Both the position numbers and the translations under genes were made by a program. 64,000 nucleotides of DNA, from positions 806,001 to 870,000 of the forward strand of contig NZ_CP119559.1 in assembly GCF_029278565.1 (NCBI RefSeq), written 5' to 3'. Within the stretch, counting starts at the first letter, position 1, and every line of letters begins with the position of its first letter. This stretch comes from Haloarcula halophila (GTDB lineage: Archaea > Halobacteriota > Halobacteria > Halobacteriales > Haloarculaceae). The notes beneath the pieces were generated by a model. That model was given only the letters and a program-made list of their open reading frames with translations. It searched no databases and was not told the DNA's origin. Shown here piece by piece: positions 1 to 64,000 of this stretch.

Positions 1-1043
<1,043 letters not shown>

Positions 1044-1151
1044 GGCTCGTTTTCGCGCAGTCTTCTGTTTCCTGCCGACGCTACGAGTGGCGGGTCTGTC
1101 GTCCCGGAGCGAACGCAAGGATTACCAGCGGGCCGAGAGAACGGACGGGCG

Positions 1152-1529
1152 ATGGCAGAAGGAGACACCCTCCTCAACGCGGTGATCGGTGCGGTCGCGA
1201 CGGTCGTCCTGAGTTCGTTCCTCCCCTTCGTCTCCCCGCTGTTCGGCGGCGCGATCGCGGGCTATCTGGAAGGCGGCGACCGGAACGACGGGCTCAGAGT
1301 CGGGACGATCTCCGGTGTGCTTGGACTCCTCGTCGTGATGGTCTTGTTCGGGCTGTTCTTCGTTATGTTCGGGCTGTTCGCGCTCGAAGCACCCCTCGCG
1401 TTCGGGGCACTCGGTATCGTGGTCTTCCTGGTCGCGATCGTCGGTGGGTTGCTCTACATCGTCGGTCTGAGTGCCGCGGGCGGGTGGCTCGGCAACTACG
1501 TCAGATACGAGACAGATATCGGGAACTGA
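1152..1529 (+). CDS. small glycine-rich integral membrane protein (DUF5518-like)
   Basis: 125 residues, almost entirely hydrophobic, with four predicted membrane segments (about 8-30, 52-75, 78-98 and 98-118). A hydrophilic loop at residues 38-50 (YLEGGDRNDGLRVG) separates the first two. The pattern of a GG-IAGYLEGG motif after helix 1 and a GLSAAGGWLGNYV motif at the end resembles the haloarchaeal DUF5518 family; no function is known. The next gene (1609-1989) has the same architecture and looks like a tandem paralogue. The start is the first ATG after a 108-base gap. Confidence 0.75.
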   Translation: MAEGDTLLNAVIGAVATVVLSSFLPFVSPLFGGAIAGYLEGGDRNDGLRVGTISGVLGLLVVMVLFGLFFVMFGLFALEAPLAFGALGIVVFLVAIVGGLLYIVGLSAAGGWLGNYVRYETDIGN

Positions 1530-1608
1530 TCGGTACAAGCTCGTGAGACAGTCACCGACGGCGTGCTCGGAAGCTACATGACCTCCCCCGCCGAACCGGA
1601 CGAGCGAG

Positions 1609-1989
1609 ATGCGTGAGACACTAGCCGACGCCGGGACGGGTGCGCTCGTGACGATCGTGCTCTCCTTTCTCCCGTTCTCGTCGATCGCCGGCGGCGCCGT
1701 CGCGGCTCATCGGGACGGTGGTGGATACACTCGCGGGCTCTGGGTCGGAACGCTCGCCGGTGTCGCGGCGATGCTCCCACTGCTCGTGTTGTTCGTGCCC
1801 GCGCTGTACATCGCCGGCCTGCTGGGGTTCGGGATTCCGCCGTCGGCACCCGCCTACGATCTCTTTCTCGGACTCGTGTTCGGGTTCTTCCTGGCGTACA
1901 CCGTCGGGATCAGCGCGGTCGGCGGCGTCTGTGGGGTCTGGGTGCGACGGAACAGGGACTGGAACCTCGATCCGGGTCGGTGGCGCTAA
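1609..1989 (+). CDS. small integral membrane protein, tandem paralogue of 1152-1529
   Basis: 126 residues with the same plan as its left neighbour: helix 1, a G-G-AVAAHRDGGGYTRGLWVG loop, three further hydrophobic segments and a terminal GISAVGGVCGVWVRR motif matching the GLSAAGGWLGNYVR end of 1152-1529. This supports local duplication followed by divergence. The C-terminus is basic (RRNRDWNLDPGRWR), which would face the cytoplasm under the positive-inside rule. Function unknown; DUF5518-like. Confidence 0.72.
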   Translation: MRETLADAGTGALVTIVLSFLPFSSIAGGAVAAHRDGGGYTRGLWVGTLAGVAAMLPLLVLFVPALYIAGLLGFGIPPSAPAYDLFLGLVFGFFLAYTVGISAVGGVCGVWVRRNRDWNLDPGRWR

Positions 1990-2035
1990 CGATGTTGGCA
2001 CACGATTCAAACGTGTCCAGTCCTAACCCCGGCCA

Positions 2036-3391
2036 ATGTCAGGGACGCCGCCGGGACCGAAGGGCGAACCGCTGTTCGGGAGCAGCCGCACGTACGCACG
2101 GAACCCGTTCCGGTTTATCACCGCGTTAGAACGGGCCTACGGCGACGTCGCCCGCTTCGACATGGGGCCGATGGACACGTTCATGGTCTGTGACCCCACG
2201 GCCCTCGAACGGGTTCTGGTCTCGGAGGCCGACGACTTCCGCAAGCCGGACTTCCAGGGCGACGCGCTCGGGGATCTCCTGGGTGACGGGCTGTTGTTGA
2301 GCGAGGGCGATACCTGGGAGAGTCAGCGCCAACTCGCGAACCCCGCGTTCTCGATGAGCCGGCTGTCCGGGATGGCCGACCGGATCACCGGCCACGCCGA
2401 GGACCGCATCGCCGGCTGGACAGACGGCGACGTGATCGACGCCGAGCAGGCGATGACGCGGGTGACTCTCGACGTCATCCTCGATCTGATGATGGGCGTC
2501 GAACTGGAGGAAGAGACGGTCCAAACGATCGAGGAACAACTGATGCCGCTGGGCGAGCGGTTCGAGCCCGACCCCATCAGGTTCGCGGCCCCCCAGTGGA
2601 TGCCGATGCCAGACGACGCGAAGTTCGACCGGGCGGTCGAGACTCTCGACGGCGTCCTCGACGACATCATCGAGACGCGCGAGGGAACGGTCGGCAGCGA
2701 CGAGGACGGACCAATGGACTTCCTGTCGGTACTGTTGCGGGCCCGCGACGACGGTCAGCAGTCGCCGGAACAGCTCCGGGACGAGATGATGACGATGCTG
2801 CTTGCCGGCCACGACACGACGGCGTTGACGCTGACCTACACCTGGTTCCTCCTCTCGGAACACCCCGAAGCGGAGCGACGTGTCCACGAGGAACTAGACG
2901 AGGTCGTCGGCGACGACCGGCCCGGGATGGAACACGTCCGTGAGCTGGAGTATCTCGAATGGGTGATCCAGGAGGCGATGCGGCTGTATCCGCCGGTCTA
3001 CACGATCTTCCGGGAGCCCACCGTCGACGTGGAACTGGCTGGGTACTCGGTGCCGGCCGGGACGACGCTGATGCTCCCCCAGTGGGGTGTCCACCGCTCC
3101 GAGCGGTTCTACGACGACCCGGAGACGTTCGACCCCGAGCGCTGGCGACCCGAGCGCGCCAAGGAGCGGCCGCGGTTCGCCTACTTCCCCTTCGGCGGCG
3201 GGCCGCGCCACTGCATCGGCAAGCACCTGGCGATGCTCGAAGCCCAACTCATCACGGCGACGACCGCACGCGAGTATCGCCTGGAGTTCCTCGGAGAGAC
3301 GCCGCTGGAGCTGTTGCCCTCGCTGACCGCCCACCCGCGTCAGGAGATGTCGATGCGGGTCCACGGGCGGGACCGCTCCGAAAACGCCTAA
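2036..3391 (+). CDS. cytochrome P450
   Basis: Heme-thiolate monooxygenase of 451 residues, a normal length for soluble prokaryotic P450s. The family landmarks are all present in order: the I-helix oxygen-activation motif AGHDTTA near residue 257, the K-helix ExxR as EAMRLYPP near 313, a PERW motif near 370 and the heme loop FPFGGGPRHCIGKHLA with the axial cysteine at residue 393. No membrane anchor or signal peptide is seen. The substrate cannot be read from the sequence; haloarchaeal CYP174-type enzymes are the closest family I know. It sits directly before mevalonate kinase, so a terpenoid or carotenoid-derived substrate is possible, but this is inference from position only. No ferredoxin or ferredoxin reductase gene is adjacent. 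Confidence 0.93.
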   Translation: MSGTPPGPKGEPLFGSSRTYARNPFRFITALERAYGDVARFDMGPMDTFMVCDPTALERVLVSEADDFRKPDFQGDALGDLLGDGLLLSEGDTWESQRQLANPAFSMSRLSGMADRITGHAEDRIAGWTDGDVIDAEQAMTRVTLDVILDLMMGVELEEETVQTIEEQLMPLGERFEPDPIRFAAPQWMPMPDDAKFDRAVETLDGVLDDIIETREGTVGSDEDGPMDFLSVLLRARDDGQQSPEQLRDEMMTMLLAGHDTTALTLTYTWFLLSEHPEAERRVHEELDEVVGDDRPGMEHVRELEYLEWVIQEAMRLYPPVYTIFREPTVDVELAGYSVPAGTTLMLPQWGVHRSERFYDDPETFDPERWRPERAKERPRFAYFPFGGGPRHCIGKHLAMLEAQLITATTAREYRLEFLGETPLELLPSLTAHPRQEMSMRVHGRDRSENA

Positions 3392-3415
3392 CCCCCTCGG
3401 TGACCACGGGCGGGT

Positions 3416-4396
3416 ATGGTCACGTCGAGCGCTCCCGGGAAGGTGTACCTGTTCGGGGAGCACGCAGTCGTCTACGGCGAGCCGGCGGTCCCGTGTGCCA
3501 TCGAGAAGCGGGCACGCGTCACCGCCAGAGAGATCGACGAGGGGTTGCGGGTCCACGTCGACGACCTCACGCTCGACGGCTACACCGTCGAGTACAGTGA
3601 CGGCGACGGACACCCCGATCTGGAAGTCGACGAATCACTCGTTCGGGCGGGCGTCGGCTACATCAACGAAGCCGTCTCACAGGCCCGTGAGGTCGCCGAC
3701 AGGCCCGACGCCGGCTTCGAGATCGTCGTCGAGAGCGACATCCCGCTGGGTGCCGGGTTGGGCTCGTCGGCGGCGGTCGTCGTCGCGGCGATCGACGCCG
3801 CCACACGTGAGTTGGGGGTCGAGTTGACACCTGAAGAGATCGCGGACCGCGCCTACCGAGTCGAGTACGAGGTCCAAGACGGGCAAGCCTCGCGAGCGGA
3901 TACGTTCTGCTCGGCGATGGGCGGGGCGGTCCGGGTCGAGGGCGACGACTGCCGGCGGATCGAGGGCGTCGGGACCCTCCCTTTCGTCATCGGCTACGAC
4001 GGCGGGGCCGGGGACACCGGCGAACTCGTCGCGGGCGTCCGGCAACTCCGGGAGGAGTACGAGTTCGCCGCAGATACCGTCGGTGCGATCGGGGATATCG
4101 TCCGGGAAGGCGAGTCCGTGCTGGGGACGGACGACTACGAGGCGCTGGGGAAGTTGCTGAACTTCAACCACGGGTTGCTCGCGGCGCTCGGCGTCTCCTC
4201 TCGGTCGCTGGACGCGATGGTCTGGGCGGCACGCGAGGGCGGTGCCGCGGGTGCGAAACTGACCGGCGCCGGTGGCGGTGGCTGTATCGTCGCCCTGGAC
4301 GAGACCGACGGCGCGCTCACCGCGTTGCGCTACACGCCAGGCTGTGAGGACGCGTTCCGTGCGGAACTGGACACCGACGGGGTTCGCCGGGAATGA
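3416..4396 (+). CDS. mvk: mevalonate kinase
   Basis: GHMP-family kinase that phosphorylates mevalonate with ATP, the entry to the archaeal isoprenoid pathway. At 326 residues it has the expected length. It carries the N-terminal SAPGKVYLFGEHAVVYGEPAV substrate region, the GHMP ATP-binding loop IPLGAGLGSSAAV at residues 109-121 and the C-terminal KLTGAGGGGCIVAL motif. The stop overlaps the start of the isopentenyl phosphate kinase gene by four bases (ATGA), indicating one transcript and coupled translation. Together they give mevalonate 5-phosphate and later isopentenyl diphosphate, through the modified archaeal mevalonate pathway. Confidence 0.96.
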   Translation: MVTSSAPGKVYLFGEHAVVYGEPAVPCAIEKRARVTAREIDEGLRVHVDDLTLDGYTVEYSDGDGHPDLEVDESLVRAGVGYINEAVSQAREVADRPDAGFEIVVESDIPLGAGLGSSAAVVVAAIDAATRELGVELTPEEIADRAYRVEYEVQDGQASRADTFCSAMGGAVRVEGDDCRRIEGVGTLPFVIGYDGGAGDTGELVAGVRQLREEYEFAADTVGAIGDIVREGESVLGTDDYEALGKLLNFNHGLLAALGVSSRSLDAMVWAAREGGAAGAKLTGAGGGGCIVALDETDGALTALRYTPGCEDAFRAELDTDGVRRE

Positions 4397-5133
4397 CGAC
4401 CGTCCTGAAACTCGGCGGGAGCGTCGTCACGGTGAAAGACGAACCGGAGACGGTCGACGACGAGCGACTGGCCGCCGCGGCCGACGCGGTCGTGGCAGCC
4501 GAGGACGATCTGGTCGTGATCCACGGCGGCGGTAGTTTCGGCCACCACCACGCGGCCGAACACGGCGTCAGCACGACCGACGGGACCCACGACGCCGGGG
4601 CGGTTCAGGCCATCCACGGCGCGATGGCCAGGCTCAACGCCCGCATCGTCGCCGAGTTGACCGAGCGGGGCGTCCCCGCGGTCCCGATCCATCCGTTCTC
4701 CGCCGGAGCACGTACCGGGGACGGCACGCTGAAGTTCCCGCCCGAGCAGATCCGGACGGCGCTCGGCGAGGGGTTCGTCCCCGTCCTGCACGGCGATCTC
4801 GTGGTCCAGGCCGGCGAAGGCGCGACCGTCCTCTCCGGTGACGAACTCGTCGTCGAACTCGCGTCCGCACTGGGCGCGGACCGGATCGGAGTTTGTTCGA
4901 CCGTTCCGGGCGTCCTCGACGGCGACGGCGCGGTGATCGAGCGGATCGACGACATCCGGGACGTGGCCGACGCGCTCGGTGCCAGCGACGCGACGGACGT
5001 CTCCGGTGGGATGGCCGGCAAAGTCCGGACGCTACTGGCTCTATCGGCACCTGCCCAGATCTTCGGTCCGGACGCACTGGCGGAGTTCCTCGCGGGCGGA
5101 ACCCCCGGGACGACGGTCGGGGACGGCGGGTAA
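4393..5133 (+). CDS. ipk: isopentenyl phosphate kinase
   Basis: Amino-acid-kinase-fold enzyme converting isopentenyl phosphate to isopentenyl diphosphate, the last step of the archaeal mevalonate pathway. At 246 residues it starts with LKLGGSVVTVKDEP (nucleotide-binding Lys/Gly loop). It contains the diagnostic IHGGGSFGHHHA segment at residues 43-54, whose histidine is catalytic in this family, and ends with DVSGGMAGKVRTLL, the C-terminal ATP-contact region. Its ATG overlaps the mevalonate kinase stop. Confidence 0.95.
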   Translation: MTTVLKLGGSVVTVKDEPETVDDERLAAAADAVVAAEDDLVVIHGGGSFGHHHAAEHGVSTTDGTHDAGAVQAIHGAMARLNARIVAELTERGVPAVPIHPFSAGARTGDGTLKFPPEQIRTALGEGFVPVLHGDLVVQAGEGATVLSGDELVVELASALGADRIGVCSTVPGVLDGDGAVIERIDDIRDVADALGASDATDVSGGMAGKVRTLLALSAPAQIFGPDALAEFLAGGTPGTTVGDGG

Positions 5134-5176
5134 AACCGTCGTAACCTATTTGCCGGCTGTTGTCGATGGTCGAACT

Positions 5177-6457
5177 ATGTCTGCTGTTGGATTGCCCGAC
5201 GTCTACCGATACGGGACGAAGTTCCTCGGGTATCTGCTCGTGGTCGCCCTGATCGGCGGCGGTCTCATCGCCGTCGGTAACGTCCTCGTCGAGTACGGTT
5301 CCTTCGAAGCGACCGGCGACGCCGGTGCCCGCGCGATACTGGGTATCGTCGTGACCGTCGTGGGCCTCCTCCTGAGTCTCTCCGGCGTGTTCGGCCTGCT
5401 ACACAAGCTCATCGCGGACGCGGCGATGGTCGGCGCGGTCGCCGCCACCGGTGAACCGGACGACAGTGGGTCGGGTCACGACGCGTCGGAGGAAGCGCCG
5501 CTCGCCCAGACCGATCAGGCCGCCCCTAGTGGTGCCGCAGCCAGCCGGGAACAGTCGTCGGCGGAACCGAGAACCGCGACAGACACCTCCGCACCGAGAT
5601 CACAGCCGACGGACCAAACAGCCCAGTCCGGGACGGCTGCCAGGGAGCCCTCCGAGTCGTCGGCCGCCGGGCTCTCAGCGGGCGATAGTGAGCCCAAGAC
5701 GAGTCCGGACTCTCCAGAAGAGGACGGGACCACGGCTTCTCGGACCGACCCCCTCGCCGGCGGTGACAGCGGTCCCGACACGTCCCCGGCAAGCGAGCCG
5801 GACCCCACGGAGGCAGGAGCCGATACCGATACGACGGCTGGTGCTGGCAGCGACCCGGCGGCCGAGAGCCCGGACGGTGACGACCGGGACCGGGAGTCAC
5901 CGGAGCCGACGACGGAGACCGATCCGTCCGCACCGCCCGAGGAATGGTCGCCACCGGACCCGACAGCGTTCGACGACGGCGAGGCGACCCCGCGAGAGGA
6001 GACACAGCAAGAGTCGGAACCGGTGGCCGATCCACCGACTGCCGACGATGGGAACGACGATCCGTTCGATACCGCTGAGCGTGACTCCGGAACCGACGAG
6101 TCGGCCGACGACCGCTTCGAGGCACCGCCGAACGGCGACCCGACGGCGACCGACGACGAGTCCGAGATGTTCGAGACGGACGCCGACGACAGGACCGAGA
6201 CGGGAACACCCGACCCGAATCCGCCGGACGAAACCGGGACGGATACCCTCGAACCGGAACCGATCGACGACACGGAGTCGTTCGACGCCGGGGAGACAGA
6301 GCCGTTCGTCTCCAACCCCGACGGTTCGACGAACGACGAGCCCGAACAGGCCGACGGCGAGAGTGACGACGAGGAACCCGACGATGTCGGTGGCTTCACC
6401 GTCAGCGGAGACGACGACCCGTTGTCGGACCAACTCGACGACGAGCAGTCGAAATGA
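5177..6457 (+). CDS. two-helix membrane protein with a 330-residue acidic tail
   Basis: 426 residues from the ATG at 5177. A CCTATTTG TATA-like element at 5145-5152 sits about 30 bases upstream and argues against longer in-frame starts. Residues 15-37 and 55-78 form two hydrophobic segments. After residue 90 the chain is almost only Asp, Glu, Ser, Thr, Pro and Gly with no predicted fold and no cysteine. The first helical part resembles small haloarchaeal membrane proteins; the tail would be an extended, highly charged linker on one side of the membrane. No function is assignable. It lies between ipk and the RNase J leader. Confidence 0.7.
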   Translation: MSAVGLPDVYRYGTKFLGYLLVVALIGGGLIAVGNVLVEYGSFEATGDAGARAILGIVVTVVGLLLSLSGVFGLLHKLIADAAMVGAVAATGEPDDSGSGHDASEEAPLAQTDQAAPSGAAASREQSSAEPRTATDTSAPRSQPTDQTAQSGTAAREPSESSAAGLSAGDSEPKTSPDSPEEDGTTASRTDPLAGGDSGPDTSPASEPDPTEAGADTDTTAGAGSDPAAESPDGDDRDRESPEPTTETDPSAPPEEWSPPDPTAFDDGEATPREETQQESEPVADPPTADDGNDDPFDTAERDSGTDESADDRFEAPPNGDPTATDDESEMFETDADDRTETGTPDPNPPDETGTDTLEPEPIDDTESFDAGETEPFVSNPDGSTNDEPEQADGESDDEEPDDVGGFTVSGDDDPLSDQLDDEQSK

Positions 6458-6465
6458 ACCCACAT

Positions 6466-6474
6466 CGTTTTAAG
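6466..6474 (+). promoter_or_regulatory. TATA-like element ahead of the RNase J leader
   Basis: The AT-rich string GTTTTAAGA stands in very GC-rich surroundings just after the stop of the previous gene. With the usual 25-30 base spacing it would start transcription near 6493-6498, about 215 bases before the RNase J start codon. No start codon of a plausible gene lies at that position. Confidence 0.5.
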
Positions 6475-6494
6475 ACGGCGTGTTGTAGGGCCGA

Positions 6495-6713
6495 GTAACC
6501 GAGCGTACGGCCGCCCGCAGGGCGCGGATCGGCGGCCGGCAGACGACGGGTGTATGTCGTCCGGACGAGAGTCCACCCTTCCGGCTCGGGGGCTACGGGT
6601 TTCCCGACTGGCCTCGGAGTCGCCACGGAATCGAGACGCCGTTTCACAGCCGTTACCGTCGTCGCCACTGCCGACCGCGTGCACGCGGACGGCTTCCACT
6701 CGGAGCTACAACC
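6495..6713 (+). other. structured long 5' leader (or small RNA) before RNase J
   Basis: A 255-base gap with no convincing coding capacity: the forward reading frames in it give Arg/Ser-rich products unlike haloarchaeal proteins. It holds several local hairpins. CGGCCGCC at 6508-6515 pairs with GGCGGCCG at 6531-6538. GACGAC at 6542-6547 pairs with GTCGTC at 6556-6561. GGAC at 6563-6566 pairs with GTCC at 6571-6574, closing a GAGA (GNRA-type) tetraloop. A 24-base imperfect palindrome lies at 6670-6693, ending about 20 bases before the ATG. I read this as a structured leader of the RNase J mRNA or an independent small RNA; it does not match RNase P, SRP or tRNA consensus as far as I can see. Confidence 0.4.
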
Positions 6714-8060
6714 ATGGAAGTCGAAATCGCAACAATCGGCGGATACGAAGAGGTCGGCCGTCAGATGACGGCAGTCCGTGCGGGTGACGACGTCGTCATC
6801 TTCGACATGGGCCTGAACCTCTCGAAGGTACTGATTCACGACAACGTCGAGACCGAGCGGATGCACTCGCTCGATCTCATCGACATGGGCGCGATCCCGG
6901 ACGACCGGGTCATGTCCGATCTGGAGGGCGACGTGAAGGCGATCGTCCCGACACACGGTCACCTGGACCACATCGGGGCGATCTCGAAGCTCGCGCATCG
7001 CTACGACGCACCGATCGTCGCGACGCCGTTTACGATCGAACTCGTCAAACAGCAGATCAAGGGCGAGGAGAAGTTCGGCGTCCAGAACGACCTGGTCAAG
7101 ATGGAAGCCGGCGAGACGATGCAGATCGGCGAACGGAACGAACTCGAGTTCGTCAACGTCACCCACTCGATCATCGACGCGATCAACCCGGTCCTCCACA
7201 CGCCCGAGGGAGCGGTCGTCTACGGGCTCGACAAGCGGATGGACCACACGCCGGTCATCGGCGACCCGATCGACATGAAGCGGTTCCGCGAGATCGGCCG
7301 CGAGGGCGAGGGCGTCCTGGCCTACATCGAGGACTGTACGAACGCCGGCAAGAAGGGACGGACCCCGTCCGAGTCGGTCGCCCGTCGCCACCTCAAGGAC
7401 GTCATGGACAGCATCGAGGACTACGACGGCGGGATCGTCGCCACGACGTTCTCCAGCCACATCGCCCGCGTGAGTTCGCTGGTCGAGTTCGCGGACGACA
7501 TCGGCCGCCAGCCGGTCCTGCTGGGCCGCTCGATGGAGAAGTACTCCGGGACCGCAGAACGGCTTGACTTCGTGGACTTCCCCGAGGACCTGGGGATGTA
7601 CGGCCACCGCAAGTCCGTCGACCGGACGTTCAAGCGGATCATGAACGAGGGCAAGGAGAACTTCCTGCCGATCGTCACCGGCCACCAGGGCGAGCCGCGC
7701 GCGATGCTCACCCGGATGGGACGGGGCGAGACACCCTACGAACTGGACGACGGCGACAAGGTCATCTTCTCGGCCCGGGTCATCCCGGAGCCGACCAACG
7801 AGGGCCAGCGCTACCAGTCCGAGAAACTGCTGGGGATGCAGGGTGCCCGCATCTACGACGACATCCACGTCTCCGGTCACCTCCGGTCGGAAGGCCACTA
7901 CGAGATGCTCGACGCGCTCCAGCCGCGGAACGTCATCCCCGCCCACCAGGACCTCAAAGGGTTCGCGCCGTACGTCGATCTCTGTGAAGACATGGGGTAC
8001 CAGATGGGCCGGGACCTCCACGTGACCCGCAACGGCAACATGATCAAGCTCACCGAGTGA
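6714..8060 (+). CDS. rnj: ribonuclease J (beta-CASP metallo-beta-lactamase)
   Basis: Archaeal RNase J, a 5'-3' exoribonuclease of 448 residues. The metallo-beta-lactamase motif [10 protein letters not shown] at residues 80-89 supplies zinc ligands (His81, His83, Asp85, His86). Further motifs include a second metal-site VTHSIIDA, the [11 protein letters not shown] and GRSMEKY segments of the beta-CASP domain, [11 protein letters not shown], and the C-terminal [28 protein letters not shown]. It lacks the long C-terminal domain of bacterial RNase J. The stop is four bases before the prenyl synthase gene, so the two are co-transcribed. The long structured leader upstream could be a site of autoregulation, as known for some bacterial RNases (inference). 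Confidence 0.95.
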
Positions 8061-8064
8061 GAGT

Positions 8065-9105
8065 ATGTCCGAACGCCATCAGCAAGTCGAAGACGCCATC
8101 GTCGCCCGGCGAGAGCGGGTCAACAGCGCGCTCCCGGAGGACCTGCCGGTCAAACGGCCGGACCACCTCTACGAGGCGTCGCGATACCTGCTAGACGCTG
8201 GTGGCAAGCGGCTTCGGCCGACGGTGCTGTTGCTCGTCGCCGAATCGTTGCTCGATATCGAGCCCTCGGCTGTGGACTACCGGGCGTTCCCGACGCTGGA
8301 CGGTGGCAAAGCCGACGTGCTCTCGGCGGCACTCGCCATCGAAGTCATCCAGACGTTCACGCTGATCCACGACGACATCATGGACGACGATCCACTGCGT
8401 CGTGGTGTGCCAGCCGTCCACGAGGAGTACGATCTCTCGACGGCGATCCTTGCCGGTGATACGCTGTACTCGAAAGCCTTCGAGTTCCTGCTCTCGACCG
8501 GTGCTGCCCCCGAGCGGTCGGTCGACGCTACCACACGGCTCGCGACCACCTGTACCCGAATCTGTGAGGGACAGTCACTGGACATCGAGTTCGAACAGCG
8601 TGAGTCGGTCACTCCTGACGAGTACCTGGAGATGGTCGAACTCAAGACTGCCGTGCTCTACGGCGCGGCGGCGGCCATCCCGGCGACGCTGCTGGGGGCC
8701 GACGACGGGACGGTCGAGGCGCTGTACAACTACGGACTCGACGTCGGGCGAGCCTTCCAGATCCAGGACGACCTGTTGGATCTGACGACGCCCTCGGAGA
8801 AACTGGGCAAACAGCGCGGGTCGGATCTCGTCGAGAACAAGCAGACGCTGGTGACGCTGCACGCTCGCCAACAGGGTGTCGATCTAGAGTCACTCGTCAC
8901 GACAGAATCCGTCGATGCGGTCTCGGAGGCCGAGATCGACGCGGCCGTCGACCGCCTCCACGAGGTCGGTTCGATCGAGTACGCGCGCGAGACGGCCCAC
9001 GACCTCATCGCCAGCGGGAAGGAGAACCTGGAAGTCCTCCCGGACAACGAGGCGCGCTTCCTGCTGGAAGGGATCGCGGACTATCTCGTCGAACGCGAGT
9101 ACTGA
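8065..9105 (+). CDS. idsA: polyprenyl (geranylgeranyl/farnesyl) diphosphate synthase
   Basis: Trans-prenyltransferase that extends allylic diphosphates with isopentenyl diphosphate to give the C20 (or C15) precursor of archaeal lipids and carotenoids. 346 residues. Landmarks are GGKRLRP at 47-53, the first aspartate-rich motif HDDIMDDDPLRRG at 102-114 and the second, FQIQDDLLDLT, near 232-242, followed by GKQRGSDLVENKQT. The residues just before the first motif (FTLIH) are compatible with a C20 product, but product length cannot be decided by eye. It is operonic with rnj. Confidence 0.93.
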   Translation: MSERHQQVEDAIVARRERVNSALPEDLPVKRPDHLYEASRYLLDAGGKRLRPTVLLLVAESLLDIEPSAVDYRAFPTLDGGKADVLSAALAIEVIQTFTLIHDDIMDDDPLRRGVPAVHEEYDLSTAILAGDTLYSKAFEFLLSTGAAPERSVDATTRLATTCTRICEGQSLDIEFEQRESVTPDEYLEMVELKTAVLYGAAAAIPATLLGADDGTVEALYNYGLDVGRAFQIQDDLLDLTTPSEKLGKQRGSDLVENKQTLVTLHARQQGVDLESLVTTESVDAVSEAEIDAAVDRLHEVGSIEYARETAHDLIASGKENLEVLPDNEARFLLEGIADYLVEREY

Positions 9106-9129
9106 CCCCGCTATCGCGGGGACACCAGT

Positions 9130-9134
9130 TATAC
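9130..9134 (+). promoter_or_regulatory. TATA-like element for the Get3/ArsA gene
   Basis: TTATA at 9130-9134 lies 27 bases before the GTG at 9157 and too close to the in-frame GTG at 9139. This spacing favours a leaderless transcript starting at the 9157 GTG. Confidence 0.4.
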
Positions 9135-9156
9135 GCCAGTGTCACCTAGAGCCGCT

Positions 9157-10095
9157 GTGACGGAGTTCGTCCTCTACGGTGGCAAAGGTGGTGTGGGAAA
9201 GACGACAGTAGCGACGGCGACGGGGCTGTCACTGGCCCGCGAAGGGTTCGAGACCTTGGTCGTCTCGACCGATCCGGCCCACTCGCTGGCCGACGCCGTC
9301 GAGGCGAATCTGGGCGGGAATCCGACCGAGATTCGCGACGGGTTCTGGGGCGTCGAGGTCGACCCACAGACCGGGATCGACCGCTACCAGTCACTGTTCG
9401 AGACGCTGGCCGCGGAGTTCAGCGAGGCCGGCATCGACCTCGACGAAGCGGAGGTCTCGGCGCTGTTCACGAGCGGTATCATGCCCGGAAGCGACGAACT
9501 CGCTGCGCTCGAAGGGATTGAAACCTACGTGGGAAACGACCGCTGGGACAGGGTCGTCTTCGACACGGCCCCGACGGGCCACACGCTCCGGCTCCTCGAT
9601 CTCCCCGAAGTCATTGACCGGGGGATGGCTACGGCACTCGACCTGCGCGACCAGGTTCGACGGAAGGTCGACACCGCCCGAACTATGATGTTCGGCCCGA
9701 TGGCCGGCCGGCGGAGCGACGACGGTCCGGACGATCTCTCGGAGATGCGCGATCGGATGGAACGGGTCGGGACCGTCCTCCGGGACCCGGACCGGACCGC
9801 GTTCCGGGCCGTCACGATACCGGAGACCATGGCCGTCCGGGAGACCGAACGCCTCGTCGAACAGTTACGCTCCTTCGAGGTGCCCGTGACCACCCTCGTC
9901 GTGAACAAGGTCATCGATGACCCGGGGGACTGCGAGCGGTGTCGCGGGAAGAAAGCGGTCCAGACCGAGGCGATCGAGACGCTTCGGCGATCGTTGCCCG
10001 ACCTCGATCTGTGGACCGTTCCGGACGAATCCGGGGAGGTGACCGGCATCGACGCGCTCGAGGGAATTAGTACACACCTAGGAACGAAATCGTAG
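9157..10095 (+). CDS. Get3/ArsA-family ATPase
   Basis: Deviant Walker A ATPase of 312 residues related to Get3 (tail-anchored protein targeting) and ArsA (arsenite pump ATPase). Residues 8-17 are GGKGGVGKTT, switch I is STDPAHSLADA, and switch II/ADP-contact is VFDTAPTGHTLRLLDLPEV. Cys259 and Cys262 (CERC) match the zinc-binding dimer motif of Get3, and only one ATPase half is present, which fits Get3 rather than bacterial two-domain ArsA. There are no ars genes nearby. I chose GTG 9157 over GTG 9139 because it gives the usual start (MTEFVLYGGKGG) and the correct promoter spacing. Confidence 0.88.
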   Translation: MTEFVLYGGKGGVGKTTVATATGLSLAREGFETLVVSTDPAHSLADAVEANLGGNPTEIRDGFWGVEVDPQTGIDRYQSLFETLAAEFSEAGIDLDEAEVSALFTSGIMPGSDELAALEGIETYVGNDRWDRVVFDTAPTGHTLRLLDLPEVIDRGMATALDLRDQVRRKVDTARTMMFGPMAGRRSDDGPDDLSEMRDRMERVGTVLRDPDRTAFRAVTIPETMAVRETERLVEQLRSFEVPVTTLVVNKVIDDPGDCERCRGKKAVQTEAIETLRRSLPDLDLWTVPDESGEVTGIDALEGISTHLGTKS

Positions 10096-10227
10096 TCGAA
10101 CCAGGGCAGTGACTGACGGGGTTTCGGGCCTGTGACGGTGAGCGTTGCGTCCCCCGTCTTCGGACGGCTGTGACAGGCCCCGAGCCAACCCGACGCCGTT
10201 TTGACCGGGGCGGTGCCAGGGTCGTGC

Positions 10228-11961
10228 ATGGACGACGAGCTTCGTGCCCGTATCGAGGAGGCCGCCGAAGTCGACGCCCTCCTCAACGCGGTCAAACACG
10301 ACAGCGAGGCACAGGTCGGGGCGATCATGGGGCCACTCATGGGCGAGAACCCCGAGTTCCGCGAGTACGGCGACGAGATTCCGGGGATCATCGCTCCGGT
10401 CGTCGATCGAGTCAACGGGATGGACGGCCAGGAACGACGCGATCGGATCGCCGAACTGGCCCCCGACCGTCTCGAAGAGATCGAAAGCGAAGACGAGGGC
10501 GAGGACCACCCACTGCCCGACCTTCCCAACGTCGACGAAGAGGAGGGCGTCCGGATGCGTGTCGCCCCCAACCCGAACGGCCCCTGGCATATCGGCCACG
10601 CGCGAATGGCTGCCGTCGTAGGCACCTACAAGGAGCGCTACGACGGCGCGTTCGTCTGCCGGTTCGACGACACCGACCCCGAGACAAAGCGGCCGGACCT
10701 GGACGCCTACGACCAGATCCTCGACGCCATCGACTATCTGGGTTTCGAGCCGGACTCGGTCGTGAAAGCCAGCGACCGGGTCGAGAGCTACTACGACCAC
10801 GCCCGGGACCTCATCGACGCCGGCGGGGCCTACACCTGCTCGTGTCCCCAGGGCGAGTTCTCCGATCTGAAGAACAACGCCGAGGCCTGTCCACACCGTG
10901 AGAAAGACGCCGGGACGGTCCACGAGGAGTTCGAGGCGATGGTCGACGGCGAGTACGAGAGCGGCGAGATGGTCCTCCGCGTACGGACCGACATCACGCA
11001 CAAGAACCCGGCGCTGCGGGACTTCGTCGCCTTCCGGATCATCGACACGCCACATCCCCGCGAGGCGGCCGCCGACTACCGTTGCTGGCCGATGCTCGAC
11101 TTCCAGAGTGGGATCGACGACCACTTGCTGGATATCACCCACATCATCCGCGGGATCGACCTCCAGGACTCCGCGAAGCGCCAGCAGTTCGTCTACGACT
11201 ACTTCGGCTGGGAGTACCCCGAGGTCGTCCACTGGGGTCACGTCCAGGTCGACGAGTACGACGTCTCGCTGTCGACCTCGACCATCGCGGAACTGATCGA
11301 AGAGGGCGACCTCGACGGCTGGGACGACCCCAGAGCGCCGACGGTCGCCAGCCTCGAACGGCGCGGCATCCGGGGCGAGGCCCTCGTCGACGCGATGGTC
11401 GAGTTGGGCACCTCGACCTCCAACGTCGACCTGGCGATGTCCTCGGTGTACGCGAACAACCGCGAGTTGATCGACGACGGGACGGACCGGGCGTTCTTCG
11501 TCCGCGAGGGCGACGAGTACGGCGGCCTGGTCGAGCGCCAGATCGTCGGCGGCCCCGACACCGGGCAGCCACCGTTCCACCCCGATCACGAGGACCGCGG
11601 CCGCCGGGAGATTCCCGTCGCGGGCGGCGTCGTCGTCGAGGGCGACGACCTGCCGGCCCACGGCGAGCGGGTCTGGCTGAAAGGCTACGGCTGCGTGCGA
11701 CACACGCGGGACGCCTTCGAGTACGCCGGCGACGACATCAGCGCCGTCCGCGAGGAGGGCGTCGACGTCGTCCACTGGGCACCCGCCGACGGACCGTCGT
11801 TCCGGCTTCGGACGATGGACGGCGACGTGACCGGGATCGGCGAGCCGGGACTGACGGAGTACGACGCCGACGATCTGGTCCAGTTCGAGCGGATCGGGTT
11901 TGCCCGACTCGACGACCTCGACGCCGACGGCGAATCGGTCGCCTACTTCACCCACCCGTGA
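10228..11961 (+). CDS. gltX: glutamyl-tRNA synthetase (archaeal type)
   Basis: Class Ic aminoacyl-tRNA synthetase, 577 residues, charging tRNA(Glu) and, as usual in archaea, probably tRNA(Gln) misacylated for the GatDE amidotransferase. The archaeal N-terminal helical domain (residues 1-100) precedes VAPNPNGPWHIGHARMAAV, with the HIGH signature at 121-124. RFDDTDPETKRP, AYTCSCPQGEF and WEYPEVVHWGHVQV follow. The KMSKS position (near 348) reads SLSTST, so the canonical lysine is not obvious. The C-terminus is the beta-barrel anticodon domain typical of archaeal/eukaryotic GlnRS-like GluRS. A TTTTGA box 30 bases upstream suggests its own leaderless promoter. It is convergent with mobA. Confidence 0.94.
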   Translation: MDDELRARIEEAAEVDALLNAVKHDSEAQVGAIMGPLMGENPEFREYGDEIPGIIAPVVDRVNGMDGQERRDRIAELAPDRLEEIESEDEGEDHPLPDLPNVDEEEGVRMRVAPNPNGPWHIGHARMAAVVGTYKERYDGAFVCRFDDTDPETKRPDLDAYDQILDAIDYLGFEPDSVVKASDRVESYYDHARDLIDAGGAYTCSCPQGEFSDLKNNAEACPHREKDAGTVHEEFEAMVDGEYESGEMVLRVRTDITHKNPALRDFVAFRIIDTPHPREAAADYRCWPMLDFQSGIDDHLLDITHIIRGIDLQDSAKRQQFVYDYFGWEYPEVVHWGHVQVDEYDVSLSTSTIAELIEEGDLDGWDDPRAPTVASLERRGIRGEALVDAMVELGTSTSNVDLAMSSVYANNRELIDDGTDRAFFVREGDEYGGLVERQIVGGPDTGQPPFHPDHEDRGRREIPVAGGVVVEGDDLPAHGERVWLKGYGCVRHTRDAFEYAGDDISAVREEGVDVVHWAPADGPSFRLRTMDGDVTGIGEPGLTEYDADDLVQFERIGFARLDDLDADGESVAYFTHP

Positions 11962-11962
11962 G

Positions 11963-12583
11963 CTAACGGTCCCGCCCGTTCTGTTCCCGGAACCGTTCGA
12001 GAACCGCGACGGTGTCGACGCTCGTCAGCGCCCGGTCGTCGAGCCCGATGGCGTCGCTATCGACGACAGTCGGAGACAACCGCTCCAGCAGTGCGTGGAG
12101 GCTCCGCTCGCCGTCGTCGTAGGCGTCGTCGGCAGCGGCGACCGCCCGGTCGACCCGGTAGACAGCACAGGTCGGTTCGAATCCACCGGCCGTTCGAGGG
12201 ACGACAGTCGTCCCGGCGTCGGCCGCACGCTCCAGCAGCGACGCCAACGACGCGGACGGCACCAGCGGCATGTCGCAGGCGAGGACGACGGCGTACTCGG
12301 TCTCGACGGACGCCAGCGCACGGGTGAGACCGGCCAGCGGCCCCTCGTCGGGCCGGTCGTCGACGGCGAACGTGACCCCGAGGTCGGCGTCGGCGAGGGC
12401 TGTCTCGAACGCCGGGCGCTGGTCGGCCCGGCAGTTCACGACGACTGCGTCGGTCACCGCCGCCAGCGTCCGGACGACGTGAACCAGCAACGGATCGCCG
12501 TCGAGCGTCGCCAGCGCCTTGTCGCCGTCGTCGAACCGGCGCGACCGGCCGCCCGCGAGGACGACCCCAGTAGCCGCGCTCAC
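11963..12583 (-). CDS. mobA: molybdenum cofactor guanylyltransferase MobA
   Basis: Transfers GMP from GTP to molybdopterin to form the (bis-)MGD cofactor needed by DMSO-reductase-family enzymes. 206 residues. The nucleotidyltransferase signature VLAGGRSRRFDDGDKALATL lies at residues 8-27, CDMPLV holds the metal-binding aspartate, and VDDRPDEGPLAGL follows the expected R-P-x-x-GPLAG pattern. It is the last gene of the nar operon: its ATG overlaps the stop of the Mrp gene by four bases. Co-expression with narG makes sense because the enzyme needs Mo-bis-MGD. Confidence 0.92.
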   Translation of the reverse strand: MSAATGVVLAGGRSRRFDDGDKALATLDGDPLLVHVVRTLAAVTDAVVVNCRADQRPAFETALADADLGVTFAVDDRPDEGPLAGLTRALASVETEYAVVLACDMPLVPSASLASLLERAADAGTTVVPRTAGGFEPTCAVYRVDRAVAAADDAYDDGERSLHALLERLSPTVVDSDAIGLDDRALTSVDTVAVLERFREQNGRDR

Positions 12584-13827
12584 GGTTTCACGGTCCGAAG
12601 GAGCCAGTCGTCGGGCGTCTCCCGGCTGACCTCGAAGGGGTCAAAGGCCTCGCGCGGGGCCTCGGCCAGTTGCCCGAGGAACGGACCGACCGGCGTCGGG
12701 TCCCGGTCGCTGACGAGGACGAACGCCTCGCCGGAGGAGAGTTCGCCGAACCGTTCGCGCACGCAGTCCTTTCGCTCCTGGGCCGGGAGGCCGCGGATGT
12801 CGATGGCCCCGTCGGGAACGTCGACTTCGCCGGCCGTCTCGGCGGCGTCGGCGACCGCGTCCGTCAGGTCCACGATCGGGCCGGGAACGTCGCCGGGTGT
12901 GGGCGTCCCCTGTAGGTCGTGGGTGAACGGGAGTCTGGCCAGAACCCGCGCATCCAGGTCCCCGATCCCCGACGGCCCCGCGGCTTCCGCGAAGAGGTCG
13001 TTGGCCTCGCCACAGCAGTCACAGACGTACTCCGCCATGTTGACGACGGTTCCCAGGACCGGCACGTCGTTGTCCCGGAACAGTTCGACGGTCCTGCTCG
13101 TGTCGCTGACGCTGGCGTGGAAGGGGGTCGTGACGACGACGACGCCGTCGACGGGGACCTCCTGCAGCGTCGTCAACACCACGTCGCCGGTCCCCGGCGG
13201 GAGGTCGATCACGAGCACGTCGTCGTTGCGCCAGGCCGTGTTCGAGAAGAGGTCCTCCAGCGCGTCGTGGGCCATCGCACCGCGCCAGGCCAGCGGCGCG
13301 CCGTCCTCCATCAGGCCGACGCTCATCACGTCCATCCCGCCGGTCCGGACCGGCAGCGGGTCCCCCTCGTCGCTGGAGTGGACCGGTCCCGAGATGTCCA
13401 GCAACCCGGGAACGTTCGGTCCGTGGATGTCGGCGTCGAACAAGGCCACGTCGTTGTCGGCCGCCAGCCCGCAGGCGAGGTGGGTCGCGGTCGTGGATTT
13501 GCCGACGCCGCCTTTCGCGCTGGCGACGGCGATCACGTGGTCGAACGCCTCGACCGCCGACCGGCCCTCGCTCGACGGGCTCGTACTCTCGACGTGGACG
13601 CTCTCGACACCGTCGACGTCGTCGACGGCCCGCAACGTCGCTTCGACGATCTCGTCGGCGGTGTCGCCGTCGACGGCCGTCAGATCGGTCTCGATCGTCA
13701 CGTCGCCGGCCTCGACAGCGATGTCTTGGACGAACCCCGCCTCGAAGACGGAGAGGTCGGCCTGTGGGTCACGCACTGCGCGGAGCTGTGCCTCGACACG
13801 ATCGGTCAGCGTCGTTTGTGCTGTCAT
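12580..13827 (-). CDS. Mrp/ApbC-type Fe-S carrier ATPase with C-terminal DUF2249 domain
   Basis: 415 residues in three parts. Residues 1-80 are a MIP18/DUF59 domain. Residues 97-330 form an Mrp/NBP35 deviant Walker ATPase (VASAKGGVGKSTTATHL at 101-117, switch region DADIHGPNVPG, VIDLPPGTGD) with the cluster-binding pair Cys269-x2-Cys272. From about residue 335 to the end is a DUF2249 domain (IDIRGLPAQERKDCVRERF ... LVSDRDPTP ... DDWLLRTVK). The family assembles and transfers Fe-S clusters; DUF2249 proteins are frequent partners of denitrification and molybdoenzyme genes. Four-base overlaps with both neighbours put it inside the nar operon, so a role in loading the Fe-S clusters of NarG/NarH is a reasonable inference. 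Confidence 0.9.
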   Translation of the reverse strand: MTAQTTLTDRVEAQLRAVRDPQADLSVFEAGFVQDIAVEAGDVTIETDLTAVDGDTADEIVEATLRAVDDVDGVESVHVESTSPSSEGRSAVEAFDHVIAVASAKGGVGKSTTATHLACGLAADNDVALFDADIHGPNVPGLLDISGPVHSSDEGDPLPVRTGGMDVMSVGLMEDGAPLAWRGAMAHDALEDLFSNTAWRNDDVLVIDLPPGTGDVVLTTLQEVPVDGVVVVTTPFHASVSDTSRTVELFRDNDVPVLGTVVNMAEYVCDCCGEANDLFAEAAGPSGIGDLDARVLARLPFTHDLQGTPTPGDVPGPIVDLTDAVADAAETAGEVDVPDGAIDIRGLPAQERKDCVRERFGELSSGEAFVLVSDRDPTPVGPFLGQLAEAPREAFDPFEVSRETPDDWLLRTVKP

Positions 13828-14672
13828 AGATCGGGCATCCTGTTGAGTCGGTCCTCACCGGGGAGTAGTCGGGCGTCGTTCTCCAAAGCACCGCCGAACT
13901 GGCGGCGAAACTGTCCGGTATCGGCCTCCAGGGACCGCTCCGCAGTCTGTCGGACGACGGAGGCCGGGTCGTCGGTCAACTCGCGCAGTCGCTCGCGGAC
14001 CCGGTCGTCGTCGACCCCGGCCAGCATGTGGGCGGCCCACTCCCGGAGGCGTTCGCTGTCCGCGTGGCTCAACTCCAGCAGTTCCTCGGCCATCGCTTCG
14101 CCGCGGAGCTTGAACAGCGAGATCGCCGCGTTCCGGCGGACGGCGTGGTGGTCATCCCCGGCCAGGACCGCCGCGATGTCGTCCTCGTGGGCTTGGCGGT
14201 CGAGGTTGTCCAGGGCGACGACGGCCTCGGCCCGGACCCACGGGTCGGCGTCGTCGAGCAGTTCGACGGCGACGGCGGCCGTCCGCTCGTCGCTGTGTGC
14301 GGTCAAGGCCTCGACGGCGAACTGGCGGACGTCACTGTCAGCGTCGGTCGTCGCGGCCCGGGCGAGTGCGGTCACGACCGCGTCGTCGGTCGGCTCGTCC
14401 TTCAACGCCAGGGCCGCCCGCCGTCGATCGATATCGGTCCCGTCACGGAGGTCCGACAGCAACGCCGCCAGATCGGCGTCCCCGACGGGTTCGGTGTCGG
14501 CGGCCGCCAGCTCCTCGGGCGTTGCCTCCCCGATGGTCACGTCCTCGCGGCTCACCTCGATGTCTTCCAGCGCTTCGATGTCGGTGTGCATCCCCGGACT
14601 GCGCTCGGGGTCCAGTTGCGGGTCCGGGTCGGCGTCGAGTTGTTTCTCGTACTCGCTGCGGTCGTCGGTCAT
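13824..14672 (-). CDS. HEAT-repeat protein of the nar operon
   Basis: 282 residues. The first 75 are acidic and irregular; the rest is a run of HEAT/PBS-lyase-type helical repeats of about 30 residues, with recurring cores such as VRQFAVEALT, WVRAEAVVALD, AVRRNAAISLF and LREWAAHMLA. No enzyme motif or signal peptide. The start ATG overlaps the stop of the membrane-protein gene upstream, so it is co-translated with the operon. A second HEAT protein with the same repeats (WVRAEAVVAL, ARQYAVEALG) lies at 60909-61808 in the second molybdoenzyme cluster. I infer a maturation or assembly scaffold role, not established. Confidence 0.82.
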   Translation of the reverse strand: MTDDRSEYEKQLDADPDPQLDPERSPGMHTDIEALEDIEVSREDVTIGEATPEELAAADTEPVGDADLAALLSDLRDGTDIDRRRAALALKDEPTDDAVVTALARAATTDADSDVRQFAVEALTAHSDERTAAVAVELLDDADPWVRAEAVVALDNLDRQAHEDDIAAVLAGDDHHAVRRNAAISLFKLRGEAMAEELLELSHADSERLREWAAHMLAGVDDDRVRERLRELTDDPASVVRQTAERSLEADTGQFRRQFGGALENDARLLPGEDRLNRMPDL

Positions 14673-15502
14673 CGCGACCCCTCCAGGGAGACGAGGGTGG
14701 CGATCCCCAGCGCGAAGGGGACGGCCCGAGCCACTGTGGCCGGGACGCCGGCCAGGGCCAGGAGGACGACGCCGGCCAGCAACGGCCAGTTGCGCGTCCG
14801 GCCCGCCGCACTGGCCGTCGAGACCGTCCCGGCGGCCGCGAGCGCGACGACGGGGAGGGGCGTCCCGACGACGCCACCCCCCACCAGCGTCACGGCGCCG
14901 GTGACGAACGGCACCGAGAGCCCGACGGCGACCACCGCACCGAAGGCGAGTCCGCCGCCGATCAGCGCGCGGCCGTCGGTGGCCGTAAACACCAGCGACA
15001 GTCCCATTCCGGCCAGTGTAAGCGTCGAGCCGACCGACCGGAGGCCGACGAACCCACCGACGCCGCTCGCCAGCCCGACAGTGAGCGCCGTCAGGAGGAC
15101 GGCCCCAGCGGCTCGTTCGCCGGTCGACAGCCGGTCGCGGGCGGCGACGACGACGGCGACCGTCCCGGCGACCACTGCGACGGCGGCGGGCGCGGCGGCT
15201 GCCCCGGACACGAGCGATAGGAGGCCGAAGACGCCGACGAACAGCAATCCGACCCCGACCGTGGGACGGCGGGCGAACACCCCGGCGACGACGGCCGCGA
15301 GTGCCGGGATCGCCGTCGCGATCCACCCGAGGGACTCGACGGCGACGGTCGACGGGGCGCCGGGCGCGTTGACGGCCAGTGCGGCGACGAACCGGGCCGC
15401 GACGGCGACGGCAGCGATCCCGACGACGGCGATCGGGAGCGACTGTCGGTGTTCCTCGGGGAGTGCGGGCAGGTGTCCGAGGACAGTCTTGTGGGTGCTC
15501 AT
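14669..15502 (-). CDS. polytopic membrane protein of the nar operon
   Basis: 277 residues, very rich in Ala, Val, Leu and Gly, with about eight hydrophobic segments spread from residue 22 to the C-terminus. The short N-terminus (MSTHKTVLGHLPALPEEHR) is soluble. No conserved histidine pairs that would mark a cytochrome b are apparent, so I do not call it NarI. It corresponds in position to an uncharacterised membrane protein of haloarchaeal nar operons. It overlaps narJ upstream and the HEAT gene downstream by four bases each. Confidence 0.75.
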   Translation of the reverse strand: MSTHKTVLGHLPALPEEHRQSLPIAVVGIAAVAVAARFVAALAVNAPGAPSTVAVESLGWIATAIPALAAVVAGVFARRPTVGVGLLFVGVFGLLSLVSGAAAAPAAVAVVAGTVAVVVAARDRLSTGERAAGAVLLTALTVGLASGVGGFVGLRSVGSTLTLAGMGLSLVFTATDGRALIGGGLAFGAVVAVGLSVPFVTGAVTLVGGGVVGTPLPVVALAAAGTVSTASAAGRTRNWPLLAGVVLLALAGVPATVARAVPFALGIATLVSLEGSR

Positions 15503-16179
15503 CGTCTCCCCTCCAGTCGATCGGCGAGGTCGTTCCGGTCGGCGCGGACGAACACCTCCATGAACTCCCCGAGCGAACCGTAGACGTCGGTTCCGGGTTC
15601 GTCGGCCAGCCGGTCGGCGACGCCGGCGGCGGCGTGACCGAGGTGGCGGTCCTGGAAGTCGAGGCGAGCCAGCGCCGCGTCCTCGCCGGCCACGGCCTCC
15701 CGTCGTGCGAGGTAGCCCGCGAACTCCAGTTCGTACCGGAGCGCGTCGTGGTTGTCCCGCCTGTCCTGGTCGATCTCCAGCCCGTAGTGGTCGTAGGCCC
15801 GCGCCAGGTCGAGGTTCACGTCGTTCCAGGACTGGTCGGGCCGGTATTTGGACTCGTACAGCGGCACCGGCGGGCCGGAACTGTCCAGCGAGCCGTCCGT
15901 CCGGTCCGTGTACTCGCTGTAGCCCAGTTCGAACAGGTCGTTGTACCGCGCGGCCATGGTCTCGTAGTCGTCGTCGGTCGCCAGCGTCGGGGCCTCGACG
16001 GCGAGCGCGGTCTGATCGAGACACCGTCGTAAGTCACGCGCCAGGGCACCGGAGGCGGCCGCGGTGTGGAACTCCTCGTCGGGGTACCGGAACACCGCCG
16101 CCAGCGTCCGGTAGACGGTCCCGCGGGCGGCCGCGTCCCGGTCGATATCCTCGGGCGCGTCGGCGGGCGTCGTCGCCAT
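15499..16179 (-). CDS. narJ: NarJ/TorD-family molybdoenzyme assembly chaperone
   Basis: 226 residues, all-helical, matching the TorD/DmsD/NarJ chaperone family: an N-terminal YRTLAAVFRYPDEEF start, a YNDLFELGYSEYTDRTDGS segment, PVPLYESKYRP, then DHYGLEIDQDRRDNHDALRYELEFAGYLA, a form of the E-P-D-H-x2-x-E-L core. These proteins bind the catalytic subunit and hold back export until cofactor is inserted. The start ATG at 16179 overlaps the stop of the heme-subunit gene (TGATG); longer in-frame starts would run into that gene. A second, divergent family member is at 62866-63591. Confidence 0.88.
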   Translation of the reverse strand: MATTPADAPEDIDRDAAARGTVYRTLAAVFRYPDEEFHTAAASGALARDLRRCLDQTALAVEAPTLATDDDYETMAARYNDLFELGYSEYTDRTDGSLDSSGPPVPLYESKYRPDQSWNDVNLDLARAYDHYGLEIDQDRRDNHDALRYELEFAGYLARREAVAGEDAALARLDFQDRHLGHAAAGVADRLADEPGTDVYGSLGEFMEVFVRADRNDLADRLEGRR

Positions 16180-17000
16180 CACTCCATCCCCCCTCTGGCG
16201 CGGTGAACTCCGAAGGCAGTCACGCCGACGACCGCGACGATGGCGACGCCGGCGACCGACCACAGCAGCGCCTCGTATGGCGGTCCCTGCGGCCCCTCGC
16301 CGAACGGGAAGTAGTGCCACTCCGAGACGGACTTCTGACCGGCCCGCTCGCCGTTCGAGCCGTTCCAGACCGCGAAGGCCACGTCGAGGTCGCCGTCGTC
16401 GGTGATCGTCGTCCGGTTGTCCCCGCTGGCGTCGACAGAGCGGGCGTAGACCACCGACCAGGTACCGTCGTCGTAGCTGGCCTCGGTGTTGACCGCGGGC
16501 TGGTCGAACGCCGTCGTCGAACCGACGCCGCCGGCCAGCAGTTCCTGGGTCCCGGCGTCGGCACTCCAGTACCAGACGTTGACCATGTTCCCGGGACCGC
16601 CCATCGCGATCGGCGGCCGGGAACTGGCGTTGGCCGGGAACTGGACCGCGACCTGATCGGCGAACGCCGCCGGACTGGTAGCGTTTCGGTCCCGGGTCGC
16701 GTCGGCCCACTGCAGCCGCAGGTAGAGCGTGCCGTCGCCCCGTGCCGCCTGGACGTGGACCCGTTCGACGGTCGTGTCGTCGGCGTTCGGGACGCTACTC
16801 GGTGCGCTGGTCAGCGGGACGTCGGCGGCCGGGACCGACTCCCAGCCGTCGGCGGCCGGCGTCGAGAGGTCCCCGGTCGCCGGCGAGACCGGTATCTCGT
16901 GGGCCGGGCGGGCGGTCGCGAGCGGCGCCGCGGCCGTCGCTGCCACCACGATCAGACCCAGCAGCAGTGCCGTGCCGAGCGTGCGCCTGTCGTCAGTCAT
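16179..17000 (-). CDS. exported heme-b-binding gamma subunit (ethylbenzene dehydrogenase gamma-like)
   Basis: 273 residues. A signal peptide covers about residues 1-31 (GTALLLGLIVVAATAAAPLATA), and a single C-terminal membrane helix around 245-265 is followed by a short basic end. The domain between matches the type II DMSO-reductase gamma-subunit family, which binds one heme b through Met and Lys ligands: YLRLQWADATRDRN, PIAMGGPGNMVNVWYWSAD and VAFAVWNGSNGERAGQKSVSEWHYF. It probably passes electrons to NarH on the outer face of the membrane, tethered by its tail. It overlaps narH by 8 bases. A paralogue is at 61805-62869 with the matching PITMGATGDPVNIWYW motif. Confidence 0.83.
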   Translation of the reverse strand: MTDDRRTLGTALLLGLIVVAATAAAPLATARPAHEIPVSPATGDLSTPAADGWESVPAADVPLTSAPSSVPNADDTTVERVHVQAARGDGTLYLRLQWADATRDRNATSPAAFADQVAVQFPANASSRPPIAMGGPGNMVNVWYWSADAGTQELLAGGVGSTTAFDQPAVNTEASYDDGTWSVVYARSVDASGDNRTTITDDGDLDVAFAVWNGSNGERAGQKSVSEWHYFPFGEGPQGPPYEALLWSVAGVAIVAVVGVTAFGVHRARGGME

Positions 17001-18060
17001 CGAAGACCTCCAGTCGGTACTGTTTCGCGGGGTTCTTGTGCTGGAGCAGTTCCATCAGTTCGCTGTCGGCCCCCTGGCGAGCGCGCTGGCGCTCGCGTTC
17101 GATGGTGTCCAAGGCGTCGTCGACGCGGTCGCCGAACAGCTCACGGAGGTACTGGCGCGGGATGCGGTCGACGTCGACCGTCTCGCCGTCCTCGGTGTGC
17201 TGGCCGGGCGCGTACGGCGGGATGTAGTAGACGTTGGGCTGGGTCCGGAACTCCGGATGCAAGGGGAGCGCGACCTCGTACTCCTCGACGAGTTTGTAGA
17301 TGGGGCCGTCCTCGTCGTCGAGGAAGCCAACGAGGCGCAGCTGTGGCGGACACTCCTCGGCACAGGCCGGCGCGTAGGTCTCCCCGTCCGGACCTTCGCC
17401 CTCCAGACGCGGGTAACAGAAGATGCACTTCTCGGATTTCTTCGAGACGGTGTTGTAGTACACCTTCTTGTAGGGGCAGCCCTCGACGCAGTAGCGGTAG
17501 CCCCGACAGCGATCCTGGTCGACGAGGACGATACCGTCCTCGCTGCGCTTGTAGATGGCCGAGCGCGGGCAGGCCTCGACACAGGAGGGGTGGGTGCAGT
17601 GGTTGCAGATCCGCGGGAGGTAGAAGTAGTAGCTGTTGGGGTACTCGCCGGCGCCCTGGTCCTCGTCCCAGTTCGGTCCCCACTCGGCGCCCTCCCGCGG
17701 ACGGAGTGGCTCGTCGCTGCCCTCGTACATGATCTCCTCGTGGTTGAACTCCCAGGAGCGGCCGTACTCCTCGCGGGAGGGGATGTCGCCGGTCTCGCGG
17801 TCCGAGTGGTCCGCGGACTGCCAGCCCCCGCCGGAGTCCTCCCAGCCCCGCGGGTACCCCTCGCCGGGCTTGGTCTCGACGTTGTTCCAGTACATGTAGT
17901 CGGTCCCGCCGCCCTCCGTCCAGAGGGATTTACACGCGATGGTGCAGGTCTGGCAGCCGATGCACTTGTTCAGGTCCATCACCATCGCGACCTGGTGGTC
18001 GACGCCGTCGGCGACGTTGACGTGGGTGTCCTCCCCGTTCTGGCTACTCATCGGACTCAC
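16993..18060 (-). CDS. narH: respiratory nitrate reductase beta subunit (Fe-S)
   Basis: 355 residues with four ferredoxin-type cysteine groups: CIGCQTCTIAC (33-43), CNHCTHPSCVEACP, CRGYRYCVEGCP, and CIFC with a distant CAEECP. In the third group a Tyr takes the position of the Trp found in E. coli NarH, so one cluster is expected to be [3Fe-4S]. The C-terminus carries RTQPNVYYIPPYAPGQH, typical of the NarH/SerB/DdhB line. There is no signal peptide, so it should be exported as a complex with the TAT-bearing NarG. It overlaps narG by 17 bases. Confidence 0.93.
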   Translation of the reverse strand: MSPMSSQNGEDTHVNVADGVDHQVAMVMDLNKCIGCQTCTIACKSLWTEGGGTDYMYWNNVETKPGEGYPRGWEDSGGGWQSADHSDRETGDIPSREEYGRSWEFNHEEIMYEGSDEPLRPREGAEWGPNWDEDQGAGEYPNSYYFYLPRICNHCTHPSCVEACPRSAIYKRSEDGIVLVDQDRCRGYRYCVEGCPYKKVYYNTVSKKSEKCIFCYPRLEGEGPDGETYAPACAEECPPQLRLVGFLDDEDGPIYKLVEEYEVALPLHPEFRTQPNVYYIPPYAPGQHTEDGETVDVDRIPRQYLRELFGDRVDDALDTIERERQRARQGADSELMELLQHKNPAKQYRLEVFDD

Positions 18061-20905
18061 CTCCCGCGGGCCGCACCTCTACGTTCACGTCGCTGTTGAC
18101 GCCGGTCGGCCCCCAGTAGTTCGGGAAGAAGTAGAGGTGCTCGCCGGTGTCCTCGGGGTACTGGACCAACTGGGTCGGCTTCATGTACATCGGGACGAGC
18201 GTGTTGAAGTTGTCCCGGTCGGGGTACTGGAACTTCTCCCAGGCGAAGTACTGCCGGGCGGTCCCCGGTTCGCTGGAGGGGTAGATCTTCGCCTGGACCT
18301 CGACGCTGCCCATGTCGTTGAACACCTCGACGGTGTCGCCGTCCTCGATGCCGCGTTCGGCGGCGTCCTCGGGGTTGAGGTAGACGACGGGTTCACCCCG
18401 CTGGAGCCGGAGCATCTTCTCGCTGTCGCGCCACGTCGAGTGGATCGACCAGCGGCCGTGGGGCGTGTTGTAGGTCAGCGGGTAGTCCCCGCCGGTGTCC
18501 TGCGGGCCGCGCTTGTGGGTCGGCAGTTCCTCGTCGAGTTCGAGGAACCAGTCGTGGTCGACGTAGTACTGCTGGCGGCCGGTGAACGTCGGCCAGGGCT
18601 CCTTGTCGTGGACGTAGTTCTGCCAGGGGACGTAGGCCTCGTCGTCTTTGATGTCGGAGGTCCAGTGGGGGCCGGCCGCGAGCAGGCGCTGGGGCTGGTC
18701 CTCGGTGTCGGCGAAGGTGATCTGTTCGTCGGTGTCGCTGGGGTTGGACTCCTCGGAGTGTTCGAGGATGAACTCCGCGGCCGCGCGGTCTTCCTCCAGT
18801 GCTCCCTCCTCGCCGGTCTCCCAGTCCCGGACGAAGTCGTCGTAGATCGTCGTCAGATCGATCGTCCGGTCGAACTTTCGGTCCTCGACGGGGTCGACGC
18901 CGCGTTCTCGGGCACGTTCCTGGATCGTCTCGGCGAGCAGACGGAAGATCTCCCAGTCGGTCTTTGCCTCCCCCAGCGGTTCGACCGCCGGCGTGAACGG
19001 ATGCACGTAGGTGTGCATGTCCGTCTCCGAGAGGTCGTACTTCTCGTAGTGGCTCGCCGCCGGAAGGACGATATCGGAGTACATCGCCGTCGAGTCCATC
19101 CGGAAGTTGATGTCGACGACGAGGTCGAGTTTCGGCCACAGTTGCTCCTCGACGGCGACGTTGCCCTTGGCCTGGTTGAAGTAGTTGCCCCGCCAGACGA
19201 ACATCGTCGAGGGGTCGGGCCGGAAGCCGTCCTCGCGCTCCTCCGGGTACAGCGGCATCCACCCTTTGTCGATGGACTCCCGGATCTTCTCGGCGGTGTC
19301 GGGGTCGGTGTTGTCGAGGATGCCGCCGTGGAAGTACGTCCACAGCGTCGTCGGCACCCCGCGGACCGACCCGGTCGGGAACGAGAGGACCTTCCAGCCG
19401 TGGAACGTCCAGATCTTCTCCTGGCCGACGTAGTGGTCCAGCCCGGTCCCCGGGTCCCCGAGGTTACCGGTCAGCGTCACGAGCAACTGGATCGCACGGT
19501 TGCCCAGGTCGTTGTGGTACCAGTCGTTGACGCCCTTGCCGTGGATGATCTTCGCGGCGTCGGCCTCGGCGAACTCACGGGCGACCCGCTGGTAGGTGTT
19601 CTCGCCGACGCCGGTCTCCCCGTGGACGAACTCCGGCGTGTACTGGGAGAGTTCGTCCCGCAGGTTCTCCCAGACCGACCGGACCGGGACCTCGCCGTCG
19701 TCGACCTCGACCTCCCGTTCGACGCTCAACTGCGGATCGAAGTCCAGTTCGATGCTGGAGTCGGGGTCGTTCTGGCCGTCGCGCTCGCCCAGCGACCCCG
19801 GCGCACGCCGCAGGGTGCCGTCGGCGTCGACCATCACGAACACCTTCTCGGGGTCGTCGGCGTCCCCCGCGAGGCCGACTTCGCTCGCTCGGAGGAACTT
19901 GCCGGTGTCTTCCCGGACCAACAGGGGCATGTCGGTCTGTTCCTTGAGGTGGGCCTCGTCGTACAACCCCTCGTCGACGATGGTCCGGGCCATCCCAAGG
20001 GCCAGGGCGGTGTCGGTGCCGCCCTCCGGGGAGAGCCACTCGTCGGTGTGGATCGCCGTCTGGGAGTAGTCGGTGAAGATCCCGACCCGTTTGGCCCCCT
20101 CGTAGCCGGCGTCGAGGAAGTACTTCGCGTCGGGGATGCGCGTGACGTTGATGTTCGACCCCCAGGCGATGATGTAGTCGGCGTTGTGCCAGTCGGCGCT
20201 CTCGGCGTTGTCTGTCTGGGTCCCCCAGGTGATCGGCTGGCCCGGCGGCAGGTCCGAGTACCAGTCGTAAAAGGAGTGGGAGACCCCGCCGAGCAGGTTG
20301 ACGAGCCGGCTCCCGGAGGCGAAGGAAACTGGGCTCATCGCCGGGATCGGGGTGAAGCCGGAGATCGCGTCGTACCGCCCCGCCTGGACCTCGTCGATGA
20401 CGTGGTCGGCGATCTCGGTCAGGGCCTCGTCCCAGGAGATGCGCTCCCACTGGCCCTCGCCGCGTTCACCGGTTCGTCGAAGCGGGTGGAGCACGCGCTG
20501 GTCGGCGTTGACGTAGTCGGTGTAACAGGCCCCCTTCTGACAGCCCCGCGGGTTCGGGTCCGGGAGGCTCTCGTCGAAGGTCGGGTAGTCGCCGGCCTGC
20601 TCCTCGCGCCAGACCTGGCCGTCCTTGACGAAGACGTTCCAGGAGCAGGACCCGGTGCAGTTGACGCTGTGGGTCGAGCGGGCGACGGAGTCCCAGTCCC
20701 ACTCGTCGCGGTAGAGGTCCTCCCAGTCGCGGTAGGGATAGTTACCGATCGGGTCGTCGACGGCCTCCAGCCCCTGCATGCCGTCGTCGGCGAAGGAGAG
20801 CCCCGTCGCACCGAGCAACGAGGCCGCACCCAACCCTCGCACGAAGTCGCGTCGACTCAGGGAACTGTCCGTCCAGCGGTCGTCGTCGGGAGTCTGTCTA
20901 CTCAT
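18044..20905 (-). CDS. narG: respiratory nitrate reductase catalytic subunit (Mo-bis-MGD)
   Basis: 953 residues, reducing nitrate to nitrite. The N-terminus is a TAT signal (SLSRRDFVRGLGAASLLGA, Arg18-Arg19), placing the active site outside the cell as known for haloarchaeal pNar. The first Fe-S cluster motif is His79-x3-Cys83-x3-Cys87-x34-Cys122, the NarG spacing. Around residues 212-221 the segment FYDWYSDLPP matches the E. coli NarG region that provides the molybdenum aspartate. QTDNAESADWHNADYIIAWGSN follows as in NarG, supporting nitrate reductase rather than another DMSO-reductase member, though selenate and chlorate reductases are close relatives. It overlaps its neighbours on both sides within the operon. 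Confidence 0.94.
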   Translation of the reverse strand: MSRQTPDDDRWTDSSLSRRDFVRGLGAASLLGATGLSFADDGMQGLEAVDDPIGNYPYRDWEDLYRDEWDWDSVARSTHSVNCTGSCSWNVFVKDGQVWREEQAGDYPTFDESLPDPNPRGCQKGACYTDYVNADQRVLHPLRRTGERGEGQWERISWDEALTEIADHVIDEVQAGRYDAISGFTPIPAMSPVSFASGSRLVNLLGGVSHSFYDWYSDLPPGQPITWGTQTDNAESADWHNADYIIAWGSNINVTRIPDAKYFLDAGYEGAKRVGIFTDYSQTAIHTDEWLSPEGGTDTALALGMARTIVDEGLYDEAHLKEQTDMPLLVREDTGKFLRASEVGLAGDADDPEKVFVMVDADGTLRRAPGSLGERDGQNDPDSSIELDFDPQLSVEREVEVDDGEVPVRSVWENLRDELSQYTPEFVHGETGVGENTYQRVAREFAEADAAKIIHGKGVNDWYHNDLGNRAIQLLVTLTGNLGDPGTGLDHYVGQEKIWTFHGWKVLSFPTGSVRGVPTTLWTYFHGGILDNTDPDTAEKIRESIDKGWMPLYPEEREDGFRPDPSTMFVWRGNYFNQAKGNVAVEEQLWPKLDLVVDINFRMDSTAMYSDIVLPAASHYEKYDLSETDMHTYVHPFTPAVEPLGEAKTDWEIFRLLAETIQERARERGVDPVEDRKFDRTIDLTTIYDDFVRDWETGEEGALEEDRAAAEFILEHSEESNPSDTDEQITFADTEDQPQRLLAAGPHWTSDIKDDEAYVPWQNYVHDKEPWPTFTGRQQYYVDHDWFLELDEELPTHKRGPQDTGGDYPLTYNTPHGRWSIHSTWRDSEKMLRLQRGEPVVYLNPEDAAERGIEDGDTVEVFNDMGSVEVQAKIYPSSEPGTARQYFAWEKFQYPDRDNFNTLVPMYMKPTQLVQYPEDTGEHLYFFPNYWGPTGVNSDVNVEVRPAGGESDE

Positions 20906-21077
20906 GGCTCAGGAACACCGTCACGGTCGCACAGGCGGTACCGACGAGCGCGAGGGCGATGCCGGTCGGCGTCGAACCGCCGGCCTCCAGGCCGGCAGCG
21001 ACGAGGCCGAGCCCGACCAGTTTGCTCGCCGTGTCTAACAGCCGATACTGGCGTCGAGAGAGCGCGATCTCAGTCAT
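20898..21077 (-). CDS. 59-residue two-helix membrane protein between narC and narG
   Basis: A small gene fixed by overlaps on both sides: its start lies inside the end of narC (8 bases) and its stop inside the start of narG (8 bases). The product begins [19 protein letters not shown], then has two hydrophobic stretches (about 20-34 and 38-56) separated by GGSTPTG. Haloarchaeal nar operons carry a small gene at this place. No function known; a stabilising subunit of the cytochrome b/Rieske part is a guess. Confidence 0.75.
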
Positions 21078-22482
21078 CGCTCGTCCCCCCGTCCGTAACT
21101 TTGCCGTCGGCGGTACCGCTGTCGGCAGCGCCACCGTCGGCGGCGACCCCCTCGTCGTCGGGCGGGGCCGACGTGTCCCCGCCGCGCAACAGGAGGTAGG
21201 TGATCCCACCGAGCACCGGCGGAACCCCCAGAAGCGCCGCGGTCAGGATCGGGTTGACGACCTCGGTGGTCGTCCCTAGCACCTGGTCGGCGAGGATATT
21301 GTTCATCCCCGCGATGGAGGCGATCATGACGAAGGCGACGGCGGCCACGCCGACGCCGGTCTGCCAGGGCCGCTGTAGGGGATCGGCAGTGAAGTGGGTC
21401 GGCTCGGGCGTCCGATCGATGAAGGGCCAGGCGGCGATCGCCAGGAAGACGAGCCCCGGAAGCAGGACGCCGCCGACGAACTCGCCGTTGATGTGGGCCG
21501 GCCCGACTGAGAACCCGATCTGGGGCAGCAGCTTCAGGAAGCCGTAGACCCACATCAGGAACCAGTCGGGCATGATCAGCGCCGGGGTACTCGCCGGATC
21601 GTTGGGACCGTACTCGGCGACGTTGTGGACCGGCAACAGGCCGGCAAGCGCCGACAGCGTCGCGGCCGTCAGGAAGAACACGACCGCCGAGACGGCCGCC
21701 TGGTTGGGGACCGCCGGCAGGCCGACGATGACGCTGTCGTCGTCCTTGTCGATCTCCCGATCGCCGGCGACGACGTCGTCCTCACGGGGTGCTTCGGTGT
21801 GTTTCTGGCGTATCAGAATCCACATGTGCAGCGCCAACCCGCCGGCGATCGCCATGGGAATGACCAGCACGTGCAGGAAATACAGCCGGGGGATCGTCGC
21901 GCTGGAGGGGAACTCCCCGCCGAAGACCACCTGCCCGAGGAAATCCCCCAGTAGCGGCACGGAGATCGTGAGGTTGTAGCCGATGCTGGTCGCGGTCGCG
22001 GCGAACTCGTCGAACGGCAGGGCGTAGCCGGTGTAGGCCGCACCCATCGACAGCGCCGCCAGTCCCGTGCCGACGATCCAGTTCGGTTCCCGCGGGTTTC
22101 GGTAGGCCCCGGTGAAGAACACCCTGAGCATGTGCAACCCGATCGAGGCGACGAAAAGATGGGCCGCCCAGTGGTGGAGCCGGCGGATGAACATGCCGAA
22201 GGGCACGTCGTAGGTGATGTGTAACACCGAGACGAACGCCTCGGGCATCTCCTGGCCCTGGAACTTCTCGACGCTGCCGTCGTACTCGACCGCCGAGGTC
22301 GAGGGCTCGAAGAAGAACCCGAGGAAGATCCCCGACAGGACCAACAGGAGGAAACAGAACAGCGCGACCTCGCCCAGCAGGAACGAGTCCTCGGCGGGGA
22401 AGGCCTTCCCGAGGAACTGCTGGCCCCGCTCGACGTCGAGTCGGGTGTCGAACCAGTCGTAGATCCGGTCGGCGCGAGACAT
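21070..22482 (-). CDS. narC: cytochrome b of the nitrate reductase operon
   Basis: 470-residue cytochrome b/b6-type protein with about nine membrane helices. Helix pairs carry the spaced histidines that ligate two hemes: [22 protein letters not shown] and [21 protein letters not shown]. The C-terminal part resembles subunit IV ([26 protein letters not shown], near the PEWY-type quinol site). Its job is menaquinol oxidation, handing electrons to the Rieske protein and then to NarGH. It starts at the ATG overlapping the narB stop (TGATG); a GTG directly before it is also possible. Confidence 0.92.
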
Positions 22483-23120
22483 CACTCACCCCCCGGGCCG
22501 ACTGGGCCCTCGAAGTCGCCGGTCGCGATCAGGGTGCCGTCGCTGGAGATCGTGATCGGGAGCTGCGGGAGCGCCCGCCCCGGCGGTCCGCCCTCGACGC
22601 TCGCGCCGGAGAGCGGATCGAACTTCCCGAAGTGACACGGGCAGACCAGCAGATCCCCGTCCCGGTTCCCGACCATACAGCCGGCGTGGGTACACACCTT
22701 CGAGAACGCCGCGTAGCCGCTGACCGTAAAGCCCTCCTTGACGTTGCTGTAGGCCGATTCCGAGTAGCGGACCAGCAGCGTCGGCGCGTCCTCGATCCCG
22801 GGCCGGGGTTCGGGGAAGACCGTCATGTGTTCGCCCTCCGAGAGACGGCCCTCCTGGATGGGTTCGCCCTCGCCGTCGACCAGGGTGACGCCGTCGGAGT
22901 AGATCGGTCCCTCGTAGCTGCGCTCGAACACCTGGGTGGTGCTCGCGAGCGGTGCCGTCAGGCTCGCGACGGCCGTCAGGCCGCCGACGGTCGCGAGGAA
23001 CTTCGCGAAGTCACGCCGCCGGAGTTCGGCCCGCGCGTCGCTGTAGAGGCTCTGGCGGGTCGCCGGGGTCTCGCTACAGCCGCAGTCCTCGGTCTCGTCG
23101 TCGGGTTTCGGGTAGTCCAT
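22482..23120 (-). CDS. narB: Rieske [2Fe-2S] protein of the nitrate reductase operon
   Basis: 212 residues. A TAT-type anchor ([28 protein letters not shown], residues 32-59) leads to a Rieske domain with box I Cys143-Thr-His145-Ala-Gly-Cys148 and box II Cys160-Pro-Cys162-His163. Cys143, His145, Cys160 and His163 should hold the cluster, with Cys148-Cys162 as the disulfide. The N-terminal DCGC is odd for the family. It accepts electrons from cytochrome b (narC). ATG overlaps the narA stop. Confidence 0.92.
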
Positions 23121-23698
23121 CAGTCGTGCCTCCTGTATTCCGCGACCTCGACGTGTGGCATGAACCAGGCGTAGTACGCGACCGTCGACAGCGCCAGCGA
23201 GACGAACATCCCCGTGGCGTACAGCCCGAAGTACTGGGTCCGGGCCAGAGTCAGGTACTCGCCGGTGAACAGCGCCGCGAAGACGATCGAGAGGACGGTC
23301 AACCCGCCCATCGCGACCAGCCCCTCGATGGCGTCCGAGGCGTCGTGGTACTCGACGACCCAGCGGTTGTCCGATTCGAGCCACGGCAGGCTCGCCGTGA
23401 GTTGCCCGCCGTCGGCCACGGGCGCTTCCTCCGGTGGTCGGACGGCCCGGTTCATGAACTGGTGAGCGCCGGCCAGGACGCCGACGAGGCCGAAGAGCGC
23501 GACCCAGACGACGACCCCGACCTGGCTGGGCGAGAGCTTGTTCGGCGTGTCGATCGGCCCCTCCAGCGGTCGGAGGTCAGTGACGCTCTCGTCGATCGCG
23601 ATCTCCTCGGAGGGTGGTTCGCCGTGTAAGGCGACGTACCACATCGGAAGCAACACCGTGGTCACCAGCAGGACGATGAGTATCGTGTTCCGTCTCAT
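23120..23698 (-). CDS. narA: NarA-type membrane protein, first gene of the nar operon
   Basis: 192 residues with four hydrophobic helices: 5-24, about 58-80, about 122-146 and 152-178. Between the first two is a polar stretch (EEIAIDESVTDLRPLEGPIDTPNKLSPS). No heme or metal motif is evident. Position at the head of a narB-narC-narG-narH operon matches the gene called narA in Haloferax. Function is not established; membrane assembly of the Rieske/cytochrome b part is plausible. The operon promoter and palindrome lie 106-142 bases upstream. Confidence 0.8.
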   Translation of the reverse strand: MRRNTILIVLLVTTVLLPMWYVALHGEPPSEEIAIDESVTDLRPLEGPIDTPNKLSPSQVGVVVWVALFGLVGVLAGAHQFMNRAVRPPEEAPVADGGQLTASLPWLESDNRWVVEYHDASDAIEGLVAMGGLTVLSIVFAALFTGEYLTLARTQYFGLYATGMFVSLALSTVAYYAWFMPHVEVAEYRRHD

Positions 23699-23803
23699 GG
23701 GTTGGGTGAGGGCTGGTATGATAGTCCGCTGACTGTTCGGTCCGGTCCCTCGTATCCGGCTCTTGCAAGACGACGACGGTGAACGTCAGACCAAACATCT
23801 CGG

Positions 23804-23813
23804 GTATTTTTTA
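23804..23813 (-). promoter_or_regulatory. TATA box of the nar operon
   Basis: Read on the minus strand the sequence is TTAAAAAATA preceded by TTCCCC, a good haloarchaeal BRE/TATA pair. Transcription should start near 23780, giving a leader of about 80 bases before narA, unlike the leaderless pattern of most genes here. Confidence 0.6.
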
Positions 23814-23828
23814 AGGGGAATTCCGCGC

Positions 23829-23840
23829 CGAACATGTTCG
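23829..23840. promoter_or_regulatory. 12-base palindrome, candidate NarO operator
   Basis: CGAACATGTTCG is a perfect inverted repeat lying 15 bases upstream of the nar BRE/TATA region, the right place for an activator. From memory, haloarchaeal denitrification promoters (nar, nirK, nor) carry an inverted repeat of this CGAA-N4-TTCG form that responds to NarO. It is also 40 bases before the narO start, so it could serve autoregulation. Confidence 0.6.
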
Positions 23841-23880
23841 CACTGGATTATTTCACTCGAACCGGTCGATATCCCGACAG

Positions 23881-24540
23881 ATGTCCCGGCGGGTGCTCGC
23901 GGAGGTAGAAGTGGTCGACCCACAGGCGTGCCAGGTCCAGCCCCACGCCAGCGAGGAGCGGCACGTCGCTTCTGTCTCCCGGAGCGCGCTTGGCGGTGAC
24001 GAGGGTGAGGTCGTCGAGGAGTTCACGCTGGTCGCCGACGGCGATTCCCCACCATCACCGGACGACCACGCGAACGTCCAGGAGGTGTTCGATTACGACC
24101 AGGGACGGATCTACCGCCTCCATCGACAGGCTGGACAGGGGTGTGTCTGTGAGCGGATCGAGCGAGCGGGCTGTGTCGTCCAGGAGTTAAGCGCCACCGA
24201 GCGGTCCCTGACGGTGACCTTCCTGGTCGAGGACGTGGCCACGCTCAGGGACGTGATCGGCGACCTCCAGTCGACGGGCGAGTGCGTCAGCCTCCGGCGG
24301 CTTGTCGAGACCGACGACTCGCTGGACCGGAGCCGACCCGTCGTCCTCGACCGGGAGAAACTGACCGGCCGCCAGCGGGAGGTCCTGGAACGCGCCCACG
24401 AGATGGGCTACTTCGAACACCCGCGGACGGCCAACGCGGGCGAGGTCGCGGACGACCTGGGGATCACGACGGCGACGTTCACCGAACACCTCGCGGCCGC
24501 CCAGCGGAAGGTGTTCGGCGACCTCCTGGACGAGCCGTGA
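23881..24540 (+). CDS. narO: NarO-type HTH_10 transcriptional regulator
   Basis: 219 residues, divergent from the nar operon. The C-terminal 55 residues form a bacterio-opsin-activator-type helix-turn-helix (LTGRQREVLERAHEMGYF ... ADDLGITTATFTEHL). The N-terminal half has the cysteine pattern Cys-x(n)-Cys-x-Cys-x7-Cys: QACQ near residue 19, then CVCERIERAGC near 88-98. This is the motif described for NarO, an oxygen-responsive activator of denitrification genes in Haloferax, probably through an Fe-S cluster. The palindrome at 23829-23840 lies between narO and narA. A TTATTT element at 23848 could drive it. It is followed by moaB, moaC and mobB-moaE. Confidence 0.85.
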   Translation: MSRRVLAEVEVVDPQACQVQPHASEERHVASVSRSALGGDEGEVVEEFTLVADGDSPPSPDDHANVQEVFDYDQGRIYRLHRQAGQGCVCERIERAGCVVQELSATERSLTVTFLVEDVATLRDVIGDLQSTGECVSLRRLVETDDSLDRSRPVVLDREKLTGRQREVLERAHEMGYFEHPRTANAGEVADDLGITTATFTEHLAAAQRKVFGDLLDEP

Positions 24541-24579
24541 CCGCCGACAGTTTTCCGTCTCTCGGCCCCACAACACGGT

Positions 24580-25137
24580 ATGGGAGACGACCACGGCGAT
24601 CACGATCACACGCAAAACCGCCACGAGCACACCGACCACGACAATCACGACCACCACGGAGACGACCGTGAAACGGTCGATATCGGCGTCCTGACTGTCT
24701 CGTCCTCGCGGACACTAGCGGACGATCCCAGCGGTGACACAGTCGAGACCGTCTGTGGAGACGCAGGCCACGAGGTCACCGATCGTCGGCTCGTCACCGA
24801 CGACGCGGACGCCATCGCCGAGGCCGTCGCCGGGTTGCTCGACGACGGCGCCGACGTAGTGGTCACGACCGGCGGGACCGGCCTCACCGCCGACGACGTG
24901 ACCGTCGACGCGGTCGGGGACCTCTTCGATCGCTCGATCCCCGGTTTCGGGGAGCTGTTCCGCTGGCTGTCCTACGAGGAGGTCGGCCCGATGGCGATGG
25001 CATCCCGTGCGACCGCCGGTGTCGTCGGGGACCGACTCGTGTTCTGCCTCCCCGGCAGCGAGAACGCTGCCCGGACTGGGACGGAAGAACTGATCGCGCC
25101 GGCGGTCGGGCACCTGCTCGGCCTCGTCCGGCAGTGA
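24580..25137 (+). CDS. moaB: MoaB/MogA-family molybdopterin adenylyltransferase with His-rich N-terminus
   Basis: 185 residues. The catalytic domain starts at about residue 32 (VDIGVLTVSSSRTLADDPSGD) and shows the family motifs VVVTTGGTGLTADDVT and IPGFGELFRWLSYEEVGPMAM, then FCLPGSENAARTG. It adenylates molybdopterin before molybdenum insertion. Residues 1-31 are an unusual His/Asp-rich leader with nine histidines (DDHGDHDHTQ ... HDNHDHHGDD), probably metal-binding. It lies 39 bases after narO on the same strand. Confidence 0.92.
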   Translation: MGDDHGDHDHTQNRHEHTDHDNHDHHGDDRETVDIGVLTVSSSRTLADDPSGDTVETVCGDAGHEVTDRRLVTDDADAIAEAVAGLLDDGADVVVTTGGTGLTADDVTVDAVGDLFDRSIPGFGELFRWLSYEEVGPMAMASRATAGVVGDRLVFCLPGSENAARTGTEELIAPAVGHLLGLVRQ

Positions 25138-25180
25138 CCAGACCCGCACGGTTTTGAGGCCAGTCGCGCTAGCGGCGACC

Positions 25181-25657
25181 ATGACCGAGGAGTTCACACA
25201 CGTCGACGAGGACGGCGACGCCCAGATGGTCGATGTCGGTGAGAAAGCCGAAAGCGAGCGCCGGGCCGTCGCCCGGGGCGCGATTCGACTGACCGACGGG
25301 ACGCTCGCAGCTATCGAGGCCGACGACGTGGAGAAGGGTGACGTGTTGACGACCGCCCGGATCGGTGCCATCCAGGCGGTCAAACACACCTGGGAGACGA
25401 TCCCGATGTGCCACCAGATCCCCATCACGAACGTCGAGACGGAGTTCTCGGTCGGCGACGACCGGGTAGAACTCACCGTCGCCGTCGAGACGGTCGGCAA
25501 GACCGGCTGTGAGATGGAGGCTCTCGAAGGCGTCACGACGGGACTGAACGTCGTCTGGGATATGGTGAAGGCGAACGAGAAAGACGACGACGGCCAGTAC
25601 CCCGGGACAGCCATCGAGGGGGTCGAGGTCGTCGAGAAGTCGGTCGAACGGCCCTGA
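25181..25657 (+). CDS. moaC: cyclic pyranopterin monophosphate synthase MoaC
   Basis: Second enzyme of molybdenum cofactor synthesis, turning the cyclic GTP-derived intermediate into cPMP. 158 residues. It opens with MVDVGEKAESERRAVA (catalytic lysine region), followed by GDVLTTARIGAIQAVKHTWETIPMCHQIPIT and KTGCEMEALEGVTTGLNVVWDM, the family's active-site strings. The ATG at 25181 is preceded by a GGTTTTGAG element 29 bases upstream, so it probably has its own leaderless promoter. Confidence 0.94.
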   Translation: MTEEFTHVDEDGDAQMVDVGEKAESERRAVARGAIRLTDGTLAAIEADDVEKGDVLTTARIGAIQAVKHTWETIPMCHQIPITNVETEFSVGDDRVELTVAVETVGKTGCEMEALEGVTTGLNVVWDMVKANEKDDDGQYPGTAIEGVEVVEKSVERP

Positions 25658-25702
25658 CCGCGTTCGGAAACACATACCTGTTCGCGTCCGATAGACGGTC
25701 AC

Positions 25703-26530
25703 ATGCAGGTCCTGGGAATCGTCGGCCACTCCGACGCCGGGAAGACCACCCTCGTCGAGCGGCTGACCGAGCGACTCTCCGAGCGCGGGCGGGTCGCGAC
25801 GGTCAAACACTGTACCCATCCGCCGGACGTCGACACGGAGGGGAAAGACACCGCCCGCCACCGCGGTGCTGGTGCCAGCGAGACCGTCGCGCTGACCGAC
25901 GACGGGGCGTGGTTCGCGACCGGCGAGCAGCGGTCGCTGACCGAGACACTGGACGAACTGGCCCCGGAGTACGACTACGCGCTGGTCGAAGGGTACAGCG
26001 ACGCGTCGATCCCGAAGGTCGTCCTGGGCGACCGCGAGGCGGCCGACCCGGTCGTCCACCGCGCCGACAGCGGTGGCGCGGCCGATCTCGATGCTGTCGT
26101 CGACGCCATGCTGGACCGCGACCCGTACGTTACGCTGGAGGCGCTAGTCGGGGAAGTAAAGCGCTCCGCGGACGAGGATCGCGCCGGAGCGATCGCCACG
26201 TTCACCGGGCGGGTTCGAGCACGGGACAGTCCCGACGACCCGCCGACGGAGTTCCTGGAGTTCGAGCGCTACGACGAGGTCGCCGCCGACCGGATGGCAG
26301 AGTTACAGCGTTCACTAGAGGACCGCGACGGCGTCTACGCCGTTGCCCTCCACCACAAGACCGGTGTCGTCAAGGCCGGCGAGGACATCGTCTTCGTGGT
26401 CGTGCTGGCGGGCCACCGGGGGGAGGCGTTCCGCGCCGTCGAAGACGGGATCAACCGCCTCAAGGAGGAGGTCCCGCTGTTCAAGAAGGAAGTGACGGTC
26501 GAAGACGAGTTCTGGGCACACGACCGGTAG
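25703..26530 (+). CDS. MobB-MoaE fusion (molybdenum cofactor synthesis)
   Basis: 275 residues with two domains. Residues 1-145 are MobB, a GTP-binding partner of MobA: P-loop GHSDAGKTTLVERL at 8-21, then VKHCTHPPDVDTEGKDTARHR and YALVEGYSD. Residues 150-275 are MoaE, the large subunit of molybdopterin synthase: AIATFTGRVRARD, LEFERYDEVA, ALHHKTGVVKAGEDIVFVVV and the lysine-rich NRLKEEVPLFKKEV end that holds the catalytic lysines. The MoaE half needs a MoaD/SAMP sulfur carrier, which is not in this window. The fusion joins an early and a late step of the same pathway. Confidence 0.93.
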   Translation: MQVLGIVGHSDAGKTTLVERLTERLSERGRVATVKHCTHPPDVDTEGKDTARHRGAGASETVALTDDGAWFATGEQRSLTETLDELAPEYDYALVEGYSDASIPKVVLGDREAADPVVHRADSGGAADLDAVVDAMLDRDPYVTLEALVGEVKRSADEDRAGAIATFTGRVRARDSPDDPPTEFLEFERYDEVAADRMAELQRSLEDRDGVYAVALHHKTGVVKAGEDIVFVVVLAGHRGEAFRAVEDGINRLKEEVPLFKKEVTVEDEFWAHDR

Positions 26531-26588
26531 CTTCGATGGGCGTCTCGTCGTATCGCGCGTGGACGGAGTGTCAGCCGACGGTACATTT

Positions 26589-28035
<1,447 letters not shown>

Positions 28036-28063
28036 GCGAGATCCCCCACTCAGCCGATAGTTC

Positions 28064-28071
28064 TTTATATA
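28064..28071 (+). promoter_or_regulatory. TATA box of the 23-codon gene
   Basis: TTTATATA is one of the cleanest TATA boxes in the window. Its centre lies 26 bases before the ATG at 28093, the spacing of a leaderless haloarchaeal mRNA. Confidence 0.6.
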
Positions 28072-28092
28072 CAGGTCGTGTACGGTGGAACG

Positions 28093-28164
28093 ATGTCGAA
28101 GAAACTACTCGGGCTCATCGCCCTCGTCGGGGTCATCGGCCTCGCGTACGCCTACAGTCGTTGA
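28093..28164 (+). CDS. 23-residue single-helix membrane microprotein
   Basis: Starts MSKKLLGLIALVG and ends AYAYSR: two lysines, a 16-residue hydrophobic helix and one terminal arginine. The hydrophobic stretch is interrupted only by glycines and has the length of a marginal membrane span. Support for its being real is the well-placed TATA box (28064-28071), an ATG with no leader, and isolation between thiC and the next gene. It could be a membrane-associated small protein or toxin-like peptide; nothing in the sequence decides. Confidence 0.5.
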   Translation: MSKKLLGLIALVGVIGLAYAYSR

Positions 28165-28227
28165 CAGCAGTATCGCTCCCAAACACGTTTCCGAACCCTT
28201 ACCGGGGTGAGTGACCTATGCGTCGCC

Positions 28228-29052
28228 ATGTACGGCGTCGTCACGCGAAACGAAGAGGAGACAGCGTGGTCGGAGTTCGACCGAGCCTTCTACGAGGTCA
28301 AGGACGTGACCGGCCGGGCGGCCGAACCCATCGCGGGCGCGGTCAACATGGTATCGTGTTTCGGGGACAACGCCGTCGAAGGCGAGGATGAGTTGCTGGC
28401 CTTCGACGACGAAGGGACTGCAGCCACCCGGAACGAACCGTACTTCGACTGGACCTACGTCTGTCCGACCCACGAGCGCTATCGGGACGGCCTCCTCGAT
28501 ATCATCGCCGACGCCGCCGAGGTAAACGGTGACGTCCGTCTCGACGATGTCGGCTTTCCACGCGAGGAGTACTGCTACTGCGACCGGTGTGAGCGACTCT
28601 TCGCGGAGAGCGACTTCGAGGAATGGTCGGCCTGGCGGACGAACGTCATCACCGAGTTCGTCGCCGACGCCCGCGAGCGGGTCCCCGGTGACCTCTATCT
28701 CACGCTGTATCCCGACCCGTACCCCGGCCACCTCGAAGCCCGGAGCGGCCTCGACGTCGACGCCGTCGGCGAGTTCGTCGACGAGTTCGTCGTTCCGATT
28801 TACGATATGGCCTACTCGACGACCTACTGGCTGGAGATCCTCGCGAAGGGGTTCCGCGACGAACTCGGCGGTCCGTTCAGCATCGAGTTGTACGCCGTCG
28901 ACGTCGACATCGACGACCTGAGCAAAGCAGCCGAGGTGGCCGGCGAGTACGCCGAGACCGTGCTGTTCGGCTACGACGCCAGCAACGCCCGGGCGACGGT
29001 CCGACGACTCGACGCCGACGCCCGCGAGGGGCAGTCCTTCGGCCCCGAGTAG
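28228..29052 (+). CDS. TIM-barrel-like protein with a Cys cluster, function unknown
   Basis: 274 residues from the ATG at 28228 (a GTG at 28207 in the same frame is possible). The central part, TYVCPTHERYRDGLLDIIADAA ... VRLDDVGFPREEYCYCDRCERLF, follows the pattern seen in glycoside-hydrolase-like TIM barrels, in which a strand with LDD is followed by a Cys-rich loop (C-x-C-x2-C). The segments LYLTLYPDPYPGHLEA and VPIYDMAYSTTYWLEIL fit later strands. No signal peptide, so cytosolic. I know similar haloarchaeal proteins only as hypothetical. The enzymatic role is unproven. Confidence 0.72.
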   Translation: MYGVVTRNEEETAWSEFDRAFYEVKDVTGRAAEPIAGAVNMVSCFGDNAVEGEDELLAFDDEGTAATRNEPYFDWTYVCPTHERYRDGLLDIIADAAEVNGDVRLDDVGFPREEYCYCDRCERLFAESDFEEWSAWRTNVITEFVADARERVPGDLYLTLYPDPYPGHLEARSGLDVDAVGEFVDEFVVPIYDMAYSTTYWLEILAKGFRDELGGPFSIELYAVDVDIDDLSKAAEVAGEYAETVLFGYDASNARATVRRLDADAREGQSFGPE

Positions 29053-29076
29053 GGGACGACGGTGGTATTCGGACGA

Positions 29077-29634
29077 TCAGCGGAACCGACGATCACGCCA
29101 CTGCTGGATCTCCTCGCGATCGCGGGTGTCGTCCGGGAGTTCGTCGAACCACTGGGCGTCGCTGATCTCCTGGTCCGGGTCCGCCACTCGTGGGGTCGTC
29201 GTCTCCGCACGGGTCTCGAAGACGGGGAGGACGCCCCAGGCCATGTTGTCGTCGTAGTAGAACTCGACGCGGCCCAGGAGTCCGAGTCCCTCGATCGTCC
29301 CTTCGATACCGCCCTCCTCGGAGAGTTCCCGCAGCGCGGCCTCCCGGAACGACTCGCTCCCGTCGAGTTCGCCACCCGGGAGCACCCACTTGTCGACGCC
29401 CTCGTGACGGACCAACAGGAGGGCACCGTCGGGTCGGTAGACCAGCGTGTGTGCCCCGTACGGTGCCCCGTGGTCGCGGGCGGCTTCCGCGACCGTCCGG
29501 AAGCGCGGCCTGGAGACGCGCCGGTGGCGGCTGAACTCGACGGCTGGATCGTACTCCTCCAGCAGGTGGTGGTACGTCTGTTCGGCCTCCTGGCTGGCCA
29601 CGTCCGAGAGATACCAGAGGTTGTCGACGGTCAT
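29077..29634 (-). CDS. Nudix hydrolase
   Basis: 185 residues. A full Nudix box lies at residues 88-110 (GGELDGSESFREAALRELSEEGG), matching G-x5-E-x7-REUxEExGU with all metal-binding glutamates. An N-terminal helical region of about 55 residues precedes it, as in haloarchaeal members. Substrate (nucleoside diphosphate derivative) cannot be told from the sequence. It is convergent with the TIM-barrel-like gene (24 bases between the stops) and divergent from the genes on its right. Confidence 0.93.
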   Translation of the reverse strand: MTVDNLWYLSDVASQEAEQTYHHLLEEYDPAVEFSRHRRVSRPRFRTVAEAARDHGAPYGAHTLVYRPDGALLLVRHEGVDKWVLPGGELDGSESFREAALRELSEEGGIEGTIEGLGLLGRVEFYYDDNMAWGVLPVFETRAETTTPRVADPDQEISDAQWFDELPDDTRDREEIQQWRDRRFR

Positions 29635-29798
29635 CAGTGGTCGTCACGGACTGGCTGGCATGGCGGTCCCAACGACTGTCCGAGAGGGAGCGAAGAGCAG
29701 GTCATACGAGGGGGTACGGCGGAGGCCGTTATAAGTCTTCGACACCCTCACCGGCGCGAATCAGTCCCTTTTTGAGCAGTCACCGAGTACCGCCGCCC

Positions 29799-29978
29799 AT
29801 GGCATTCGAAGAGGACGATACCGTGATTCTGCACGACGAGCACAGTGACTACGACGGCCAGGAGGGAACCGTCACACAGGTCGTCGAGACCATGTTCGGC
29901 GACGCCAACTACACGGTCTCCTTCGAGGACGGTCAGGAACAGGGCGTTCCCGAAGACAACCTCGAAGCAGCGGAGTAA
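29799..29978 (+). CDS. 59-residue KOW/SH3-like small protein
   Basis: A short acidic protein, starting at the ATG just after the haloarchaeal-type upstream region (a TTTTTGAG element at 29769 lies 30 bases before it). The sequence DDTVILHDEHSDYDGQEGTVTQVVETMFGDANYTVSFEDG has the alternating pattern of a small SH3-like barrel (DUF1918/KOW-like): a V-x-L-x-D start, G-x-x-GTV turn and Y-x-V-x-F-x-DG end. It is six bases before the RNA-binding protein gene, so likely co-transcribed. Confidence 0.8.
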   Translation: MAFEEDDTVILHDEHSDYDGQEGTVTQVVETMFGDANYTVSFEDGQEQGVPEDNLEAAE

Positions 29979-29984
29979 GGCTCG

Positions 29985-30410
29985 ATGTCGTCGGTTCCGT
30001 TCCACTACGTCGATCTCCGGACGTTCTGTTATGCGACCGAGGACGACCGGCGGGTCGAGGACGCGCTTCGGACGTTTCTCCCCGAAGAGTACCCGATCGA
30101 GCGATCCCAGAGCGAGGGTCACTACGGCGACCGAATCGTCGTCCTCTCGGCTCGCGTTGAGAACGCCGACGAGATCCGTCACGTGCTCTCACAGGTCGCG
30201 ACGCTTTCGGACATCGACGCGGTGAAAGCGGAACTCGACGACCGGGTCGACGACAACTGCTCGTTTTTCCTCACGTTCGACAAGCAGGCCGCTTTCCGCG
30301 GGGAGGTCACCCGCGGTGACGGCATCACACTCCGGGCAAAGGTCGAGGCGTACCCGGCGAAACGGGAACACGCCGTGGCCAACGCCCGCGAACTGTTCGA
30401 GGAACTGTGA
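29985..30410 (+). CDS. RNA-binding protein, predicted exosome-associated (COG1325)
   Basis: 141 residues matching the archaeal COG1325 family, whose genes travel with RNase P, exosome and proteasome genes. Typical strings are FHYVDLRTFCYATED, LLPEE-like FLPEEYPIERSQSEGHYGDRI and FFLTFDKQAAFRGEVTRGDGITLRAKVEAYPAKRE. The stop overlaps the rnp3 ATG (TGATG at 30408-30412), so both are on one message. Family function is inferred from genomic context and an RNA-binding fold, not from experiment. Confidence 0.87.
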   Translation: MSSVPFHYVDLRTFCYATEDDRRVEDALRTFLPEEYPIERSQSEGHYGDRIVVLSARVENADEIRHVLSQVATLSDIDAVKAELDDRVDDNCSFFLTFDKQAAFRGEVTRGDGITLRAKVEAYPAKREHAVANARELFEEL

Positions 30411-31099
30411 TGTACGAGGCCATCCACGCCCGCCCGGACGGTGAGAGTACGGTCGCCCGACAGGCGCTGACAGCCAGCGAGTACGGCTACGACGGCATCG
30501 TCGTCCGGAACCACGGCGACAATCAGGCGTCCTACGATCCCGGACGGATCGCCGACGCCTACGACATCGACGTGGCGACCGGGATCGAGATCAGGGCCGA
30601 CGATCCCTCCCGTGCGAGCGGGTTCCTCGGGAACTACCGACCCGACCGGACGATCGTCGCCGTCCACGGTGGGACGACCGCGATGAACCGGTTCGCGGTC
30701 GAGCAACCCGCAGTGGACGTGTTGGCCCATCCGATGCGGGGAAGCGGCGATTTCAACCACGTGCTCGCGACGGCCGCCGCCGACAACGGTGTCAGAGTCG
30801 AATTCTCGCTCGGGGCGGTCGTCGGCCAGTCCGGCGGGAGCCGGGTCCGTGCGATCCAGGGGCTGCGCAAACTCCGGGACCTCGTCGAGGACGCCGACGC
30901 ACCCTACGTCGTCTCTGTCGACCCGTCGAATCACCTCGAACTCCGGGCTCCGCGAGATCTCGTCACACTCGGTGAACGCATCGGCTTCGAGCCGACGGAG
31001 ATGGAGGACGGCCTCGCCGAATGGGGCCGTCTCGTCGACCGGAACCGCGAGCGCCGCTCGGACCGGTTCATCGAGCCAGGTGTCAGTATCGACGAGTAG
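30410..31099 (+). CDS. rnp3: RNase P protein component 3 (Rpp30)
   Basis: TIM-barrel-like protein subunit of archaeal RNase P, which matures tRNA 5' ends with the RNase P RNA and Pop5. 229 residues. Landmarks are YEAIHARPDGESTVARQALTA at the start, YDGIVVRNHGD, GIEIRADDPS, VDVLAHPMRGSGDFNHVLA, NGVRVEFSLG and a C-terminal LRAPRDLVTLGERIGF. It begins at the ATG overlapping the previous stop. Rpp30 pairs with Pop5 (rnp2, 31724-32203). Confidence 0.93.
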   Translation: MYEAIHARPDGESTVARQALTASEYGYDGIVVRNHGDNQASYDPGRIADAYDIDVATGIEIRADDPSRASGFLGNYRPDRTIVAVHGGTTAMNRFAVEQPAVDVLAHPMRGSGDFNHVLATAAADNGVRVEFSLGAVVGQSGGSRVRAIQGLRKLRDLVEDADAPYVVSVDPSNHLELRAPRDLVTLGERIGFEPTEMEDGLAEWGRLVDRNRERRSDRFIEPGVSIDE

Positions 31100-31179
31100 T
31101 TCGTTGGGTTCCCCGAACAGTCGAAACGCGGGCTATGCGGCCTTCGCTGTCCGTAAATTCCAGACAACGGGCGAAAGGA

Positions 31180-31187
31180 TTTTTATC
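31180..31187 (+). promoter_or_regulatory. TATA-like element before the membrane protein gene
   Basis: TTTTTATC at 31180-31187 sits about 27 bases before the ATG at 31210, giving this gene, and possibly rnp2-psmA downstream, a promoter separate from the exosome/rnp3 genes. Confidence 0.5.
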
Positions 31188-31209
31188 CGCGCGACGAATA
31201 CACGAGTCC

Positions 31210-31638
31210 ATGGTGCAAAAGGTGAGTCGACCGTTCGGGGTAACGGTCGCAGGGGGATTCATGGCCCTTGAGGGGGGCCGACAGCTGGTGCACGGGACCA
31301 TGGTCTACCACGGTCTTCTCACCGGCACCAGCAGTCCGGTTCTGCTGGCGCTGGTCTTTGCCGGACTCAGTGTCGTACTGGGTGGCATCCTCATGGTCGC
31401 AGCGTACGGGATATTTACAAACGGCAACTGGGGGCGGGGCCTCGGTGGGGGTGGACTCGTCCTGGTTGGACTCCTGTCGCTCGGCTGGATGTTGCTGACG
31501 AGTGACCTGCTGTTCGTCGTCGAGGCCGTCTTGGACTTCCTGGTCGCCGGCTACCTCTTCTCCGGCCGGTCGGCCATCGACGAGGGGCGACCCGACATCG
31601 ACGACACGGACAACTCACAGACCGTCGGACTCCCGTAA
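31210..31638 (+). CDS. four-helix membrane protein between rnp3 and rnp2
   Basis: 142 residues with hydrophobic segments at about 9-28, 40-66, 75-95 and 98-118, and an acidic C-terminus (SAIDEGRPDIDDTDNSQ). The start MVQKVSRPFGVTVAGGFMALEGG is at the ATG after a leaderless-type promoter; longer in-frame starts would overlap the end of rnp3. No recognisable family. Its position between two RNase P subunit genes is conserved-cluster territory, but nothing links it to RNA processing. Confidence 0.75.
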   Translation: MVQKVSRPFGVTVAGGFMALEGGRQLVHGTMVYHGLLTGTSSPVLLALVFAGLSVVLGGILMVAAYGIFTNGNWGRGLGGGGLVLVGLLSLGWMLLTSDLLFVVEAVLDFLVAGYLFSGRSAIDEGRPDIDDTDNSQTVGLP

Positions 31639-31723
31639 CGGTCGACACCGACGTGTTCTTGTGCCCGCTGTCCCCAGTGCCGGGTATGGCATACTGGGTC
31701 GGTTTCTCGGAGGGGTGTGGCCG

Positions 31724-32203
31724 ATGAAACACCTCCCCAAGCACCTCCGTCCGCGCTGGCGGTATCTAGCCGTCGCCATCGAGAGCTGGCCCGACACCGA
31801 GATCGACAGGCGGTCGTTCCAGCGCTCGGTGTGGTACGCAGCACAGAACCTCCTCGGTGATATCGGGAGCGCAAAGACGGACATGAACGTCGTCGACTTT
31901 GCCTTCGCCGAGGGGGCGGGTCACGCGATCGTCCGTGTCCGCAGGGGCCGGGTCGACGAGGCGCGCTCCGCGCTCACAGCGCTCGGAGGCATCGACGGGG
32001 AACACGTCGGTATCCGAGTCCGTGGAATCAGCGGGACGATGCGTGCCTGTGAAGAAAAGTATATACGCGGGCCGGCGGAACCTTCCGCCCAGAGACAGGT
32101 CGTGTTCGAGGACGTGACACGGAACGCAGTCGTTCGGGGTCGTCGGATCGATGTCCGGACGGACGACGCGTTCGCGGGGGCGACCGAACTCGATCTCAAA
32201 TAA
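31724..32203 (+). CDS. rnp2: RNase P protein component 2 (Pop5)
   Basis: 159 residues, RRM-like fold. It starts MKHLPKHLRPRWRYLAVAIE, the family hallmark, with later FQRSVWYAAQNLLGDIGSAKTDMNVVDF and AIVRVRRGRVDEARSAL, and GIRVRGISGTMRACEEKYI. Pop5 forms a complex with Rpp30 to activate RNase P RNA. Only two bases separate it from psmA. The acidic Asp/Glu content of the C-terminal 35 residues is a halophile feature. Confidence 0.93.
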   Translation: MKHLPKHLRPRWRYLAVAIESWPDTEIDRRSFQRSVWYAAQNLLGDIGSAKTDMNVVDFAFAEGAGHAIVRVRRGRVDEARSALTALGGIDGEHVGIRVRGISGTMRACEEKYIRGPAEPSAQRQVVFEDVTRNAVVRGRRIDVRTDDAFAGATELDLK

Positions 32204-32205
32204 CT

Positions 32206-32973
32206 ATGCAGGGACAAAACCAACAGCAGGCGTACGACCGCGGGATCACAATCTTCTCTCCGGACGGCCGTCTCTATCAAGTCGAATACGCACGCGAAGC
32301 CGTCAAGCGCGGCACCGCGAGCATCGGTGTCCGGACGGCCGACGGCGTCGTACTCGCCGTCGACAAGCGTATCCGCTCGCCACTGATGGAGCGGTCCTCG
32401 GTCGAGAAGATCCACAAGGCAGACGACCACATCGGGATCGCCTCGGCCGGCCACGTCGCCGACGCTCGACAACTGATCGATCTCGCTCGACGACAGGCAC
32501 AGGTCAACCAGCTCCGGTACGGCGAGCCGGTCGGCGTCGAGACACTCACCAAAGAGATCACCGACTACATCCAGCAGTACACGCAGGTCGGCGGCGCCAG
32601 ACCGTTCGGCGTCGCGCTCATCATCGGCGGGATCGCCGACGGCGAACCCCGGCTCTACGAGACCGATCCGTCGGGGACGCCCTACGAGTGGAAGGCACTG
32701 GCTGTCGGTGCCGACCGGGGTGACATCCGCGACTACCTCGAAGAACACTACGACGAGGGGATGGAACTGGACGCCGGCGTCGACCTCGCGCTCGAAGCGC
32801 TGGCCTCGGTCGCCGAAGACGGACTCTCGCCGGAGGGGATCGGCGTCGCGACGATCGACGTCGAAACGGAGACCTTCCACGAACTGACCGACGACGAGAA
32901 AGCGGCCCACATCGAATCGGGCGACCTGGCGGGCTCCGATAGCGAGGACGAAGACGAGGACCAGCCCGAGTAA
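32206..32973 (+). CDS. psmA: proteasome alpha subunit
   Basis: 20S proteasome alpha subunit, 255 residues, forming the outer rings of the archaeal proteasome. The alpha N-terminal gate helix AYDRGITIFSPDGRLYQVEYAREAVKRG is intact, followed by TASIGVRTADGVVLAVDKR and DHIGIASAGHVADARQLID. It has no N-terminal threonine nucleophile, as expected for alpha. The C-terminus is a 25-residue acidic tail. Two bases downstream of rnp2, in the conserved archaeal exosome-RNase P-proteasome cluster. Confidence 0.96.
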   Translation: MQGQNQQQAYDRGITIFSPDGRLYQVEYAREAVKRGTASIGVRTADGVVLAVDKRIRSPLMERSSVEKIHKADDHIGIASAGHVADARQLIDLARRQAQVNQLRYGEPVGVETLTKEITDYIQQYTQVGGARPFGVALIIGGIADGEPRLYETDPSGTPYEWKALAVGADRGDIRDYLEEHYDEGMELDAGVDLALEALASVAEDGLSPEGIGVATIDVETETFHELTDDEKAAHIESGDLAGSDSEDEDEDQPE

Positions 32974-33032
32974 CCAATCGTTCAACCGACACCGGCGCTA
33001 GAATTAAACCGCCGGGTCGCAAACCGTCGGGT

Positions 33033-33446
33033 ATGGACTGTCCACGGTGTGGGGACCCGCTCGAATCCTATCGACTCGGCGATTCGGAGACGGTAGCGTG
33101 TGGGAACTGTTCGTACCTGGGGGTCCCCGTCGACCACAAGAGCGAGAGCCGTCGACGTGAGTCCTGGGACGACGCACTGGACCGGTTCAACGACCAGAAA
33201 CAGACGGTCAAGAAGGTCACGGAGATCTCGGATACCGACGTGTTTTCGACGGTGACGGACGGGGCAGAGACGACAGCGGAAGAGCCGGATCGGGAGACGG
33301 GAGAATCCGAAGCCGGTGACGACACTGACGACATGGCAGCCGACCGTGAGACGACAGAGACCGGCGACACTGTCGACGACGACTCCGCCGAGGACCCACC
33401 GTCCGACGAGAGCAGGGAGCCGGCGTCTGCCGACGCAGGCAACTGA
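33033..33446 (+). CDS. zinc-ribbon protein with acidic tail
   Basis: 137 residues. The first 30 are a zinc ribbon, Cys3-x2-Cys6 and Cys23-x2-Cys26 (MDCPRCG ... VACGNC). A charged helical stretch (RRRESWDDALDRFNDQKQTVKKV) follows, then about 70 residues of Asp/Glu/Thr/Ser without structure. Such single-ribbon haloarchaeal proteins are common and mostly uncharacterised; nucleic-acid or protein binding is possible. It stands alone between psmA and the convergent actin-family gene. Confidence 0.8.
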   Translation: MDCPRCGDPLESYRLGDSETVACGNCSYLGVPVDHKSESRRRESWDDALDRFNDQKQTVKKVTEISDTDVFSTVTDGAETTAEEPDRETGESEAGDDTDDMAADRETTETGDTVDDDSAEDPPSDESREPASADAGN

Positions 33447-33557
33447 ACCCTCCACCGCGATCAGTCCCTCGTGTTCCGGTCGAACGCTTTTCTGCGAGGG
33501 GGATGGTGGGCGGGGAAAACAGGCGGCCACCCGAACCCGGGCGGGCCTCGACTCGCC

Positions 33558-34598
33558 TCAGTCGTCAGATTGGGCTTCGACTTCCTCTTCGTCGGCAGCG
33601 TTGCCCGAGTCGCGTTGCTCTTCTTCGTCCGAGCGAGCGGCGACGAGGGCACCGCGCGAGACGCTGTACATCGGTTCGTCGGCGTGACGGACTTCGCTGA
33701 TCGAGAACGGAATGTCGGCGTCGTCGAGGTGCTGTTTGAACAGTTTCGTGAAGCCATTCGGTGAGGAGGTCCCGCCGGTGACGACAACGGGGACGTCGAG
33801 TCCCTCCTCGATGTCTTCCTCGTCGACTTCCTGTGCGATCTTTTCGATGACGTAGTCCAACAGGTTCTCGTAGTAGATCGAGAGGGCGCCTTCGACACCG
33901 CCGACATCGGTCTCGAAGTCGAGTTCGAAGTCGTCCTCTTTGATCGAAGTGACCTTGTCGACCTGTGTCCCGGTCGCCTGGGCGGCCTGTTCGTCGACCC
34001 AGTCGCCACCGCGGGCGACGGAGAACTTCATCACGGGAACGGCGTAGTACGACAGGCAGACGTTGGTCATCCCGGCACCGAAGCTGATCCCCAGCCCGGT
34101 GAAGTCGTTGTCGGCGAGGTCGGAGTAGATGACCGCCATCCCCTCGTTGATGGGTTCGGCGTCGTACCCCATGTCGTCGAGGAACGACTCGATGGTCTTC
34201 TGGTGGTACAGCGTCGACAGGTCCGAGTCCATCGGGTCGGCCGGCGAGGAGAAGAACAGCTTCTCGTTGGGGTACTCCGGCGAACCGACGACCTGTTCGA
34301 TGATGAGCTTCATCATCGGGATCGCGGACTTCTCGTCAGAGGAGAGGATCCCCTGTGACATCGGGCGGCGTGTCTCCTGGTTGAAGATGTTCGCGAAGTT
34401 CAGGGCGTCGTCGCCAAGCACGTAGACGTCGTCGTCCTTGCGGATGTGGAGTACGTCCGACCGGGAGAGCATCTGCTCCGCCATGTCGCTGTACTCGATT
34501 TCTACGAAGGAGTTTCGCTGTTGGACGAAGACCGTCTCGTTCCCTTCTTGCTGTGCGGAGATGATATTCATCGTACCGACGTCGAGGCCTTTTGCCAT
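33558..34598 (-). CDS. actin/MreB-fold ATPase (salactin-like)
   Basis: 346 residues with the actin/Hsp70 ATPase motifs. Phosphate-1 is [14 protein letters not shown] at residues 3-16, phosphate-2 is [18 protein letters not shown], and the adenosine motif is [19 protein letters not shown]. The middle holds the substrate-free actin core; residues 320-346 are an acidic tail. It is too short for DnaK, and lacks ParM/FtsA-type extras. I believe it belongs to the haloarchaeal actin homologue family that includes salactin of Halobacterium, a dynamically unstable filament protein, but this is from memory. Its own TATA box (34631-34638) lies about 35 bases upstream. The next gene upstream on the same strand encodes a membrane protein. 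Confidence 0.85.
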
Positions 34599-34630
34599 AA
34601 GTAGCTCACAAATACCTGCGTAACATCGTG

Positions 34631-34638
34631 TAATAAAA
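34631..34638 (-). promoter_or_regulatory. TATA box of the actin-family gene
   Basis: On the minus strand the sequence is TTTTATTA in an AT-rich island (34610-34665) within GC-rich DNA. It is 33-40 bases before the ATG, predicting a short leader of roughly ten bases. Confidence 0.5.
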
Positions 34639-34775
34639 GTACGTATCTGCCAAGATAATGACTGGACATCGGTCGACTGACGAGGGGTGTTCGCGGAACT
34701 TCCGCAGTCGAACCCGATACGGGGTCGCCACGGGAACTGCTATCGGGACTCGCGTATGATCAAAGCTGACATGTA

Positions 34776-35681
34776 CTACGATCGGCCCAGTAGCCGAGCG
34801 GCCCGGCCGAGGACACCTTCCAGAACAGTCTCGTCGCTCTCGCTGGCTGCTTCCTCCTGCTTGCGCTCCCGGAGCTTCTTCAGCTGATCCGTCTGTTCGT
34901 CGACGGTCGAGTTCGAGCGGTCCGTCGCTTTCTCGCCGCCTTTGACAGTCTTGAGGCCGGCGACCTGTTCGTCGACACTACTCCGGTGGACGCGGTCGAC
35001 GCTGGCATCCATCCCGGAGACGTCCATCTCCACTTCTCCCTCGCTGGGAGTGATCTTCAGGTCGCTTCCCTCGTGGCGTTCGACGCCGCCCCACGTGAGA
35101 TCGACGCTTTCCATCGCGGATTCGATGTCCTGTTCGATCTCCTCGTCGGTGTAGGATTCCTCTGCCTCCTCTTCCGGGGCCTGGATGTCGCCGGGTCGTG
35201 GCTTCGCACGGTCGATGTGGTACGCGACGAGCGCACCGCCGGTCGCGGCCAGCAGCGACGCCAGCCCGAGCCCGTAGACGAACAGGACGTGGATGCTGTA
35301 CTGCGGGCCCGAGCCGGTCGCCCAGCTGTACGGGTACGCCCAGACGAACAGTCCCAGACCGACGAGACTGATCGCCGACCCGGCGACGGCACCGTAGATC
35401 GCGCGCTTGCCGACCGGGAGCAAGACGACGACACTCGATAAGGTCGCCGGGAGCGCGAGCATCCCCACTGCGATGGCCGCTTCCCGGAAGACGAAGTTCG
35501 ACTGCGGGCCGCCGGCACCGGTGAACTGCCCGGCGGCACCGATAACGAACGCGCCGATCCCGAGTCCGATCCCGCCGAAAAAGAGGGCGAACCCGAGATA
35601 CACGTCGATCTCTCGGTTCGGCTCCCCAATGTACGTTCGATACCACTCGAAGAGTCGTCCGTCGTCGGTCTCGTCGGTCAT
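34776..35681 (-). CDS. membrane protein with four N-terminal helices and a charged cytoplasmic tail
   Basis: 301 residues. Four hydrophobic segments fill residues 25-165 (FALFFGGIGLGIGAFVIGAA, AIAVGMLALPATLSSVVVLLP, AIYGAVAGSAISLVGLGLFVW, HVLFVYGLGLASLLAATGGAL). Residues 175-301 are a soluble, mostly helical domain rich in Glu, Lys, Asp and Gln with heptad-like stretches (TVDEQTDQLKKLRERKQEEAASE). Similar haloarchaeal proteins are annotated only as permease-like. It has no transporter motif, and I would not call it a transporter. It is encoded beside an actin homologue, which allows the idea of a membrane anchor for the filament (inference). Confidence 0.72.
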   Translation of the reverse strand: MTDETDDGRLFEWYRTYIGEPNREIDVYLGFALFFGGIGLGIGAFVIGAAGQFTGAGGPQSNFVFREAAIAVGMLALPATLSSVVVLLPVGKRAIYGAVAGSAISLVGLGLFVWAYPYSWATGSGPQYSIHVLFVYGLGLASLLAATGGALVAYHIDRAKPRPGDIQAPEEEAEESYTDEEIEQDIESAMESVDLTWGGVERHEGSDLKITPSEGEVEMDVSGMDASVDRVHRSSVDEQVAGLKTVKGGEKATDRSNSTVDEQTDQLKKLRERKQEEAASESDETVLEGVLGRAARLLGRS

Positions 35682-35758
35682 GGTAGATCGGTTATTTCAG
35701 TCACGGGAGTTGCTAAACGATTCCAAGGGCTGTGTAATCAGTCTTTCCCGGAGTCCGC

Positions 35759-36517
35759 TCATACGTAGGAGATCCGTGTGACACGTCCCGGCGTCGTCCG
35801 GAACCGCCAGGTCCGGCTCTCCTCGCGGGCCGGATCGACGCGGTCGACCTGTCGAAGCCCCTGTTTGATACAGGACCACCAGCTCTGCTGGCTGGCGTAG
35901 CCGGCCGGATAATCGTCGTACAGTTCGTCGACGAAGTCGCTCCGGGTCGCCTCCTCGACGTCTTTGAGATAGGCGAGTGCGGCTCCGACGGCACGGCGGC
36001 GGCGGGCCTGGAGGTCATCGTCCCAGCCGGGTACGTCGAGTTCGTCGAGGTCGGTGATGTCCTCGCCCAGTCGTCTATCGTCCGAGAGTGTCTCCCGTGA
36101 GCTGTAGTCGATCCCACTTCCGAGACCGTCACCGAGCTGTTCCCGTGTCTGGGTCACCGCTCGCTGGACGAACTCGTCGAAGCGCTGTCCCTCGACCGAC
36201 GACAGGGCGTCCGCAGCGGCTTCCAGTTCCCTGTCTTCGATACGTGCGACGGTGTCTTCCTCGCCGGCGATCGTCAACCCACCCTCGCCGGCGGCGGCAC
36301 TGGCAACAGCGGCGACATCCGCATCGGCATCGATGTCGTCACGTCGGCGCGCGTACGCGCCGAGACGGCGCCCTCGCTGGCTGTCGTCCTCGACCGCGAA
36401 TCGGTTGGCGACGAGCCACCCGAGGTAGCTCTCGATCTCGTCGAAATCCAGCAGGTCGGCCTCGACAGCGAGTGACCTGGCGGTCTCGTCGTCGACGGTG
36501 AGTTCCAGCGACCGCAT
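35759..36517 (-). CDS. uncharacterised haloarchaeal protein
   Basis: 252 residues, soluble, strongly acidic, with a MRSLELTVDDETARSLAVEADLL start resembling a beta-helix front domain and a C-terminal ~85 residues that look like a winged-helix or helical domain with conserved aromatics (SQQSWWSCIKQGLRQVDRVDP ... TWRFRTTPGRVTRI). The middle section has repeats of short acidic helices. I do not recognise a family with certainty. On the minus strand between the membrane protein and the zinc-ribbon gene. Confidence 0.6.
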   Translation of the reverse strand: MRSLELTVDDETARSLAVEADLLDFDEIESYLGWLVANRFAVEDDSQRGRRLGAYARRRDDIDADADVAAVASAAAGEGGLTIAGEEDTVARIEDRELEAAADALSSVEGQRFDEFVQRAVTQTREQLGDGLGSGIDYSSRETLSDDRRLGEDITDLDELDVPGWDDDLQARRRRAVGAALAYLKDVEEATRSDFVDELYDDYPAGYASQQSWWSCIKQGLRQVDRVDPAREESRTWRFRTTPGRVTRISYV

Positions 36518-36603
36518 TCGTCACTGTCTTTGCCCGACTCACTCATAAAAGTAGCCTCGAAGAACGCCACTGGAGACGGGGTCCAAACGGGACTCGGGTC
36601 AGC

Positions 36604-36954
36604 TCAGAACTCCTCTTCCCCGCCGAATTCTTCTTCGCCGCCGAACTCCTCCTCGAACCCTTCTTCCTCGAACCCGTCTTCCTCGAATTCGTCTTCCTCG
36701 CCGCCGAGTGCGCCGGCGATTGTCCCGAGGATACCACCCTCTTCCTCCTCTTCTTCCTCTTCTGCCTCCATCTCGATGTCGATGTCCCTGTCTTTGTGGT
36801 GGTGACTGCTGTGGTCCGTCAGCTGTTCGAGTTCACCAGGGTCGAGCCAGACCCCGCCACAGTCCGGACAGTAATCGACGGTGACTCCGTGTTCCCGGCG
36901 CTGGTCTAAGGTGGCTCCACACGACAGACAGTGCAGGTCGTCTCCTGTTGTCAT
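36604..36954 (-). CDS. TFIIB-type zinc-ribbon protein with Glu/Phe-rich repeat tail
   Basis: 116 residues. N-terminal zinc ribbon of the zf-TFIIB family, Cys9-x2-Cys12 and Cys29-x2-Cys32 (LHCLSCG ... YCPDCGGVWLDPGELEQL). A His-rich turn (DHSSHHHKDRDID) follows, then a tail of 55 residues made of Glu runs and repeated F-E-E-E-G / F-G-G-E-E-E units. The GGVWLD motif is typical of small proteins whose role is unknown. The repeat tail is encoded by an imperfect short tandem repeat in the DNA (36606-36700) and may be length-variable. A GTTTTTACG TATA-like element lies at 36978-36986, spaced for a leaderless start. Confidence 0.82.
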   Translation of the reverse strand: MTTGDDLHCLSCGATLDQRREHGVTVDYCPDCGGVWLDPGELEQLTDHSSHHHKDRDIDIEMEAEEEEEEEEGGILGTIAGALGGEEDEFEEDGFEEEGFEEEFGGEEEFGGEEEF

Positions 36955-37039
36955 ATGACAGCTATATATCGAGTTCCGTAAAAACGTTCCCCCGCCGATC
37001 GCAGTAAGGTCTTTACATGGGCCACCGCTACCGCCGGGT

Positions 37040-37765
37040 ATGATATCACTCGAAGAGGCGGTGACGGCGCGCCTCGAATCCCACGGCCAGCGGTTCGAGG
37101 TACTCGTCGACCCGGACGCAGCCCTCGCCATCAAGCGCGACGAGTTCGAGGGGGACCTGGAAGACGTGATCGCGGCCGAGGACATCTTCGAGGACGCGTC
37201 TCGCGGTGACCGGCCGCCGGAGAGCAGTCTAGAGGAGGTCTTCGACACGACGGACCCCCTGGAGATCATCCCCGAGGTCATCAAGCAAGGGGAGATCCAG
37301 ATCACGGCCGAGCAACGCCGCGAGATGCAAGAACAGAAGCACAAACAGCTCGTCCAGCGTATCACGCGAAACGCCGTCAACCCGCAGATGGACGACGCAC
37401 CCCACCCGCCCGAGCGGATCGAGTCGGCCCTAGAGGAGACGGACTTCCGGGTCGATCCGATGGAACCGGTCGAGAGCCAGGTCGACGACGCGTTGGACGC
37501 GTTGCGTCCCGTCATCCCGATTCGGTTCGACGAGATCACCGTCGCGGTCCAAGTGCCGGCGGACTACGCGGGTAGCGCGCAGGCACAGATCCGCCAGTTC
37601 GGCGACCTCGAACGCGAGGAGTGGCAATCTGACGGCTCCTGGGTGGGTGTGCTGACCTTCCCGGCGGGACTGCAAAACGACTTCTACGACCTCGTCAACG
37701 AACACACGAGCGGCCAGGCCGAGACACAGATAATCAAAGACGAGGACGAACTCAGTACTCGGTAG
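37040..37765 (+). CDS. sdo1: ribosome maturation protein SBDS (Sdo1)
   Basis: 241 residues, archaeal orthologue of the Shwachman-Bodian-Diamond protein, which releases the anti-association factor aIF6 from the large subunit with an EF-2-like GTPase. N-terminal FYSH domain about 1-85 (RFEVLVDPDAALAIKRDEFEGDLEDVIAAEDIFEDASRG). A middle helical domain follows, with the conserved GEIQITAEQRREM and KQLVQRITRNAVNPQ strings. The C-terminal ferredoxin-like domain begins near 155 (RPVIPIRFDEITVAVQVP). A CTTTACA element lies 29 bases before the ATG. Tail-to-tail with the FUN14 gene. Confidence 0.95.
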   Translation: MISLEEAVTARLESHGQRFEVLVDPDAALAIKRDEFEGDLEDVIAAEDIFEDASRGDRPPESSLEEVFDTTDPLEIIPEVIKQGEIQITAEQRREMQEQKHKQLVQRITRNAVNPQMDDAPHPPERIESALEETDFRVDPMEPVESQVDDALDALRPVIPIRFDEITVAVQVPADYAGSAQAQIRQFGDLEREEWQSDGSWVGVLTFPAGLQNDFYDLVNEHTSGQAETQIIKDEDELSTR

Positions 37766-37767
37766 CG

Positions 37768-38094
37768 TCACCCCTTCTTGAACCCGACGAAGAAGCCGGT
37801 CGCGAAGCCGGCACTGACCGGCAATGCCGAGAGCAGCGAGGTGATCCAGGACGGTGGCGTGCCGGTCGTCGCACCACCCGCCGAACTCGTCGCGTTCTGT
37901 GCGGCCCCGCCGATGGCCGACCAGTTGACTTCGAGGATACCACGGGTTTCGAGGAACTTGAACAGGGCCAGTTCTAGGCCGACGAGGATCGCGATGAGCT
38001 TCGCGATCTTCTTCGCGGCGAACCCGATTATCCCACCGATGAGCGCGCCGCCCCCCGCTTCGAGCCCCATCTGTTGGAGGTTGAACTCGACCAT
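37768..38094 (-). CDS. FUN14-family membrane protein
   Basis: 108 residues. FUN14 signature: an amphipathic start (EFNLQQMGLEAGGGALIGGIIGFAAKKIAKLIAILVG), a second stretch around 42-52, and a Gly-rich C-terminal helix ending SAGFATGFFVGFKKG. Human FUNDC proteins act at the outer mitochondrial membrane, but the archaeal role is unknown. The stop is two bases from the sdo1 stop on the other strand. A TCTTAACG element 25-31 bases upstream of the ATG serves as promoter candidate. Confidence 0.9.
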   Translation of the reverse strand: MVEFNLQQMGLEAGGGALIGGIIGFAAKKIAKLIAILVGLELALFKFLETRGILEVNWSAIGGAAQNATSSAGGATTGTPPSWITSLLSALPVSAGFATGFFVGFKKG

Positions 38095-38158
38095 AGACCA
38101 GAGCAGACGGGCACACGTTAAGACCTTTGTGTCCCCTCGAATCCGACAGTCGAATTGA

Positions 38159-38166
38159 ATTTAAAT
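38159..38166 (+). promoter_or_regulatory. TATA box of hflX
   Basis: TTTAAATA (38159-38166) is centred about 29 bases before the GTG at 38192 and supports that GTG as a leaderless start. Confidence 0.55.
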
Positions 38167-38191
38167 ACTCCCGGGCCATACTCCTCGGTAA

Positions 38192-39502
38192 GTGACAGCA
38201 AGACAGTCCACCGAACGCGCTGTGGTCGCAAAACGGGTCGACAGTGGGACCGCAGCGACGACAGAGATCAGAGAGCTTACACGGGCAGCCGGCTACGAGA
38301 TCGCCGGCGAGATCACCCAGACCCGGACGGAGGACCCGGCCTACCACATGGGCGAGGGGAAGATCGTCCGGCTGAGCAACGTCGTCGCACGCGAGGAGGC
38401 GACGGTCGTCATCTTCGACAACCAGCTCGGTCCCTACCAGACCTACAACATCGGGAACAAGCTCCCGACCGGCGTCAGGGTGATCGACCGCTTCCGTCTC
38501 ATCATCGAGATCTTCGGTCAGCGGGCACAGACCCGGAAAGCACAGCTCCAGGTCGAACTGGCGGAGTTGCGCTACGAACTCCCGCGGGCCGAGGCGAAGG
38601 CGAGCCTGGCCAAACGCGACGAGCGGCCGGGCTTCATGGGCCTGGGCGAGTACGACGAGGGTCGCGAAGAGGACATCAAGAAACAGATCGCCCGCATCAA
38701 CGACGAACTCGAATCCATCGAGGAGACCGAACAACACCGGCGCGAACAGCGCCGGGAGTCGGGCTTCGATCTGGTCGCGCTCGCCGGCTACACTAACGCC
38801 GGGAAGTCGACGCTGTTGCGGCGGCTCGCCGCCGACCTGGACATCGACGAGAACGAAGACCGACACCCCGACTTGGACACGACGGCCGAGAGCGAGGACC
38901 GCCTGTTCACGACCCTCGGGACGACGACCAGACGCGCCGAAGTCGGGAAACGGGAGGTCCTGGTCACCGACACCGTCGGCTTCATCCAGAACCTCCCCCA
39001 CTGGCTCGTCGAGTCGTTCAAGTCGACGCTCGACTCGGTCTACCGGGCCGACCTCGTGTTGCTCGTCGTCGACGTCTCCGAGTCGGTCGAGGAGATCCGG
39101 GAGAAACTGGTGACGAGCCACGACACGCTCTACGAGCGCAACGAAGCCCCGATCGTCACCGTCCTGAACAAGACCGATGCGGTCGACGACGACGAAGTCG
39201 ACCGCAAGAAAGCCGCACTCTCGGCGCTGGCCCCGAACCCCGTCGCCGTCAGCGCCGCCGAGGGGACGAACGTCGACCGGTTGTCCCAGCGTATCGACGA
39301 CGAACTCCCGGACTACGAGGAAGAACGGCTCGTCCTCCCGATGACCGACGACACGATGAGTCTCGTCTCCTGGATCCACGACCACGCCAACGTCGAGTCC
39401 GTCGACTACGGCGACGAGGTCGTCATCGAGTTCGAGGCCCGACCCGCCATCGTCGAGCAATCACGCGCACGGGCCGGCGACCTCGTCGGGGCCTCGGCGT
39501 AG
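38192..39502 (+). CDS. hflX: ribosome-associated GTPase HflX
   Basis: 436 residues from a GTG start supported by the TATA box at 38159. The N-terminal glycine-rich domain runs to about 110 (MGEGKIVRLSNVVAREEATVVIFDNQLGPYQTYN). A helical linker rich in charged residues (about 125-190) follows, then the G domain: G1 GYTNAGKSTLL near 199, G3 DTVGFIQNLPHWLVESFKSTLD, G4 NKTD. The C-terminal ~80 residues form an EF-Tu/HflX C domain. HflX splits or rescues ribosomes in bacteria; the archaeal role is assumed similar. Confidence 0.94.
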   Translation: MTARQSTERAVVAKRVDSGTAATTEIRELTRAAGYEIAGEITQTRTEDPAYHMGEGKIVRLSNVVAREEATVVIFDNQLGPYQTYNIGNKLPTGVRVIDRFRLIIEIFGQRAQTRKAQLQVELAELRYELPRAEAKASLAKRDERPGFMGLGEYDEGREEDIKKQIARINDELESIEETEQHRREQRRESGFDLVALAGYTNAGKSTLLRRLAADLDIDENEDRHPDLDTTAESEDRLFTTLGTTTRRAEVGKREVLVTDTVGFIQNLPHWLVESFKSTLDSVYRADLVLLVVDVSESVEEIREKLVTSHDTLYERNEAPIVTVLNKTDAVDDDEVDRKKAALSALAPNPVAVSAAEGTNVDRLSQRIDDELPDYEEERLVLPMTDDTMSLVSWIHDHANVESVDYGDEVVIEFEARPAIVEQSRARAGDLVGASA

Positions 39503-39511
39503 TCGTCGCGG

Positions 39512-40939
39512 TTACGCCCAGAGGACTGTCGGAATCTCTTCGAGGAGATCGGTCGCGACGAGGCCGTTCCCGCGTTCGTCGACGACCCGATCCCCCGCTG
39601 CACCGTTCGCGTAGGCAGCCAACGCCGCGGCGTCGATGGGAGCCTGCACGCAGGCCAGCGCGCCGGAGAGTCCCGCCAGCACGTCGCCGGTCCCGCCGAC
39701 GGTCATCCCCGCGTTCCCGGTCCGGCCGACGCGCGTCCGGTTCCCGTCGGAGACGATATCGTACGGACCCTTCACGAGCAGCGTCGCGCCGATCTCCGCG
39801 GCGAACGATTCGACGAGCGACAGCCGTTCACGCCAGTCCTCGCTCGTCTCGCCACCCATCGCCCGGAGTTCGCCCTGGTGTGGCGTACAGAGCAGGTCCG
39901 CGTCGGTCTCGACCTCGGGAACGACCTGCAACGCGTCGGCGTCGACGACGGCGGTCCCGTCGAACCGCGCCAGCAGGTCCGCGACCGCGTCCAGCGTCTC
40001 GTCGGCGTCACCGAGTCCGGGACCGAGGACGAGCGTGTCGTGAGACGCGGCGTGGTCCGCGATCCGATCCACGTGTGTGGGCGCGAGGCGGTCGTCGTCG
40101 TACGGAAGGACGATGAGGTTCTCACTGTACCCCTGGACCTCCCGTGCGACCGAGGCCGGACAGACTACCCGGACGAGATCGGCGCCGCCTCGGAGCGCCG
40201 ACTGGGCGGCCAGTGCCGGCGCACCGGTGTAGGGGCCACCACCGACCACCAGCACTTCCCCGTTGTCGCCTTTGTGACTGGCGGGGTCCCGGTCGAGCCG
40301 GAGGAGATCGCCGCGCTCGACGAACAGTTCGGCGGCCTCGGGGATGCCGATGTCGGCGACCGTCACCGTCGCGTCCAGATCGTCCAGCCCCGGTTTGGTA
40401 TCGTGGAAGGTCACGACGTGATCGGCCTCGACCGCACTCGCGGCGAGGGTCCCGCTCTCGGCGTCCAGTCCGGAGGGAACGTCGACGGCGAGGACCGTCG
40501 CGTCGCTTTCGTTCATCGCTCGGGCCGCCGTCGCCGCCGGTTCCCGGAGGTCGCCGGCGATACCCGTCCCGAGCATCGCGTCGACCACGAGGTCGGGGTC
40601 CGACAGCGAGAACGCCGCGGAGTCCCTGACCTGTGTTGTCGAGTACTCGGCGCGCTGGAGTGCCTCCCAGTTCTCCCGTGCGATGTCGGTCGTGATCGTC
40701 TCGGGCCGCCCAAGCAGACAGAGCCGCAGATCGTACTCGTCGAGGAACCGGGCCGCGACCAGCGCGTCCCCGCCGTTGTTCCCTCGTCCGGCGACGACGG
40801 TAATCCGGTCGCCGGGCGCTGCGTGGGTACGGACCTCGCGTGCGAGTGCGTGGCCCGAGGACTCCATCAACTGTTTGCGCGGAACGCCGAGCGCCTCCGC
40901 GTTGGCGTCGACGACGGCCATCTCGGAACCGGTGAGCAT
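39512..40939 (-). CDS. nnr: bifunctional NAD(P)HX repair enzyme (epimerase/dehydratase)
   Basis: Repairs hydrated NAD(P)H: the N-terminal NnrE domain (about 1-205) epimerises NAD(P)HX, and the C-terminal NnrD domain dehydrates it with ADP. 475 residues from ATG 40939; the in-frame GTG seven codons upstream is less likely. NnrE strings are RKQLMESSGHALA, VVAGRGNNGGDALVAARFL and VDVPSGLDAESG. NnrD strings are HKGDNGEVLVVGGGPYTGAPALAA, LGPGLGDADETLDAV, LCTPHQGELRAM and GNAGMTVGGTGDVLAGL. Likely one operon with the acylphosphatase and glycosylase genes 41 and about 30 bases upstream. Confidence 0.94.
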   Translation of the reverse strand: MLTGSEMAVVDANAEALGVPRKQLMESSGHALAREVRTHAAPGDRITVVAGRGNNGGDALVAARFLDEYDLRLCLLGRPETITTDIARENWEALQRAEYSTTQVRDSAAFSLSDPDLVVDAMLGTGIAGDLREPAATAARAMNESDATVLAVDVPSGLDAESGTLAASAVEADHVVTFHDTKPGLDDLDATVTVADIGIPEAAELFVERGDLLRLDRDPASHKGDNGEVLVVGGGPYTGAPALAAQSALRGGADLVRVVCPASVAREVQGYSENLIVLPYDDDRLAPTHVDRIADHAASHDTLVLGPGLGDADETLDAVADLLARFDGTAVVDADALQVVPEVETDADLLCTPHQGELRAMGGETSEDWRERLSLVESFAAEIGATLLVKGPYDIVSDGNRTRVGRTGNAGMTVGGTGDVLAGLSGALACVQAPIDAAALAAYANGAAGDRVVDERGNGLVATDLLEEIPTVLWA

Positions 40940-40979
40940 GGACGGGCGTTCGCCGGCCACGCTCGTAACTGTGGGGGAC

Positions 40980-41255
40980 CTACCAGCGGACCTCGAACCC
41001 GTCGAGTCCCTCGGGGTCCTCGTAGGTGACCTCGACGTCCGTGACGTCGGCCCGTTTACTCCCCTCGTGACAGAAGTCGATCATCGCCTCGACGACCTCC
41101 TCGTTCCCCTCGAAGACGGCCTCGACCCGGCCGTCGTCCAAGTTCTTCACCCAGCCGTCGACGCCCTGTTCCCGTGCGGTGTCTCTGGTGGTCGCCCGGT
41201 AGTAGACGCCCTGAACGCGTCCGGAGACGAACACGTGTGCGCGAGTGCGGGACAT
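40980..41255 (-). CDS. acyP: acylphosphatase
   Basis: 91 residues, hydrolysing acyl phosphates. It contains the active-site sequence VFVSGRVQGVYYRATTRDTA (Arg in the phosphate loop) and the second motif GWVKNLDDGRVEAVFEG with the catalytic asparagine. Starts at the ATG 31 bases after the upstream glycosylase stop. Small, cytosolic, halophile-acidic. Confidence 0.95.
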   Translation of the reverse strand: MSRTRAHVFVSGRVQGVYYRATTRDTAREQGVDGWVKNLDDGRVEAVFEGNEEVVEAMIDFCHEGSKRADVTDVEVTYEDPEGLDGFEVRW

Positions 41256-41286
41256 GGCCGTCAGTATCGGCGGCTCCCAGTTAGCT

Positions 41287-42195
41287 TCAGTGGTCCCGGC
41301 CGCCCGAGCGGAGGTAGTGGAACAGGTACGTCTGTGTGTAACCGGCGTACTCCCCGCCCAGTGCCGCCCGGATCGCTCGGGAGGTTTCGGCGTAGTTGCC
41401 CCGCTCGCAGTCGGGATAGTACTCCTCGATCGTGGTCCGAATCCAGGTGTCCAGCGGGACCGCCTCCAGGAACTCCAGCGAGAACAGCAGGACGCAGTCG
41501 GCGACCTTCTCACCGACGCCGACGAACTGTGTCAGGAACTCGCGGGCGGCCTCGTACTCTCGCCCCGTCGCGTCGGCGGGGTCGGCCTCGCCGGTCGCGA
41601 CCATCTCGGCCGTCCGCCGGACGTACGGAGCGCGGTAGCCGAGGCTCAGGTCCCGGAGTTCGCCCTCGGTCGCGGCCGCCAGCGTTTCGGGCGTCGGAAA
41701 GGCGTTGTACGTCTCCCCGTCGAAGGTAACGGCGTCGCCGAACTCCCGGCGGAGCGCCTGCTGCATGCCGTGGATGCGGCCGACGCGCATCTGCGCCGAG
41801 CAGATAAACGAGATCAGCGTCGGGAAGACCGGTTCCCGGACGATGCGCATCCCCCAGTAGGCGTCGTAGGCCTCCTCGACGACGGCCTCGTCGGTCGCCG
41901 TCTCCCGGATCGCCACGAGGTCGTCGCCCAGTCCGAGCAGTTCCCGGAGGATCGGTTCGGCGTCGATCGTCGACCTCCACTCCAGTCGGCCGTCGGTCTG
42001 GCGGGCCTGGACGACCACTGGCTCGCCGTCGACGCGTACCGTCGTCCAGTACCACGCGTCGCCACCGCTTGCCGCCTCCCGTTCGTACATCTGGCCGTCC
42101 TCGCGGTCCCACAGATACGACTGCCCGCTTTCGACGGTGGCCTGTAGATCCAGCCCGCCCGACAGCGACGCCACGTCGATGTGTCCCTCTTCCAT
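41287..42195 (-). CDS. ogg: OGG1-type 8-oxoguanine DNA glycosylase/AP lyase
   Basis: 302 residues from the ATG at 42195; longer in-frame starts add a basic, unconserved stretch. N-terminal domain 1-115, then a helix-hairpin-helix/GPD core: QFVGVGEKVADCVLLFSLEFLEAVPLDTWI. In OGG1 the catalytic lysine (Lys in GVGxKVADC) and aspartate (VPxD) sit at exactly these places, and both are present. FICSAQMRVGRIHGMQQALRREFG is also the OGG1 pattern. It removes oxidised guanine in DNA; an AlkA-type alkyl-base glycosylase is less likely given the catalytic lysine. Confidence 0.91.
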   Translation of the reverse strand: MEEGHIDVASLSGGLDLQATVESGQSYLWDREDGQMYEREAASGGDAWYWTTVRVDGEPVVVQARQTDGRLEWRSTIDAEPILRELLGLGDDLVAIRETATDEAVVEEAYDAYWGMRIVREPVFPTLISFICSAQMRVGRIHGMQQALRREFGDAVTFDGETYNAFPTPETLAAATEGELRDLSLGYRAPYVRRTAEMVATGEADPADATGREYEAAREFLTQFVGVGEKVADCVLLFSLEFLEAVPLDTWIRTTIEEYYPDCERGNYAETSRAIRAALGGEYAGYTQTYLFHYLRSGGRDH

Positions 42196-42298
42196 CGGGC
42201 GGACGGACGGGACGAACGCTCTTCGGGGTTTCGAGTCGACGGTCCCCGTGCGTGTCACCGGGCTAACCTTCATTATGTCCGCTAACTAATACCACACC

Positions 42299-42736
42299 AT
42301 GGACTGCAGAGTTGTCGTCGAAGCCGCGGTCCCCGTCTACGACGTGGCGACAAGTGACGAGGCCGTCCGGATCGCCATCTCCAAGACTGGCGAGATGCTG
42401 AACCCGGACCTCAACTACGTGGAGATCAACATGGGCGGGCGGAGTTGTCCCCACTGTGACGAGGCGATCGAACCCGCGTTCATCGCTGCCGACGAGAGTC
42501 TCGTCGCCCTCGAACTAGAGATGACCGTGTTCAACGTCGAGCGTGACGAACACGCCGCACGGATCGCCCGAAAAGAGATCGGACAACGGCTCGAAAACAT
42601 TCCGCTCGAAGTACTGGAAATCGAGGAGATCGAGTCCGACGAAGCCGATGACACCGACGCGACCGACGAGACGGGTGACGAGGAGACGGACGACGAGGAC
42701 GTCCTCCCGGAGTTCGAGGAGCTCATCGACGAGTAG
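42299..42736 (+). CDS. UPF0212 (DUF555) family protein
   Basis: 145 residues matching UPF0212/DUF555: an N-terminal VVVEAAVPVYDVATSDEAVRIAISKTGEMLNPDLNYVE domain, a conserved CPHC pair (Cys52-x2-Cys55), and LVALELEMTVFNVERDEHAARIARKEIGQRL. The last 35 residues are an acidic tail. The family is archaea-specific and of unknown function; the single CPHC suggests metal or redox binding. Divergent from the glycosylase gene, with 103 bases between. Confidence 0.92.
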   Translation: MDCRVVVEAAVPVYDVATSDEAVRIAISKTGEMLNPDLNYVEINMGGRSCPHCDEAIEPAFIAADESLVALELEMTVFNVERDEHAARIARKEIGQRLENIPLEVLEIEEIESDEADDTDATDETGDEETDDEDVLPEFEELIDE

Positions 42737-42780
42737 CGAAGCTACGGGAACAACTGAGAGAGTGAAAACGCAACGGCCAG

Positions 42781-43017
42781 TCAGTCCGCAGCAGCAGAAA
42801 CCGGCTCTTTCTCGTCGGCAGTCATCTCCGAGGTGATCCCCGTCGCGATGGCGGAGACGGCAGCCTTGTGGTCCGTCTTCGATTTGTGGATAGAAGTAGG
42901 TTTGACGCCCAGCGTTTCGTATTCGTCGTGTTCGACTTCGTCGCCTGTTTCGCGTTCGTAGTGGTTCTGTACCTGTGCAAGCAGGCCGTGGAGATGAATG
43001 AGCTCCTGCTTTTTCAT
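42781..43017 (-). CDS. UPF0058 family protein
   Basis: 78 residues. It starts MKKQELIHLHGLLAQVQNHYE, the UPF0058 signature, with GVKPTSIHKSKTDHKAAVSAIATGI near the C-terminus. Two histidine motifs (HLHG, HKSKTDH) suggest a metal-binding helical protein. Archaeal family without assigned function. The AT-rich promoter TACTATAT lies about 30 bases upstream. The start at 43017 is preferred to an upstream GTG. Confidence 0.9.
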   Translation of the reverse strand: MKKQELIHLHGLLAQVQNHYERETGDEVEHDEYETLGVKPTSIHKSKTDHKAAVSAIATGITSEMTADEKEPVSAAAD

Positions 43018-43170
43018 GGTCACCACATGCTTGCAACTGGAAGGATATAGTATTACTTTGACGGGGGTTACCATACGTCTCGGTGTCCAGTGCTGAAATC
43101 CGTGCTATCTGGACACGTCCGCGGCATCTGCGACAGTCGTGTCGGCATCTGTTTGGGGTTCTCTGAAAAG

Positions 43171-43178
43171 TTTTTATC
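43171..43178 (+). promoter_or_regulatory. TATA-like element of eif2b
   Basis: TTTTTATC at 43171-43178, 27 bases before the ATG at 43201, gives a leaderless transcript. An ATG four bases upstream (43197) is out of frame and ends quickly, so it is not the start. Confidence 0.5.
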
Positions 43179-43200
43179 GAGGGAGTAACCACACGCATGT

Positions 43201-43605
43201 ATGGAGTACGACAGCATGCTCGACCGGGCGATCGAGGAGACACCGGAGATCGACGGGACCTCCGAACGGTTCGAAGTCCCCGACCCGGAGGTCCGCCAGG
43301 AGGGCAACACCACCGTCTTCGAGAACTTCCAGGCTGTCTGTCGACGACTGGATCGGGAGCCCGACCACGTGATGCAGTTCCTGCAAAACGACGTCGGGAC
43401 GAGCGGACACATCGACGAGAGCGGGCGAGCACGACTGACTGGCGCGTTCGATGCCGCCCGTATCGGGAACGGAATCGACGAGTACGTCGAGCAGTACGTC
43501 CTCTGTCCCGAGTGTGGACTGCCGGACACACGGCTCGAACGCGAGCAAGGCGCGATAATCCGGCGTTGTGAAGCGTGTGGTGCACGCTCCCCAGTCGAGA
43601 ACTGA
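43201..43605 (+). CDS. translation initiation factor aIF2 beta
   Basis: 134 residues. Core motifs of aIF2-beta: the N-terminal helix region, VFENFQAVCRRLDREPDHVMQFLQNDVGTSGHIDESGRARLTGAF, and a C-terminal zinc ribbon Cys102-x2-Cys105 ... Cys122-x2-Cys125 (VLCPECGLPDTRL ... IRRCEACGARS). It forms the aIF2 complex with alpha and gamma subunits to bring initiator tRNA to the ribosome. The stop lies 3 bases from the stop of a convergent 59-residue zinc protein. Confidence 0.95.
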   Translation: MEYDSMLDRAIEETPEIDGTSERFEVPDPEVRQEGNTTVFENFQAVCRRLDREPDHVMQFLQNDVGTSGHIDESGRARLTGAFDAARIGNGIDEYVEQYVLCPECGLPDTRLEREQGAIIRRCEACGARSPVEN

Positions 43606-43608
43606 CCG

Positions 43609-43788
43609 TTATTGGAGTCGCTTCAACGTCCCGAGATCACGCTCTGTCCGGGTGAATTCGGCGAGCCGTCTGCTAGCGTGGCAGTTCGGACAGTGAAAGA
43701 CGGTGTCGTGGCGTGGAAGGTCGTTCGGCGTCGACTCCCAGTCTTTCGTACACTCCGGGCAGAGCAGACGGACATACGCTTCCTCCAT
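43609..43788 (-). CDS. 59-residue zinc-ribbon protein
   Basis: Short gene between the aIF2-beta and TFB genes on the minus strand. It starts MEEAYVRLLCPECTKDWES and contains two CxxC pairs, Cys10-x2-Cys13 and Cys35-x2-Cys38 (FHCPNCHASRR), then LAEFTRTERDLGTLKRLQ, a short charged helix. This arrangement (ribbon, then a conserved helical end) recurs in small haloarchaeal zinc proteins of unknown function. It is convergent with aIF2-beta; the tiny gap argues against read-through overlap. Confidence 0.85.
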   Translation of the reverse strand: MEEAYVRLLCPECTKDWESTPNDLPRHDTVFHCPNCHASRRLAEFTRTERDLGTLKRLQ

Positions 43789-43849
43789 GTGTGTTAGTCA
43801 CACACATCTGGAAGGGTGAAAAAGGTTGCCGTGGACCACCTACGGCGAA

Positions 43850-44818
43850 TCAGGCCGAGAGATCCTCGGCTTCGAGGAGTTCCTTGTAGCGGTTCCGGAT
43901 CGTGACTTCGGAGATGTTCGCCACCTCGCTGACCTCGCTCTGGGTGACCTTCTCGTTGGTCAACAGTGCCGCGGCGTAGACGGCAGCGGCCGCGAGGCCG
44001 ACCGGCGACTTCCCCGAGAGCAGTCCGTCTTTCCGCGCGTTCTCGACGAGCGTCCGGGCGCGGCGTTCGGTCTCGTCACTGAGGTTCAGATCGGAGACGA
44101 ACCGGGGCAGGTAGTGTTCGGGGTCGGCGGGCTTGACCTCCAGGTTCAGTTCGCGGACGATGTATCGGTAGGTCCGCGTGAGTTCCATCTTCTCGACCCT
44201 GGAGACTCTGGCCATCTCGTCGAGCGAGCGTGGGCTCCCAGCCATGCGGGCAGAGGCATACAGCGCGGCGGTAGCGACCCCTTCGATCGAACGACCGGGG
44301 AGGAGGTCCTCGCCGAGGGCGCGCCGATAGATGACACTGGCAGTCTCACGGACACTCTGGGGCAGGCCAAGCGCCGAGGCCATACGGTCGATCTCACCGA
44401 GGGCCTGCTTGAGGTTGCGCTCTTTGGAATCGCGAGTACGGAACCGTTCGTTCCAGGTGCGCAATCGCTGCATCTTCTGGCGCTGCTGGGCCGACAGCGA
44501 CCGGCCGTAGGCGTCCTTGTTCTGCCAGCCGATGTTCGTCGAGAGCCCCTTGTCGTGCATCATGTTCGTCGTCGGGGCACCCACGCGGGACTTCTGGTCT
44601 TTCTCCGAGGAGTCGAAGGCACGCCACTCCGGGCCGTGGTCGATCTCGTCTTCCTCGACGACCAGGCCACAGTCCCCACAGACGGTCTCTCCGTGTTCGG
44701 TGTCGTTGACCAGGCTCCCGCCACACTCCGGGCAGGTGTCCGTCTGTTCTTGCTCTTGCTGGTCGCTCTCTAGCCGTTCTCTGGTTCGTGCGTTGGTTGT
44801 TGTCGTTGTTTCGCTCAT
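43850..44818 (-). CDS. tfb: transcription initiation factor B (TFB)
   Basis: 322 residues. Zinc ribbon Cys29-x2-Cys32 and Cys48-x2-Cys51 (TCPECGG ... TVCGDCGL) near the N-terminus, the B-finger/linker RAFDSSEKDQKSRVGAPTTNMMHDKGLSTNIGW, and two cyclin-like repeats of about 90 residues each: RTWNERFRTRDSKERNLKQAL through LTRTYRYIVREL, then a second starting near DLNLSDET. The C-terminal NISEVTIRNRYKELLE helix-turn-helix contacts the BRE. Starts at the ATG after a good TATA/BRE; a longer in-frame product is unlikely. Haloarchaea have several TFBs; which one this is cannot be said. Confidence 0.95.
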   Translation of the reverse strand: MSETTTTTNARTRERLESDQQEQEQTDTCPECGGSLVNDTEHGETVCGDCGLVVEEDEIDHGPEWRAFDSSEKDQKSRVGAPTTNMMHDKGLSTNIGWQNKDAYGRSLSAQQRQKMQRLRTWNERFRTRDSKERNLKQALGEIDRMASALGLPQSVRETASVIYRRALGEDLLPGRSIEGVATAALYASARMAGSPRSLDEMARVSRVEKMELTRTYRYIVRELNLEVKPADPEHYLPRFVSDLNLSDETERRARTLVENARKDGLLSGKSPVGLAAAAVYAAALLTNEKVTQSEVSEVANISEVTIRNRYKELLEAEDLSA

Positions 44819-44899
44819 AGTGGTGGTCCCGTTCTGCCGGGTGCAGAACGCTGAAGAACCCTTCGGCGAGTTCTCGTTACCTTTAGTTAGGTAGAAAAG

Positions 44900-44907
44900 T
44901 ATATAAA
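44900..44907 (-). promoter_or_regulatory. TATA box of tfb
   Basis: On the minus strand the core is TTTATATA, preceded by CGAAAGC as a BRE. The predicted start is near 44878, giving a leader of about 60 bases before the ATG at 44818. Confidence 0.6.
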
Positions 44908-44930
44908 GCTTTCGCTGTTGTGCGAACAAT

Positions 44931-45190
44931 CAGCAATATAGCACCCGTACGGCAGTCCCAGCCGATCCCTCGGGCAGTCGGCAGTGAGATGACGGTAAAC
45001 GGCGTTTCTCGCCCCTTTACGGCCGCCAGTGTGTCAATTGATACCGTTCAGGACGGCCGATTGCCGTTACTCTCGCCGGAGAAGGCGGGAAATTCCGAAG
45101 CATCGACGGTGCCAGTTTTGTGCATACTCTGCTGTACCGGTATCGCGGTTCGGCGCGGCGATCGCCGCACGGACACCACCCGGGTACGAG
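44931..45190. other. intergenic region upstream of tfb, no gene seen
   Basis: The full gap between tfb and the DUF357 gene is 372 bases (44819-45190); the tfb promoter occupies its left part. In the rest, the sequence has lower GC than its neighbours and no reading frame with a haloarchaeal-type product. A 14-base perfect palindrome, GCGGCGATCGCCGC at 45155-45168, lies 23 bases beyond the DUF357 stop and could be a hairpin end of that transcript, but there is no T-run behind it. I find no tRNA or repeat. Confidence 0.45.
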
Positions 45191-45475
45191 TCACTGCGTG
45201 AACAGGTGCCCCGCTTCGGGAACGTCGAACAGACCGATACGGGCACCGGCGTCGAGCCACGCGTGCCCGTAGGAGAACGCTGCCAGGGCGTTGACCGGGT
45301 CGTCGTTCTCCCGGAAGTGACGCCCGTCCTCCAGGTAGGACCGTGCCATCTCTGCACAGTCTACGGCACCGTCGTGCATCGGTGTCCCTTCGGGCGGTGC
45401 GATCTCTGCGGCGTCGACAGCCTCGGCGAGCAGTCCCTCGTAGCGGTCGGTCTTCTCGTCCAGATCGGCAGCCAT
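45191..45475 (-). CDS. DUF357 family protein
   Basis: 94 residues, all-helical, matching archaeal DUF357: DEKTDRYEGLLAEAVDAAEIAPPEGT, MARSYLEDGRHFRENDDPVNALAAFSYGHAWLDAGARIGLF. The conserved FSYGHAWLDAG string is diagnostic. The start is the ATG at 45475; longer in-frame starts give an unconserved basic leader. No known function, but the family is widespread in archaea and resembles a four-helix bundle. Confidence 0.9.
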   Translation of the reverse strand: MAADLDEKTDRYEGLLAEAVDAAEIAPPEGTPMHDGAVDCAEMARSYLEDGRHFRENDDPVNALAAFSYGHAWLDAGARIGLFDVPEAGHLFTQ

Positions 45476-45635
45476 ACCCACCCTTCGGAGCCCGTCGATG
45501 TGGGCGTTCCGACCTCGTCGTGTGTGTCGGTGATACTCGCCTCCTTTCGTGGCTCGTGACCGGTAGACACGGTATCGCGAGTGATCCGCGCACGACAGCA
45601 CAAACTAAATACGCCGGCCGACAGTAACTCTGGTA

Positions 45636-46673
45636 ATGACAGAGACACCGGAGCACCGGCGCCTCATTATCGCCGGCTCGGGCATCGCGGGACTGAGCGC
45701 CGCCATCTACGCCGCGCGGTCGAACAACGAGCCCCTCGTTCTGGAGGGGGACGAACCGGGTGGACAGCTCACGCTGACCAGCGAAGTCGAGAACTACCCC
45801 GGTTTCCCGGAGGGGCTGTCGGGACCGGACCTCATCAACAGGATGAAAGAGCAGGCCGAGCGGTTCGGGACCGAGATCGACCACGGGATCGTCACCGAGG
45901 TCGACGACAGCGACCGTCCGTTCCGGGTGGAACTGCGCGACGGGACCGTCTACACCTGTGACGCGTTCCTCGCGGCGTCGGGTGCCAGCGCCCGGACACT
46001 GGGAGTTCCGGGGGAGGACGAACTGATGGGCTACGGCGTCTCGACGTGTGCGACCTGTGACGGCGCGTTCTTCCGTGACGAGGACATGCTCGTCGTCGGC
46101 GGCGGCGACGCCGCCTTCGAGGAAGCGCACTTCCTGACGAAGTTCGCCGACACCGTCTACCTGGCCCACCGCCGCGAGGAGTTCCGCGCGGAAGACTACT
46201 GGATCGACAAGGTCCAGAAGAAGGTCGACGCCGGCGAGATCGAGATCATGCGCAACACGGAACTACTGGAGATCCACGGCTCCGCCGAGGACGGCGTCGA
46301 CCACGTCACGCTGGCCCGGAACGAGGCGGGTTACCCCTCCGAGAACCTCGACGACCCTGACACCGAAACCTTCGACTTCGACGTCGGTGCCGTGTTCATG
46401 GCCATCGGCCACACCCCGAACACGGCGTATCTCGAAGAGACGGGCGTCGAACTCGACGAGACCGGCTACATCGTCACCGAGGGCGGCGAGGGCGGCGGGC
46501 AGACGAGGACGGGCGTCGAGGGGCTGTTCGGGGCCGGCGACGTCGTCGACTTCCACTACCAGCAGGCGGTCACCGCCGCCGGGATGGGGACGAAGGCAGC
46601 CCTCGACGCCGACGACTATCTCGAAGACGAGGTCGACGAGAAAGCCGAGGCCCCCGCGGAAGCCGACGACTGA
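45636..46673 (+). CDS. trxB: thioredoxin reductase
   Basis: 345 residues, FAD/NAD(P)-dependent flavoprotein. FAD motif IIAGSGIAGLSAAIYAAR at 11-28, redox pair Cys138-Ala-Thr-Cys141 (STCATCDGAFF), NAD(P) motif VVGGGDAAFEEAHFLTKFA, second FAD motif GLFGAGDVVD. It reduces thioredoxin. The C-terminal 25 residues are an acidic extension. A CTAAATAC element 25-32 bases upstream gives a leaderless start. In its NADPH site the usual HRR is present as LAHRREEFRAE, so NADPH is likely. Confidence 0.95.
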   Translation: MTETPEHRRLIIAGSGIAGLSAAIYAARSNNEPLVLEGDEPGGQLTLTSEVENYPGFPEGLSGPDLINRMKEQAERFGTEIDHGIVTEVDDSDRPFRVELRDGTVYTCDAFLAASGASARTLGVPGEDELMGYGVSTCATCDGAFFRDEDMLVVGGGDAAFEEAHFLTKFADTVYLAHRREEFRAEDYWIDKVQKKVDAGEIEIMRNTELLEIHGSAEDGVDHVTLARNEAGYPSENLDDPDTETFDFDVGAVFMAIGHTPNTAYLEETGVELDETGYIVTEGGEGGGQTRTGVEGLFGAGDVVDFHYQQAVTAAGMGTKAALDADDYLEDEVDEKAEAPAEADD

Positions 46674-46764
46674 TCGGGTCGGGGAACCAGTCCGTTCGGG
46701 CGGGTCGGTACCGGGAGGACACGGACCCGATAGACCCTTCCGTACGGTCTGCCAACGGGGTTGC

Positions 46765-47052
46765 ATGGCATCCGACACTGTCACGCTGACGATCGAGACA
46801 GCCGATTCGACCGACGAACTGACCGTCCCGAGCGGCCTGTTGGAGATCCTTCGCGAACAACCCGACGAGACGGACCCGCAGGTCGTCGGCGACATCGCGA
46901 TGTTCGGCCTGGCACAGCGAATCCACGGTGCCGTCCACCACAGCCAGGGCGAGGTCGACGACGAGATCGCCGCACTGGAGGAGAGTACGCTAGCGCTGTT
47001 CGAGGAGCGCTTTGGCGCCTCCTTCAGCGAGATGACCGGGCACGACCACTAG
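46765..47052 (+). CDS. uncharacterised small haloarchaeal protein
   Basis: 95 residues, acidic, soluble. It starts MASDTVTLTIETADSTDELTVPSGLLEIL and runs as a beta-sheet start followed by helices (DIAMFGLAQRIHGAVHHSQGEVDDEIAALEESTLALFEERFGASFSEM). The Leu/Ile pattern supports a folded protein. No motif or family known to me beyond haloarchaeal hypotheticals. It overlaps the convergent 52-residue gene by four bases at the stop codons. Confidence 0.7.
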   Translation: MASDTVTLTIETADSTDELTVPSGLLEILREQPDETDPQVVGDIAMFGLAQRIHGAVHHSQGEVDDEIAALEESTLALFEERFGASFSEMTGHDH

Positions 47053-47207
47053 CTCTCTTCTTCCAGCGCATCGGCGATCCGTTCTAACTGGAGTCCGACG
47101 TAACACAGGGCCTGGGTCTGCATGATCGCCGGGTCCTGTGACCACTCGTCGGTGATGTAGGCCGCTCGTTTCCCCGCTTCGTCCAGTTGTGTGGTGTCGT
47201 TCCGCAT
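47049..47207 (-). CDS. uncharacterised 52-residue protein
   Basis: A short acidic helical protein, starting MRNDTTQLDEAGKRAAYITDE and ending IADALEEES. The sequence DEWSQDPAIMQTQALCYVGLQLERIADALEE is probably two amphipathic helices. It shares four bases with the neighbouring convergent gene. Function unknown; I call it a gene because the sequence is haloarchaeal-like and compact. Confidence 0.6.
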   Translation of the reverse strand: MRNDTTQLDEAGKRAAYITDEWSQDPAIMQTQALCYVGLQLERIADALEEES

Positions 47208-47250
47208 GGACAGGGGTAGGAACGGCGGGGTCAAACAGGTTTCCCGGCGA

Positions 47251-47910
47251 TCAGAGCGTCCAGCGGAGCACGACGCCGTCGCCGAGTCGCTCGACGCCCT
47301 GGAGTGAAAGCTCGGGGAACTCCTCGACGAACCCCTCGCCGTCGACCAACGTCGGCGCGTCACGGCCGCCGATGATCGTCGGCCCGACGAACACCGATAG
47401 TTCGTCGACCAGCCCCTCCTCGAACAGTCCGGCGATGAGTTCGCCGCCGCCTTCGACCATGAGTTGGTCGACCCCCTCGCCTTCGAGTTTCGCGAGCGCC
47501 GTGGTGAGGTCTACCCGATCCTGCCCGGTCGCGATCACGTAGGCACCGGCCTCTTCCATCTCCTCGATGAAGTCGGTCGGCGCGGCCTCGCTGACCAACA
47601 GGTACGTCGCGGCCTGGTCGTCGAGGACCGTCGCGTCCGGCGGCGTCCTGATCCGCGAGTCGGCGACGACCCGGGCCGGGTTTGCGGGTTTGCCCGCGTT
47701 CGTCCGTGCGGCCCGACGGTCGGGGTCGTCGACAGTCAGAGACGGGTCGTCCGCCAGGACGGTTCCGACGCCGACCATGACCGCGTCGCTGTCGGCCCGG
47801 AGCTGGTCGACGCGGTCGAAGTCCTCGGTCCCCGAGATAGCGATCTGTTCGCGTCGCCGGGTCGAGAGTTTCCCGTCGGCGCTCATCGCGGCGTTGACGA
47901 CGACGTGCAT
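47251..47910 (-). CDS. arfC: 2,5-diamino-6-ribosylamino-pyrimidinone 5'-phosphate reductase (RibD C-terminal domain)
   Basis: 219 residues, one RibD_C (dihydrofolate-reductase-like) domain. Reduces the ribosyl side chain in archaeal riboflavin/F420 synthesis, the archaeal order of steps with reduction before deamination. Strings: VVNAAMSADGKLSTRRREQIAISG at the N-terminus (substrate pocket), DAVMVGVGTVLADDPSLTV, and QLMVEGGGELIAGLFEEGLVDELSVFVGPTIIGG. The MVEGGGxLIAxLxExGLVDE motif is diagnostic. It lies alone on the minus strand between small genes. Confidence 0.92.
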   Translation of the reverse strand: MHVVVNAAMSADGKLSTRRREQIAISGTEDFDRVDQLRADSDAVMVGVGTVLADDPSLTVDDPDRRAARTNAGKPANPARVVADSRIRTPPDATVLDDQAATYLLVSEAAPTDFIEEMEEAGAYVIATGQDRVDLTTALAKLEGEGVDQLMVEGGGELIAGLFEEGLVDELSVFVGPTIIGGRDAPTLVDGEGFVEEFPELSLQGVERLGDGVVLRWTL

Positions 47911-47948
47911 ACCGAGCAGGAGACGGTACGGCGGAAAACGGGTTTCGG

Positions 47949-48401
47949 TTACGTCTGTTTCGGTCTGGTCGCCAGTTTGGTCACGTCGAGTGACTTCTGC
48001 GTGCCGTCGGCGGTCCTGAGCCGGCAGGTGGTCCCGTCCAAGAGCAACTCGTCGAGGTCGAGGACGGCCTCGCTCGTCCAGCCTTTGAACCGGGCGATCC
48101 CGGCCTCGTCGATCTCGATGAACGTCCGCGGTTTCTCCTGGGACCCCATGCTCCAGTCGCGTTCGCCCAGCGACAACTCCTGGCCGCCGGTCTCGGCCCA
48201 GCAGAACACACAGGCGTGTTGTGTCCGGGACTCATCGCCGCGCTCGTGGTCGACCCGCTCCCACTCCTCGTAGTCGATTCCGAAGTGTGCCGCCCACAGC
48301 CGGAGGTACTCGAAGTCGAACTGCTTGGCCCCGTCGTCGTCTCGCCCGCTGCGCCAGATCACGTGGGAATCAGACGGCTTCGATCCGAAGACACCACCCA
48401 C
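47949..48401 (-). CDS. uncharacterised haloarchaeal protein with GTG start
   Basis: 150 residues. The only start that covers the conserved-looking front (GVFGSKPSDSHVIWRSGRDDDG) is the GTG at 48401; no ATG lies before it in frame. Residues 60-70 hold a CVFC pair (HACVFCWAETG), suggesting a metal or redox site, and the end is a beta-rich stretch (FIEIDEAGIARFKGWTSEAVLDLDELLLDGTTCRL). Function unknown. Confidence 0.65.
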   Translation of the reverse strand: MGGVFGSKPSDSHVIWRSGRDDDGAKQFDFEYLRLWAAHFGIDYEEWERVDHERGDESRTQHACVFCWAETGGQELSLGERDWSMGSQEKPRTFIEIDEAGIARFKGWTSEAVLDLDELLLDGTTCRLRTADGTQKSLDVTKLATRPKQT

Positions 48402-48636
48402 GTCAACACACCCGGGTTAGGCGTTCGGTCTCGACTGCGAGCGCCGACCGGAGTGCCGACAAACCGGTCGGTCCCTGGGCGAATCGGCTACGCCGCCCAT
48501 GCTGTACGCGACCGAGTTCCATGACAGAGGGTTCTCAGTATCACAGATAAAAATTCTGGCCACGTGTGACTGGACGGACATCCGACGCGGACGGTGCCAC
48601 AAACCCTTTTCACCGGCCCCGTCGAACCCTCGGGCG

Positions 48637-49914
48637 ATGTCTCTCGAAGCTCATGCCGAGGAACTCGCCTCCGACCTCGGCGTCGACAAAGAGGAGGTCA
48701 AAAGCGACCTGGAGAACCTGGTGAACTACTCGGTCCCGGTAGACGAGGCCAAACAGAGCCTCAGACGGAAGTACGGGGACGGCGAGACCGGCGGGAGTGG
48801 TCCGTCGAGCAAGTCTATCGGCGAGGTCACGACCGACGACTCGAACGTCACCGTGACCGCCGTCGTCCTCACGTCGGGTCGCCGGTCGATCCAGTACAAC
48901 GGCGAACAGCACGTCATCCGCGAGGGGGAACTGGCCGACGAGACGGGCCGGATCTCGTATACGGCCTGGGACGGGTTCGACGGCGACCTCGAACCCGGCC
49001 AGACCGTCCAGTTCGGCAACGCCGGCGTCCGCGAGTGGGACGGCCACCCCGAACTCAATCTCGGGGACAGCACCGACGCCAGCGTCGTCGACGAGCCCCT
49101 CGATATCGACGCCGAGATCGGCGGCGAGTCGACGCTGGCGTCCCTGGAACCGGGCGACCGCGGTGTCACCGTCGAGGTCCAGGTCATCGAGTGTGAACGG
49201 AAGATCATCGACGGCCGCGACGGGGAGACGACGATCCTCAGCGGCGTACTCGGTGACGAGAGCGGCCGTCTCCCCTTTACCGACTGGGAGCCACACGACG
49301 CCATCGAGGAAGGGGCGTCGGTCCGCATCGAGGAGACGTTCGTCCGGGAGTTCCGCGGCGCGCCGTCGGTCAACGTCTCGGAATTCTCGGCGGTGACGGC
49401 GCTGTCGACCCCCGTCGAAGTGACCGAGGACGCCCCGCGACTGACGGTCCGCGAGGCCGTCGAGAGCGGTGGGCTCTTCGACGTGGAACTGTCCGGGAAC
49501 GTCATCGAGATCCGCGACGGTTCGGGACTCATCGAACGCTGTCCGGAGTGTGGCCGCGTCGTCCAGAACGGCCAGTGTCGCTCCCACGGCGCCGTCGAGG
49601 GCGAGGACGACCTCCGGACGAAGGCGATCCTCGACGACGGGACAGGCACGGTGACCGTCATCCTCGGCGACGAGTTGACTGCACGGGTGTACGGCGGTGA
49701 CCTCGACGACGCCCGCGAGCACGCCCGGGACGCCATGGACAAGGAGGTCGTCGCCGAGCGGATCGCCGAGCAAGTCGTCGGACACGAGTACGTCGTCCGC
49801 GGCTCGCTATCGGTCGACGAGTACGGTGCCAACCTCAACGCCGAGACGTTCGCCGAGGCCGACGACGATCCCGTCGAACGTGCGGGTGCGCTGCTGGCGG
49901 AGGTGGACACGTGA
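48637..49914 (+). CDS. rpa1: replication protein A (RPA1-type, three OB folds plus zinc finger)
   Basis: Single-stranded DNA-binding protein, 425 residues, acting in replication and repair. Three OB folds are recognisable by the repeated pattern of GEL-like and WDG-like strands: about 68-165 (VTVTAVVLTSGRRSIQYNGEQHVIREGELADETGRISYTAWDG), 170-280 and 285-400. A zinc finger Cys-x2-Cys-x8-Cys-x2-His (CPECGRVVQNGQCRSHG) is near residues 304-320. The order rpa, RPA-associated protein, phosphoesterase matches the Haloferax rpa1-rpap1-rpe operon. Length and domain set fit RPA1, not the shorter RPA3. Confidence 0.92.
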   Translation: MSLEAHAEELASDLGVDKEEVKSDLENLVNYSVPVDEAKQSLRRKYGDGETGGSGPSSKSIGEVTTDDSNVTVTAVVLTSGRRSIQYNGEQHVIREGELADETGRISYTAWDGFDGDLEPGQTVQFGNAGVREWDGHPELNLGDSTDASVVDEPLDIDAEIGGESTLASLEPGDRGVTVEVQVIECERKIIDGRDGETTILSGVLGDESGRLPFTDWEPHDAIEEGASVRIEETFVREFRGAPSVNVSEFSAVTALSTPVEVTEDAPRLTVREAVESGGLFDVELSGNVIEIRDGSGLIERCPECGRVVQNGQCRSHGAVEGEDDLRTKAILDDGTGTVTVILGDELTARVYGGDLDDAREHARDAMDKEVVAERIAEQVVGHEYVVRGSLSVDEYGANLNAETFAEADDDPVERAGALLAEVDT

Positions 49915-51641
49915 GCGAATCCGAGGACGACAGCGGCGCCGGGACCCGAGAGGTCGCCCACCGGTTGTTCGCTGCCGAGTTCGACGACGCCGACTTCTCG
50001 TACTCCGAATCCGACGAGGAGCGGGCACCGAACTACGTCGTCACGCCCACCGGCGCACGGGTGAATCGCCTGTTCGTCGTCGGCGTCCTCACGGAGATCG
50101 AACAGGTCAACGAGGAGGTCCTGCGGGCCCGGATCGTCGATCCGACGGGCGCGTTCGTCGTCTACGCCGGCCAGTACCAGCCCGACGAGTTGGCCTTCTT
50201 AGAGGGTGCGACGCCGCCGCTGTTCGTCGCCATCACCGGCAAGGCGCGGACGTTCGAGCCGGAGGACGGCGACCGCGTGTTCACCTCGGTCCGGCCCGAG
50301 AGTATCAGCGAGGTCGACGCCGACACGCGGGACCGCTGGGTCGTCCAGGCCGCCGAACAGACGCTCGATCGGATCGGTCGGATGGCGGGCGCCAAGGAGA
50401 CCGGCCTGGCCGGCGACGACCTCCGGCAGGCACTGCTCGACCGGGATGTCGCCGAGGCCGACGCCGCCGGGATCGCGCTCGCACTGGACCACTACGGGAC
50501 GACCGGCGACTACCTCGAGGCGCTTCGGGACCTCGCGCTGGACGCGACACGCGTCGTGGCGGGCGAGCGAGACGAGGCCGGGACGCTGTCGCTGTCGCCG
50601 GACGACGGCGGCGACGACCCCGTTCCGGTCCTCGCGGCGACGGACCATGAGACGCCCGACAGCGAAGCGAGGGACGGACCCGATCCGACCGACGCGAGCG
50701 GAACCGAGTCGGCCCCGGCCGTCGGTACAGACACGGAGGAGGCAGCACTCGACGAAGGGACGGAACAGCCCGGGACCACAGCGCCGGACACGGGCACCGA
50801 GCAGCCGGCGACTACGGCGGAGTCCGATGCCGAACCGGCTGCCGGCACGGCGGACGAACCGGATACCGACGAGCAAAGCGAGCGAGCGACTGGGTCGGCC
50901 GACGATGCCGAGCAACCGGCGTCGACGACCGTGGACGCCTCCGACGAGGGGACAGAAGCCGACGACGCTCCAGCGGACGAGGCCAGCGAGACACCGATCG
51001 GTGCCGACTCGATCGGCGAAACCACGACCGTCGAAAGCGACGAATCGGACGACGACATCGGCGAGTTCGAGCCCGAGTTCGACCTCGACGAGGACGAGCG
51101 TGAGGAGATCGAAGACGAGTTCGGGACGGACTTCCAGAGCGGCTCGGAGGTTCAGGAACCGGGCGAAGCGGACATCGAGACGCCCGATCCCGAGGAACTC
51201 GCCGACGCCGCTCAGCAGGGAGCGCCCGCCGGCGCGGCCGATGCCGAGTCCGCCCCCGAGTCGCCCGGTGCGCCGGCCGGAAGCGAATCGCCGGCCCCCG
51301 ATAGCGACGCGGCGACCGGAGACGGACAGACAGAGACGCCCGAGACGGCGACCGACGCCGGAGCGGACGAGACCGCTGGTGAAGTCGAGGCGACCACGGA
51401 GGCCACAGACAGTAGCGCCGAGGCCGTCGAGGAGCCGGCCGACGACATCGACCTCGAAGACGCGGTCATGGAGGTCATGGAGGAACTCAACGACGGTGGC
51501 GGCGCCGACCGCGAGGCAGTACTCGCGACCGTCGTGGACCGCTACGGCGCCGATCCCGACGCCGTCGAGGACGCGATCCAGGACGCGCTGATGGGCGGAC
51601 GGTGTTACGAACCCGACGACGGGAAACTGACGCCGATCTGA
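49911..51641 (+). CDS. rpap1: RPA-associated protein with OB fold and long acidic region
   Basis: 576 residues. Its GTG start overlaps the rpa stop (GTGA), so the two are co-translated. Residues 1-150 form an OB-fold domain (VVTPTGARVNRLFVVGVLTEIEQVNEEVLRARIVDPTGAFVVYAG), a helical part runs to about 220, then a stretch of some 280 residues is nearly all Asp, Glu, Thr, Pro, Ala and Ser. The last 60 residues (IDLEDAVMEVMEELNDGGGADREAVLATVVDRYGADPDAVEDAIQDALMGGRCYEP) look like a winged helix. COG3390 proteins are genetic partners of RPA in Haloferax. The long disordered acidic insert is larger than the folded parts. Confidence 0.88.
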   Translation: MSESEDDSGAGTREVAHRLFAAEFDDADFSYSESDEERAPNYVVTPTGARVNRLFVVGVLTEIEQVNEEVLRARIVDPTGAFVVYAGQYQPDELAFLEGATPPLFVAITGKARTFEPEDGDRVFTSVRPESISEVDADTRDRWVVQAAEQTLDRIGRMAGAKETGLAGDDLRQALLDRDVAEADAAGIALALDHYGTTGDYLEALRDLALDATRVVAGERDEAGTLSLSPDDGGDDPVPVLAATDHETPDSEARDGPDPTDASGTESAPAVGTDTEEAALDEGTEQPGTTAPDTGTEQPATTAESDAEPAAGTADEPDTDEQSERATGSADDAEQPASTTVDASDEGTEADDAPADEASETPIGADSIGETTTVESDESDDDIGEFEPEFDLDEDEREEIEDEFGTDFQSGSEVQEPGEADIETPDPEELADAAQQGAPAGAADAESAPESPGAPAGSESPAPDSDAATGDGQTETPETATDAGADETAGEVEATTEATDSSAEAVEEPADDIDLEDAVMEVMEELNDGGGADREAVLATVVDRYGADPDAVEDAIQDALMGGRCYEPDDGKLTPI

Positions 51642-51695
51642 GCGGTCTCGGTCGAGCCGCGCCCCTTTTGCGTCCCGGCGACCTACCCCGCGTCG

Positions 51696-52445
51696 ATGCA
51701 CCTCGAACCGGTCCCGGGAGCGCCGGCCGCGACTGCCGAGACCGACGGCCAGCGACTCCTCGTCGTCGCCGACTACCACGCCGGCATCGAGGCGGGACTG
51801 CGCTACGAGGGCGTGGAACTCCAGTCGGCCGCACGCGACCGCCGGGAGCACCTGTTGGCTCTGCTCGACCGGACCGACGCCGACCGACTCGTCGTCGTCG
51901 GCGACCTCGGCCACGCCATCGGGGACCCCTTCGAGGACGAACGGACCGAACTCGCCACGCTGTTCGAGGCGCTGTCGGTCCCGGTGACGCTCGTGAAGGG
52001 CAACCACGACGGAGATCTGGAACCGGTGCTTGCCGATCTGGACGCCGACGTGACCGTGACGCCGGCACACGGGACCCGGATCGGGGCGGTCGGGTTCGCC
52101 CATGGTCACACCTGGCCCGCTCCCGAAGTGCTGGCGGCCGATGTCGTCTGTATCGGCCACGAGCATCCCGTCGTCAGGCTCGAAGACACCGTCGGCGGCG
52201 CGCGGAAAGAGCGTGCGTGGCTCCGGGGCACACTCGATCCCTCGCCGTTCACCGAGCAGTTCGGCGAACCCGTCGAAACCGACGCCGACCTCGTCCTCTG
52301 TCCGGCGTTCAACGATCGCTCGGGCGGTACCTGGGTCAACGTCGAGGGACAGTCGTTCCTCTCACCGTTCCTTCCGGCCGGATTCTCCGAGGCTGAGGCG
52401 TTCCTGCTGGACGGGACGCGACTGGGCGAGTACCGACGGGTCTAG
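51696..52445 (+). CDS. rpe: calcineurin-like metallophosphoesterase (COG1407)
   Basis: 249 residues, third gene of the RPA operon. Metallophosphatase motifs are in order: DYHAGIEAG (D-x-H), GDLGHAIGD (GD), GNHDGDL (GNHD), and GHTWPAPE with GHEHPVVRL (GHxH). The COG1407 family often neighbours RPA-associated or Lhr helicase genes in archaea; the substrate is unknown. It starts at the ATG after a 54-base gap from rpap1. The stop overlaps the convergent membrane protein gene by four bases. Confidence 0.91.
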   Translation: MHLEPVPGAPAATAETDGQRLLVVADYHAGIEAGLRYEGVELQSAARDRREHLLALLDRTDADRLVVVGDLGHAIGDPFEDERTELATLFEALSVPVTLVKGNHDGDLEPVLADLDADVTVTPAHGTRIGAVGFAHGHTWPAPEVLAADVVCIGHEHPVVRLEDTVGGARKERAWLRGTLDPSPFTEQFGEPVETDADLVLCPAFNDRSGGTWVNVEGQSFLSPFLPAGFSEAEAFLLDGTRLGEYRRV

Positions 52446-52708
52446 AGGAGGCCGAGGACGGTCCCGGCGGCGAAGGCGGCGACGCCCGCGGCCAGTGCGA
52501 CGATCGTTCCGGCCCGAGTCTGGTCGGTGAAGACGGCCGGCCGCACTGCGACCGCCAGCGCCGTGAGGAAGGTCACGGCACCACCGAGGGCGGTCAGCGC
52601 CACGGCGGCCGTCGACCACGTCCCGTCCTGGAAGCCCACGGCAGCGTTCGTGACCGCCAGGAAGCCAAAGCAGGCGAACAACACCGCGTAGACGCGCTTC
52701 CGTCTCAT
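52442..52708 (-). CDS. small three-helix membrane protein
   Basis: 88 residues. It starts MRRKRVYAVLFACFGFLAVTNAAVG, has three hydrophobic segments (6-25, 32-53, 66-86) and little else. One base separates it from the creatininase-family gene upstream, so they are probably co-transcribed. Function unknown. Confidence 0.75.
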   Translation of the reverse strand: MRRKRVYAVLFACFGFLAVTNAAVGFQDGTWSTAAVALTALGGAVTFLTALAVAVRPAVFTDQTRAGTIVALAAGVAAFAAGTVLGLL

Positions 52709-52709
52709 C

Positions 52710-53480
52710 TCAGAGGTGCTCGTTCGGCATTAGGTCCTCGAACGGCTGAGCAGCGAGCCACTCACAGAGCTGACAGAGCTGGTCCAGCGCGGCCTCGAAC
52801 AGTTCTTCGCCGACGGCCGCGGAGGCGTCGGTCTGGTCGCCCAGGACACCGTTGTCCGTGTTGTCGATGGCGTCGTAGAAAGTACGGGCACCGTGAACCC
52901 GCCCGGAGGACTCGTCGAACTCGCGGAGGCCGCCGTCGCGGGCGTCCTCGATGCGGTCCTCGTGGACCAACTCGCCGGCGAGATACTGGATCAGCGAGGT
53001 CTCCTTCGGGCCGCCGTGGGGACCGGGCGTTTCGAAGACCTCCTGGATACGGTCGGTGATCGACTCGTCCCACATCCACTCGATGGCGTACATCACCTCG
53101 GCGTCCCGCAGGCGGCGACCGACCTCCCGGAGGTGTTCGACGTTGCCGCCGTGGGCGTTGACGTAGATCACCCGGTCGATGCCGTGCTCGGCCAGGCTCC
53201 GGGTCAGACTCTCGACGTAGTCACGGAACACCGGTGCCGTGACCGACATCGTCCCGTGGAACTGCCGGTGGTGGGGACTGACGCCGACCGTGATCGTGGG
53301 CGTACAGAGATAACCCGTCTCTTCGGCGGCCCGCCGGGCGAAGGCCTCGGCGATGATGTGGTCGGTCCCCTCCGGGAGGTGGGGGCCGTGCTGCTCGGTC
53401 GAACCGAGGGGAACCAGCGCCAGCGACTCCGACTCGAAGTACGATTCGAGGTCCGGCCAGGCCTCGTCGGCGAGGTACAT
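52710..53480 (-). CDS. creatininase-family amidohydrolase
   Basis: 256 residues. Family motifs: LVPLGSTEQHGPHLPEGTDHIIAEA (metal ligands Glu, His, Asp) at residues 22-46, VSPHHRQFHGTMSV, VIYVNAHGGNVEHLREVGR and EVFETPGPHGGPKETSLIQYL. The same fold includes creatininase, FAPy-phosphate deformylase ArfB and mycofactocin MftE; in archaea ArfB acts in riboflavin/F420 synthesis, so a role next to the reductase at 47251 is conceivable but the genes are 5 kb apart. The start is well defined by the first ATG. Confidence 0.9.
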   Translation of the reverse strand: MYLADEAWPDLESYFESESLALVPLGSTEQHGPHLPEGTDHIIAEAFARRAAEETGYLCTPTITVGVSPHHRQFHGTMSVTAPVFRDYVESLTRSLAEHGIDRVIYVNAHGGNVEHLREVGRRLRDAEVMYAIEWMWDESITDRIQEVFETPGPHGGPKETSLIQYLAGELVHEDRIEDARDGGLREFDESSGRVHGARTFYDAIDNTDNGVLGDQTDASAAVGEELFEAALDQLCQLCEWLAAQPFEDLMPNEHL

Positions 53481-53584
53481 ACGATGAGATAGGCGACCAG
53501 CCCCTTCAACATTGAGACTGGGACGAGAAGGCGACAGTCACAACACAAAACTGATACGTTCGATTCGAGAACCTGCGATCGAGG

Positions 53585-54070
53585 ATGGACATCGACTACC
53601 GGACGCTCGCCCTCCGTCTCTTTTTCGTCGGTCTCCTCTGTCTGCCCGCACCGCTGTATCTCGGATACGGTGCGGCCGCGGTCGGGGAACTGACACAGAA
53701 CCGCGTCGATAACGGGTACTACGCCGACCGAGGTCGTTCGGACGTGGTCGCCGACAGAAGGGTGATCGAGTACGACTCGATGCCGACGGCCGAGCGGCGG
53801 GCCATCGACCGCATCGTCGAGAACAGCAGTGGAAGCGAGTACGGGGACTACGAGCCCCGTCTGGACAACCCGATCGTCGATCGAGAGACCCCGTTCCCGG
53901 TCGAGCGAAACGGGACGGTGTACACGATCAGGCAGGACGGCGGGACCACGCTTGGCCTGGGCTTTTTCGGCTTCATCGCTGGGATGGGGCTGGCCGTCGT
54001 CGGTGTGGTCCTGTGTGTGGGGAGCGGGATCGGCTACCTCGTTCTCCGGTGGCGTGACGCCACGGACTGA
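53585..54070 (+). CDS. two-helix membrane protein with extracytoplasmic loop
   Basis: 161 residues. Helix 1 at about 10-33 (LRLFFVGLLCLPAPLYLGYGAAAV) and helix 2 at about 125-153 (FFGFIAGMGLAVVGVVLCVGSGIGYLVLRW) bracket a 90-residue polar loop with Tyr, Asp and Arg (DNGYYADRGRSDVVADRRVIEYDSM). Loop length and N-terminus suggest the loop is outside the cell. No family recognised. Confidence 0.72.
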   Translation: MDIDYRTLALRLFFVGLLCLPAPLYLGYGAAAVGELTQNRVDNGYYADRGRSDVVADRRVIEYDSMPTAERRAIDRIVENSSGSEYGDYEPRLDNPIVDRETPFPVERNGTVYTIRQDGGTTLGLGFFGFIAGMGLAVVGVVLCVGSGIGYLVLRWRDATD

Positions 54071-54141
54071 GTGCCACCGGCGCGGGGAAACCGCGAGTCG
54101 GACGCGACGCGCTTAACCTCGCCCAGCCGTAACGAGAGACG

Positions 54142-56967
54142 ATGAGCGAGACGGGTGTCGCCGCGTTCTCGGCGCTGGGCGACCAGGTCCGGACTGCCCT
54201 CTCCGAGCGGGGGTTCTCGACGCCGACCGAGCCACAGCGCGAGGCGATCCCACCGCTGTCCGACGGTCGTGACGCGCTCGTCGTCGCGCCGACGGGGACC
54301 GGGAAGACCGAGACCGCAATGTTGCCGGTGCTCGACTCCCTGGTCGAGTCCGACGACCGGTTCGGGATCGGTGCGCTGTATATCACCCCGCTACGGGCAC
54401 TGAACCGCGACATGCGCGAGCGCCTGGAGTGGTGGGGCGAGACGCTGGGGCTGGATGTCGACGTACGACACGGCGACACTACCGACTACCAGCGCCAGAA
54501 GCAGGCGAACGACCCGCCGGACGTGCTGGTGACAACACCCGAGACGTTACAGGCGATGCTGACGGGGTCGAAACTCCGGACCGCACTGGAAGACGTCGAC
54601 CACGTCGTCGTCGACGAGGTCCACGAACTCGCGGCGGCCAAGCGGGGCGCACAGTTGACCGTCGGCCTCGAACGACTCCGGGAACTGTCGGGGTCGTTCC
54701 AACGTATCGGGCTCTCGGCGACGGTCGGCGACCCACAGGAGGTCGGGCGGTTCCTGACGGCTGGGCGGGGCTGTCGGGTCGTCGAGGTCGACATCGGGAG
54801 CCGGCTCTCGATCGACGTGGTCCATCCCGAGGTGACCGACCGCGACGAGCGACTCTCCAGCGAACTGGTCACTGACGCCGAGACCGCAAGTCACGTCCGG
54901 TTCATCGACGACCTGATCGCCGACCACGAGTCGGTCCTGGTGTTCGTCAACACCCGACAGACCGCGGAGGCGCTGGGCTCGCGGTTCAAGGAACTGGGGA
55001 CGAACCTCGGCGTCCACCACGGGTCGCTCTCGAAGGAGGCCCGCATCGACGTCGAGGACGGATTCAAGCGGGGCGAACTGGACGCCCTGCTGTGTACCTC
55101 CTCGATGGAACTGGGCATCGACGTGGGCCACGTCGACCACGTCGTCCAGTACGGCAGCCCGCGGCAGGTCTCGCGGCTGGTCCAGCGGGTCGGCCGCGCC
55201 GGCCACCGCCGCGACCAGGTCTCTTCGGGGACGGTCGTGACGACCCACGCCGACGACACCCTCGAAGCGCTGGCGATCGCCCGACAGGCCCGCAACGGCG
55301 ACGTGGAACCCGCCGAGATCCACGACGGGAGCCTCGACACCGTCGCCAACCAGATCGCCGGTCTCGTGATGGACACCGGCGAGATCCGCGCGATGGAGGC
55401 CTATCGGGTCCTCACCCGTGCCTATCCGTTCCGTGACCTCCCCGAACAGCAGTTCAAGGCGGTCGTCCAGGAACTGGCCGAGAACAACGTCGTCTGGCTC
55501 GACGAGGAACGGGACACCCTGGAGAAGCGCCGAGGAACCTGGCAGTACTTCTACCAGAACCTCTCGATGATCCCCGACGAGGCGACCTACGACGTCGAGG
55601 ACGTGGCTTCGGGCGACCAGGTCGGGACCCTGGACGAGCGATTCGTCGTCAACTTCGCGACCCCCGGAGAGGTGTTCGTCCAACGTGGCGAGATGTGGCG
55701 GATCACGAACATCGACGAGGAGGAGGAGGTCGTGACCGTCTCGCCGATCGAGGACCCGGCCGGCGAGGTCCCCTCCTGGACCGGGTCGGAGATCCCCGTT
55801 CCGAAGGCCGTCGCACAGGAGGTCGGCGAACTCCGGCGTGTCGCCGGCCAGCAACTCCAGGACGGCGCACCGATCGACGCCGTCGCGTCCCACGTCGCGA
55901 ACCGCTACGACGCCGGCAGGGCGACGGTCGAGACCGGCCTCGAACAACTGGACGGCCACGAGGCACCGCTGCCGGACGACGGCACCGTCCTCGTGGAGTT
56001 CCAGGGCCGGGAGGTCGTCGTCAACGCCTGTTACGGTCACAAGGTCAACGAGACGCTGGGCCGGGTTCTGTCGGCACTACTCGGCCAGCGGGCCGGCTCC
56101 TCGGTCGCCATGGAGGTCGATCCCTACCGGATCGAACTGGAGGTGCCACGACAGATCACCGCCGGCGACGTGATCGAGGTCGTCGAGGAGACCGACCCCG
56201 ACCACCTGACCGCACTCGTCGAGTTGAGTCTCAAGAACGCCGACGCGCTGAAGTTCAAGCTCGCGCAGGTCGCGACGAAGTTCGGCTCGCTCAAACGCTG
56301 GCGAGGCCGAGGATCGACGGAGTTCGGCCGTGACCGCCTGCTGGCGGCACTGGAGGACACGCCGATGTACGAGGAGGCGCTTCGCGAGGTCCGTCACGAG
56401 GACCTGGCCCTCGCGGAGACGGCCGACCTGCTGGCGGCGCTGCAGTCCGGCGAGGTGGCCCTGGAGACGGTGGGCGAGCGGACGCCGATCGGACTCGGCG
56501 GCCGTTCGGCCGGCCGGGAACTGCTCTCGCCGGAGAACGCCGACGCGAGCGTCATCCAGACGGTCAGAGAGCGCATCCAGGAGGACCGCGTCATCCTCGC
56601 CTGTCTCCACTGCAAGGAGTGGGACCGCAGACAGCAGGTCAAGCGGGTCCGCGATCAGCCGGAGTGTCCACAGTGTGGGTCGACCCGCATCGCGGCGCTG
56701 AACCCGTGGGCCGACGAAGTGCTGACCGCAGTTCGGGCAAGCGAGAGAGACGAAGAGCAAGAGAAGATGACCGAACGCGCCTACCGATCGGCGTCCCTCG
56801 TTCAGAGCCACGGCAAACGGGCCGTCCTCGCGCTGGCGGCTCGCGGCGTCGGCCCGCACAACGCCGCACGGATCATCAACCGCCTGCGCGAGGACGAAGA
56901 CGAGTTCTACCGGGACATCCTCCGTCAGGAACGGGAGTACGCACGGACCCAGTCGTTCTGGGACTAG
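54142..56967 (+). CDS. Lhr-type superfamily 2 helicase
   Basis: 941 residues, archaeal Lhr-like DEAD/DEAH helicase. Walker A VAPTGTGKTETAMLP near 50, motif Ia ITPLRALNRDMRERLEWW, motif II VVDEVHELAAAKRG near 155, motif III GLSATVGDP, motif VI QRVGRAGHRRDQ. The C-terminal third holds the Lhr-type winged helix/beta-sheet core and a zinc motif, CLHCKEWDRRQQVKRVRDQPECPQCGST. Lhr enzymes unwind RNA-DNA or branched DNA and help repair or stalled fork recovery. It stands alone as a single gene between unrelated membrane protein genes. Confidence 0.94.
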   Translation: MSETGVAAFSALGDQVRTALSERGFSTPTEPQREAIPPLSDGRDALVVAPTGTGKTETAMLPVLDSLVESDDRFGIGALYITPLRALNRDMRERLEWWGETLGLDVDVRHGDTTDYQRQKQANDPPDVLVTTPETLQAMLTGSKLRTALEDVDHVVVDEVHELAAAKRGAQLTVGLERLRELSGSFQRIGLSATVGDPQEVGRFLTAGRGCRVVEVDIGSRLSIDVVHPEVTDRDERLSSELVTDAETASHVRFIDDLIADHESVLVFVNTRQTAEALGSRFKELGTNLGVHHGSLSKEARIDVEDGFKRGELDALLCTSSMELGIDVGHVDHVVQYGSPRQVSRLVQRVGRAGHRRDQVSSGTVVTTHADDTLEALAIARQARNGDVEPAEIHDGSLDTVANQIAGLVMDTGEIRAMEAYRVLTRAYPFRDLPEQQFKAVVQELAENNVVWLDEERDTLEKRRGTWQYFYQNLSMIPDEATYDVEDVASGDQVGTLDERFVVNFATPGEVFVQRGEMWRITNIDEEEEVVTVSPIEDPAGEVPSWTGSEIPVPKAVAQEVGELRRVAGQQLQDGAPIDAVASHVANRYDAGRATVETGLEQLDGHEAPLPDDGTVLVEFQGREVVVNACYGHKVNETLGRVLSALLGQRAGSSVAMEVDPYRIELEVPRQITAGDVIEVVEETDPDHLTALVELSLKNADALKFKLAQVATKFGSLKRWRGRGSTEFGRDRLLAALEDTPMYEEALREVRHEDLALAETADLLAALQSGEVALETVGERTPIGLGGRSAGRELLSPENADASVIQTVRERIQEDRVILACLHCKEWDRRQQVKRVRDQPECPQCGSTRIAALNPWADEVLTAVRASERDEEQEKMTERAYRSASLVQSHGKRAVLALAARGVGPHNAARIINRLREDEDEFYRDILRQEREYARTQSFWD

Positions 56968-57034
56968 CACGCCATCGCCGCGGATCTCGTCGTGAGCAGA
57001 TCGGTTCCCTCCCGAGAGTTGGTACGAGGGACGC

Positions 57035-57637
57035 TCACTCCTCGTCGTCGGGTTCGACACCGGCCCGCTCGTGGAGTCGGCCGGGCTCGCCACGGAGCTG
57101 TCGGGCCGCACGGTTCGACGCCCGTCTGGCGAGCATGGCGGCGACGACGGCCGGGACGGCAAGCAGTGCCAGCAACAGTGCGGTCCCCTGTGAGACAGTA
57201 GACTCGCCGGCCGCGACCGTGTCGTACCCGACGGCGACGACGACGGCACCGATCCCGGCGACGACGAGATAGAGACCACGCGAGAGCACCTCGCTGGGGT
57301 TCCGGAACCGGGCGAGATAGATCCCGGGGAGCAACCAGCCGGCGAGCAAGAGCGTGACGACGACCCCCAGCGACCGGACACCGGTCGCGATGACGCCGGC
57401 GTAGGTCACCAGCGGCGCGATGGCGATCCCCAGCGCGAGCCCGGTCAGGAGAACCGCCCAGCGGGGTGCCGCCTGCGGTTCCGTTTCCAGCGCTTCGGCC
57501 AGGTGCTCGGTGAGTGCCGCGGCCTCTTCCTCCGAGAGGAACTGCTCGCCACAGTGTGGACAGTCCATAACCGCCGGGTCCAGTGGCTCGCCGCAAGCCG
57601 GACAGGCCGGTTCGTCGGCCGTGCGCCAGGAGTCCAT
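57035..57637 (-). CDS. membrane protein with N-terminal zinc ribbon
   Basis: 200 residues. Zinc ribbon Cys12-x2-Cys15 and Cys26-x2-Cys29 (PACPACGEPLDPAVMDCPHCGEQF), then a short helical stretch and four hydrophobic segments (about 61-79, 83-103, 119-138, 148-167). The C-terminus is basic then acidic. Zinc-ribbon membrane proteins are common in haloarchaea and of unknown role. The start ATG at 57637 gives the ribbon at the very N-terminus, the usual arrangement. Confidence 0.82.
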   Translation of the reverse strand: MDSWRTADEPACPACGEPLDPAVMDCPHCGEQFLSEEEAAALTEHLAEALETEPQAAPRWAVLLTGLALGIAIAPLVTYAGVIATGVRSLGVVVTLLLAGWLLPGIYLARFRNPSEVLSRGLYLVVAGIGAVVVAVGYDTVAAGESTVSQGTALLLALLAVPAVVAAMLARRASNRAARQLRGEPGRLHERAGVEPDDEE

Positions 57638-57763
57638 ACCGGCCGCTTGCGCCTCCGGGGGCTTGAGTCGTCCGGCTACTCCCACAGCGGACGGCCGTTG
57701 CTGTCGCTCGACTCACCACACGCAAGAACAACGACTAAGCGGCCACCGGTCGACTCCCCGTCC

Positions 57764-59524
57764 ATGCGACTGGAGGAGTACTGGGGGATCGGCCCGAAGA
57801 CGTCGGCACTGCTCTCCGAGGAACTGGGCGTCGAACGGGCCATCGAGGCGATCGAGTCGGCCGACACGCGGACACTGACCGCGGCCGGGCTCTCGCGGGG
57901 CCGAGCGACGCGGATCCTCCGACGGGCCAGCGGCGCCGAGTCGATGGACCTGCTGGCCACCCGGGACACTCGCGACGTTTACAAGGAACTGCTCGACCTG
58001 GCCGAGGAGTACGCCGTCACGTCCGACGCCGCGGATCGGATCCGCGTCCTGACGCCGTTGCCCTCGAAAGAACGAATGGAGGAGCGCCTCGACGACGTGC
58101 TCTCCGCGCGGGAGTCGTGGGCCGCGCTCTCGGAGTCGACACGGGAGTCGGTCGTCGCTGCCTTCGAGGGATACGGGAACGGCGGCGAGCGTTCGGCCGT
58201 CGGGACGGCGATCGAACTCCAGAAAGTCGGCGTCTCGGAGGGCGTGTTCGAGCCCATCGCGACGCTGGACAGCGACCACCTCGCGTCGGCCAGGGCAGCC
58301 CTGGCCGGCCTCGCTGGCGACGGTGACGGCGTCGGCCGAGGCGCCGACGAGGAACTCGACCGGCTCCGGGATCAGTTGGGCCACGTCGAAGACCTCGCTG
58401 CTGGCTCGGCGGAAGTCGTCGAAGCCGTCCAGGACGGCGCGAGACGGCCGGCGGAGTTCCAGGACGCCCTGGCCCGGTACGTCATCGACGAGACCGGGCT
58501 GGGCCGGGCGAGAATCCAGGCGGCGATGCCGAGCGAAGCGACCGACGCGCGGGACTTCGTCGAGACCGCCCTCCGGGACCTCCGGAGTTCGCTCCGGGCG
58601 GACCTCCAGGAGCGGGAATCGGCCGTCGCCGATCGGCTGGAAGCGGACCTCGAAGCCGCACGCGGGACGATCGACGACGCGGTCGCGGCCGTCGACGACA
58701 TCGCGCTGTCGGTCTCGCTCGCCCGGTTCGCGATCGCGTTCGATCTGGTCAGGCCCACGCTCGTCGAGGACCGGGAGACGATCGCCGTCCGGAACGCACG
58801 GAACCTCACGCTGGCCGACGCCGACGATCCACAGCCGATCACCTACGCCGTCGGCGATCACACCCTCCCAGTCCAGGGCGCGAACGAGCCCCCCAGCGGC
58901 GACCGGGTCGCGATCCTCACCGGAGCCAACTCCGGCGGGAAGACGACGCTGCTTGAGACGCTGTGTCAGGTCCAGTTGCTCGCACAGATGGGGCTGCCGG
59001 TGCCCGCCGACGCCGCCGAAGTCGGGCTGGTCGACACCGTGGTCTTCCACCGACGGCACGCTTCGTTCAACGCCGGCGTCCTCGAATCGACGCTGCGCTC
59101 CGTCGTCCCACCGTTGACCGGGAGCGACCGGACACTGATGCTCGTCGACGAGTTCGAGGCGATCACCGAACCAGGCTCGGCGGCCGACCTGTTGCACGGG
59201 CTCGTGACGCTGACCGTCGACCGCGGGGCGCTGGGGGTATTCGTCACCCACCTCGCAGCGGACCTGGAACCGCTGCCAGAGACCGCCCGGACCGACGGTA
59301 TCTTCGCGGAGGGGCTGAGTCCCGATCTGGAACTCCAGGTGGACTACCAGCCCCGCTTTGGCACTGTCGGCAAGTCCACGCCGGAGTTCATCGTCTCCCG
59401 CCTGGTCGCCAACGCCGGCGACCCCGTCGAACGGTCGGGCTTCGAGACGCTGGCGACGGCGATCGGCGAGGAAGCGGTCCAGCGGACTCTCTCGGACGCA
59501 CGCTGGAACGAGGGCGACGGCTGA
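57764..59524 (+). CDS. MutS-family ATPase with N-terminal helix-hairpin-helix
   Basis: 586 residues from ATG 57764. Residues 1-50 are a helix-hairpin-helix (LEEYWGIGPKTSALLSEELG, AAGLSRGRATRIL), which suits DNA binding. Residues 55-330 are mostly helical. The C-terminal ATPase has Walker A LTGANSGGKTTLLETL (Lys393), LVDTVVFHRRHASFNAGVLESTLRSVVPPL and Walker B RTLMLVDEFEAITEPGSAADLLHG. It lacks the mismatch-recognition domain of MutS1, and the Smr nuclease domain of bacterial MutS2. The fusion of HhH with a MutS core is typical of haloarchaeal MutS5-like proteins of unknown role, perhaps in recombination or branched-DNA repair. Confidence 0.88.
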   Translation: MRLEEYWGIGPKTSALLSEELGVERAIEAIESADTRTLTAAGLSRGRATRILRRASGAESMDLLATRDTRDVYKELLDLAEEYAVTSDAADRIRVLTPLPSKERMEERLDDVLSARESWAALSESTRESVVAAFEGYGNGGERSAVGTAIELQKVGVSEGVFEPIATLDSDHLASARAALAGLAGDGDGVGRGADEELDRLRDQLGHVEDLAAGSAEVVEAVQDGARRPAEFQDALARYVIDETGLGRARIQAAMPSEATDARDFVETALRDLRSSLRADLQERESAVADRLEADLEAARGTIDDAVAAVDDIALSVSLARFAIAFDLVRPTLVEDRETIAVRNARNLTLADADDPQPITYAVGDHTLPVQGANEPPSGDRVAILTGANSGGKTTLLETLCQVQLLAQMGLPVPADAAEVGLVDTVVFHRRHASFNAGVLESTLRSVVPPLTGSDRTLMLVDEFEAITEPGSAADLLHGLVTLTVDRGALGVFVTHLAADLEPLPETARTDGIFAEGLSPDLELQVDYQPRFGTVGKSTPEFIVSRLVANAGDPVERSGFETLATAIGEEAVQRTLSDARWNEGDG

Positions 59525-59538
59525 CGGCCGCGGGCCAG

Positions 59539-59976
59539 TCACTCGGTCGCCAGCCGATCCCGAACTGTCGCCAGCAGCCGCCGTACCTCCCGTGCGTTGT
59601 ACCACCGGACCAGCGGCGCCAGGAGCCACTCGGGGACCGGCCCGGGAATCCCGTAGCTGGCCGCGTACGTGAGCCGCGTCCCGCCGTCCTCGGCCGCGAA
59701 GGTCAGCGTGATCGTCCCGGTGAGGTCACCGACGAGGTCGTAGACGATCCGTTCGGGCGGTTCGTACCGGCTGGCACGGACCTCGCCCTCGAAGGAGATC
59801 CCGAACAGCCGATAGACGTACCGGGCTCGGTTGCCGCCGTTGTCCAGTCGTTCGACGCGCTCGGCGACCGCCAGGCTCGGGGTCACGGCGGCCTGGTTGG
59901 CCGGTTCGTCCATGAACGCGAAGACCCGATCGACCGGCGCGTCGATCCAGACGTCGTCGGCCGTCTCGACTGCCAT
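59539..59976 (-). CDS. SRPBCC (START-like) family protein
   Basis: 145 residues, polyketide-cyclase/START fold: MAVETADDVWIDAPVDRVFAFMDEPANQ at the start (strand 1 with the IDAP motif), FEGEVRASRYEPPERIVYDLVGDLTGTITLTFAAEDGGTRLTYAASYGI, and a C-terminal helix ending LLATVRDRLATE. Such proteins bind hydrophobic ligands or act as cyclases; the ligand is unknown. Starts at ATG 59976 by comparison with typical N-termini. Convergent with the MutS-like gene. Confidence 0.87.
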   Translation of the reverse strand: MAVETADDVWIDAPVDRVFAFMDEPANQAAVTPSLAVAERVERLDNGGNRARYVYRLFGISFEGEVRASRYEPPERIVYDLVGDLTGTITLTFAAEDGGTRLTYAASYGIPGPVPEWLLAPLVRWYNAREVRRLLATVRDRLATE

Positions 59977-60076
59977 ACGATCGGCTACAGTCTCCAGACT
60001 GTTATGCGGTCGGCCACGTCGTCGGCCGTTATTTCGAGGGGAGCGTTGACGGTGGTGGAGAGCGTACATTCGATCG

Positions 60077-60391
60077 ATGATACGACGACTCCTCCCCGCC
60101 GGCTACGCGTATATGGTGGTACAGGGACTGCTCGCCGTCTTCCTGCCTCGCCAGGCGATCAAACTGAACGCGAAGCTCCTGTTGCGTGGCTACGAGAACC
60201 CCGGCGACCTCGAACCCAAAGCGTGGTACGTCCGCTCGACGCGGATCGCCGGCGTCGGGATGCTCGTCACCGGGCTGACCGGGCTCCTCGCGGGCGATCT
60301 CGTCGCGGACGCGGACGAGAAGCTACCGGAACCGCTCGCTGACGACGACGACGACGATCACCAGGTCGCCGAGTCCGACGAGTCGGTCTGA
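60077..60391 (+). CDS. small membrane protein with acidic C-terminus
   Basis: 104 residues. Two hydrophobic stretches (about 7-24 and 57-75), a basic patch between (RQAIKLNAKLLLRGYENPGDL), and an Asp-rich tail (LADDDDDDHQVAESDESV). No recognised family. Its last 34 bases overlap the convergent 184-residue gene of the second molybdoenzyme cluster, a tight antisense end. Confidence 0.72.
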   Translation: MIRRLLPAGYAYMVVQGLLAVFLPRQAIKLNAKLLLRGYENPGDLEPKAWYVRSTRIAGVGMLVTGLTGLLAGDLVADADEKLPEPLADDDDDDHQVAESDESV

Positions 60392-60912
60392 AACCGGTCG
60401 CCGTCGAGCAAGGTCCCGCCGTAGGGCCGGAACTCGAACCCGTGTTTCTCCGCGATCAGTTCGACGAGTTCCTCGCGACGAGCGATCGCGTCGGTCTCGA
60501 AACCCGTCCGCTCGACGGCCGCGACGAGCCCGTCGTCGTCGATCCGGCCGCTGGCGTAGGCGTCCGCGACGGCGTTGCGGAAGCCGTCGGCGTTGCGCCG
60601 ACAGCGCAGCGCCTCGTCGAACGCGGCGCGGGCCGTCTCGCGCTCGGCGTCGGCGTCGATCCCCTCCAGCGTCTCGACGGCCGACTGGTCGTAGCTCCGT
60701 GCCCGTTCGAGCACCTGGCAGACCTGTGCCGTCGGGTCCAGTTGCTCCCACTTCTCACGCTGGTTCGGCGGGACGAAGGCGTCGACGACGCCCGGCCAGT
60801 CGGTCGAGCGCTCGGCGTCCTCGAACACCTCTGCGACGAACTCGCCGGCGTACTCCGCGGGGATCGACAGCCCGACCGACCGCTCGGGATCGGTCTGGTG
60901 TGTGTCGCTCAT
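60358..60912 (-). CDS. uncharacterised protein ending the second molybdoenzyme operon
   Basis: 184 residues, soluble, predicted all-helical and acidic: LSIPAEYAGEFVAEVFEDAERS, PPNQREKWEQLDPTAQVCQVLERARSYD, ETARAAFDEALRCRRNADGFRNAVADAYASG, then a final stretch with RPYGGTLLDGDRF. Two cysteines. Its start overlaps the HEAT gene (60909-60912) by four bases, so it is the last gene of this operon and may be a maturation factor, but there is no recognisable family. It overlaps a convergent gene for 34 bases. Confidence 0.72.
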   Translation of the reverse strand: MSDTHQTDPERSVGLSIPAEYAGEFVAEVFEDAERSTDWPGVVDAFVPPNQREKWEQLDPTAQVCQVLERARSYDQSAVETLEGIDADAERETARAAFDEALRCRRNADGFRNAVADAYASGRIDDDGLVAAVERTGFETDAIARREELVELIAEKHGFEFRPYGGTLLDGDRFQTDSSDSATW

Positions 60913-61808
60913 CGATGCTCACCCCCGCTGGAATCGTACTCCCTGCTCGGCGCTGGTCCGGGACCGCTGGGTTGTGCGCCCGTATCGGACCCACGCGGAT
61001 CGGCGGGACTGTGCGCGTCGGACCCGCCCGGTGGCCGTGTCATCGGGGGCGAGCTGTCGCCATCCTGTCTGTCCGGCAGTTCGATCTCCTCGGGATCGGT
61101 CCCGCGGGCGCTTGCCAGTGCGACCCTTGCCGTCCGGCGCACGTCCTCGCTGCGGTCGTGTAACCCCTGTGACTCCAGGGCCTCCTCCGCGCGGTCGGTT
61201 CCCAGTTCGCCGAGGCTGTCGGCGGCTTTCGCCCGGACGTAGGCGTTGGGTTCCCGTGCCAGCACCGCCGCGAGGATACGGACGGCGGTCTCGGCGTCTT
61301 CGGCGGCCTCGCCGAGGAACTGCGCCGCGTACTCCCGAACAGCGGGGTGCCCGTCGGACTTGATCCGGTCGATCAGGAGCGGCTGGTCGACCGCGCCGAG
61401 CTTTCCGAGCGCGATCACGGTGTTACGCCGGACCCAGCCGCTGTCGTCGTCCAGCATCGTCTCTAGGCGGTCGGTGTCGTCCGGGTCCGTCCGCGAGAGC
61501 GCGACGACGGCCTCTGCACGTACCCACTCGTGGTCGTCGTCGAGCGCCCGCCGGACGGCCTCTGCACTGACGCCGGCAGTCCCCAGCGCTTCGACGGCGT
61601 ACTGCCTTGCCTCGGGATCGGACGCGTCCCGCAGCACACGGTCGAGGGCGTCGACGGTCGGGTCGTCGAGCCCCTGTCGGTCGGCGACGTCGATCAGTGC
61701 CAGTGCTGCGTCCCGTCGCCGGTCGCTGTCGTCGAGGAAGTTCCGGAGCGTCGGTTCGTCCGTCGCCGGTGCGCCGTTGCGGGCGCTGTGATAGTCGTCG
61801 AGCGTCAT
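60909..61808 (-). CDS. HEAT-repeat protein of the second molybdoenzyme operon
   Basis: 299 residues. A short N-terminal part leads to repeats of about 30 residues with the cores ARQYAVEALG, WVRAEAVVALSR, WVRRNTVIALGKLG, AVREYAAQFLGEA and YVRAKAADSLGELG. The C-terminal 60 residues are disordered, rich in Pro, Ser and Gly. Its repeats align well with the nar-operon HEAT protein (13824-14672), for example DRRRDAALAL against DRRRAALALKD and the shared WVRAEAVVAL string. This supports a paralogous pair dedicated to two molybdoenzymes. Overlaps the heme-subunit gene by four bases. Confidence 0.85.
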   Translation of the reverse strand: MTLDDYHSARNGAPATDEPTLRNFLDDSDRRRDAALALIDVADRQGLDDPTVDALDRVLRDASDPEARQYAVEALGTAGVSAEAVRRALDDDHEWVRAEAVVALSRTDPDDTDRLETMLDDDSGWVRRNTVIALGKLGAVDQPLLIDRIKSDGHPAVREYAAQFLGEAAEDAETAVRILAAVLAREPNAYVRAKAADSLGELGTDRAEEALESQGLHDRSEDVRRTARVALASARGTDPEEIELPDRQDGDSSPPMTRPPGGSDAHSPADPRGSDTGAQPSGPGPAPSREYDSSGGEHR

Positions 61809-62869
61809 CGTGCGAGCCTCCAGTACGCGACCGTCCAGGACGCCGCGATCGCCGCGAGCGCGGTCCCCATCAGGCCGCCGAAGCCGCCGAGGAAGCCGCC
61901 GGTACCGCCGCCGTCGCTCCCGCTGGATCCGCCACCAGCGGTGCCGTCGCTCGATCCGGCACCGCCGTCACCGCCGCTTGACTGCTCCGGCGGGGAGAAC
62001 GTCCCCGAGGCGAGATCGAGCGTCGAGTACTGCATCGTGATCGACTTCTTCCCGTTGACCTCGTCGGCGCTGCCGTTCCAGACACCGAAGGCCAGATACA
62101 CCGTCTCGGAGCCGTCGAAGGTAGCGTCGAACTGGCCGTCGGTCGACCGCTCCCGAACGAACGACACTGCCCAGCCGTCGTCCGTTCGACTCCCACGAGC
62201 CCGCACTGGTTGGGTCGGTGCGTCGCTCAGCGATCCGTACCCCTTCGCGTAGTAGTTCTGGGCGTACTGCTCGTAGGTCGCCTTCGAGAGCGGGTTCCCC
62301 GCCGCCTGTCCGGGTTTGGTCTCGGCGTCGGGGTGTGGGTAGGCGTACATGTCGTTGCTCCAGGGGGCGCTGGCGTTACGGAACTGCCAGCTGGCCCGCC
62401 AGTACCAGATGTTGACCGGATCGCCGGTCGCACCCATCGTGATCGGGGGCTGGCTCCCGGTGCGAGCCATAACCGCCACGGCGTCGCTGAAGTTCCGCGG
62501 CGACTGGATGGCCGCGTCACGGGTCGGGTCGTCCCAGGACAACCGGAAGGCGACGTGGGAGTCGTTGGTGGCGACCTGGACGTCCATCTCGTCGACCGAG
62601 CCGCCGCCGTAGGGGACCGCCATCTGCTGTTTCTGCAGCGAGACGGTCTGGGTCGGTACGTCGTTCCAGGTCGTCGCGGTCGGGGACAGCGGTGCCCGCT
62701 GGACCTGCGCGGTCGGCTGGCTCGGCCCGGTCACCGCTGCGGCGACGGCTCCCTGAACGAGCAGGAGAGCGAGCACGACGACCGCCGAGACGACCGTCGC
62801 GCGGACGGCGGCGTCGGCGTCGAACAGGGCCACCGAACGGGCGGTCTCCCTGAGACCGCCGACGCTCAT
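61805..62869 (-). CDS. heme-b-binding gamma subunit of the second molybdoenzyme
   Basis: 354 residues. An N-terminal hydrophobic segment (VVSAVVVLALLLVQGAVAAAV, about 29-49) acts as signal or anchor. The heme domain shares the type II DMSO-reductase gamma pattern with 16179-17000: HVAFRLSWDDPTRDAA, then PITMGATGDPVNIWYWRASWQ and VYLAFGVWNGSADEVNGKKS. A Gly/Ser-rich linker and a C-terminal membrane helix (FLGGFGGLMGTALAAIAASWTVAYW) follow. It should take electrons between the quinol-linked chain and the beta subunit. Overlaps both neighbours by four bases. Confidence 0.83.
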   Translation of the reverse strand: MSVGGLRETARSVALFDADAAVRATVVSAVVVLALLLVQGAVAAAVTGPSQPTAQVQRAPLSPTATTWNDVPTQTVSLQKQQMAVPYGGGSVDEMDVQVATNDSHVAFRLSWDDPTRDAAIQSPRNFSDAVAVMARTGSQPPITMGATGDPVNIWYWRASWQFRNASAPWSNDMYAYPHPDAETKPGQAAGNPLSKATYEQYAQNYYAKGYGSLSDAPTQPVRARGSRTDDGWAVSFVRERSTDGQFDATFDGSETVYLAFGVWNGSADEVNGKKSITMQYSTLDLASGTFSPPEQSSGGDGGAGSSDGTAGGGSSGSDGGGTGGFLGGFGGLMGTALAAIAASWTVAYWRLAR

Positions 62870-63591
62870 CGCCCGACCACCCCCGTTGCCGAGACGTCGT
62901 CCGGGTCGGTCGGTGCCGGCGGATGGAGCGACTCGTCGTACTCGACCAGCGATTGTGCGAGATCGGCCGCGGCCAAGTATACCGCGGAGTCGGTCGCCTC
63001 ACGGATATCGTGGGCGAAGGCCGGGACAAAGTCGATCAGGTGGTTCGAGAGCATCGCCGACTCGACACCGACGATCTCGTCGAGTACCTCGTTGTCGTCG
63101 GGGTCGCTGGCGCGCTCGTGGACCACCGCGCGTTGCCCGGCGGCGACCTGCATGAGTTCCAGTTCCGTCGCGACGTGGTCCTGGCGTTCGTCGAACCCGT
63201 CGCTCGGTTCGAGCCCGACGGTCTCCAACAACCCGACCACGGCTGCGATCCGGCGCTGTTCGTCGTCGACCTCGGAGCCGACGGTGTAGTTGCCCTCGTA
63301 GGGAACGACGGAGTAGGTCCCGTCCGCTGAGGGGACCCCGAACAGGTCGTTGTACTCGCGCTGGAGGGCTGGGAGCGACACGTCGACGAGTGCGCCGGCG
63401 AGTGCCTCCGCCTCCTCTTCGAGTCCGGTTCGCTCCCCCGCCCGGACGATCCCTTCGACGGCATCGGGATCGATAAGCTCCGTGACCGTCTCCTCGTCGG
63501 GATAGACGAACGCACCCGCGACGGCGGCGTAGAGTCCGGCACGGGCGGCGTGGAACGCTGGCGTGTCTGTCTCGTTCATGTGATCTATCAT
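62866..63591 (-). CDS. TorD/NarJ-like chaperone of the second molybdoenzyme
   Basis: 241 residues from ATG 63591, which overlaps the stop of the beta-subunit gene (ATGA); an ATG four codons later is an alternative. Helical TorD-family pattern: ARAGLYAAVAGAFVYPDEETVTELID at the start, LQREYNDLFGVPSADGTYSVVPYEGNYT in the middle and DHVATELELMQVAAGQRAV (the ELxxM-type core). It guides folding and export of the catalytic subunit, whose gene should lie to the right of the window. Only weakly similar to the NarJ gene at 15499. Confidence 0.85.
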   Translation of the reverse strand: MIDHMNETDTPAFHAARAGLYAAVAGAFVYPDEETVTELIDPDAVEGIVRAGERTGLEEEAEALAGALVDVSLPALQREYNDLFGVPSADGTYSVVPYEGNYTVGSEVDDEQRRIAAVVGLLETVGLEPSDGFDERQDHVATELELMQVAAGQRAVVHERASDPDDNEVLDEIVGVESAMLSNHLIDFVPAFAHDIREATDSAVYLAAADLAQSLVEYDESLHPPAPTDPDDVSATGVVGR

Positions 63592-64000
63592 GGCTGGTTC
63601 GTCCACTGTTCGCCCTCGCGGACCTCGATGTCCTCGTAGATGGGCATGTCGACGACCTTCTCGCCGTTCTGGTCCCAGCCCTTCACTTTGTTCTCCTTGA
63701 CGGTGTAGGTCTCGATGAGCCGGGTCGTCGCGCCGAACAACTGGAGGATGCCCAGGACGTGGTGGCTCGGGTCTCTGGCCCGTTCCTGGACGATCCGGAT
63801 CGACTCCTCGTAGGTCGATCCCGGCCAGTCGTTGCGCTTCTGTTCGGTGTTGGGGGTGAACATCTGGGTCAGGAACTCCGGCGGGACGTGATACGGCGGC
63901 ATGTAGAACACCTGGGGCTGGGTCCCGAACTGCGGGTACAGCGGCAGCGCCACCTTCTCGTCGGAGTGGACCAGGTAGTTGATCGGCGAACGACCGTCGG
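63588..64000 (-). CDS. Fe-S beta subunit of a type II DMSO-reductase-family enzyme (C-terminal part)
   Basis: The open frame runs off the right edge; 136 codons are visible. The start of the visible part reads DGRSPINYLVHSDEKVALPL, then YPQFGTQPQVFYMPPYHVPPEFLTQMF, corresponding to the C-terminal region of NarH, DdhB, SerB and ClrB (compare HPEFRTQPNVYYIPP in narH here). The cysteine-rich part lies outside. The tail carries a beta-type segment (NKVKGWDQNGEKVVDMPIYEDIEVREGEQWTNQP). Substrate of the enzyme (DMSO, TMAO, chlorate, selenate or a second nitrate reductase) cannot be decided without the alpha subunit. Confidence 0.85.
   Translation of the reverse strand, partial: DGRSPINYLVHSDEKVALPLYPQFGTQPQVFYMPPYHVPPEFLTQMFTPNTEQKRNDWPGSTYEESIRIVQERARDPSHHVLGILQLFGATTRLIETYTVKENKVKGWDQNGEKVVDMPIYEDIEVREGEQWTNQP

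Follow-up and report, generated by a model that had tools for sequence, protein, structure and literature searches.

The palindrome between the divergent nar and narO genes, here called P1, is a further example of an operator that was described in 2017 or earlier. It is a perfect 12-bp palindrome, CGAACATGTTCG, and lies in a window, by which we mean the whole stretch of 64,000 nucleotides analysed, that covers C1:806001-870000 of the 4.04-Mb, four-contig genome of the haloarchaeon Haloarcula halophila. We consider it probable, at about 0.72, that P1 is an operator of the haloarchaeal denitrification regulon, shared by the divergent narO and nar promoters and read by an HTH_10 protein, for which our preferred candidate is a regulator encoded elsewhere in the genome and called R2 below. 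The comparison of loci supports R2 as a specific candidate for the motif's binding protein, would make the narO promoter, rather than the nar promoter, the main owner of P1, and cautions against naming a regulator from adjacency alone.

A sequence-only reading of the window had placed a perfect palindrome between the nar promoter and a NarO-like gene, 15 bases from the nar BRE/TATA element and 40 from the regulator, and had assigned it the position of an activator site for nar. The palindrome is indeed there, the distances given are off by at most one base, being 14 nt for the nar element and 40 nt for the ATG of the regulator gene, and the position relative to nar is of the activator type in the present lineage (Table 1). 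The regulator belongs with the NarO type, having both DmsR_N and HTH_10 domains and a gene that adjoins nar and diverges from it; the four cysteines that had been claimed for it, in the spacing Cys-x(n)-Cys-x-Cys-x7-Cys, are present as C17...C88-V-C90-x7-C98, a pattern reportedly given for NarO in the abstract of Hattori and colleagues. The fourth cysteine is replaced by serine in the nar-linked NarO of one locus (L048) and by tyrosine in a DmsR_N paralog (L016:9281-9919). The same two domains liken the protein to DmsR of Halobacterium (PF24277 for DmsR_N), from which the locus differs in that the neighbouring operon is nar and not dms. The order of membrane protein, Rieske protein, cytochrome b, molybdoenzyme and iron-sulfur subunit is what we take to be the haloarchaeal nar arrangement. 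The 30 nearest NarO relatives with loci all adjoin nar, and a search of the plasmid collection with the nar-narO intergenic region, which measures 182 bp, gave no match. Elsewhere in the window (12580-13827, minus strand) lies an Mrp/NBP35-type ATPase with a C-terminal DUF2249, a domain that occurs also in palindrome-controlled genes.

Table 1. Features of the nar-narO region, in window coordinates, and the copies of CGAAYATRTTCG found in the genome
Feature	Position	Strand	Basis or remark
narH-type iron-sulfur subunit	16993..18060	-	TIGR03478 over cut-off
narG-type molybdoenzyme, DMSO reductase family type II alpha	18044..20905	-	TIGR03479 over cut-off
Cytochrome b gene, nar operon	21070..22485	-	PF13631/PF00033
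Rieske protein gene, nar operon	22482..23384	-	PF00355; gene probably starts downstream of the listed ORF start
192-aa membrane protein of nar operon	23120..23698	-	Adjoins narO in 30/30 loci
Dyad P2, CCCGAGATGTTTGG (CCnnA-n4-TnnGG)	23791..23804	-	Just downstream of nar TATA
nar TATA element, TTAAAAAATA	23805..23814	-	Starts 14 nt from P1
P1 palindrome, CGAACATGTTCG	23829..23840	none	Probable shared operator of the divergent narO/nar promoters; position kept in 35/46 nar-linked NarO loci
narO promoter, TATA-like ATTATTT	23847..23853	+	Predicted from sequence; 28-34 nt before narO ATG, leaderless geometry
NarO-like regulator, DmsR_N + HTH_10, Cys 17/88/90/98	23881..24540	+	Pfam domain matches and Cys positions
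Genomic site 1			Between nar and narO
Genomic site 2			DUF2249 gene and divergent NnrS-like membrane gene (named by resemblance, without Pfam match)
Genomic site 3			A second DUF2249 gene
Genomic site 4			Cupin gene and divergent 185-aa gene
Genomic sites 5 and 6			Tandem, before HTH_10 regulator R2
Genomic site 7			qNor gene; palindrome 67 nt upstream of nor start

The identity of the motif follows from the comparison with Haloferax. P1 is an exact match to the semi-palindromic motif of H. mediterranei, CGAAYATDKTYG (PMC10062603; PMC11218638), and throughout the genome its copies stand upstream of denitrification genes. As given in the promoter passages of PMC10062603, the nos and nor copies are letter for letter CGAACATGTTCG and the nir copy is CGAATATGTTCG; mutating the motif lowered nos and nor activity significantly, the drop at nir was not significant, and nar activity did not fall when the divergent nar motif was mutated. 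The nor copy lies 66 nt upstream of the start there and 67 nt upstream here. The nar regions differ: in H. mediterranei the copy is poor, 319 nt upstream and not needed, and the motif is used without any NarO according to the same passages, whereas the present locus has a perfect copy between nar and narO. The present locus shares its core palindrome, and a regulator of the same family beside nar, with H. volcanii (Hattori et al. 2016, via PMC5746218 and PMC10062603), where, in the text portions that we cite, CGAA-X4-TTCG is common to the denitrification promoters and that of ahbD (PMC5746218), is essential at nirK (Hattori et al., as cited in PMC5746218), and NarO is required for denitrification (as cited in PMC10062603 and PMC11218638). 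PMC11218638 has the motif in front of DUF2249 genes and also, in the nirK-nor cluster, in front of a gene similar to bacterioopsin activators; its authors suggest that the latter may act as a regulator and describe the protein that binds the motif as not known. This gene of H. mediterranei is probably an ortholog of R2. A full-text literature search for the 12-mer CGAACATGTTCG listed two papers, PMC10062603 and one on p53.

The comparison rests on 46 nar-linked NarO loci, namely the 30 best NarO matches, 14 of 45 loci from the class (L285-L329) and two loci of g10. From the class set, we removed L290 and L294, which duplicate L050 and L051, and left out L302, L303, L314 and L316 (5' end missing), L327 (no nar match) and the remaining loci without a linked NarO. 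In 35 of the 46 loci, a copy of P1 with at most one mismatch precedes the narO start by 38-41 nt (SD 1.0); these 35 represent five families. About a third of the 46 are very close species of one genus, and the NarO match of one locus, L308, is weak (34%). At the expected place, no copy within one mismatch was found in the other 11 nar-NarO pairs, including two of the genus Haloferax (L300 and L301), whose intergenic regions thereby differ from the present one.

The protein that reads P1 is probably an HTH_10 protein, and on balance we lean towards R2. It is encoded outside the window (C1:2651473-2652117) and lacks DmsR_N, HTH_10 being the only family over the cut-off. Two palindromes 35 bp apart precede its gene (L014:9128-9174, the same as C1:2652128-2652174), the distal one at activator distance and the proximal one at the presumed start, and the tandem looks like positive plus negative self-control. 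The arrangement recurs. In the family, each of 30 loci carries an exact distal copy 38-50 nt upstream of R2, 28 of them also have an exact proximal copy at 3-10 nt, and a spacing of about 35 bp between the two is usual among near relatives. Across the class, of 80 named loci (the 80 best of the 210 found), 66 hold an exact copy at 35-55 nt, or 71 if one mismatch is accepted, and the neighbours in this set are frequently qnor, nirK, NnrS-like, DUF2249 or radical-SAM genes. Our preference stems from the presence of the palindrome at R2's own promoter throughout the class, the nar-NarO pairs that lack the site, and the retention of the motif in genomes without DmsR_N. In Haloferax elongans, the nar-narO region (L301) has no copy within one mismatch and the R2 locus (L222) has four consensus copies; the two g10 loci (L267 and L269) similarly have a nar-narO region without a copy and one copy each 38-46 nt before R2. 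The motif persists in genomes that have no DmsR_N match: in G014, G039, G043 and G065 one copy precedes an R2-like gene by 38-44 nt, and the R2-like neighbourhood of G014 resembles, in sequence, a nirK/DUF2249/cupin cluster. The two cases from genus g3 (G039:C2:255356 in L169 and G043:C2:970994 in L168) have the palindrome 39 nt before the R2-like gene, more copies nearby, and neighbours that are not obviously denitrification genes.

The sequence-only reading had instead taken the adjacent NarO for the reader, in which case NarO would switch on nar and the autoregulation of narO would be a by-product. As stated, that assignment is not supported, given the 11 of 46 pairs without P1, the use of the motif without NarO in the H. 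mediterranei passages of PMC10062603, the motif-bearing R2-like genes of genomes lacking DmsR_N, and the presence of P1 at R2 itself; the pairs without a site disfavour an obligate link between NarO and the palindrome in particular. We nevertheless regard NarO as a serious second contender, behind R2: P1 is found at every one of the 30 closest NarO loci linked to nar, the DmsR_N regulators of another search mostly have no exact upstream copy (1 of 30 loci does), and the cited parts of the H. volcanii literature make NarO necessary for denitrification (PMC10062603, PMC11218638) and the palindrome essential at nirK (PMC5746218). That some third protein binds the site seems improbable. The presence and absence of R2 and DmsR_N across 146 genomes fails to separate the two candidates. 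In this table, which was compiled by hand with our own cut-offs and may include non-orthologs among the R2 "relatives" with weak E-values, genomes with neither regulator average 0.84 copies of the motif, and those with neither that are at least 90% complete, mostly of genus g3, average 2.56; the presence of R2 is uninformative because R2 relatives occur in 258 of the 292 genomes of the class. As for NarO without R2, the DmsR_N loci of genomes lacking R2 (L254-L264) are not next to nar, and no such case was found among them.

P1 appears to be primarily an activator-type site of the narO promoter, because its distance to the narO start is fixed and that to the nar TATA, picked by hand in each locus, varies from 12 to 198 nt across the loci with P1. 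The two distances are uncoupled, being 38 and 198 nt in L044, 38 and 133 nt in L323, 38 and 46 nt in L291, and 38 and 29 nt in L297. In the present genus, P1 lies 38-40 nt before narO in 23 of 23 loci, our own included, and in 22 of these the nar TATA is 12-14 nt away; seven loci with longer spacers, from two other genera, have beside the narO copy an extra degenerate one that differs at 1-2 positions and precedes the nar TATA by 11-12 nt. Given the latter two observations, P1 probably serves nar too in the present locus, which would be a compact form in which one palindrome does both jobs. It is less likely, and in our view unlikely, that P1 acts on narO only, its nearness to the nar TATA in this genus being incidental and nar being controlled through a second dyad, P2: the four uncoupled loci would fit, as would the P2-type dyads, which 31 of 46 loci have at a fixed place downstream of the nar TATA, but the spacing to nar within the genus and the separate P1-like copies at the nar promoters of other genera speak against it. 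Of the earlier claim of a nar operator, then, the denitrification-regulon operator at the nar activator position stands, and the anchoring to nar does not, the site being fixed to the narO start (35/35) and not to the nar TATA. The claim of a complete local switch fails as well, since six further consensus sites lie elsewhere, at nor, DUF2249 and cupin genes and, twice, before another HTH_10 regulator. The H. volcanii narO promoter is reportedly active both with and without oxygen, which is an argument against strong regulation of narO.

Under the preferred reading, with a shared operator read by an HTH_10 protein, P1 would occupy about -52 to -41, counted from the start codon of narO, directly upstream of the BRE/TATA of a presumed leaderless transcript. 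A dimer bound there would help to recruit TBP and TFB at narO, and the same dimer, 14 nt upstream of the nar TATA on the other strand, would raise nar transcription; the reader would be activated when oxygen is low, and possibly by N-oxides. The analysis shows the sequence of the site, where it lies, how far it is conserved, and that it goes with denitrification-type genes; the start sites, activation rather than repression, and the use of one site for both genes are what we infer. A more tentative scheme, rather unlikely in its entirety, makes R2 the class-wide reader, controlling itself through its two palindromes and also narO, nor and the DUF2249 and cupin genes, with NarO as a second tier acting on nar via P2.

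P2 may be a second operator of nar, and it may be bound by a paralogous protein of the HTH_10 family, perhaps NarO. Dyads of this type start 9-11 nt after the start of the nar TATA in 31 of the 46 loci; of the other 22-nt windows in the same spacers, 0.8% contain one. Most of the 15 loci without the consensus have a related CCC...GTGG form (CCC...GTGGTC in other families). The spacing of the dyad is that of CCGAACATGTTCGG, the palindrome with its often-flanking C and G, and the half-site differs. We considered whether P2 is specific to NarO-linked nar and rejected the idea: by eye, a similar dyad is found at some nar promoters without a linked NarO (L305, L310-L313). In four of these loci, all of genus g26 (L310-L313), CCGAAYAGTTCGG, a relative of the palindrome one base shorter, comes right after the TATA.

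As a bare word, the palindrome is near chance, and its placement, at promoters and at a conserved position, exceeds it. CGAA-N4-TTCG occurs twice in the window against 1.99 expected, with Markov models predicting about 200 copies for the 4.04-Mb genome, and the seven genomic copies of CGAAYATRTTCG are only a modest excess over the 2.0-2.4 expected (Markov orders 3-4). That P1 is a chance palindrome without function, as these frequencies could suggest, is refuted by conservation and has next to no probability, its place being kept in 35 of 46 loci and its sequence matching exactly sites whose mutagenesis mattered in H. mediterranei, in the promoter experiments cited from PMC10062603. A control with the reversed pattern (0 copies in our genome; 390 forward against 5 control copies in the 146 genomes) was rejected as evidence, being too lenient because its expectation in our genome is about 0.03-0.12, compared with 2.0-2.4 for the motif.

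The sequence-only reading had expected the palindrome to recur at denitrification promoters, and this is largely borne out: all seven copies of CGAAYATRTTCG are at promoters of denitrification-type genes, with an exact match at nor, and nirK has an upstream copy with one mismatch, CGAACACGTTCG, at a distance of 58 or 103 nt according to which start codon is taken. A profile search of the genome for NosZ gave none over the cut-off. The looser pattern CGAANATNTTCG adds two copies, both CGAAGATCTTCG and both within predicted genes, and copies with at most one mismatch occur in 43 places genome-wide. For six start codons the distance to a palindrome is 38-40 nt, those of the DUF2249, NnrS-like and 185-aa genes having been picked among alternatives, and two sites are flanked by such starts on both sides. 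At these two (L013:8496-8507 and 10106-10117), a start codon 38-39 nt off on each side gives the layout of a symmetric bidirectional promoter.
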